Shown in pieces: positions 1-29,667 of a DNA stretch of 29,667 bases. The notes under the pieces were generated by a model. The model was not told the origin of the DNA, did no database searches, and saw only the letters and a program-made list of their open reading frames with translations. The translations under genes and the position numbers were made by a program. The DNA is from Anaerolineae bacterium (GTDB lineage Bacteria > Chloroflexota > Anaerolineae > JAAYZQ01). The DNA lies in assembly GCA_016929795.1 (NCBI GenBank), contig JAFGIA010000364.1, forward strand, positions 1-29,667, in the 5' to 3' direction. Each line of letters opens with the position of its first letter. The stretch's first letter is position 1.

Positions 1-242
1 CCCAGCAGGTGGGGCATACGCCGCGTTTCGAAGGCCAAAACGCGGGTGCCGTCCCTACAGAATCTAGTTCGCCAACAGTATCCTCCAGGGTGCGTTGCAC
101 GTGCGTGTCGAAACAGGGCTATTCCGCCTGTATAAGAGAGGGATGATCAAAAAGCATCAATTCACGCCGCGCCAGGTCGTGGAACACGTTTATCGTTGAT
201 ATGATCCCCACTGGGTAAATCATCAAAGAGCCAAAGAGTGAC
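1..242. other. Left-edge region without an assignable gene
   Basis: No recognised gene is seen. On the minus strand one frame is open from the left edge to a TAG at 119-121, and the same frame continues beyond that stop into a 79-codon open frame. Neither part resembles a family I know. The stretch is less GC-rich than its neighbours. It could be the eroded end of a gene lying to the left, or plain intergenic DNA ahead of the mtnP promoter. Confidence 0.4.
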
Positions 243-271
243 TTGGCAACTATCACGCTTTCTGCTATAAT
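243..271 (+). promoter_or_regulatory. Sigma70-type promoter of mtnP
   Basis: TTGGCA at 243-248 and TATAAT at 266-271 are separated by exactly 17 bp. Predicted transcription start is near 278, about 30 nt ahead of the ATG at 309. This excludes the in-frame TTG at 243 as a start codon, because it lies inside the -35 box. Confidence 0.75.
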
Positions 272-308
272 CCCCTCGTCTGTCATCATGCACGAGGAGG
301 AGCATACG

Positions 309-1169
309 ATGAGTGAGGTCGGGCTGGGCGTCATCGGCGGGTCCGGTGTGTACGACATCGAATCCCTGGCCGACGTCGAGGAACGTTCGATTCAAACCCC
401 CTTTGGTGAGCCTTCCGACAGGATCGTGATCGGCACGTTGCGTGGCAAACGCATCGCTTTCCTGCCACGCCATGGCCGCGGCCACCGGCTGACGCCGACC
501 GAGGTACCCTACCGCGCCAACATCTGGGCGCTCAAGAGCCTCGGCGTAGAGAGGATCATCTCGATCAGCGCCTGTGGCAGCATGAAAGAAAAATACGCGC
601 CGCGGCACATTGTCATCCCCGACCAGATCTATGACCACACCAAAAACCGCGTCTACAGCTTTTTCGGCGGCGGCCTGGTGGCCCACCTCAGCTTTGCCGA
701 GCCCTTTTGCCCCCACCTGCGCCAGGTGCTCGCCACGGCCGTCGAGCGTGCTGGCGGCACCCTGCACCTTGGCGGCACCTTCATCACCATCGAGGGCCCT
801 CGCTTCAGCACCTATGCTGAGAGCCAGATCTACCGCTCCTGGGGCGTGGACATCATCGGCATGACCGCCGTGCCCGAGGCGCAGCTCGCCCGCGAGGCCG
901 AGATCTGCTACGCCACCATGGCCCACGTCACCGATTACGACGTGTGGCACGAGGAAGAAGAGCCGGTCAACGTCGAGATGCTCATCGCCAACCTGATGGC
1001 CAACGCCGCGCTTTCCAAGCAGACCATCGCCGAGCTCGTGCCCTTGCTCGACGACGACCGCCCCTGCGACTGCGGCCAGGCACTCTCCACCGCCATAATC
1101 ACCCGGCGTGACATGATCCCGCCCGAGGTGATCGACGACCTGGAGCCGATCGTCGGCAAGTACTTCTGA
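309..1169 (+). CDS. mtnP: S-methyl-5'-thioadenosine phosphorylase
   Basis: This cytoplasmic enzyme of the PNP/MTAP family phosphorolyses methylthioadenosine (from polyamine or SAM metabolism) to adenine and methylthioribose-1-phosphate. The 286-residue product opens with the phosphate-binding GVIGGSGVYD segment (residues 7-16), then RHGRGH (54-59), the ACGS turn (88-91) and IEGPRFST (161-168). It carries a TDYDVW segment with Asp209 and Asp211. These two Asp residues mark MTA (6-aminopurine) users, as in human MTAP, rather than inosine-type phosphorylases. A CxC pair (Cys253, Cys255) lies near the C terminus, and a similar motif is known in Sulfolobus MTAP II. The ATG at 309 follows a GAGGAGG ribosome site (294-300) at 8-nt spacing. 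An ATG at 288 lacks such a site. The gene is monocistronic and faces the menC-like gene convergently. The deaminase at 3266-5257 uses the same substrate. Confidence 0.93.
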   Translation: MSEVGLGVIGGSGVYDIESLADVEERSIQTPFGEPSDRIVIGTLRGKRIAFLPRHGRGHRLTPTEVPYRANIWALKSLGVERIISISACGSMKEKYAPRHIVIPDQIYDHTKNRVYSFFGGGLVAHLSFAEPFCPHLRQVLATAVERAGGTLHLGGTFITIEGPRFSTYAESQIYRSWGVDIIGMTAVPEAQLAREAEICYATMAHVTDYDVWHEEEEPVNVEMLIANLMANAALSKQTIAELVPLLDDDRPCDCGQALSTAIITRRDMIPPEVIDDLEPIVGKYF

Positions 1170-1281
1170 GCAGCAAGCGGCAGGTGGGGTTCGCGGCGGC
1201 GGCTATCCGCCCGAGCCACTGGCCGTCATCAGGGAGGGGTGCCGCGATCCCATTCGTGGCCCCCCTCACGCCTTGTCCGCG
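1170..1281. other. Convergent intergenic gap with imperfect hairpin
   Basis: The gap lies between the mtnP stop and the stop of the minus-strand racemase-like gene. An imperfect inverted repeat (about 1236-1268, 10-bp arms with one mismatch) could act as a weak bidirectional terminator. It has no T-run on either side. Confidence 0.3.
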
Positions 1282-2388
1282 TCAAGAGAGCGTCGCCCGC
1301 CGTCGCGTCGCGCCGTCCAGCACGTCCATCCTCACCTCGACGCCGATCCCCGCGCCCGCCGGCACGCTCATCGTCCCATCCGCATTCAACACGAATGCCG
1401 GCTCGACCACGTCCTCGTGAAAATAGCGCGCGCTCGCCGAAATATCCCCTGGCAGCGTGAACCCCGGCAGGCTCGCCAGCGCCACGTTGTGCGCGCGCCC
1501 GATCCCCGTTTCCAGCATCCCCCCGCACCACACTGGCACGCCGTTCGCCCGGCACAGGTCGTGGATGGCGCGCGCCACCGTCAGCCCGCCGACCCGCCCC
1601 GGCTTGATGTTCACGATCCGCCCGCTACCCAGCGCCAGCGCCGCGCGCGCCGCCGCCAGCGACGGCACGCTCTCGTCCAGGCAGATCGGCGTCCGCAGTT
1701 GCCTTTGTAGCTCCGCGTGGTCCACCAGGTCGTCGTACGCCAGTGGCTGCTCGATCATGGTCAGGTCAAACTCGTCCAGCGCCGCCAGGCGATCCGCGTC
1801 CGCCAGTGTGTAGGCCGAGTTGGCGTCGGCCATCAGCGGCACATTGGGAAACTGTCCGCGCACCTGCCGGATCACATCCACGTCCCACCCCGGCCGGATC
1901 TTGATCTTGATCCGCCTGTACCCCTGCTCCAAAAAGGCCGCAATCCGGTTGAGCAGCGCCGGCACCGTGCCCTGCACGCCGATGCTGACGCCCACCGGCA
2001 CCCTATCGCGCACGCCGCCCAGCATCTCCCGGATCGACACTCCGTTCCCCTTGCCCAGCAGGTCGAACACCGCCGCTTCGAGCCCCATCTTGGCCAGGTG
2101 ATGGCCGCGCACCGGTGCCATCAGGCGGGCGACGTCCGCAGGTGAGGGAATCCCCTTCCCGACCACTGCGGGCGCCAGGAAATCGTGCAGCACATGCCAG
2201 CACGTCTCCACCGTCTCATACTCGTACCACGGCCCGGCCGATGTCGCCGCCTCGCCCCACCCTGTCAGCCCCTCGCCGTGCGCGGCGACGATCACCGTCT
2301 GCCGTACATCCTCCCGCCCAAAACTCGTCTCGAACGGGTGTACCAGCGGCAGCTCTACGTGGCGGATCTCGACAGCCTCAATACGCAT
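1282..2388 (-). CDS. menC: Enolase-superfamily N-acylamino acid racemase / o-succinylbenzoate synthase-like
   Basis: The 368-residue protein belongs to the muconate-lactonizing subgroup of the enolase superfamily. The catalytic layout is visible: the KxK motif (Lys161, Lys163), metal ligands Asp188, Glu213 and Asp238 (ADAN, IEQP, LDES), and the second-base lysine at 262 (NIKPGR). OSB synthases (menaquinone pathway) and N-succinylamino acid racemases share this fold and cannot be told apart reliably by sequence. No other men gene is nearby. The upstream GNAT gene matches the acyltransferase that accompanies racemases in a D- to L-amino acid route described in Geobacillus, so racemase activity is favoured by context. 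The ATG at 2388 has GGAG nine nt upstream; the 19-codon upstream extension has no family similarity. The gene lies 40 nt after the GNAT stop, so it is probably in the same operon. The symbol is tentative. Confidence 0.8.
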   Translation of the reverse strand: MRIEAVEIRHVELPLVHPFETSFGREDVRQTVIVAAHGEGLTGWGEAATSAGPWYEYETVETCWHVLHDFLAPAVVGKGIPSPADVARLMAPVRGHHLAKMGLEAAVFDLLGKGNGVSIREMLGGVRDRVPVGVSIGVQGTVPALLNRIAAFLEQGYRRIKIKIRPGWDVDVIRQVRGQFPNVPLMADANSAYTLADADRLAALDEFDLTMIEQPLAYDDLVDHAELQRQLRTPICLDESVPSLAAARAALALGSGRIVNIKPGRVGGLTVARAIHDLCRANGVPVWCGGMLETGIGRAHNVALASLPGFTLPGDISASARYFHEDVVEPAFVLNADGTMSVPAGAGIGVEVRMDVLDGATRRRATLS

Positions 2389-2428
2389 CGCTCTTTTCTC
2401 CCTGAAAGCTGTGACACAGGCCCTGCCG

Positions 2429-3265
2429 TCAGGCGGGGCTTCCAAGCCGTGTCATCACATAGGTACTGCGCCGCTCCCTATCTTGCACGCGGCTCGCAAA
2501 CTCGACCACGGTGTAGCCACGACGGAAATAGCCCTCCAAGATCTGCCGCGTCGCCAGCCGCCACGCCAGTGCCAGCTCCGGGTCGGCGGCCTTGATCGCC
2601 TGATAATCGGCCGGAATCTCGACCTCGACGCTGGCGGCGTCGTGATCCAACACCGCCTGGCCCGGTGCGCGCCATCCCGCCGCCGTGCGCCGCGTGGCGA
2701 GCGCCTGCGCCGCGCCTGGCGCTACCTCGTCGCGCGCGCCCGCCAGCCGGCGCGCCACCCGCTCGCTGCAGATTGGCCACTCCACCTTGAACCGGTCGCT
2801 CGGCAGCCCGACGTTGAGCCCATCGGTCATCGCGCCATACAGGTCGCGCTCATACGTGCGGCACACCACCCCCAGGCGCGCCACGTTCAGATGTGCATTC
2901 CGGCTCTCCAGCGGATCGTAGGTCCATACGATGCAGTCGAGGCCCTGGGCCAACACCGCCTCACGCTGAGCCACTTTGAGCTGCCAGCCAATGCCCTGGT
3001 CCTGGCACGAGGGGCGTACGGCCAGCATGTGCGAGTAGTGTTGGGGCCGGCCCGTGTCCGACAGAGAGGCGAGGCCCAAGACAAACCCGATGACCTCGTC
3101 GCCGTCGAATGCGCCCAGCAAAAGGCCGCCGCTCTTCTGGGCCGCTACCAGCATGTGCAGCGGCACCACTTCGCGGGCGTCGGGCATCTGCCACGCCTCG
3201 ATCTGGATCTCTTCGCACGCAGCATACTCGCCGATGGCTCTCACCGGGCGGATCGAGAGGGTCAT
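2429..3265 (-). CDS. GNAT-superfamily acyltransferase
   Basis: This 278-residue predicted N-acyltransferase has an acyl-CoA binding motif A around residues 82-96 (VRPSCQDQGIGWQL, the Q/R-x-x-G-x-G/A signature), followed by the helix and strand expected of GNAT proteins. The C-terminal half is longer than a minimal GNAT domain (about 150 aa), as in the family annotated as predicted GNAT acetyltransferase COG3375. Its ATG follows the TAG stop of the deaminase gene directly, with no spacer, so translation is probably coupled. I infer that it succinylates or acetylates amino acids for the downstream racemase-like enzyme. The acyl donor and acceptor are not readable from sequence. Confidence 0.75.
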   Translation of the reverse strand: MTLSIRPVRAIGEYAACEEIQIEAWQMPDAREVVPLHMLVAAQKSGGLLLGAFDGDEVIGFVLGLASLSDTGRPQHYSHMLAVRPSCQDQGIGWQLKVAQREAVLAQGLDCIVWTYDPLESRNAHLNVARLGVVCRTYERDLYGAMTDGLNVGLPSDRFKVEWPICSERVARRLAGARDEVAPGAAQALATRRTAAGWRAPGQAVLDHDAASVEVEIPADYQAIKAADPELALAWRLATRQILEGYFRRGYTVVEFASRVQDRERRSTYVMTRLGSPA

Positions 3266-5257
3266 CTAGAAAGAAACGTACTCGTCCCCGACCAGGTCCG
3301 ACTTGTCGACGCCAAGCACGTCGAGCAGCTCAGAGATCATGCCGGCCTTTTGCACCGCGTCCTGCTTGCTCCAGGTGCGCGACTTGACCTCCATGTACGA
3401 GTCCTCGCGTTGTGGCTGCGTCAGGCGGTCGAGGTTGACGGCGAAATCGACCCCGCGGTACTTGATTCGCCACCGGCGGCGGATCTTGTCCACCTTTCTC
3501 TCTGTGTGTGGCTGAAAATACTCGCGGTAGAAGCGTAGACTGCGGTCTGCGTCGGCGGTAAAGCGCGAGCGCGACAGGATCACCGAGTCGTCGTACTCCC
3601 GCTCCCTGGCTGGCCCCCGCAGCGTCAGGTTATAGATCGGGCGCGTCTCCAGGCCGCCGTCGACCAGGTAATCCTCGCGGTAGCGAATGATCCCCTCTTC
3701 CGGATCTTCAAAGAAAAAGTAAGTGTCGTACTGCTTGCGCTCGCTCGGCTTGATCACCATCACCTCAGCACACTCGCTCAGGATGGCGATCAGCCGCTCC
3801 GGGTCGGGCACGCGCACCTTCACCTGCACCTCGTACGTCTCCCCCCATTGCAGCGTGCCCAGGGCCACCAGCTTGTCGACCAGGCTCTGCTCGCGGCGTG
3901 CCAGGAACGCGCCCACCTGGCTGGCGATGCGCTGCGCCTCGCTGCGCACCTGCGCCTCGTCCAGGGTCAGCAGCTCGCGGTCGCGCATCAACCACTGCCC
4001 GTCGACCAGCACATGCTCCACGTCCTGCGATTTGACCGCGTACACGATCGCGGAATAGATGCTGTCGAGGCTCATGTCAAAGTGGGGCACGTTGTGCACC
4101 GCGTGCAGGTCGATCACCGTCACGTCCGCCCGTTTGCCCGCCTCCAACGAGCCGATCCTGTCGCCCAGGCCCAAGGCGCAGGCGCCGATGCTCGTCGCCA
4201 TCGCAAACGCCTGGCGCGCTGGCAGCGCCGTCGGATCGAGCATCACCCCTTTCGGCAGCAGCGCCGCGAGGCGTGTCTCTTCGAACATGTCGAGGTCGTT
4301 GTTGCTTGCCTGCCCGTCGGTGCCAATGCCCACGGCCAGGCCTGCCTTGAGCATGCCCACCACGTCGGCGATGCCGCTCGCCAGCTTCAGGTTGCTCGTT
4401 GGGTTGTGCGCGATGCCAACCTTTTGCTTGGCCAGCATTTGCCACTCCTGCCGCGTCAGGTGCACACAGTGTGCTGCCAGCACGTGCGCGTCGAACACGC
4501 CATGCTCGCGCAACACCTCCACCGGGCGCGCGCCGTACAGGGCGACCGTGTCTTCTACCCCGCCCACCGTCTCGGCGATGTGAATCAGCAGCGGCACACC
4601 ATGTTCTGTCGCGAGCGCGGCCGAAGCGCGCAGCATGTCAGGTGTGCTTGTCTCGGTGGCATGTGGCCCCACCGCGGGCGTGACGAGTGGGTGGTTGCGC
4701 CACGCCTCGATAAAGGCGCGGCACCGTGCCAGGCTCTCGTCATAGCTCTCGGCATCGGGCGTCGGCCACTTCATGATCGTCTCGGCACAGATGGCCCGCA
4801 TCCCTACCTCACTGGCCGCCTGTGCCACCTCTTCTTCATAGTAATACATGTCGGCAAAGCAGGTGACGCCCGAGCGGATCATCTCCGCGCACGACAGGAG
4901 CGTGCCCCAGCGACAGAACTCGGGGCTGACGAACTCGCGCTCGACAGGCAGCATGTACCCAAAGAGCCACACATCCAGGCGTAGATCGTCGGCCAGCCCG
5001 CGCAGCAGGCTCATCGGCACGTGCGTGTGGGTGTTGACCAGCCCCGGGATGATAGCACATCCGGTGCAGTCCACCACCTCATCCGCCTTCCACCCGGCCA
5101 CTATTTTGTCAGCCGGGCCCACGGCCACCACCTCGCCTTGCGCAATGGCCACCGCGCCCCGGGGATAGATCTCGCCCGAGGCATTCATCGTCACGATCAG
5201 GCCGTTGGCCAGGATCAGGTCAACGGAACCCATTTCGGCGCGGTTCTTGTCCAACAC
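3266..5257 (-). CDS. mtaD: MTA/SAH deaminase (amidohydrolase) fused to a CYTH domain
   Basis: Residues 10-455 are an amidohydrolase of the 5-methylthioadenosine/S-adenosylhomocysteine deaminase group. Zinc ligands are visible: His77 and His79 (NTHTH), His226 in HIAE with Glu229, His263 and Asp314 (GTDG). Such enzymes convert MTA or SAH to the inosine form. Residues 474-663 look like a CYTH (triphosphate tunnel) domain. They open with EVQVKV (Glu476, Gln478, Lys480 against the usual ExExK), followed by paired basic and acidic strand residues (RYRED at 525-529) and EVKSRTW (623-629). Normal MtaD is about 430-440 aa, so the extra 190 residues are a true extension. The start is uncertain. GTG at 5257 is only 3 nt from an AAGGAG site, TTG at 5254 has better spacing (6 nt), and an ATG at 5233 also fits the family. 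It is first of a tight trio with the GNAT and racemase genes. Confidence 0.85.
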   Translation of the reverse strand: MLDKNRAEMGSVDLILANGLIVTMNASGEIYPRGAVAIAQGEVVAVGPADKIVAGWKADEVVDCTGCAIIPGLVNTHTHVPMSLLRGLADDLRLDVWLFGYMLPVEREFVSPEFCRWGTLLSCAEMIRSGVTCFADMYYYEEEVAQAASEVGMRAICAETIMKWPTPDAESYDESLARCRAFIEAWRNHPLVTPAVGPHATETSTPDMLRASAALATEHGVPLLIHIAETVGGVEDTVALYGARPVEVLREHGVFDAHVLAAHCVHLTRQEWQMLAKQKVGIAHNPTSNLKLASGIADVVGMLKAGLAVGIGTDGQASNNDLDMFEETRLAALLPKGVMLDPTALPARQAFAMATSIGACALGLGDRIGSLEAGKRADVTVIDLHAVHNVPHFDMSLDSIYSAIVYAVKSQDVEHVLVDGQWLMRDRELLTLDEAQVRSEAQRIASQVGAFLARREQSLVDKLVALGTLQWGETYEVQVKVRVPDPERLIAILSECAEVMVIKPSERKQYDTYFFFEDPEEGIIRYREDYLVDGGLETRPIYNLTLRGPAREREYDDSVILSRSRFTADADRSLRFYREYFQPHTERKVDKIRRRWRIKYRGVDFAVNLDRLTQPQREDSYMEVKSRTWSKQDAVQKAGMISELLDVLGVDKSDLVGDEYVSF

Positions 5258-5260
5258 TCG

Positions 5261-5292
5261 CTCCTTTTCGTGCCCGCCCCCTGGCGGGCACG
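5261..5292 (-). promoter_or_regulatory. Hairpin abutting the ribosome-binding site of the deaminase gene
   Basis: A perfect 10-bp GC-rich stem (5269-5278 with 5283-5292, 4-nt loop) ends two bases before the AAGGAG ribosome site (5261-5266). No U-run follows on either strand. It could stabilise the 5' end of a processed mRNA or tune initiation, or partly terminate transcription from the mobB side. Confidence 0.45.
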
Positions 5293-5335
5293 GTCTACTG
5301 GGTCAGCAGGGTCGCCGCAAAAGGCCTGGCTCCGA

Positions 5336-5587
5336 TCAAAAGTCGAAATCGTCCTCTTCGTCTTCCCAATCGTCTTCTTCCCAATCGTCCTCTTCTTCCC
5401 AATCGTCCTCGTCCTCTTCTTCGTCGTCCCAGTCAAACTCTTCGTCCTCGTCCTCTTCGAGGGCGATGTCGCCAATGTCCTGAAAGGTCAGGCAGCCGGC
5501 GTCAGGCTCGTACTCGATCTCTTCCGAGCTGCACACACCATCCTCCCAGAATAGGCAGTTCGTCGCTCGACAGATAATGTGGGTCAT
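5336..5587 (-). CDS. Small Cys-cluster protein with Asp/Glu/Trp-rich tail (DUF1540-like)
   Basis: This 83-residue protein has two parts. Residues 1-35 carry four cysteines (Cys6, Cys11, Cys19, Cys32) in a C-x4-C-x7-C-x12-C pattern ending CLTF. That resembles the short metal-binding DUF1540 domain, and zinc or another metal is plausible. Residues 44-83 are almost entirely Asp and Glu with tryptophans at 53, 63, 69 and 74. At DNA level the tail is a degenerate tandem repeat (the 9-mer CCCAATCGT on the plus strand at 5365, 5380 and 5398), so it probably grew by slippage. Its ATG overlaps the mobB TGA as ATGA, so it is translated with mobB. The function is unknown. A metal-handling or protein-binding acidic module is only a guess. 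Confidence 0.65.
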   Translation of the reverse strand: MTHIICRATNCLFWEDGVCSSEEIEYEPDAGCLTFQDIGDIALEEDEDEEFDWDDEEEDEDDWEEEDDWEEDDWEDEEDDFDF

Positions 5588-6105
5588 CGCTCCACCTCCC
5601 TGGTTTTTTGCAGGTATAGTTCTTCGAGCAAGTCGACCACGCCGGCTGCGTCCTCCAGGGCGAACTGGGGCACCGGCATGTCGATGGGATAATCGGCCAT
5701 CAGGCCGATCAGCTCGTCCCGTGTACAGAGCAGTTGTGTGCCCCGCTCCTTGCGGCTCACTTCGATCTTGGGCTTGTCGCCCTCTTTGTAGCCCTCGGTG
5801 ATCACAATATCGACGCCATCCATCATGCGGGCAATTTGCTCGATCGGCATCTCGCCTTTCAGCCGGCGGAGGAGCGCCATCTCCTGTGGCCCCGAGATGG
5901 CCACCACGTCACTTCCTGCCTCGGCATGGCGCCACGAATCCTTGCCCGGAATATCAATGTCCGACTTGTGCTTGTGGTGCTTGACGGTGCCGACGCGATA
6001 GCCGCGTGCCTTCAGTTCGCGGATGATACGCTCCAGGGCCGTCGTCTTGCCTACCCCCGACTTGCCCACGAGCGAAACGATCGGAACCTGGCGCTGCTCA
6101 CTCAT
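5584..6105 (-). CDS. mobB: Molybdopterin-guanine dinucleotide biosynthesis protein B
   Basis: This 173-residue P-loop GTPase has its Walker A segment at residues 14-22 (GKSGVGKTT). It is followed by the MobB pattern VGTVKHHKH around residue 40 and ITEGYKEG around 107. MobB assists MobA in attaching GMP to molybdopterin, giving the bis-MGD cofactor of DMSO-reductase-family enzymes. No mobA is in the window. The ATG at 6105 overlaps the moeA TGA as ATGA and has a GGAAGG site at good spacing. An ATG two codons upstream (6111) is possible but sits too close to the site. Its own stop overlaps the next gene in the same way. Confidence 0.9.
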   Translation of the reverse strand: MSEQRQVPIVSLVGKSGVGKTTALERIIRELKARGYRVGTVKHHKHKSDIDIPGKDSWRHAEAGSDVVAISGPQEMALLRRLKGEMPIEQIARMMDGVDIVITEGYKEGDKPKIEVSRKERGTQLLCTRDELIGLMADYPIDMPVPQFALEDAAGVVDLLEELYLQKTREVER

Positions 6106-7364
6106 GCACATCTTCCTTCCGGCCAGTCGATCATCTGTACGGTCAGCTCCGTTCCTGCCTCGACATAGTAGAGCCCTTCCGGAACGATCGCCAGCCCGTT
6201 GGCTTTGGCCATCGACGTGAGCACCCCCGACCCCTGCTCGCCCGTCGTGCGTGCATGGTAGCCGTCGGCCTGCTTGCGAACGATCACGCGTACAAAGCCG
6301 CGCCGCCCGCTGTTCTCCACCGGCTCGTCGACGATCGCGCGCACCACCGGCTTGGCCAGGTTGCGGTGCCCCAGCATTTTCAGGATCGCCGGCCGGGCGA
6401 ATTGCTCGAACGAGACCATCGCCGACACCGGGTTCCCCGGCAGCCCGATGAGCGGCACGCCCCCTGCCAGCAGCCCAAAGGCGAGCGGCTTGCCCGGCTT
6501 CATGTTCACCTGCCAGAACTGCATCTCTCCCTCGGTGCCAAGTACATCCTTCACCACGTCATAGTCGCCCACCGACACGCCGCCCGACGTGAGAAACAGG
6601 TCCGCGCCCTGCGCCAGCCCGGCCCGGATCTTGGCGACCAGGTCGGTGCGGGTGTCGCGCGCGATGCCCAGGCGCACGGGCACGCCGCCCGTCCGCGCCA
6701 CCAGTGCCGTGTTGGTATACTCGTTCGAGTTCCGGATCTTGCCCGGCGCCAGCGGTTCGTGCACCTCCAGCAGCTCGTCGCCCGTGGCCAGGATCGCGAC
6801 GCGTGGGCGGCGGTGCACCAGCACCGTCTCGTGCCCCAGCGATGCCAGTACGCCAATCTCTTGCGGTCGCACCACGCGCCCCGGTGACATCACCACCTCG
6901 CCGCGCCGGATGTCCTCGCCGGCAGGCCGCAGGTGAGCGCGCGCCGCCGCCGGCCGTCTCACCTCGATCTGGTCTGTGGGTTCATCCAACCGCTCGTCGC
7001 GCGGGCGGTCGAAATCACTCGTGTCCTCGTACGGAACAACACTGTCCGCCCCGCTGGGCAGCGGCGCGCCGGTCATGATCCGGATCGCCTCGCCAGGTCC
7101 CACCGGTTGCCCTGCCACGTACCCCGCCGCCACACTGCCTACCACGTCGAGGCGTACCGGTGTAGTGGGTGACGCACCAGCCACATCCTCGGCCCGCACC
7201 GCGTAACCGTCCATAGCCGAGTTGTCAAAAGGGGGAATGTCCACGTCCGACACAACTTCCTCGGCCAACACCCGCTCGTGCGCCTCAAGGATCGGGACGC
7301 GCTCCGGCGGTAGGGGTTGGACGTGACGCAGGATCTCTGCAAGCGCCTCTTCTACACTAATCAC
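6102..7364 (-). CDS. moeA: Molybdopterin molybdenumtransferase
   Basis: MoeA inserts molybdate into adenylylated molybdopterin. The product is about 420 residues, the usual length. It shows the hallmark PPFDNSAMDGYAV near the N terminus, the GPGEAIRIMTGAPLPSGADSVVP segment, the MoCF domain motif LTSGGVSVGDYD, then MKPGKPLAFG and GLPGNPVSAMVSFE. The C-terminal domain IV follows. The start is placed at GTG 7364. It lies about 20 nt downstream of the predicted transcription start, with an AGAGGAG site at 7376-7382. The longer open frame reaching 7454 crosses the promoter and the end of nhaA and is rejected. It heads the moeA-mobB-small-protein unit. Confidence 0.92.
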   Translation of the reverse strand: MISVEEALAEILRHVQPLPPERVPILEAHERVLAEEVVSDVDIPPFDNSAMDGYAVRAEDVAGASPTTPVRLDVVGSVAAGYVAGQPVGPGEAIRIMTGAPLPSGADSVVPYEDTSDFDRPRDERLDEPTDQIEVRRPAAARAHLRPAGEDIRRGEVVMSPGRVVRPQEIGVLASLGHETVLVHRRPRVAILATGDELLEVHEPLAPGKIRNSNEYTNTALVARTGGVPVRLGIARDTRTDLVAKIRAGLAQGADLFLTSGGVSVGDYDVVKDVLGTEGEMQFWQVNMKPGKPLAFGLLAGGVPLIGLPGNPVSAMVSFEQFARPAILKMLGHRNLAKPVVRAIVDEPVENSGRRGFVRVIVRKQADGYHARTTGEQGSGVLTSMAKANGLAIVPEGLYYVEAGTELTVQMIDWPEGRCA

Positions 7365-7388
7365 TGCTTCTATCTCTCCTCTGCGGGC

Positions 7389-7417
7389 ATTATACCCGAA
7401 AACCGGGTTGCTGACAA
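7389..7417 (-). promoter_or_regulatory. Promoter of the moeA operon
   Basis: On the minus strand TTGTCA (7417-7412) and TATAAT (7394-7389) are spaced by 17 bp. The boxes overlap the last codons of nhaA, so moeA has its own promoter despite close packing. Transcription should start near 7382, leaving a very short leader. Confidence 0.7.
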
Positions 7418-9264
7418 GGGTCTCCCACCCTTGATCGCAACACCTTGCCCGCACTTGTCAGCGTCAACAATCCGACGCCCACCACGCTCGCCGCCAGAGA
7501 TGCGACGAGGATCGCCGCCTTGGCTGTGTCCAACAGGGCCGGCCTTTCGAACGCCGAGCTGGCGATAAAGAGGGACATCGTAAAGCCGATGCCTGCCAGC
7601 CAGCTCGCGGAAAAGAGCTGTGTCCACGACACCCCGTCAGGTAGATCTGCAAAACGCAGCTTCACCGCCAGCCAGGAAAAGAGGGTGACGCCGATCGGCT
7701 TACCGAGCACCAGCCCGCCGGCGATACCGAGAGCCACACGGCTCGTCAGCATCGTGCCCAGGGCGCCGCCCAGATCGACCCCGGCATTGGCAAAGGCAAA
7801 GATGGGCACCACGAGGTAGGCAACCCAGGGGTTGAGCAGGCGTTCCAGCCTGCGCAGTGGCGACTGCATGCGCTCGGCGAGCGTCTCCAGGGTCTGCGCG
7901 GCTGCCTGCTGTCTGCCGCTCTCCTCTCCGGCTGTCTCGTCGTTGCCTATCTGGCCCAGCGCCGCGGTGCACTGGGCACCGTACGCGGCGGGTGCCTGTG
8001 GGTTTCTCGCCGGGATCGTCATCGCCAGCAGCACGCCTGCAATCGTCGGGTGAATGCCCGACTGTAGAAAGGCTAGCCACAGGCCGATGCCGAGCAGCGC
8101 GTACGGAAGCGGGCTGCGCACCCTGCCCCGGTTCAGCACGGCCAGGATAGTCAGCAACACAGCCCCGGCGCCCAGCGCTACCCAGGCGATCTCGCCGCTG
8201 TAAAAAATGGCGATCACGAGGACTGCCCCCAGGTCGTCGGCAATCGCCAGCGCGGTAAAGAATACCTTGAGCGATGTAGGCACACGCTTGCCGAGCACGG
8301 TCAGCATGCCCAGCAGAAAGGCAATGTCCGTCGCCATGGGAATCCCCCACCCGGAGCCACCCTCGCCGCCTCTATTGAGCGCGGCATAGATCGCCGCCGG
8401 CACCACCATACCGCCCACCGCCGCCATCAGCGGCAGCGCCGCGCGCCGTAGCGAGGCTAGCTCGCCGACGAGCACCTCGCGCTTGATCTCCAGGCCGACC
8501 AGGAAGAAAAAAATGACCATCAGCCCGTCGTTCACCCAGTGGAGGAGGTTCTCCGACAATGCTCTGTCGCCCAGGCTGACCGTCAAGTGGGTCCCCCACA
8601 CCTCAAAGTAGCTCTGCCCCCACGCCGAGTTGGCCCACACCAGAGCCAGGACCGTGGCCAGCAAAAGCAGGATGCCGCTCGACGCCTGGATGCTCGTAAA
8701 CTGCTGGAACATGAGGCGCACCCGCACGCCCAGCGGTTTCTCGATCTGTGCCGCCAGCGACGCCAGGTCCCACGGCCCGTCATAGCGCACCTGGTTCAGG
8801 TAAAAAGTGGGTGTCCCCCGCGCGCCGCTGCTCACCGCGCTCTCCACATCGCGCTGCACGCGCACGCTGTGCACCCCCTCATCGAGCTCTTGCCGGAACT
8901 GCCCTACGTCGAGCTCCAGCTCGGCCGCATATTCGAGCAGGTGTTCTCTGTCCAGCTCCACCTGGTGCCTGAAGAGAAGGTCGTGCATCTCCCAGAATTT
9001 GCCCTGTGCGTCGGCCGCCTCGGCCGCTTCGGCCGCAAGCCTGGCGTGAGGATGTACCTGGTCCAGGGGAAAATGGCGATAGACGTAGCGCAGCCTCTCG
9101 CCAAACTGCTCGCGCAGCTCGTCGATGATCGGCACCACGTGGCGGCAGTGACGGCATTCATAGTTGCCATACTCCACGAGCGTCACGGCGGCGTCATCGG
9201 GACCTTGAACGTGATCCCTCGGATCAACAGCCACCTTGAGCCTGGCCGCGTCGGTTGTTGCCAC
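7390..9264 (-). CDS. nhaA: DsbA-like thioredoxin domain fused to Na+/H+ antiporter NhaA
   Basis: Residues 20-178 are a DsbA/thioredoxin_4-type domain with active site CRHC (Cys37-Cys40), a helical insertion and the cis-Pro loop GTPTF (150-154). Residues 183-605 are NhaA, with about 11-12 hydrophobic segments, the HWVNDGLMVIFFFLVGLEIK block (242-261), GIPMATDIAF (307-316), the ion-binding pair Asp343-Asp344 (AIADDLGAV) and Lys522 (LGKPIG). It exchanges protons for sodium across the inner membrane. No signal peptide precedes the redox domain. Since NhaA N termini face the cytoplasm in E. coli, the domain is probably cytoplasmic. The GTG at 9264 has an AAAGGA site at 6-nt spacing. A GTG at 9297 overlapping the upstream stop is the alternative. 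NhaA fused to a thioredoxin-like domain is known in some bacteria; the order here is redox domain first. Confidence 0.88.
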   Translation of the reverse strand: MATTDAARLKVAVDPRDHVQGPDDAAVTLVEYGNYECRHCRHVVPIIDELREQFGERLRYVYRHFPLDQVHPHARLAAEAAEAADAQGKFWEMHDLLFRHQVELDREHLLEYAAELELDVGQFRQELDEGVHSVRVQRDVESAVSSGARGTPTFYLNQVRYDGPWDLASLAAQIEKPLGVRVRLMFQQFTSIQASSGILLLLATVLALVWANSAWGQSYFEVWGTHLTVSLGDRALSENLLHWVNDGLMVIFFFLVGLEIKREVLVGELASLRRAALPLMAAVGGMVVPAAIYAALNRGGEGGSGWGIPMATDIAFLLGMLTVLGKRVPTSLKVFFTALAIADDLGAVLVIAIFYSGEIAWVALGAGAVLLTILAVLNRGRVRSPLPYALLGIGLWLAFLQSGIHPTIAGVLLAMTIPARNPQAPAAYGAQCTAALGQIGNDETAGEESGRQQAAAQTLETLAERMQSPLRRLERLLNPWVAYLVVPIFAFANAGVDLGGALGTMLTSRVALGIAGGLVLGKPIGVTLFSWLAVKLRFADLPDGVSWTQLFSASWLAGIGFTMSLFIASSAFERPALLDTAKAAILVASLAASVVGVGLLTLTSAGKVLRSRVGDPCQQPGFRV

Positions 9265-9293
9265 TTTGTTTCCTTTCTTCGATTCTCTATCGG

Positions 9294-10298
9294 TCACAAT
9301 CCCCTGGGGTGAGCCACCTCGACTGCCTGCCGCGCCGCACGCAAATTGGCCCACGGTGCCGTGATCGGCGTCACGCAGCCCGTCCCCAGGATAAAGCGCC
9401 GGCCGCCCGTCTGTTCGATCGCCTCTGCGGCTTCTGCCTGCACATCGTGTGGCGTACCGCGCAGCATCGTGTCCCACTGCCGCAAGCCCCCCAGCACCGC
9501 GCCTGTCACCCGCTGCTGTCCCTCCTGCAGCCTGGGCGGCGTCTCCCTGTCGTGCCAGTTCACAACCTGCACCGGATAGTCGGCCAGCAGGTCGAACATG
9601 ACCCGGTGGCCGTGCAGGTGCAGAACATTCAGCCACAGGCCGCTGGCCGCTTCCAGCAGCCGCCTGTCGAACGGCACACCAAACTCCTGATACTCCTGCT
9701 CCGACATCAGCCCATAGTTGGCGTGCTGCACCGCCAGAAAAATACCGGCGATACCCCGCTGCCGCGCCGCCTCGATGAAACGCACCGTCGTCTCTGTGAT
9801 CGTCTCCAACCCAATGCGCACCGCCACCGGGTTCTCACGAACGTGAGCCAGCAGGTGATCGCGCCCCACCAGGTTCTTGGCCTGCGACAGGGGGTTAAAG
9901 ATCGTCTGGATGAAGGGCACCTCGTCGCCCACCGCATCGTGGATCAGCTCCAGGCAGCGGAGCTGGGCGCCGAGCGCGCCCTGATCTGGCCCCAGGCGCC
10001 GCAGCCCCTGCCACTCTTCCGGTGCCCGCACCGGCTGGTGGCAATAGTCGCGCGTCCCCTCCTGGTTGCCACTCCAGACATCCTCTACCCCCCAGTCTCG
10101 CACGGCAAAGCTGCTGGCGGGCGTGACCTTGATAAAGTCGAAATCATACTGCCGCTGAAAGGCGAGCGTCGACGCTGCGAGCGCCGCCGGGTCCTGGTCG
10201 TCGCCCGGAAAGTGGCGCCACAGCGCCACCGGAAGGCGGTCCGTCTCTTCGCCGCGGATCGCCGCTTCCAGGCGCTCCCGCTTGGTCATAGTTGGCAT
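9294..10298 (-). CDS. Uroporphyrinogen decarboxylase-family protein (MtaA/CmuA-like, not HemE)
   Basis: This 334-residue TIM-barrel protein belongs to the URO-D superfamily, which contains haem-pathway HemE and cobamide-dependent methyltransferases. The HemE signature RQAGRY near the N terminus is absent; residues 23-34 read PVALWRHFPGDD instead. His-containing strands (LHLHG, NWHDRE) and a C-terminal GTGCVTP then PWANLRAARQAVE stretch fit the MtaA/CmuA side of the family. The reaction is therefore more likely a methyl or one-carbon transfer than decarboxylation of uroporphyrinogen, but the substrate is unknown. The ATG at 10298 has GGGAGG five nt upstream. The gene ends about 30 nt before nhaA, with a possible GTGA overlap if nhaA starts at 9297. 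Confidence 0.78.
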   Translation of the reverse strand: MPTMTKRERLEAAIRGEETDRLPVALWRHFPGDDQDPAALAASTLAFQRQYDFDFIKVTPASSFAVRDWGVEDVWSGNQEGTRDYCHQPVRAPEEWQGLRRLGPDQGALGAQLRCLELIHDAVGDEVPFIQTIFNPLSQAKNLVGRDHLLAHVRENPVAVRIGLETITETTVRFIEAARQRGIAGIFLAVQHANYGLMSEQEYQEFGVPFDRRLLEAASGLWLNVLHLHGHRVMFDLLADYPVQVVNWHDRETPPRLQEGQQRVTGAVLGGLRQWDTMLRGTPHDVQAEAAEAIEQTGGRRFILGTGCVTPITAPWANLRAARQAVEVAHPRGL

Positions 10299-10345
10299 CC
10301 TTCCCTCCCCTTAATCGTGGATACAGACACGTTGTAGTCGCCCCC

Positions 10346-10374
10346 ATTTTGCCACAGGGGGGCCGTTTCTGCAA
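10346..10374 (-). promoter_or_regulatory. Possible promoter of the UroD-family gene
   Basis: TTGCAG (10374-10369) and CAAAAT (10351-10346) on the minus strand are 17 bp apart. The -10 box matches consensus at four of six positions. It is weaker than the other promoters here. Confidence 0.35.
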
Positions 10375-10470
10375 GGAGGCAAAGCAGAAGGGCAAGAAGT
10401 AGGGAGTGGGGTAGCACGAAACGACGAGCGGCTTGGGCGACTTGCCAGATCCCGGTATGGCCGGCGCTTT

Positions 10471-10499
10471 TTGCCGCGCCTTCCATTCGATGCTATAAT
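10471..10499 (+). promoter_or_regulatory. Promoter of ychF
   Basis: TTGCCG at 10471-10476, a 17-bp spacer and TATAAT at 10494-10499. A small inverted repeat (10506-10511 with 10522-10527) lies at the predicted 5' end of the transcript. Confidence 0.65.
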
Positions 10500-10556
10500 C
10501 CACCTGGCCGACCATGATCATTCGGCCGGGCAGAGCCACCGAAAGGAGAACTCGAC

Positions 10557-11663
10557 ATGAGCTTGCAGATCGGGATCGTCGGGCTGCCCAATGTGGGCAA
10601 GAGCACACTCTTTAACGCGCTGACCCGTGCCGGCGCCGCCGTCGCCAGCTACCCCTTCACCACCATCGATCCCAACGTCGGCGTCGTCGAGGTGCCCGAC
10701 CCGCGCCTCGACCAGGTAGCGCAGATCGTGCGCCCCAAAGAAGTCAAGCCGACGACGATCGAGTTCGTCGACATCGCCGGGCTCGTCCAGGGCGCCCACC
10801 AGGGGGAAGGGCTGGGCAACCAGTTCCTGGGCCACATCCGCAACGTCGACGCCGTCGCCATGGTCGTTCGCTGCTTTGAGCATCCCGACGTAGCCCACGT
10901 CACCGCCGATCTCGATCCCACGGCCGACATCGACGTCGTCAACCTCGAGCTGGTCCTGGCCGACCTGGCGACGGTCGAGCGGCGCATCGAAAAGGTGCGC
11001 GCCGCGTCCAAGGCCCAGCCCAAGGCGTACGTGGCCGAGCTCGAGTTCCTGTCGCACCTGAAGGCACACCTCGAAGCCGCGCATCTCGCCTCGTCGATGG
11101 CGTTGTCGTCCAAAGAAGCCGAGATGGCCGCCCCTCTCTTTTTGCTCACCGCCAAGCCGCGCCTCTACGTCGCCAACGTCGGCGAGGAGGACCTGCCTGG
11201 GGGCGGGCCGCTGGCCCAGGCCGTCGTGGCCCGCGCCCGCGCCGATGGCGCCCAGGCCGTGATCCTGGCCGCCGAGCTGGAGGCGGGCCTGGCCGACTGG
11301 TCGCCGGAGGAGGCCGCCGAGTATCGCGCTGAGCTGGGCCTGGAAGAACCCGGGCTGATCCAGCTCATCCATGCTGGCTATCGCCTCCTCGACCTGATCA
11401 CCTTTTTCACCGCCACCGGCACCAACGTCGTCCGCGCCTGGACCCTGCGCCGCGGCCAGACCGCCTGCGACGCCGCGGGCCAGATTCACACCGACATGCA
11501 AAAAGGCTTCATCCGTGCCGAAGTCGTGGCCCACCATGACCTCGTGGCTGCCGGCGACATGGCCCACGCCCGCGAGCATGGGCACGTCCGCCTTGAAGGC
11601 CGCGACTATGTCGTCCAGGATGGCGACGTCCTCCACATCCGCTTCTCCCCGCCCTCACCCTGA
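10557..11663 (+). CDS. ychF: Redox-regulated ribosome-associated ATPase YchF (Obg family)
   Basis: The 368-residue product matches the usual YchF length of about 363. The G1 loop GLPNVGKST spans residues 9-17, the switch region with the PFTT motif follows, then DIAGLVQGAHQGEGLGN (G3). In place of the GTPase NKxD it has NVGEED, the NxxE form that gives YchF its ATP preference. A coiled-coil insertion follows around residues 130-200, and a C-terminal TGS domain ends with the family's FFTATG, RRGQTA and MQKGFIRAEV segments. YchF binds ribosomes and affects start-codon choice and oxidative-stress response. The ATG has an AAAGGAG site about 8 nt upstream. It is a single gene with its own promoter, followed by a long hairpin. 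Confidence 0.96.
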   Translation: MSLQIGIVGLPNVGKSTLFNALTRAGAAVASYPFTTIDPNVGVVEVPDPRLDQVAQIVRPKEVKPTTIEFVDIAGLVQGAHQGEGLGNQFLGHIRNVDAVAMVVRCFEHPDVAHVTADLDPTADIDVVNLELVLADLATVERRIEKVRAASKAQPKAYVAELEFLSHLKAHLEAAHLASSMALSSKEAEMAAPLFLLTAKPRLYVANVGEEDLPGGGPLAQAVVARARADGAQAVILAAELEAGLADWSPEEAAEYRAELGLEEPGLIQLIHAGYRLLDLITFFTATGTNVVRAWTLRRGQTACDAAGQIHTDMQKGFIRAEVVAHHDLVAAGDMAHAREHGHVRLEGRDYVVQDGDVLHIRFSPPSP

Positions 11664-11667
11664 TCCG

Positions 11668-11709
11668 TGGTGTGTGGCGCTGTGCCAGCCGGCACAGCGC
11701 CACACACCA
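11668..11709 (+). terminator. Perfect 19-bp hairpin after ychF
   Basis: Arms 11668-11686 and 11691-11709 are exact complements with a 4-nt loop, starting four bases after the ychF stop. A T-rich stretch follows only about 10 nt later (11719-11726), so a classic U-tract is lacking. It is a probable transcript 3' end, by termination or by blocking exonucleases. Confidence 0.6.
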
Positions 11710-11724
11710 TCTCATTACTTCTTT

Positions 11725-11753
11725 TTGCCAAAATTCCCCCTTTGTGCTATAGT
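11725..11753 (+). promoter_or_regulatory. Promoter of the rpsF-ssb-rpsR operon
   Basis: TTGCCA at 11725-11730, a 17-bp spacer and TATAGT at 11748-11753. Predicted transcription start is near 11760, giving an 80-nt leader. Confidence 0.7.
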
Positions 11754-11767
11754 AGCCCGCGTTGTGC

Positions 11768-11817
11768 AGAGGGAGCACACGTCCCTCTTCTTTCCGTTTG
11801 CGGTCCGTCCGCAGGCA
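11768..11817 (+). promoter_or_regulatory. Structured rpsF leader, possible S6:S18 autoregulatory element
   Basis: Two hairpins can form in the leader: 11768-11774 with 11782-11788 (7 bp), and 11799-11803 with 11809-11813 (5 bp) whose loop contains CCG. Leaders of rpsF operons in many bacteria carry a CCG-box element bound by the S6:S18 complex. Position and the CCG loop fit, but I cannot verify the full consensus by eye. Confidence 0.35.
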
Positions 11818-11839
11818 ATCCCATGGAAAGGAGGTAAGC

Positions 11840-12142
11840 ATGAGGGAATACGAGTTGTACGTGGTGTTGAATGCTGCTGCGGAAGAAGAAGCCGTCGGCA
11901 GCATCGTCGAGCGCGTCACCCAATTGGTCACCGTCAGCAGCGAGGACACTCGTGGCGAGATGACCAAGGTCGAAGCGAGAGGCAAGCGCCGCCTGGCGTA
12001 CCCCATCGGCAAGGTAACGGAAGGCCACGACATTATCTTCACCTTCCAGGCTTCGCCGGCAGTTCTTCCCGAGATCGAACGTTTTCTCAAACTGGATGAG
12101 CAAGTGCTGCGTTACTTGCTTGTGCGAGTCGACGAAGGCTAG
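11840..12142 (+). CDS. rpsF: 30S ribosomal protein S6
   Basis: The 100-residue protein starts with the S6 signature MREYELYVVLN and contains RRLAYPIGKVTEGHDIIFTF, the conserved core that packs against S18 on the 30S platform. It ends with LRYLLVRVDE. The ATG at 11840 follows a near-perfect AAAGGAGGT site at 11827-11835. A longer open frame from 11762 would begin inside the leader and is rejected. It is first in the classic rpsF-ssb-rpsR order, with ssb 38 nt downstream. Confidence 0.96.
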   Translation: MREYELYVVLNAAAEEEAVGSIVERVTQLVTVSSEDTRGEMTKVEARGKRRLAYPIGKVTEGHDIIFTFQASPAVLPEIERFLKLDEQVLRYLLVRVDEG

Positions 12143-12180
12143 TTTGGGGGCAGGTTGTGGACTAGAGGGGGTAGCGGGAC

Positions 12181-12984
12181 ATGGCGCGGGGCTTGAACAG
12201 GGTGATGATCATCGGCTTGGTGGAGCGAGAGCCAGAGCTGCGCTCTACCGACGGCGGCCAGCAGGTGGCTTCTTTCTGCGTATCCACCAGGAGACATTGG
12301 ACCACCGTGGCCGGGCAGGTGCGTGAGTCGAGCGAATGGTTCAACGTCGTCGCCTGGGGCGAGCTGGCAGATACCTGTGGCCAGTGCCTCAAAAAGCATC
12401 AGCGTCTGTACGTCGAGGGGCACCTCCAGACGCGTAGTTGGGAAGGCGAGGATGGGCAGCGGCACATCCGCACCGAGGTCGTGGCCGAAAAGCTGATCCC
12501 CATGGGCAGCTTTGACACGATCGAGGCCCGGTTGCTGCAAGAGGAGGCCTGCCTGAACCGGGTCATGGTCATCGGCAACCTGGGCCGCGACCCGGAGATG
12601 CGCTACACACCCGATGGGCAGGCGATCACCTCCTTCAGCCTCGCCACCACGCGTGCCTGGAACAGCTCAAACGGGGGGCGACGCGACACCACCGAGTGGT
12701 TCAACGTCGTCGCCTGGGGCAGCCTCGCCGAGATTTGCCACGAGTATCTGAGCAAGGGGCGCCGCGTCTACATCGAGGGCGAGCTGCGCACGCGGGGCTG
12801 GGAGCAGCCCGACGGCCGCAAGCACTTTCGAACCGAGCTCGTCGCCGGAGAGATGATCATGTTGGGGCCCCGGCCCCGCACCCGAGAAACCGGATCTGAT
12901 GTCGGCCCTGGACATGGGGTCGGCCAGACACGAGATAACTTGGCTGTGTCGAGCCCGTGGGCCCGCAGCAATCAGCAAGAATAG
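12181..12984 (+). CDS. ssb: Single-stranded DNA-binding protein with two OB folds
   Basis: The 267-residue protein contains two complete SSB domains. Residues 4-110 begin [17 protein letters not shown] and include [12 protein letters not shown]. Residues 125-230 begin [17 protein letters not shown] and include [12 protein letters not shown]. The second is closer to consensus SSB. Ordinary bacterial SSB has one OB fold (about 110 of 150-180 residues) and works as a tetramer. A tandem form working as a dimer is known from Deinococcus and Thermus. The C terminus ends in ARSNQQE, without the acidic DDDIPF-like tip that recruits partner proteins. The GGGGG-rich site upstream of the ATG is adequate. 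The stop lies 20 nt before the rpsR start. Confidence 0.93.
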
Positions 12985-13004
12985 CAAGGAGATTTCTAGA
13001 AACC

Positions 13005-13277
13005 ATGGATGATGACGATCGCAGTCAACGACGTGGAGGCGGGCGTCGTTTCCAGCGCCGCAAGAAGGTGTGTGCCTTCTGCCTGGACAAAACGCGCGCT
13101 ATCGACTATAAGGATGTCGGCACGCTCCGTCGCTACCTGACGGACCGTGGCAAGATCAAATCGCGGCGCAAGACCGGCACGTGTGCCAAGCACCAGCGCC
13201 GGTTGGCAGTTGCCGTCAAGCGGGCACGCCATCTGGCCCTCCTGCCCTTCACTGCCGAGCACATGCGGCAGTACTAG
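13005..13277 (+). CDS. rpsR: 30S ribosomal protein S18
   Basis: The 90-residue protein shows the S18 core: [29 protein letters not shown], and [30 protein letters not shown]. The CAFC pair plus the Cys in TGTCAKH suggest the cysteine-containing, zinc-capable form. A short acidic then basic N-terminal stretch ([10 protein letters not shown]) precedes the core. The ATG at 13005 was chosen because family similarity begins just after it. An AAGGAG site at 12986-12991 is rather distant (13 nt). A start at 12957 would overlap ssb and is not supported. S18 pairs with S6 from the same operon. Confidence 0.94.
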
Positions 13278-13409
13278 GCATCGAGAGCGGCAGCACCCCG
13301 GCCGGCAGCCGCGCCTGTCCTGAGCGCAAGCGCAGGAGCCCTGTGTATACCAGGGGACAGGCAGCCGGCCCTTGTCTTGCCGCTCATCACAAAGGGGTGG
13401 GGAGGACCG
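13278..13409 (+). other. Gap between rpsR and foldase with nested inverted repeats
   Basis: The stretch holds several short complementary segments (cctgtcc near 13315 and ggacagg near 13355, ccct/aggg around 13340-13353, gccggc copies). No T-run and no clear promoter were seen. It may be a folded operon-internal spacer or a terminator without a U-tract. Confidence 0.3.
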
Positions 13410-14585
13410 ATGGCAAAAAGGTCAACAGAGCGGCGCTTGCAGGCCGAAGAAGTCAAGCGCCAAACCAAAAAGCAAGTCGCAATCGGCAAGCGCGAGGCGC
13501 GACAGAACCGCATCATCTACCTCGCGATTGCAGCAGTCGCGGCGATCATCCTGATCGTCGCCCTTGTCGGTATCATCATGGAGGTGATCATCGCTCCGTC
13601 GCAGCCAGTTGCTGTTGTCAACGGGGCCAAGATCCCGGCCGACAAGTACCAGGACCTGGTTACCTACAATCGCTACTTCCAATACATCACCATGAGCAAC
13701 ATGCAGGGCACGCTCGACCAGTTCAACCAGTCGCCCGAAGAAAACGAGTTTCTGATCTCGTTCTACGAGCAGCAGCTCGGCCAGGTGCAGCAGCAGCTCT
13801 CCCTCCTGCCTCAAACGACACTCGATCAGCTCATCGACTATGAGCTGCTCGCCCAGAAGGCAGAGGAAGAGGGCATCAGCGTGACCGATGCAGAAGTGGA
13901 AGAGGCCATCCGCGCCGACCTGCGCCAGGCCCTGACCCCGGCTGCCACAGAGCCCGTCACGGGCACCGAGCCTACGCCGACTCCCGTCGTCGTCACCGAG
14001 GACGACGTCGACGAGTTCTACAGCAACATTCTTGACACCATGGGCCTGTCTGCCCGCGAGTACGAAACCATCGTGCATCGTGACCTGCTGCTTGACAAAC
14101 TGCAGGAATTCCTGGCAGGTCAGGTCGAAACCACGGGCCTGGTTGCCCATCCACAGATCATCAAAGTCGAGACCCAACAAGAGGCTGAGGCAGCCCTGGC
14201 GCGCATCGAAGGCGGCGAGGAGTTTGCCATCGTCGCCCAAGAGGTGTCGACCGATACCCTCACGGCCAGCGCTGGCGGCGATGTCGGGACGGTGACGCCT
14301 GAACAGGTAAGCGGGCGCTACGGTGAGGCGGTGCAAACCGCTGTCTTTGGTTTGCCCATCGGCGACCTCGAGATCGTCGAGAGCGATGGGATGTTCTACA
14401 TTGTCCAGGTGCTCGAACGAGACGAGAATGGCGATCTCCCGGCCGACGTCGTTACCCAGCTCCAGGACCAGGCGCTCGGTGACTGGCTGGAAGCAGCCAA
14501 AGCAGACCCGAGCGTCGAGATCGAGCGCACCCTCGATCCAGAGCAGATCCCGCCCGATCCCTTCGCCGCGCTCTTTAACCAATAG
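13410..14585 (+). CDS. Membrane-anchored SurA/PpiC-type peptidyl-prolyl isomerase
   Basis: The 391-residue protein has a basic cytoplasmic N terminus (residues 1-34) and one transmembrane segment (35-61). A SurA_N-like helical domain spans about 65-240 with a Pro/Thr-rich insertion (176-196), and a parvulin rotamase domain spans about 246-337. The last contains the repeated family features EGGEEFAIVAQEVSTD and GGDVGTVTPEQV and ends FYIVQVLERDE. It is expected to face outside the membrane and assist folding of secreted proteins, like PrsA or PpiD. The ATG at 13410 has a GGGGAGG site 4 nt upstream. An upstream TTG at 13377 has none. A strong bidirectional terminator follows the gene. Confidence 0.88.
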   Translation: MAKRSTERRLQAEEVKRQTKKQVAIGKREARQNRIIYLAIAAVAAIILIVALVGIIMEVIIAPSQPVAVVNGAKIPADKYQDLVTYNRYFQYITMSNMQGTLDQFNQSPEENEFLISFYEQQLGQVQQQLSLLPQTTLDQLIDYELLAQKAEEEGISVTDAEVEEAIRADLRQALTPAATEPVTGTEPTPTPVVVTEDDVDEFYSNILDTMGLSAREYETIVHRDLLLDKLQEFLAGQVETTGLVAHPQIIKVETQQEAEAALARIEGGEEFAIVAQEVSTDTLTASAGGDVGTVTPEQVSGRYGEAVQTAVFGLPIGDLEIVESDGMFYIVQVLERDENGDLPADVVTQLQDQALGDWLEAAKADPSVEIERTLDPEQIPPDPFAALFNQ

Positions 14586-14596
14586 CGTACGCACAA

Positions 14597-14630
14597 AAAA
14601 GACGGCTGGAGCGAGCTCCAGCCGTCTTTT
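14597..14630. terminator. Bidirectional intrinsic terminator
   Basis: A perfect 15-bp stem (14597-14611 with 14616-14630, 4-nt loop) has an A-run on its left and a T-run on its right. It can therefore end transcripts of both the foldase gene (plus) and rel (minus, stop at 14643). Confidence 0.92.
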
Positions 14631-14642
14631 GCGTACCCATTG

Positions 14643-16820
14643 CTAACTCGCCTGCCGCGTCACCTCGATTACATTCGGCAGCCGCTCGATCTTGTCGAGA
14701 ATGCTGATCAACTGGCTCACAGCGCCGATCTCTAGCGTCGCGGTCATTGTCACCACGTTCATCTTGGGCAGCGACACCGAGCTCACCTCGCGCATATTCA
14801 CCTCTTCTTCCGCCACGACGCTCGCAATGTCGCGCAGCAGCCCGCCCCTGTCCCAGGCACGCACCTTGATCACCACCGGGTAGATCCGCTCTCTTGGGCT
14901 GCCCCAGTCCACTTCAATCAGCCGCTCCACGTCTCCCTTGTTCGTGCGCTGCAAAATGTTCGGGCAGTCCCACTTGTGGATCGTCACCCCCCTGCCGCGC
15001 GTCACATACCCCACAATCGGCGACGGATCGTCCGGTTTGGGATCACAGCACTTGGCGAGCTGCGTGAACAGGTCCCCCACCCCCTTGACGCGGATGCCCT
15101 CGGGCGTCACCGCGTAGGGCGTCTCCTCCTCTTCCTGGAAAACTTCCTCGTGTCCCATCTCCTGCAAGATCTTGGCGGCCACCCGCTGCGAGCTCAGGTC
15201 GCCAAAACCGATCGCTGCGTAAAAGTCATCCAGGTCCTTAAAGTCAAACAGGGCGGCAATGTCCTGGTAGCGGATGCTGGCGTTCAGATTCAGCCGTTTC
15301 AGCTCGCGCCTGAGCTGCTCCCGCCCGAAGGAGATATTCTCTTCCCGGTCCTGCTGCTTGAACCAGCGCCGGATCTTTTGCCGGCTGCGCGCCGAGCGCA
15401 CATAGCCCAACGCCGGGCGCATCCAGTCGCGACTTGGCCCGCCGCGCTTGGCCGTAATGATCTCCACCTGGTCGCCGTTGTGCAGCTTGTAGGTCAGTGC
15501 GACCAGGTGGCCATTGACACGCGCCCCGCGGCAGCGGTGGCCCACTTCCGTGTGGATATAGTAGGCAAAATCGATGGGCGTCGAGCCTGCCGGCAGGTCG
15601 AGCACCTGCCCCTTGGGTGTGAACACGTACACCCTATCCTCCAGCATGTCGCTCTTGAGCGTGTCCACAAACTCGCGCGCGTCGTCCACGTCCGCGCGCC
15701 AGTCCATCAGCGACCGGATCCACGCCACCTTGTTTTCATACAGCACATCGCGCCGCATGCCTTCCTTGTAGCGCCAGTGCGCCGCGATCCCCAGCTCTGC
15801 CCGCCGGTGCATATCCTTCGACCGGATCTGTGCTTCCACCGTCTTGCCCCCCGGTCCCACCACAGCCGTGTGGAGCGACTGGTACATATTGTCCTTGGGC
15901 GTGGCGATAAAATCGTCAAACTGCCCCGGGATCGGCCGCCACAGCGCGTGGACCACCCCCAGCGCCGCATAGCAGTCCTGCACCGAGTCGACAATGAGCC
16001 GGATGCCGCGCACGTCAAACACCTGGTCGAACTCGATATCCTTGCGCTGCATCTTCCGGTAGATGCTATAGATATGCTTCGGGCGGCCTGTCACTTCGGC
16101 GGCAATCCCCTCGAGCCGCAGCCGTGCTTGCAGCTCAGCCACTACGTGCTGGATGTATGATTCGCGCGCCTCTCGGCGCTCGTCGATCAGTTGGGCGATC
16201 TGGTAATACGTGTCCGGTCGATAGTGCCGCAGCCCCAGGTCCTCCAGCTCCCACTTTACCTGCCAGATGCCCAGCCTGTTGGCCAGCGGCGCATAGATCT
16301 CTAGCGTCTCGCGCGCGATCCGCTCCCGTTTCTCCGGCGTCAGCGACCCAAGTGTGCGCATGTTGTGCAGCCTGTCTGCCAGCTTGATCAACACCACGCG
16401 CACATCCTCGGACATGGCCAGGAACATCTTGCGTAGACTTTCCGCTTCCTGCTTTTCGATGTCGCGTGTGCCCATCTGGCGCATCGTGTCGATATAGCTC
16501 AGTTTGGTCACCCCATCCACCAGCTTGGCCACCTCGTCGCCAAAGCGCGCGCGCACATCCTCCACCGTCCACTCTGTGTCTTCCACAATATCGTGCAGCA
16601 GCCCCGCCGCCACCGTGTGGTGGTCGAGCCCCAGGTCGGCCAGCATGTGCCCCACTTCCACGCAATGGACGACATACGGCTCCCCCGATGCCCGCATCTG
16701 GCCGTCGTGTGCATCCACTGCCTGGTCGTACGCGCGGCAGATGATCTCCAGATCCTGTCCGCTATATTTCTCGGTGGCCCACGCCAGGCCCGGTTTATCC
16801 TTCACCTCTAACACCACCAT
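14643..16820 (-). CDS. rel: Bifunctional (p)ppGpp synthetase/hydrolase (RelA/SpoT family)
   Basis: The 725-residue protein has full Rel architecture. The HD hydrolase domain is intact (His52, then His76-Asp77 in HDIVEDT, and DRLHNMRTL at 149-157). The synthetase domain (about 235-345) has GRPKHIYSIYRKM, DVRGIRLIV (269-277) and VEAQIRS (328-333). A TGS domain follows (about 398-460; VYVFTPKGQVLDLPAGSTPIDFAY), then helical and zinc-finger-like regions with a CCDP motif, and a C-terminal ACT domain (about 650-722). Both active sites look complete, so it should both make and degrade the alarmone. The ATG at 16820 has an AGGTAAGG stretch directly upstream. It is transcribed alone from its own promoter, with an attenuator-like hairpin between promoter and start. 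Confidence 0.95.
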   Translation of the reverse strand: MVVLEVKDKPGLAWATEKYSGQDLEIICRAYDQAVDAHDGQMRASGEPYVVHCVEVGHMLADLGLDHHTVAAGLLHDIVEDTEWTVEDVRARFGDEVAKLVDGVTKLSYIDTMRQMGTRDIEKQEAESLRKMFLAMSEDVRVVLIKLADRLHNMRTLGSLTPEKRERIARETLEIYAPLANRLGIWQVKWELEDLGLRHYRPDTYYQIAQLIDERREARESYIQHVVAELQARLRLEGIAAEVTGRPKHIYSIYRKMQRKDIEFDQVFDVRGIRLIVDSVQDCYAALGVVHALWRPIPGQFDDFIATPKDNMYQSLHTAVVGPGGKTVEAQIRSKDMHRRAELGIAAHWRYKEGMRRDVLYENKVAWIRSLMDWRADVDDAREFVDTLKSDMLEDRVYVFTPKGQVLDLPAGSTPIDFAYYIHTEVGHRCRGARVNGHLVALTYKLHNGDQVEIITAKRGGPSRDWMRPALGYVRSARSRQKIRRWFKQQDREENISFGREQLRRELKRLNLNASIRYQDIAALFDFKDLDDFYAAIGFGDLSSQRVAAKILQEMGHEEVFQEEEETPYAVTPEGIRVKGVGDLFTQLAKCCDPKPDDPSPIVGYVTRGRGVTIHKWDCPNILQRTNKGDVERLIEVDWGSPRERIYPVVIKVRAWDRGGLLRDIASVVAEEEVNMREVSSVSLPKMNVVTMTATLEIGAVSQLISILDKIERLPNVIEVTRQAS

Positions 16821-16830
16821 CCTTACCTGT

Positions 16831-16858
16831 GAAAAATGGCGGCAAGCATGGCCGCCAT
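16831..16858 (-). promoter_or_regulatory. Terminator-like hairpin in the rel leader
   Basis: On the minus strand an 8-bp GC-rich stem (16858-16851 with 16843-16836, 7-nt loop) is followed at once by a run of T (16836-16832). It lies between the predicted transcription start (near 16873) and the rel ATG (16820), the position of a transcription attenuator. Confidence 0.5.
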
Positions 16859-16879
16859 GTCATGACTCCTGGTCGACAT

Positions 16880-16908
16880 AGTATAACGCATAATCCATTT
16901 TTCTGCAA
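16880..16908 (-). promoter_or_regulatory. Promoter of rel
   Basis: TTGCAG (16908-16903) and TATACT (16885-16880) on the minus strand with 17-bp spacing. Confidence 0.65.
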
Positions 16909-16973
16909 CCCGCAACCTGCAACCCCATAGTCCTCCCTGGGCCAGCCAGCCTGGGCCATTGCTTGCTGCCCAT

Positions 16974-17002
16974 TTGACGTCCGGCGTCGTTGCCGCTATA
17001 CT
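16974..17002 (+). promoter_or_regulatory. Promoter of the membrane hydrolase gene, close to the start codon
   Basis: TTGACG at 16974-16979, 17 bp, and TATACT at 16997-17002. Transcription should begin near 17009, one base before the ATG at 17010, so the transcript may have no leader. Confidence 0.65.
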
Positions 17003-17009
17003 CAACTGC

Positions 17010-17555
17010 ATGTTACCCATGGGACACGTCGCCTACACCTGGGCGGCACTCACCTGGCTGCAGCGCCGCGGCCTTGCCGGCCACACCGACTATCGAGCTG
17101 CTGCCGCCGCCGCACTCCTCCCCGACCTGATCGACAAGCCCATTTCGCTCACCCTCCTCTCCAATTCGGGCACCAGCCAGGGCCTGGCCCATACCTTGCT
17201 CGCTCACGCCGCCGCCACACTGGCCACAGCCCGCTGCCGGCCGGCCTGGCTCCCCTATGCCCTCATCTGCAACGCCCACCTCGCTGCCGACCAGATGTGG
17301 AAATACCCGCGCACCCTCTTCTACCCCTTTTCCGGGCGGCTGGACTCTTGGAAATTCATGGGCTCGCCCGCCGCCATGCTCCGGGCGTATGCCGAGATCC
17401 TCACCCGCCCGGCGATCCTCGCCGTTGAACTCGTTGGCCTCGCCCTCCTCGCCTGGGTCGTCTTCCAGCATCGCTGGTACAGGGCCCGCAACCTGCGCCG
17501 CCTCTTCTTCAAGGGCATCGGCGGTGCCGCGCGCGAGGAGGCACTATGCGCGTAA
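17010..17555 (+). CDS. Membrane-associated metal-dependent hydrolase (YbcI/DUF457-like)
   Basis: This 181-residue membrane protein has spaced His and Asp residues typical of the inner-membrane metal-dependent hydrolase family: GHVAY (His6), LLPDLIDKP (Asp39, Asp42), GLAHTLLAH (His61, His66) and CNAHLAADQMW. Hydrophobic segments cover about 30-40, 60-75 and 152-168. The family is related to lipid or phosphate-ester hydrolases, but the substrate is unknown. Start choice: ATG at 17010, or ATG at 17019 (MGHVAY), which some relatives would favour. Neither has a ribosome site, and the promoter position points to a leaderless mRNA. The gene overlaps rsmD by 10 nt. Confidence 0.7.
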   Translation: MLPMGHVAYTWAALTWLQRRGLAGHTDYRAAAAAALLPDLIDKPISLTLLSNSGTSQGLAHTLLAHAAATLATARCRPAWLPYALICNAHLAADQMWKYPRTLFYPFSGRLDSWKFMGSPAAMLRAYAEILTRPAILAVELVGLALLAWVVFQHRWYRARNLRRLFFKGIGGAAREEALCA

Positions 17556-18100
17556 TCGCTGGTAGTGCCAAGGGCATCCCACTGCGCCCTGTGCCGGGCA
17601 CCGGCACGCGCCCCATCACCGACAGGGTCAAAGAATCCCTCTTTAACATCCTCGGCGATTGGATCGTCGACGCGCGTGTCCTTGACCTCTTTGCCGGCAC
17701 CGGCGGCGTCGGCATCGAGGCGCTCAGCCGCGGCGCCGCCCACGCCACCTTTGTCGAAAAGAACCCGCGCGCCGTTGCCACCATCAAGGACAACCTGAAA
17801 AACACCCGCCTACAAGACCGAGCGCACGTGGCCCAGGCCGACGTCTTTGCCTTCTTGCGCGGCCAGCCCGATCCGTTCGACCTCGTCTACATCGCCCCTC
17901 CCCAATACCAAGGCCTGTGGCACAAGACGCTCGAGACCCTGGAGCAGAACCCCGGCTGGCTCTACCCCCAGGGGCTGGTCGTCGTCCAGATCTTTCCCAA
18001 AGAGTTCGAGCCCGTTCCGCTCCGCTCGCTCCATCTCGCCGACGAGCGCAAATACGGCAGCACCCTCCTCTGCTTCTACGACGCCGTGCCCGAACCCTGA
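17546..18100 (+). CDS. rsmD: 16S rRNA (guanine-N2)-methyltransferase RsmD family
   Basis: The 184-residue Rossmann methyltransferase has the RsmD N terminus MRVIAGSAKGIPL, the TRPITDRVKESLFNIL segment (21-36), the SAM-binding DLFAGTGGVGIEALSRGA (47-64) and FVEKN (69-73). The catalytic motif IV, normally DPPY or NPPY, reads APPQY here (Ala117-Pro118-Pro119-Gln120-Tyr121), so the usual acidic or amide residue is missing. RsmD methylates G966 of 16S rRNA in the assembled 30S subunit. Either this lineage tolerates the change or the enzyme has altered chemistry. It starts inside the end of the hydrolase gene (10-nt overlap) and probably shares its transcript. Confidence 0.85.
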   Translation: MRVIAGSAKGIPLRPVPGTGTRPITDRVKESLFNILGDWIVDARVLDLFAGTGGVGIEALSRGAAHATFVEKNPRAVATIKDNLKNTRLQDRAHVAQADVFAFLRGQPDPFDLVYIAPPQYQGLWHKTLETLEQNPGWLYPQGLVVVQIFPKEFEPVPLRSLHLADERKYGSTLLCFYDAVPEP

Positions 18101-18137
18101 TCATGTGGGGGGTACCTCTGAGGTGCAACCCACATGA
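18101..18137 (+). terminator. Hairpin after rsmD without U-tract
   Basis: A 9-bp outer stem (18101-18109 with 18129-18137) encloses a smaller 4-bp stem. It starts directly after the rsmD stop and lies upstream of the next promoter. There is no T-run, so termination is only suggested by position. Confidence 0.4.
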
Positions 18138-18155
18138 CAGAATTTCCCAACCCCC

Positions 18156-18184
18156 TTGCACTTTCCCCCATCATCGGGTATAAT
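18156..18184 (+). promoter_or_regulatory. Promoter of the HEAT-repeat gene
   Basis: TTGCAC at 18156-18161, 17 bp, TATAAT at 18179-18184. The downstream ATG at 18232 has an AGGAAAG site. Confidence 0.7.
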
Positions 18185-18231
18185 GGGCCCAGATACAGAG
18201 GTGCGCGTCGCCTCGAACGGACAGGAAAGTC

Positions 18232-19302
18232 ATGGACCCGGAAGACCAGTTGGGTGACACAATCCAAGATATCGTCGATCGTGAGGGGGCCGTTCCCTTT
18301 TCCGAGCTCTACACCCTCTCCGACCTGAGCCGGGAAAAGCTCGAGTCCTTCGTCGCAGCGTGGCAGGTCCTGCCCGTCGAGGAGCGCCGCCGCATGGCCC
18401 ATGCCCTCGTCGAGCTCGCCGAGGCCAGCTTCCAGGTCAACTTTGACGCCATCTTTCGCCACTGCCTGCTCGATCCCGACCCTGTCGTGCGCGCCGCCTG
18501 CATCGATGGCCTCTGGGAAAACCAAGAAGTCACCCTCGTCGGCCCCTTCCTCTCTGCACTCCGCGCCGACCCGTCGCCCGACGTCCGCGCCGCCGCCGCC
18601 CAGGCCCTCGGCCGTTTCGTCCTTGCCGGCGAGCTCGAAGAGATCGAAGAGACCATCCAGGCCCGCATCCTCGCCGAGCTTCTCACCACCATCCACCTCG
18701 CCGGCGAAAGCATCGAGGTCAGGCGCCGTGCCCTCGAGTCTGCCGCCTACGCAGGCACCCCCGAAGTGCTTGACGCCATCGACATTGCCTACGACGACGA
18801 GGATGAGCGTATGCAGCTCAGCGCCATCGCTGCCATGGGGCGTAGTTGCGACCGCCGCTGGCGCGCCCCCGTCCTCAAAGAGCTCCAGAGCCACTTGCCC
18901 GCCATGCGCTACGAGGCCTCCCTCGCTGCCGGGGAAATGGCCCTCCGGCCCGCCGTCCCCTTCCTCGCCCGCATCGTCGCCGAAGATGAGCCGCAGATCC
19001 GCGACGCGGGCATCTGGGCCCTGGGCCAGGTTGGTGGCCCCCAGGCCAGGCGTGTCCTTCTAGACATCTATGCCGATGCCGACCACGACACCCGCGCCAT
19101 CGTCGAAGAAGCCCTCGCCGAGCACGCCCTCCAGGAGGGCGAACTCGACTTTATCCTCTACCAGGTCGATCCCGACGAGGATAACGAATGGCTCGACGAT
19201 GAGGACCTGGAAGACCCGTTCGACGACGAATACGACTTTGACGACGACGAATATGACTCGGGCGACACCCCGACTGATGACCATGATGACTGGGACTACT
19301 GA
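18232..19302 (+). CDS. HEAT-repeat protein with acidic C-terminal tail
   Basis: The 356-residue soluble protein is built from HEAT/PBS-lyase-like helical repeats over about residues 65-300. Examples are DPDPVVRAACIDGLWEN, DPSPDVRAAAAQALGRF and EPQIRDAGIWALGQVGG, with regular Asp-Pro/Val-Arg-Ala spacing. Such repeats form protein-binding solenoids. Residues from about 313 to the end are dominated by Asp and Glu with scattered Tyr, Trp and Phe, ending HDDWDY. No catalytic motif is seen and the partner is unknown. Its own promoter and the TPR gene 57 nt downstream suggest a small operon of scaffold-type proteins. Confidence 0.8.
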   Translation: MDPEDQLGDTIQDIVDREGAVPFSELYTLSDLSREKLESFVAAWQVLPVEERRRMAHALVELAEASFQVNFDAIFRHCLLDPDPVVRAACIDGLWENQEVTLVGPFLSALRADPSPDVRAAAAQALGRFVLAGELEEIEETIQARILAELLTTIHLAGESIEVRRRALESAAYAGTPEVLDAIDIAYDDEDERMQLSAIAAMGRSCDRRWRAPVLKELQSHLPAMRYEASLAAGEMALRPAVPFLARIVAEDEPQIRDAGIWALGQVGGPQARRVLLDIYADADHDTRAIVEEALAEHALQEGELDFILYQVDPDEDNEWLDDEDLEDPFDDEYDFDDDEYDSGDTPTDDHDDWDY

Positions 19303-19310
19303 CCCGCTCG

Positions 19311-19330
19311 TGGCGGATCACAATCCGCCA
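19311..19330 (+). repeat. Small hairpin between HEAT and TPR genes
   Basis: A 7-bp stem (19311-19317 with 19324-19330) is followed by TTTCTCTC. It is too weak to call a terminator with confidence and may be a partial attenuator. Confidence 0.3.
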
Positions 19331-19359
19331 TTTCTCTCGCGAGTGCGTAGAGGAACCGC

Positions 19360-19890
19360 ATGATCGTCGACCAGCGCCCCGACCCGGCGCGCCGCGAGCA
19401 AGCAAACGACCTCCTCAACCAGGGCGCCAGCCTCCTCGAGCGCGGCCAGGGCAAACAAGCCATCACCCGCCTCGAGCAAGCCCGCCGCCTCGACCCTGAC
19501 AACGTCGCCGTCCTCATCAACCTCGGCGGCGCCTACATCCTCGCCGGTCGCCATCAAGACGCCATCGCCCCCCTCGAAGCCGCCCGCGATCTCGAGCCGC
19601 ACAACCCCATGATCTGGACCAACCTCGGCGCTGCCTACCTGGGCAACCCCCTCCTCGCCTCCGACGGCGCCCAGATGCAGGCCATCCGCGCCTTCGAGCG
19701 TGCCATCGGCCTCAACCCCGTCGCCCCCAACGTCCACTACAACCTGGGCCTCATCTTTATCGACCGTGGCGACCGCGAGCGGGCACAGGCCGCCTTCCGC
19801 AGCGCCCTCCAGGTCAACCCCCACGACCGCGACGCCCGCTACTGGCTCCGAAAACTTGCCGAGCCCGCCCATCCCCAAGAGGAGGAATGA
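19360..19890 (+). CDS. Tetratricopeptide-repeat protein
   Basis: The 176-residue protein has about four TPR units. One reads ANDLLNQGASLLERGQGKQAITRLEQARRLDPD, the next VAVLINLGGAYILAGRHQDAIAPLEAARDLEPH, then a longer unit with an insertion (NPLLASDGAQ), then VHYNLGLIFIDRGDRERAQAAFRSALQVNPH. TPRs form a binding groove for protein partners. There is no signal peptide or transmembrane segment. The GAGGAA site precedes the ATG at 19360. The stop is separated by a single base from the start of the next gene, so the two are probably coupled. Confidence 0.85.
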   Translation: MIVDQRPDPARREQANDLLNQGASLLERGQGKQAITRLEQARRLDPDNVAVLINLGGAYILAGRHQDAIAPLEAARDLEPHNPMIWTNLGAAYLGNPLLASDGAQMQAIRAFERAIGLNPVAPNVHYNLGLIFIDRGDRERAQAAFRSALQVNPHDRDARYWLRKLAEPAHPQEEE

Positions 19891-19891
19891 C

Positions 19892-20404
19892 ATGGATAGA
19901 CCCAGGAGTTTACCCGCTGGCGGCCCGACCATCGCTGCCTTTCTCGCCGGTGCCCTCCTTCTTGCCCTCGGCCTCATCTTCCTCTGCGCCGCCGTCCAGA
20001 ACCCCGCCCGCTGGCCCATCGCCCTCGCGCTCCTCATCCTGGGCGTCATCCTCGCCGGCTGGGCCGCGGTGCGCTGGCGCCGCGCCCGCCAGCTCGACCC
20101 CGACGTCCTCGACGACCGCATCACCGCCCTTGCCCGCGCTTCCGACGCCCAGGTCACCCTCGCCGCCGTCGTTGGCGACCTCGGCGTGCCCGACGATGCT
20201 GCCCGCGCCGCCCTCGCCCGTCTCGAAGCCGCCGGCATTGCCCGCCAGGAGCGCCGTGCCGATCGCAACGTCTATGTCTTTCCCGGCCTCCAGGAATCCA
20301 AAGTCGTCCGCCGCTGCACCTACTGCGGCAGCGAGTACAGCGTCCGCGAGCCCCTCCACAAGTGCCCCAACTGCGGCGGCACCCTGGAGGTCGTCAAAAC
20401 TTGA
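19892..20404 (+). CDS. Membrane protein with winged-helix-like and zinc-ribbon domains
   Basis: The 170-residue protein has two transmembrane helices (about 12-34 and 42-61), then a cytoplasmic region. Residues 72-131 look like a winged helix (DDRITALARASDAQVTLAAVVGDLGVPDDAARAALARLEAAGI, then a basic wing). A C-terminal zinc ribbon follows with Cys142, Cys145, Cys158 and Cys161 (CTYC and CPNC). The function is unknown; a membrane-tethered DNA- or protein-binding sensor is one reading. The ATG at 19892 has a GGAGG site at 19881-19885. Longer open frames upstream are out-of-frame shadows of the TPR gene. Confidence 0.75.
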   Translation: MDRPRSLPAGGPTIAAFLAGALLLALGLIFLCAAVQNPARWPIALALLILGVILAGWAAVRWRRARQLDPDVLDDRITALARASDAQVTLAAVVGDLGVPDDAARAALARLEAAGIARQERRADRNVYVFPGLQESKVVRRCTYCGSEYSVREPLHKCPNCGGTLEVVKT

Positions 20405-20521
20405 ACCAAAGAGTCGTATCATCTCAACAAAGGGGGGAAGTGGGGGTGTGTGCGGGCACCGCACACACCCCCACCCCCCATTATTGAGCAGATACAAAGA
20501 GTCATACAGAAAGGACTGACC
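20405..20521 (+). repeat. Intergenic hairpin bracketed by 9-bp direct repeats
   Basis: A perfect 14-bp stem (20440-20453 with 20461-20474, 7-nt loop) lies in this gap with no T-run after it. The 9-mer CAAAGAGTC occurs on both sides (20407-20415 and 20495-20503). The stem may end the upstream transcript. The flanking repeats could be a chance match or a footprint of an old insertion. Confidence 0.45.
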
Positions 20522-20704
20522 ATGGAAGAAACGAAAGTGTGGTGGAAGTGCACCCAGTGCGGCTACCTCTTCCAGGCGCCCCAGGCGCCCGAAGCCTGCC
20601 CGAGCTGCCGCGCCAAGTGCGCCTTCATCGATGCCACCTGCTACACCCCCGACTGCGGCGGCCCCGAGTCGGGTAACCCGGACCCAAGGAGTTTTACACG
20701 ATGA
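20522..20704 (+). CDS. Rubredoxin-like cysteine-rich small protein
   Basis: The 60-residue protein has two metal knuckles, Cys10-x2-Cys13 (WKCTQCGY) and Cys26-x2-Cys29 (ACPSCRAKC). Three more cysteines sit at positions 33, 40 and 45, and the tail is [10 protein letters not shown]. The paired knuckles match rubredoxin or rubrerythrin C-terminal iron sites, where a single Fe bound by four Cys passes electrons. The ATG at 20522 follows GAAAGGA. Its TGA overlaps the ATG of the ferritin-like gene (ATGA at 20701-20704), so the two are co-translated. Together they supply the two halves of a rubrerythrin. The extra cysteines could hold a second metal. Confidence 0.75.
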
Positions 20705-21183
20705 ACATCCAGCAGATCTATCACTATGCCTTGCAGCGTGAGCACGAGGGCCAGCGCTTTTTCGAGGAAAGCGCTGCCCGCGCCGCCCACGCCGCTGCCG
20801 CCGGGATCTTTCGCACGCTTGCCGAAGAAGAGGCTCGCCACATCCAGTACATCGAGGCCCTGCTCGCCCACCTCGATGGGGCAGAAGCCGTGCCCCCCGC
20901 CGACCTCGAGCCCGGCGGCCGATTTGCCGCCCGCGCCGAGGCCGAGTACCTCGACCAGACCATCATCGAGTCCATGATCCCCGACGTTGCCGTCCTGCGC
21001 ACCGCCTACCTCATCGAGCGCGACTTTGCCGAGTTCTACGAGACCTCGGCCGACCGCGTCGAGGGCCAGGCCCAGGCCGCCCTGCGCAACCTCGCCGCCT
21101 GGGAGCGTGGGCACGAGCGCCTCTTCAAAGACCTGCACGACCGCGTCTTTGAAATGTATGCCAACATGCCCTGGGGGGGATGA
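20701..21183 (+). CDS. Ferritin-like di-iron protein (rubrerythrin-type)
   Basis: The 160-residue four-helix protein has the expected di-iron ligand pattern: a Glu in [11 protein letters not shown] (12-22), Glu44-x2-His47 in EEEARH, Glu106 and neighbours in [10 protein letters not shown], and Glu135-x2-His138 in WERGH. Rubrerythrins reduce peroxide in anaerobes and microaerophiles. The usual rubredoxin domain is not attached but is encoded by the overlapping upstream gene. The start is fixed by the ATGA overlap. It is followed closely by the DUF488 genes. Confidence 0.85.
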
Positions 21184-21220
21184 GCGCCGCATGGTTGGCG
21201 ACGCGAGCCAGGAGCGCGAT

Positions 21221-21685
21221 GTGACCACCATCTATACCATCGGCCACAGCAACCACGAGGCCGGCGTCTTTATCGCGCTCCTGAAACAGCATGGCATCCA
21301 GGTGGTCGTCGACGTGCGCAGCAGCCCCTACAGCCGCTACGTGCCCCAGGCCAACCGTGAGGTCCTTGCCCGAGCCCTCAAAGCCGCCGGCATCGACTAC
21401 CTCTGGTGGGGCGATCGCCTCGGCGGCAAGCCCGAGGGCGTCGTGGCTGATTACCACGCCCTGCGCGCCGAACCATCGTTCCAGGGCGGCATCGCCGCCC
21501 TGGAGTCCCTCGCCGCGTCGCATGCCACCACCATCATGTGCTCCGAGGGCGACCATACCCGCTGCCACCGCCACAAGCTCATCACCCCCGAGCTCGTCGC
21601 CCGTGGCCTCCACGTCCTCCACGTCCAGCCCGATGGCACCCTCGTCGACGAGGGCGCCGCGCCGCGCCAGTTGAGCCTTTTCTGA
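21221..21685 (+). CDS. DUF488 family protein (first copy)
   Basis: The 154-residue protein opens VTTIYTIGHSNHEAG and contains VDVRSSPYSRYVPQ and the C-terminal CSEGDHTRCHRHK motif. These three blocks define DUF488. The paired cysteines and His/Arg near the end resemble a catalytic or metal-binding cluster. The biochemical role is not established. Start: GTG at 21221 has an AGGAG site 6 nt upstream and matches the usual family N terminus. An ATG at 21191 would add ten residues without family similarity. Its stop is one base before the second copy. Confidence 0.82.
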   Translation: MTTIYTIGHSNHEAGVFIALLKQHGIQVVVDVRSSPYSRYVPQANREVLARALKAAGIDYLWWGDRLGGKPEGVVADYHALRAEPSFQGGIAALESLAASHATTIMCSEGDHTRCHRHKLITPELVARGLHVLHVQPDGTLVDEGAAPRQLSLF

Positions 21686-21686
21686 C

Positions 21687-22130
21687 ATGACCAAGCTATA
21701 CACCATCGGGTACACAAAAAAGAGCCTCGAGCACTTTATCCGCATGTTGCAAGAGGCTGGCGTCGATGCCGTGGTCGACATCCGCCTGCGCAACACGTCG
21801 CAGCTCGCCGGCTTTGCCAAGAAGGATGATCTCGCCTTCTTGCTGCGCGAGGGGTTTGGGATCGAGTACGAGCACCGTCCCGACCTGGCGCCCGCGCCCG
21901 AGATCCTCGACGGCTACAAGGAGAGTGGCGATTGGGCCGGCTACGAGGCCCTATTTTGCCAGCTACTGGATGAACGCCAGGCCGAGGCTGCCGGGGCCGA
22001 GATTCTGGCCCGATACCGCCGGCCCTGCCTCCTCTGCGCCGAACCCAAGCCAGATCGGTGCCACCGGCGCCTGGTGGCAGAATGGTGGGCCGGGCACCTG
22101 CCTGGCGTGGAGGTCGAACACCTGATCTGA
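21687..22130 (+). CDS. DUF488 family protein (second copy)
   Basis: The 147-residue protein begins MTKLYTIGYTKKSLEHF, has VVDIRLRNTSQLAGFAKKDDL and ends with CAEPKPDRCHRRLVAEWW. It is a diverged paralogue of the preceding gene: same three blocks, but GYT replaces GHS and the middle region belongs to the longer-loop subgroup. One base separates it from the first copy, so the pair may act as a heterodimer. The next gene begins about 65 nt downstream. Confidence 0.83.
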   Translation: MTKLYTIGYTKKSLEHFIRMLQEAGVDAVVDIRLRNTSQLAGFAKKDDLAFLLREGFGIEYEHRPDLAPAPEILDGYKESGDWAGYEALFCQLLDERQAEAAGAEILARYRRPCLLCAEPKPDRCHRRLVAEWWAGHLPGVEVEHLI

Positions 22131-22195
22131 GCGGCCGCCCGGAATCCCCGGGCTCTGTACATGACCATCGTGCAGGGAAGCACAGGAGCGCCATC

Positions 22196-22921
22196 GTGGC
22201 TACAGCAGATCTTCTCCTACTCGCAGTAACCAGGATGCATGCCGGCATCTGCGTCGCCGGCATGACCACCGAGCCCGACCCCGTCACGGGGCTGCGTTGG
22301 GTGCGTCCCGTCCGCGAGCACGGGCACGTCCTCCTGGGCGACATCACCACCGCCGATGGCCGCACGCTGCACACCTTTGACGTCGTCGATCTCTCCCTCG
22401 TCCGCCCGTGCCCCGACCCTCCCCACGCCGAGGACTGGATCGTCGACTTTGCCCGCCCCCGCCCCCGTCTCCTGCGCCGCCTTGAAGGCGATCGCCGTAC
22501 CGCCTTCCTTGCCGCCCACCTCGACACCGACCCGCGCCAGGTCCTCGATCTCCACGAGCGCTCCCTCTGCCTCGTCGAGCCGGACCGCCTCTGGGGCCGT
22601 TTCCACCTCGATGCCTACACCGGCAAGCTCGACGCCGCCCTCGGCTTCACTCTCGGGCCCCGGCGCTATGCCGGCTCTCGCGCCAGGGGGGGGCTATCCG
22701 TCACCGACCTGAAGTGGCGTGCCCTCGGCCGCTCGTGGCTGCCCCCTGGTGGCGGCGGCCTCGACTTGGACCGGGGCGACCTCGAAGCGCGCCTCGGCAT
22801 CGAGCATATCTACCTGGTCGTCGGGCTGACGCGCAACTTCAAGGGCGCCTGCTGGCCCATCGTCGTCGGCGTCCACACCGTGCCCGACTACCATGCCCAG
22901 ATCGACTATGACAACCTGTGA
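22196..22921 (+). CDS. Predicted dual-OB-fold domain protein
   Basis: The 241-residue protein has no signal peptide or membrane segment. N-terminal features (a beta-strand, then Cys/Gly, GLRWVRPVREHGH and LLGDITTADGRTLHTFDVVDL) and C-terminal ones (YLVVGLTRNFKGACWPIVVGVH) match what I remember of proteins annotated as dual OB-containing domain. That family is often beside DUF488 and helicase genes. Assignment is from memory and should be tested. Nucleic-acid binding would be expected of OB folds. The GTG at 22196 has AGGAG at 22184-22188. It ends 7 nt before the recQ ATG, so it is in the same operon. Confidence 0.6.
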   Translation: MATADLLLLAVTRMHAGICVAGMTTEPDPVTGLRWVRPVREHGHVLLGDITTADGRTLHTFDVVDLSLVRPCPDPPHAEDWIVDFARPRPRLLRRLEGDRRTAFLAAHLDTDPRQVLDLHERSLCLVEPDRLWGRFHLDAYTGKLDAALGFTLGPRRYAGSRARGGLSVTDLKWRALGRSWLPPGGGGLDLDRGDLEARLGIEHIYLVVGLTRNFKGACWPIVVGVHTVPDYHAQIDYDNL

Positions 22922-22928
22922 GGAGGCC

Positions 22929-25900
22929 ATGACAGACGACATTTTGAACACCTTGGGGCTCACCCCGGCCCACGTGCCCGACCTGCCCTCCCAGACGCGC
23001 AACCGCCTCATCTCCTACCTCCTCCGCTGGGAGCACTTGGCCGCCGCTCGCGACTGCCTCGAGGCCCTTTCAGGCGACCTCGAGCACCGCGTCAGCCTGC
23101 TCGACAACCTCGCCCGCGCCTATGCCGGTCTCGGCGACGCTGCGCGTGCCGTCGACACCATGCGCCGCCGCAACACGCTCCGTGCCTCCAACTCGTCGCG
23201 CATCCTCGAGGCCCAGATGCACCTCGCCGCCGGTGACCTGCCCGCCGCCCGCGCCACCGCCCTCCACCTCCAGTCCGCCGCGCCCGACATGCTCGGCACC
23301 TGGAATCTGCAGGCCGACGTCTGCCTGGCTGAGGGGGACCTCGACGCCGCCGAGGTGGCCCTGCGCCGCATCGAGACCCTCAACCCCGGCAGCACGGTCA
23401 TGGCCGCCGGCCTGGCCCGCGTCTGGCAGGCGCGTGGCGACCCCGACCAGGCCCTCCTCTGGGCGCGCACCGCCCTCTCCCGCCTCGAGGCCGCCGAGCG
23501 CACCCCATCCGTCACCCTGCTCCGACTCCTTGAATCCCTCTACCGCGCGGCAGGCCACCTCGCTCAGGCCGAGGCCACCGCCGCCCGCCTCGCCGCCCAA
23601 CAAAGCGACGAGACCGTCACCCTTCGTGAAGAACTCGACCTTCTCCTCCCCACCACCTCTGCCCCGGCCATCCCCAAACCCTCTCGCCCCTCCCCCAGGT
23701 CGCCTGCCCGACCGGCTCCCGAGCGACCGGCCGGATCTTCCAGACTTCCAACCTTCCCACCTTCCCACCTTCCACCTATCGAGCTCACCCCCGACGAACA
23801 CTCCACCCTGACCACCGCCCTCCACGCCCACTTTCCCCACTCTGCCTTCCGCGAGGGCCAGGCCGAGACGATCGCCGCCGTCCTGCGCGGCGAGAGCGTC
23901 CTCGCCGTCATGCCCACCGGCGCCGGCAAGTCGCTCTGTTACCAGCTCGCTGCCACCCTCCTGCCTGGCACGGCACTCGTCATCTCTCCCCTCATCGCCC
24001 TCATGAAGGATCAACTCGACGGCCTGCCCGATGGTTTGGCCGCAGAAGCGACCGCCCTCAACTACACCCTCGACGGCGCTGAGCTCGACGCCCGTCTGGC
24101 GCGCGTCGCCGCCGGCGAGTGCCGCCTCGTCTATGCTGCGCCCGAGCGCCTGCGCCAGCGCCCCTTCCTCCACGCCCTGAAGCAGGCCGGCGTCTCGCTC
24201 CTCGTCGTGGACGAGGCCCATTGCGTTAGCCTGTGGGGCCACGACTTTCGCCCCGACTATCGCTTCATCGCCCACGCCTGGCGCGAGCTCGGCCGCCCGC
24301 GTATCCTGGGCATGACCGCCACCGCCACCCCCCGCGTGCAGGACGACATCCGGGCCGCGCTGGGTGATATGCGCCTGATCGCCACCGACGTCCACCGCCC
24401 CAACCTTCACCTGGAAGCGCATAGCTTTGCCAACGAAAAAGAAAAGAGCCAGGTCCTCGTCGCCCTTTGCCGCGCCATCGAGGGCAGCCTCATCGTCTAT
24501 GCCAACTCCCGCCAAAAATGTGAGGACCTGGCCGCTCTCCTCCGCCGCGCGCGCATCGACGCCATCCACTACCACGCCGGACTCGACGACCGCGCCGCCG
24601 CCCAGGACCAGTGGATGAGCGGCCGGGCGCGCGTCGTCGTCGCCACCATCGCCCTGGGCATGGGCATCGACAAGGCCGATGTGCGCGCCATCATCCACTA
24701 TAACCCGCCCATGGCGATCGAGAACTATTACCAGGAAGCCGGCCGCGCCGGCCGCGACGGCCAGCCCGCCCGCTGTGTCCTCTTTCACTCCTCGGCCGAC
24801 TGGGCCAACCTCAGCCGCTGGACGCGCCAGGCGGCCCTCGACGTCGACTTTTTGCGGCAGGTGTACGCCGCCGTCGGCCGCCGTCTCGCTGGCCGCGAGG
24901 TCGGCCTCCTCTCCACCGCCGACCTGGAGCGTGACCTGGGCAGCGACGAGACGCGCGTGCGTGTTGCCGTCCACTTTCTGGAGACGGCTGGCTTGCTCTG
25001 GCGCGGCTTCAACCTGCCGCGCACCGCCACGCTCCTGCTGCGTGTGGACCCCGCGGCGCTGCATGGCAAGGGGGGCGGCGCCCTGCGCCGCTTTGCCGAG
25101 GTCGCTCACCTGCGCCCGGGCCAGAGCCTCTCCCGCGACCTCATCGCCCTGGCAGCCGATGCAGCCACAGATGAAGAGCTGAGCGCCTGGCTCGATCCAC
25201 GCCACGTCGAGTACCACCTCCTCGACTGGGCCCGCGCCGGCTGGATCGAATACCGCGGCCTCGGCCGCGACATGCTCCTCGCCCTGCCCCCTGCCCCTTC
25301 CGACTCGCGCGAGCGGGTGGCTGCCCTGCTTGCCGACTACCGGGCCGGCCAGGATGCGCGCCTCGCCGAAATCAAGACCTATGCCCACACCCCTGCCTGC
25401 CGCCACGGCCACATCAGCGCCTACTTTGGCGGCCGCCGCATCGAGCAGTGCGCAGCGTGTGATAACTGTGGCGCCGCCATCCCTGGCGCTGCCGCCCCCG
25501 GCGCCCCTTTCGTCGTGGGCGCTTCAGCGCCGTCCTCCCCGCCTCGCCGCCCGCAATCCCCTACAACAACCCCTGCCCACCCGGCCTGGCACGGCGATCC
25601 CACCTACCCCCTCCTCCAGGCCGTGCGCGATCTGCCCTTCGCCCCCGGGCGCACCGCCCTGGCGCGCATCCTGGCCGGTGCCAGCACCAGCCCCATCAAG
25701 GGGGACCGCTTCCCCCTCTTTGGCATCCTCGCCGGCACCACCCAGGAGCGCATCCGCGCCCTCGCCGACGACCTCGTCGCCCGTGGCCTGCTCGAGTTGT
25801 ACAAGAAGGGCCGCTTCCCCCTTCTGCGGCTCACTGATCAGGGCCGGGCATGGCTCGCCAGCCACCCGCCTGAGAAGCAGCCGGCTGCCGTGTCCCCCGG

Positions 25901-26207
25901 GCGTGTGGACGAGCCCCCCCAGCCGGCCGCGCCATCGCGCCGGCCAGGGCGCAACAAGCAGGCCGGCGATGAAGGAGCGCCGGAATCGTACGATCTGGAC
26001 CTCTACCAGCGCCTCCGCGCCTGGCGCCTGGAGACGGCCCGCGCCATCGCCAAACCGCCCTACATCGTCTTCCCCGACAGGACACTACAAGAGATCGCCA
26101 CGTCGAGGCCGGCGACCCTCGCCGAGCTGGAAGACATCCATGGCGTCGGCCCTCGGAAATTAGAGCTCTACGGAGAGGCCGTCCTCAAGATCGTCGCGGG
26201 CGAGTAA
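22929..26207 (+). CDS. recQ: RecQ-family DNA helicase with N-terminal TPR-like extension
   Basis: The 1092-residue product is far longer than E. coli RecQ (about 610). Residues 1-235 are TPR-like helical repeats (such as LDNLARAYAGLGDAARAVDTMRR and WNLQADVCLAEGDLDAAEVALRRIETLNPG). A Pro/Ser-rich linker follows (240-285). The 3'-5' helicase core has Walker A MPTGAGKS (328-335), DEAH (428-431), TATATP (463-468) and the motif VI region QEAGRAGRDGQP (602-613). The RecQ zinc site uses Cys824, Cys841, Cys844 and Cys847. A winged-helix (RQC-like) region covers about 890-980, and an HRDC domain covers 1021-1092. RecQ unwinds recombination and repair intermediates. The linker is encoded partly by an 8-nt repeat tract. 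The ATG at 22929 directly follows an AGGAGG site. Confidence 0.9.
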   Translation: MTDDILNTLGLTPAHVPDLPSQTRNRLISYLLRWEHLAAARDCLEALSGDLEHRVSLLDNLARAYAGLGDAARAVDTMRRRNTLRASNSSRILEAQMHLAAGDLPAARATALHLQSAAPDMLGTWNLQADVCLAEGDLDAAEVALRRIETLNPGSTVMAAGLARVWQARGDPDQALLWARTALSRLEAAERTPSVTLLRLLESLYRAAGHLAQAEATAARLAAQQSDETVTLREELDLLLPTTSAPAIPKPSRPSPRSPARPAPERPAGSSRLPTFPPSHLPPIELTPDEHSTLTTALHAHFPHSAFREGQAETIAAVLRGESVLAVMPTGAGKSLCYQLAATLLPGTALVISPLIALMKDQLDGLPDGLAAEATALNYTLDGAELDARLARVAAGECRLVYAAPERLRQRPFLHALKQAGVSLLVVDEAHCVSLWGHDFRPDYRFIAHAWRELGRPRILGMTATATPRVQDDIRAALGDMRLIATDVHRPNLHLEAHSFANEKEKSQVLVALCRAIEGSLIVYANSRQKCEDLAALLRRARIDAIHYHAGLDDRAAAQDQWMSGRARVVVATIALGMGIDKADVRAIIHYNPPMAIENYYQEAGRAGRDGQPARCVLFHSSADWANLSRWTRQAALDVDFLRQVYAAVGRRLAGREVGLLSTADLERDLGSDETRVRVAVHFLETAGLLWRGFNLPRTATLLLRVDPAALHGKGGGALRRFAEVAHLRPGQSLSRDLIALAADAATDEELSAWLDPRHVEYHLLDWARAGWIEYRGLGRDMLLALPPAPSDSRERVAALLADYRAGQDARLAEIKTYAHTPACRHGHISAYFGGRRIEQCAACDNCGAAIPGAAAPGAPFVVGASAPSSPPRRPQSPTTTPAHPAWHGDPTYPLLQAVRDLPFAPGRTALARILAGASTSPIKGDRFPLFGILAGTTQERIRALADDLVARGLLELYKKGRFPLLRLTDQGRAWLASHPPEKQPAAVSPGRVDEPPQPAAPSRRPGRNKQAGDEGAPESYDLDLYQRLRAWRLETARAIAKPPYIVFPDRTLQEIATSRPATLAELEDIHGVGPRKLELYGEAVLKIVAGE
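23736..23776 (+). repeat. Short tandem repeat inside the RecQ linker
   Basis: A pyrimidine-rich tract with repeated CTTCCA/CCTTCCCA units (period 7-8) encodes the linker segment between the TPR-like and helicase parts. The reading frame stays open across it. Confidence 0.6.
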
Positions 26208-26363
26208 CACACTGACTGTCAGGGACGCGGCCTACACCTGAATTTCTACACCGACGACGCCGGCCGCTGCATCGCCCGCTTTCAGCCCCGACCCGGGCAC
26301 CAGGGCTTTCCCGGCCATCTCCACGATGGGATCGCCGGCACCCTGCTGGACGAGCCGACTTAA
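26208..26363 (+). pseudogene. Remnant of a PaaI-type hotdog thioesterase
   Basis: In the frame following the recQ stop, the stretch from 26217 to a TAA at 26361-26363 reads as the middle of a hotdog thioesterase. It has a Cys, then GLHLNFYTDD, ARFQPRPGHQGFPG, HLHDGIAGTLLDE. Intact relatives have about 150 residues and a HGGI motif; here it is HDGI, with no start codon and no C-terminal half. It looks like the decayed leftover of a deleted gene rather than a working product. Confidence 0.65.
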
Positions 26364-26424
26364 ATTCCTGTACACGCTGGCCTTTTCGCTGTAGGACTGA
26401 GTATTACTGCTGCATTGCACAACG

Positions 26425-26462
26425 AAGGAACCTCGACTCGCGATGAGCCGAGGTCCTTTTTT
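26425..26462 (+). terminator. Intrinsic terminator downstream of recQ
   Basis: Arms 26425-26435 and 26449-26458 pair with one bulged base, with an inner 3-bp stem. Six T follow (26457-26462). It would end the DUF488-recQ transcript after the pseudogene and separate it from the convergent toxin-antitoxin pair. Confidence 0.8.
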
Positions 26463-26487
26463 GAGATTGACCAACTGGGCGCGTCAC

Positions 26488-26862
26488 TCAGGAATCGATG
26501 ATATCATCCGGTTCAAGTCCCAACTCCTTTGCAATGGCAGCCAACGCCTCAGGACCTGGCTTTCTTTTGCCTGATTCAACCTGCGACAAGTACGATGCAC
26601 CAAGACCACTGGCTTCTGCCAACCGCTTCCGACTCATCCCGCGATGTTCTCGCCAGACACGTACCGGGTTGGCACCATCCAGTATGGCATAGGTCACCTC
26701 GCTCGGGACCAGTTCCTCTCCTGCGGCCACCGCCTTTTTGGCCTCGTCGTAGGCGCGTACATCCTGCAACATCTCAGCCTCTTCTACCAGTCTCTCATAC
26801 TCTTCATACGGCAGCACCGCCCATTCAGGCTTGCCGTTCTTTTCGATCACCTGTACGCTCAT
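26488..26862 (-). CDS. XRE-family antitoxin
   Basis: The 124-residue protein has an N-terminal segment (about 1-60; EWAVLPYEEYERLVEEAEMLQD) like the dimerising part of Phd/YefM-type antitoxins. A Cro/C1-type helix-turn-helix follows at about 68-118 (WREHRGMSRKRLAEASGLGASYLSQVESGKRKP). It should neutralise the RelE-like toxin and repress the shared promoter. Its ATG overlaps the toxin TGA as ATGA. Toxin-first order is typical of HigBA-like pairs. The DNA is less GC-rich than its neighbours, which suggests acquisition by transfer. Confidence 0.85.
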   Translation of the reverse strand: MSVQVIEKNGKPEWAVLPYEEYERLVEEAEMLQDVRAYDEAKKAVAAGEELVPSEVTYAILDGANPVRVWREHRGMSRKRLAEASGLGASYLSQVESGKRKPGPEALAAIAKELGLEPDDIIDS

Positions 26863-27122
26863 CGGTATACCTCCCCACGCGACCCTATCCGAAGCACCAG
26901 GACAATCAATTCGTCATTCTCAACCTCATAGATTACCCGCCAGTCCCCCACCCGCAGACGATAGCCAGGCCGGTTCTGAAGCTTGGTCACATCAAGATGC
27001 TCGGCGTAAGGATTTGTCGCGAGATCGTCCAGGCTGCGATGAATTCGCTGGGCAATACTCCGCGAAAGTTTGCGGAGCGTTTTGTCAGCACTCTTTGTGA
27101 ATAGGACTCTGTACACTGGCAT
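26859..27122 (-). CDS. RelE/ParE-superfamily toxin
   Basis: The 87-residue protein shows the RelE fold signatures: FTKSADKTLRKL (8-19), the RSLDDLATNPY helix (29-39), LQNRPGYRLRVGDWRVIYEVEND (48-70) and VLRIGSRGEVYR at the end. The GYRLRVGDWRVIYEV strand pair and the C-terminal Arg/Tyr are typical of mRNA-cleaving RelE enzymes. The start is uncertain. ATG at 27122 fits the family, but an in-frame ATG at 27176 has a better ribosome site (GGGAG, 5-nt spacing) and would add 18 basic residues. Confidence 0.85.
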   Translation of the reverse strand: MPVYRVLFTKSADKTLRKLSRSIAQRIHRSLDDLATNPYAEHLDVTKLQNRPGYRLRVGDWRVIYEVENDELIVLVLRIGSRGEVYR

Positions 27123-27197
27123 GGTTCTCTCTGGCCGTCTGCATATCCTTGCCGCAGAGCGGTTCTCTCGTGGCATCTACGCTCCCGATCCACGCCA

Positions 27198-27226
27198 ATT
27201 ATACATCAAAGGACACATGCTGGCAA
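27198..27226 (-). promoter_or_regulatory. Promoter of the toxin-antitoxin pair
   Basis: TTGCCA (27226-27221) and TATAAT (27203-27198) on the minus strand, 17 bp apart. Predicted transcription start is near 27191. This is the likely target of antitoxin autoregulation. Confidence 0.7.
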
Positions 27227-27266
27227 GCACATGCGAGGCGATTCCAGCGGAAGCAGTGGAGGGCCC

Positions 27267-27295
27267 TTGTTAAAAGCCTCGTTTTGTGCTATAAT
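27267..27295 (+). promoter_or_regulatory. Promoter of the secreted VWA protein gene
   Basis: TTGTTA at 27267-27272, 17 bp, TATAAT at 27290-27295. It is divergent from the toxin-antitoxin promoter and about 300 nt ahead of the ATG at 27609. Confidence 0.65.
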
Positions 27296-27302
27296 GAATG
27301 TG

Positions 27303-27608
27303 GTTGTGGCCTTTCGCCCTACCCGCACGGATCAACTGGCCTTGGTGTGCAACGCATCCCACTGACTGTGCAAGGAGCACGTTGTGCCCGCATTGTGGAG
27401 AGGAGGTGGCTGGAGAAGAAGAACATAGGTCACTTGTAGAACGGATCGAATAGGGGGCCGTCGCCCTGACGCCTTGCATGGAGGGCCCTTCGGAAGCGGA
27501 GTGGCAAGTGGGCACTGGGTGAGGGCTCTCGCCGGCGCCCCGGCTTTGCCAACAGCCATGAATTGATAGTATCGGAAACGCGAGAACCCCACTCATGAGG
27601 AGGGTAAA
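27303..27608 (+). promoter_or_regulatory. Long structured leader of the VWA protein gene
   Basis: About 300 nt separate the promoter from the coding start. The second half is rich in short complementary segments, including a CUUCGG tetraloop hairpin near 27489 and pairing between ggcaa near 27506 and ttgcc near 27546. I could not match it to TPP, cobalamin, SAM, glycine or c-di-GMP riboswitch consensus by eye. It could be an undescribed regulatory RNA or only GC-rich sequence. Confidence 0.35.
27382..27453 (+). CDS. Possible 23-residue CPHC microprotein in the leader
   Basis: A TTG at 27382 lies 4 nt after AAGGAG (27372-27377) and opens a frame reading (M)CPHCGEEVAGEEEHRSLV and then ERIE, before a TAG at 27451-27453. 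CPHCG is half of a zinc-ribbon knuckle and the rest is acidic. It may be a leader peptide, a remnant of a zinc-ribbon gene, or chance. Evidence is limited to the ribosome site and residue pattern. Confidence 0.25.
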   Translation: MCPHCGEEVAGEEEHRSLVERIE

Positions 27609-29667
27609 ATGTGTAATTCTACAGGGCGCCGGAAGGTTTCTTCCGCATGTGCGATCTTGCTGCTCGTGCCCCTGCTGAGCCTGGGGCTGCCGGGTGGTGT
27701 TGCAGCCCCCCAGCCTGTCGCAGCAGGCACCTGCCCCCACAACCCGGAGCTTGGTGGCCCCAGTGGGGTCACCCTAGACGAGTGCGTCACCTCGACGCAC
27801 TTTATCGTCTACTATACCACAGACGCAGCAGATTCCCCGCACCACATCAACAGCGAAGCCCAGGCCCAGCGCGTCGCCGACAACCTGGAGTACGCCTGGG
27901 ATCGCTACGTCAACGATCCCGACTTTGGCTTTCGCGTGCCGCTGAACACCGATGTAGAAGAGCTCGAGGTCTGGATCTATGACATTGGCTATCTCGGCGT
28001 GACCTCGATGATCTGGAATCACATGGAAGTCGATTCCGGCTACGTACGCGGCGACGACCTGGTGCAGAGCAAAGCGACGCCCCTGCACGAGCTGCTCCAC
28101 CGCGTGCAGTACAAGTACGACATTGGCGACGAGGGGCTTTGGGCCGTGGAAGGCCACGCCAAGTGCATGGAGGACCTGGTCTTTGCGGACATTGACGACG
28201 TGGCGGGCACACAGTACCAGCTCCGCAGCAACGGCTACCTGGGCAATCCCAACTGGGACGTGACCACCGCCAGCTACAACGCCTGCCTCTTTTGGAAGTA
28301 CGCCACCGAGCAGTATGGCGCCGCCACCGACGAGCCCGAGGTCGGTGTCGACCTCATCCGCCGCTACTGGCTGGCGGGCGAGTCGCCGGGCGTCGCCAAC
28401 CTCACCAGCTTTGACCACGCCCTCGATGCGCTCGGCTACCCGGCCGTCACCTTCGGCCACGTCTTTCGCCAGTGGATCGTGGCCAACTATACCAAGGACC
28501 TGGCGACCGTGCCCGATGCCAGCTACTCCTACATAGACGACGACGACAACCCCTACAGCCCCGTGGTCAAGAGCCTGAATGCCAGCATCGGCACCGGGGA
28601 CTATACTACGCTGCCAGGCGAGTCGATCAACTCCTGGGGTGCCAAGTACTACCGCGTCACCCCGGAGGCGAGCTGCACCGCCATCAACTTTGACTTTGAG
28701 CACAACTCGGGCAGCCCCGCCTACAACGTGATCACGGTCAAGGACGACGAGCTGATCGACCATTGGTCGAGCACCTCGGCAGACTGGAGCAAGACGGTGG
28801 TGAACGACAGCTACGACGAAGTCGTGGCCATCGTCGGCGGCAACGGCGGCAACGCCAACGTCGATCTCAGCTACGGCTGCGCCGAGCTGAGCCTCAACAT
28901 CGTCGACCCGACGACCCTCGCGCCCGCCTTTGTCGGCAGTATCCTCGACCCGGGCAAATTCCTGGTGCGCCTCGAGGTCACCAGCCCGCAGAACATCAAG
29001 GTCGAGAACCTGAACGCCCAGGATTTTGAGATCAGCGTGGGCACGGCAGCCGCCGACGTCATCCTCGGCGCCTACGTGCAGAGCCAGTTCTGGCTCCTGG
29101 TGCAGGCGCCAGGGCAGGCGGCGCCCGGCGACTATGACCTGACCGCCACCTTTGGCACTGCCACCGACACTGAAGTCGCGTCGGTCAAATACGTCACCTA
29201 CGTGCACGACGACATGCTTGTGATCGACCGTTCCGGCAGCATGAGTATCGGCAACAAGATCGGGGCCGCCAAGAACGCTGCCAGGCTCTATACCGACGCC
29301 ACCGACGATGGCAACATGCTCGGCCTGGTCAGCTTTACCGGCGACAATATCGAGCCGAACGAGGATGCAACACTCAACTACGACCTCACCCTGGTGAACA
29401 GCACCGTGCGAAACGCCATCAAGACAGAGATCAGTGGGATCGTGCTTGGCAACATGACCTCCATCGGCGACGGGCTCTACCTGGCCCTCGATCGGCTGCA
29501 GGCAGAAGGCGACCCCGACCATGACTGCACCATGGTGCTGCTCAGCGACGGCTGGGAAAACGAGGCACGCTACTGGGACTACCCCGGCCAACCGTCCGTC
29601 AAGGCCGATGTCCTCGCTTCTGGCTGTGCGGTCGATACTATCGCCCTCGGGCCGGACACCGACGAGG
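27609..29667 (+). CDS. Secreted HELLH metalloprotease-like and VWA-domain protein (3' end outside window)
   Basis: At least 686 residues are encoded and the frame is open at the right edge. A signal peptide is clear: basic RRK, hydrophobic AILLLVPLLSLGLPGG, then AA-P. The first part contains HELLH at 160-164 and WAVEGHA at 178-184. That is a gluzincin-like zinc site in which Glu181 could be the third ligand. Beta-rich linkers follow at about 330-530. A von Willebrand A domain begins near 535, with MIDAS residues DRSGS (Asp540, Ser542, Ser544), Thr617 and Asp647 (SDG). Protease-plus-VWA order recalls animal CLCA proteins. It is presumably exported and cell-surface or extracellular. The ATG has a GAGGAGGG site at 27597-27604. 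Confidence 0.8.
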   Translation, partial: MCNSTGRRKVSSACAILLLVPLLSLGLPGGVAAPQPVAAGTCPHNPELGGPSGVTLDECVTSTHFIVYYTTDAADSPHHINSEAQAQRVADNLEYAWDRYVNDPDFGFRVPLNTDVEELEVWIYDIGYLGVTSMIWNHMEVDSGYVRGDDLVQSKATPLHELLHRVQYKYDIGDEGLWAVEGHAKCMEDLVFADIDDVAGTQYQLRSNGYLGNPNWDVTTASYNACLFWKYATEQYGAATDEPEVGVDLIRRYWLAGESPGVANLTSFDHALDALGYPAVTFGHVFRQWIVANYTKDLATVPDASYSYIDDDDNPYSPVVKSLNASIGTGDYTTLPGESINSWGAKYYRVTPEASCTAINFDFEHNSGSPAYNVITVKDDELIDHWSSTSADWSKTVVNDSYDEVVAIVGGNGGNANVDLSYGCAELSLNIVDPTTLAPAFVGSILDPGKFLVRLEVTSPQNIKVENLNAQDFEISVGTAAADVILGAYVQSQFWLLVQAPGQAAPGDYDLTATFGTATDTEVASVKYVTYVHDDMLVIDRSGSMSIGNKIGAAKNAARLYTDATDDGNMLGLVSFTGDNIEPNEDATLNYDLTLVNSTVRNAIKTEISGIVLGNMTSIGDGLYLALDRLQAEGDPDHDCTMVLLSDGWENEARYWDYPGQPSVKADVLASGCAVDTIALGPDTDE

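Follow-up and report, generated by a model that had tools for sequence, protein, structure and literature searches.

A DUF488 pair and a dual OB-fold gene recurrently joined to a RecQ-family helicase in a class of Chloroflexota

The window, i.e., the entire 29,667-nt stretch of DNA analysed here (contig JAFGIA010000364.1 of an Anaerolineae bacterium), contains a row of four genes on the plus strand. The open reading frames agree with an earlier sequence-only reading, which had described four co-directional genes with gaps of 1, about 65, and 7 nt; the intergenic distances are 1 nt (D1/D2), 65 nt (D2/DuOB), and 7 nt (DuOB/RecQ). The features are as follows:

21221–21685, plus strand: D1, a DUF488 protein (154 aa, GTG start)
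21687–22130, plus strand: D2, a DUF488 protein of the DUF488-N3a subclade (147 aa)
22196–22921, plus strand: DuOB, a dual OB-fold protein (241 aa, GTG start)
22929–26207, plus strand: RecQ-family helicase (1092 aa)
22929–23720, plus strand: TPR-like N-terminal region of the RecQ protein (TPR matches below cut-off)
26427–26462, plus strand: terminator-like hairpin with T6 (identified by eye from the sequence)

An ATG at position 21191 is a possible alternative start of D1. The row had also been said to end in a terminator. A hairpin at approximately 26427–26456, followed by six T residues (26457–26462), is indeed present in the sequence as read by eye, and a computed hairpin scan gives the hairpin at 26427–26456 on the minus strand only. 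The structure is located about 220 nt beyond the RecQ stop codon, ahead of a convergent toxin–antitoxin pair; the terminator is therefore real but remote from the end of the row. An Rfam scan of the window yielded no family at its gathering score.

DUF488 is still named a "domain of unknown function" in Pfam. Both proposed paralogs proved to be members of the family (PF04343; cut-off 22.2 bits), with scores of 78.4 bits for D1 and 79.6 bits for D2. Membership in DUF488-N3a (PF22751; cut-off 27 bits) is restricted to D2 (33.6 bits), because D1 remains below the cut-off (16.1 bits). The motifs D31-x-R33, C107-x-E109, and C115-H116-R117 of D1 (103 aligned sequences) and D31-x-R33, C117-x-E119, and C125-H126-R127 of D2 (114 aligned sequences) are at least 99% conserved in alignments from which rows below 60 bits were left out and whose set did not include DUF488–RecQ fusions. 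Judging from these alignments, the C-x-E and C-H-R residues are a candidate active site. The AF2 model of D2 (pLDDT 90.5) has its nearest folds among CobF, PTP/DSP, and diphthine synthase in a structure comparison, so that the predicted fold resembles phosphatases and related methylases; searches of solved structures with the sequences of D1 and D2 returned no matches at E ≤ 0.1. Burroughs and Aravind reportedly described in 2023 a rhodanese-phosphatase superfamily with a RapZ-C–DUF488–DUF4326 clade, for which they are said to have predicted DNA-end processing in conflict systems. D1 and D2 share the DUF488 membership with this superfamily, and the predicted fold of D2 is close to those of PTPs and diphthine synthase.

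The third protein matches the Pfam family DuOB (PF22557) with 66.2 bits (cut-off 27 bits; profile positions 3–157 of 210). The nearest folds of its AF2 model (pLDDT 79.5) are mostly OB-fold nucleic-acid binders, albeit with modest scores. The predicted fold of the N-terminal half resembles that of OB-fold ssDNA binders (OB domains of BRCA2, CST/RPA, SSB, and RecO), and the C-terminal half of the model aligns with BrxL. A search of solved structures with the DuOB sequence gave chance-level matches only. By family assignment, the protein is a putative dual-OB protein, and the OB fold on which the sequence-only reading depended is predicted, with modest scores, from structure comparison instead of HHpred.

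The fourth protein belongs to the RecQ family (TIGR00614, 337.9 bits; cut-off 219.8 bits) but falls short of the equivalog model for canonical RecQ (TIGR01389, 478.1 bits; cut-off 640.2 bits). It shares with canonical RecQ the DEAD, Helicase_C, RecQ_Zn_bind, RQC, and HRDC domains, all of which score above their Pfam cut-offs, and contains the motifs GAGKS (residue 331) and DEAH (residue 428); among solved structures, RecQ (4tmu) and the helicase 1oyw come closest to it. It differs from canonical RecQ by a TPR-like N-terminus, followed by DEAD and Helicase_C, and by a spacer of about 190 residues that precedes RecQ_Zn, RQC, and HRDC. In the window, TPR models match this N-terminus only below the Pfam cut-offs (TPR_19, 22.0 vs. 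25 bits); the label is nevertheless retained, because homologs at three other loci exceed the cut-off (L012, 42.0 bits; L002, 26.4 bits; L216, 26.9 bits), in keeping with the added TPR-like region proposed for this RecQ. Such a region is also present in most RecQs encoded by a separate gene.

The sequence-only reading further proposed that the genes form a functional unit, a view to be refuted by a lack of recurrence in related genomes; the genes do recur together. Among 298 genomes sampled from one class of Chloroflexota, DuOB is present in 55, and both DUF488 genes are located near it in 50 of these. Of the 55 genomes, 27 encode a DuOB–RecQ fusion and 15 a RecQ downstream; RecQ was not found in 8, and the locus is unreadable in 5. 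In this tally, one genome (G282, locus L078), in which the frames of DuOB and a TPR-RecQ overlap, is counted as having a separate RecQ, and seven others (G001, G002, G004, G005, G007, G008, and G010, with G007 cut inside the TPR part) were classed individually. Hence, of the 50 DuOB loci whose downstream DNA can be read, 42 have RecQ fused or next downstream, which is far beyond the roughly 0.01 expected from RecQ density (estimated from 144 matches among 298 genomes, each of about 4.5 Mb). The gene order is nearly constant among RecQ-bearing loci, and DUF488–RecQ fusions occur in two other genomes.

The fused RecQs and the TPR-type RecQs fall into separate clades, neither of which is the closest relative of the other; therefore, the triad probably acquired RecQ on at least two occasions, apparently by separate recruitment in two lineages. 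A few cut loci were assigned to their type by hand. The AU test on the RecQ tree comprised every second sequence (52 of 102 rows) without the long rows L240 and L261; its TPR group included TPR-RecQs without an adjoining DuOB, its fused group included DUF488–RecQ rows and rows from cut contigs, and its p-value is somewhat optimistic because the groups were defined only once the first tree was known. Recurrence, fusions of RecQ with both DuOB and DUF488, and the apparent separate recruitment strongly support a functional unit; it may serve in repair, modification sensing, or defense, the alternatives originally offered.

The three-gene core is an already catalogued, unvalidated defense candidate. 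The PADLOC models PDC-M45A, PDC-M45B, and PDC-M45C, for which no curated cut-offs are shown, match DuOB, D1, and D2 with 45.1 (a partial match, residues 3–85), 136.6, and 164 bits, with the components side by side. Another locus (L014) matches these models much better than the window and has the gene order A-B-C, whereas the order in the window is B-C-A-RecQ, with RecQ as an addition; no part of PDC-M45 is among the 25 families listed of the 40 PADLOC families that match the RecQ protein. The triad without RecQ is more widely distributed than the four-gene module, extending to other phyla and to plasmids, and RecQ was unseen in most lineages that carry the triad. The DuOB sequence of the window itself has no match in plasmids. 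A literature search, whose coverage did not extend to the 2023 superfamily survey, found no paper on PDC-M45 or on a DUF488–DuOB–RecQ system; the link of DUF488 and DuOB to RecQ may already be in print.

A role in defense against phages or plasmids is a rival reading that we rate at somewhat below even odds. DuOB would detect nucleic acid that is foreign or modified, D1 and D2 would alter either the ends of this nucleic acid or a nucleotide signal, and in some lineages RecQ would expose or unwind the target. This role is suggested by the PDC-M45 assignment, by the patchy distribution (55 of 298 genomes), and by the plasmid neighborhoods, where defense genes adjoin the triad in three of the seven that were read: CBASS in Agrobacterium (pAt1D1108a), type III CRISPR genes in Allochromatium (pAt1), and a NotI-type restriction pair in a Klebsiella plasmid. 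Moreover, an Eco57I-type methylase is located beside or in frame with D1 at two loci (L174 and L218). The other four plasmid neighborhoods, however, lack defense genes except for toxin–antitoxin pairs, and the DuOB of L014 has no match in 50,697 phage records. No recurrent flanking genes mark the class loci (the largest cluster comprises 5 loci), and each of the first 25 of 55 PADLOC families, ranked by count, matches 1 of 130 genes flanking RecQ-bearing loci (E ≤ 1e-20). A second set of mostly RecQ-free loci (9 of its 133 genes are from six RecQ-bearing or cut loci: L007, L057, L058, L077, L085, and L087) is no richer, with at most 2 of 133 genes per family. This crude test, which left out frames shorter than 150 or longer than 900 aa and some others at random and whose figures are per family, with the number of distinct genes matched not given, showed no difference between RecQ loci and the others. 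In addition, most PDCs are unvalidated (PMC12988326). The defense proposal concerns biological role and does not conflict with an end-processing mechanism.

Slightly less probable, but still a tentative option, is that the module is an endogenous RecQ pathway specialized for blocked DNA ends and plays no part against phages. RecQ-bearing loci have mostly ordinary neighbors, and a second RecQ_Zn match is rare in genomes with a module RecQ (5 of 42, including one, G203, that may be the same broken gene); such a match is present in 80 of 243 genomes without DuOB and in 6 of the 8 DuOB genomes without a module RecQ. These counts ignore kinship, however, and of 15 TPR-type RecQs the RecQ_Zn model detects only 4; where the DuOB locus is cut, all five genomes contain a RecQ_Zn match at another site, although at least three of these matches may be lost halves. 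The patchy distribution also counts against this reading, and RecQ-free triads on small plasmids are ill-suited to pure housekeeping. RNA termini, or small molecules resembling NAD or ADP-ribose, are unlikely targets of the DUF488 pair (with DuOB and RecQ as sensors), since RecQ is a family of DNA helicases, whose recruitment points to DNA. The absence of RecQ from most triad lineages would fit a cassette that merely precedes RecQ by chance co-transcription, but the existence of in-frame DuOB–RecQ and DUF488–RecQ fusions all but refutes this explanation; also the near-constant gene order in RecQ-bearing loci and the separate RecQ clades make it highly improbable, and RecQ is unlikely to be a bystander.

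Our main reading, to which we assign a probability of roughly 0.5, is that the four genes encode a single module for processing nucleic-acid ends. RecQ would unwind DNA starting at a nick, gap, or end; DuOB, as a tandem-OB protein, would grip the exposed single strand or terminus; and at this terminus D1 and D2 would remove a phosphate- or ribosyl-type group or transfer it, a chemistry proposed because of the conserved cysteine site and the phosphatase-like predicted fold. The proteins may form a physical complex with DNA as its substrate, and the biological role would be either the repair of blocked ends or an attack on invading DNA. More tentatively, DUF488 and DuOB may represent a new class of DNA-end-processing machines that captured a RecQ motor at least twice, once by fusion and once as a TPR-extended partner, in addition to the direct DUF488–RecQ fusions.

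The fusions and the RecQ partners from different clades provide a concrete substrate hypothesis, namely, DNA ends exposed by a helicase, and the DuOB–RecQ and DUF488–RecQ fusions are single-chain proteins that can be directly purified and assayed. A catalogued but unvalidated defense candidate is extended by one gene, RecQ. If a DUF488–DuOB machine with a RecQ motor indeed exists, DNA would be established as what DUF488 acts on, and the unvalidated candidate would become a system whose motor is defined.

The sequence-only reading had described four co-directional genes; all four lie on the plus strand, separated by gaps of 1, 65, and 7 nt:

21221-21685, + strand: D1, DUF488 (Pfam)
21687-22130, + strand: D2, DUF488 (Pfam)
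22196-22921, + strand: DuOB gene (dual OB-fold), DuOB (Pfam)
22929-26207, + strand: RecQ gene, RecQ (Pfam)

D2 passes the Pfam cut-off of the "active DUF488-N3" subclade, whereas D1 fails it. The first three genes (the triad) are recognized by the PADLOC models of an unvalidated defence candidate (PDC-M45B, D1; PDC-M45C, D2; PDC-M45A, a partial match to DuOB). The last gene belongs to the RecQ family (337.9 bits; NCBIfam cut-off 219.8) but does not reach the cut-off of the canonical recQ equivalog (478.1 against 640.2). Its DEAD, Helicase_C, RecQ_Zn_bind, RQC, and HRDC domains all exceed the Pfam cut-offs, and the TPR matches at its N-terminus are sub-threshold. About 190 residues (~612-804) separate Helicase_C from the Zn region, with a similar spacing in the RecQs of loci L002 and L012. 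The terminator proposed to end the row exists as a terminator-like hairpin with six T, but is located ~220 nt beyond the RecQ stop. Other features of the window are:

26488-27176, - strand: convergent toxin-antitoxin pair
26859-27176, - strand: ParE-type toxin of this pair
26488-26862, - strand: its antitoxin, Phd/YefM-like N-terminus (sub-threshold) and HTH_3 C-terminus
12181-12984, + strand: one 267-aa protein with two tandem SSB (OB) stretches
7390-9636, - strand: DsbA/thioredoxin-like domain and NhaA-type Na+/H+ antiporter in a single frame
3266-5257, - strand: amidohydrolase, ~240-residue C-terminal extension without Pfam match at E ≤ 0.001

The recurrence of these genes, for which a neighbourhood survey had been proposed, is evident in related genomes. 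Named relatives of DuOB are mostly Chloroflexota, and a close match (P0003, 80%) is labelled Chromatiales. A search of GTDB species genomes with an alignment of 25 DuOB proteins yielded 13 loci, a set biased by its selection for similarity to the window DuOB, and the order D1-D2-DuOB-RecQ is present in all 13 as far as the contigs extend (that of L001 begins at DuOB; that of L007 stops within the TPR part). They include genomes labelled Armatimonadota, Ktedonobacterales, and Chloracidobacterium, the last with a RecQ that lacks the TPR part. In a less biased sample, the class of genome G001, 55 of 298 genomes have a DuOB match (one, G253, under the family cut-off). Annotation of all 55 surroundings with query proteins from three loci placed D1 and D2 on the same strand within 4 kb of DuOB in 50 genomes; the others lie at contig ends (G001, G061, G125) or have no D1 or D2 nearby (G127, G191). 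RecQ shares the open frame of DuOB in 27 of the 55 (fused-type), is the next gene downstream in 15 (gaps up to ~0.8 kb; G007 and G234 show the TPR part only), was not found near DuOB in eight, and is unreadable in five because contigs end less than 1.5 kb away. Flank genes outside the four show no recurrence (biggest cluster, 5 of 61 loci).

In the fused frames, DuOB is N-terminal and RecQ lies behind it. The fusion of L018 comprises DuOB (15-216) followed by DEAD, Helicase_C, Zn, and RQC (Pfam), with Helicase_C and the Zn region adjacent, unlike in the spaced window RecQ. Further DuOB-RecQ frames are the diverged L269 and L212 from the Armatimonadota sample. Among 59 RecQ stretches remote from DuOB matches (some genes counted twice), there are two DUF488-RecQ fusions (L236, 292-3036, - strand; L264, 3098-5812, - strand) and one D1 immediately upstream of RecQ (L233); both cysteines are gone from the DUF488 part of the fusions but kept in L233.

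Judging from the phylogenies, RecQ was probably added to the triad on more than one occasion, and the RecQ tree favours separate recruitment. Among 102 RecQ cores (FastTree), separate RecQ genes with a TPR-like N-terminus (TPR-type) form a clade of 28 rows (support 1.0) and fused-type RecQs one of 34 rows (0.83; 0.93 without the two outermost rows); the two clades occupy separate regions of the tree, with non-module RecQs lying between them. A mixture-model tree of 52 rows also separates the two (SH-aLRT 99 and 96), and a single clade is rejected (p-AU 0.0025; groups defined once the first tree was known). RecQs of G186, G119, and G203 found on other contigs are nested in the fused clade, and the G127 RecQ is nested in the TPR clade (FastTree), as expected where a contig end has cut through a gene. 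For six TPR-type RecQs, no neighbouring DuOB was seen. The D2 tree, built on 112 rows (28 from fused loci, 23 from TPR-type loci, and 61 for which no RecQ is known), requires eight switches between presence and absence of RecQ. Placing every RecQ-linked D2 in a single clade is rejected (p-AU 2e-10), gain and loss being indistinguishable from the trees. The long-branched RecQ of L013 (Chloracidobacterium) may, with little certainty, be a third recruitment.

The triad without RecQ is more widespread than the RecQ-bearing form. In samples of other groups, named by the titles of the seed loci, DuOB (E ≤ 0.001) occurs in 31 of 251 genomes of the phylum Chloroflexota, 4 of 199 of Acidobacteriota, and 22 of 151 of Armatimonadota. 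Among 53 loci read from them, contig-end-cut loci included (two class-sample repeats, three seed loci, and a 43-residue fragment of G797 omitted), at least two same-strand DUF488 genes lie within 2.5 kb of DuOB in 37, one in 2, and none in 14; RecQ lies within 2.5 kb in four. Twenty D2-like matches without a PF22557 match, hand-picked from a longer list, include diverged triads (L092, L094, L095, L109), a D2 immediately upstream of a TPR-RecQ (L096), and several lone D2. Lone D2 homologues near the L014 type (L097, L098, L100-L103, L110), with no D1 or DuOB seen, mostly have neighbours of alike gene lengths (~338 aa and ~550-600 aa). In L186-L192, DuOB stands alone, no DUF488 having been seen, and may have a different role; gene lengths look similar across L188-L191, and in L187 the neighbouring genes encode a protein with a guanylate-cyclase domain and a PucR-type regulator. 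An Eco57I-type methylase shares a single open frame with D1 in L218 (6106-9846, - strand) and lies upstream of D1 in L174 (6824-10441, - strand).

A role of the module in defence is suggested by the cataloguing of the triad in PADLOC, its patchy spread, and its plasmid settings. L014-like DuOB occurs in 19 of 72,556 plasmid records, among which no window-like DuOB was found at E ≤ 1e-3. Of seven plasmid neighbourhoods read, one lies beside CBASS genes, one beside type III CRISPR genes, and one beside a NotI-type restriction pair; the remaining four show at most toxin-antitoxin pairs or an SNF2-related gene. Plasmids of Citrobacter, Acinetobacter, and Klebsiella carry DUF4326 as third gene, replacing the second DUF488. 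PADLOC PDC systems are reported to be products of a guilt-by-embedding survey and mostly unvalidated (PMC12988326), and two others among them, PDC-M63AB and PDC-S04, were reportedly inactive on testing (PMC12409345). The ordinary neighbours of RecQ-bearing loci speak against a purely defensive function: of 55 PADLOC families with matches at E ≤ 1e-20, the 25 listed each match a single one of 130 flank genes. The picture is similar around the other loci, where no listed family matches more than 2 of 133. A further RecQ_Zn match is found in 5 of 42 genomes with a module RecQ versus 80 of 243 DuOB-free genomes (Fisher p 0.006, ignoring kinship), a hint that the cell's working RecQ is the one in the module. 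Many TPR-type RecQs escape the RecQ_Zn model, and each of the five genomes with a cut DuOB locus has a RecQ_Zn match elsewhere.

The triad was already known as a candidate; among titles and abstract beginnings, a reach outside which the most relevant survey lies, no paper linking RecQ to it by operon or fusion was found. The parts are ordinary, but the unit is real and has been repeatedly rebuilt.
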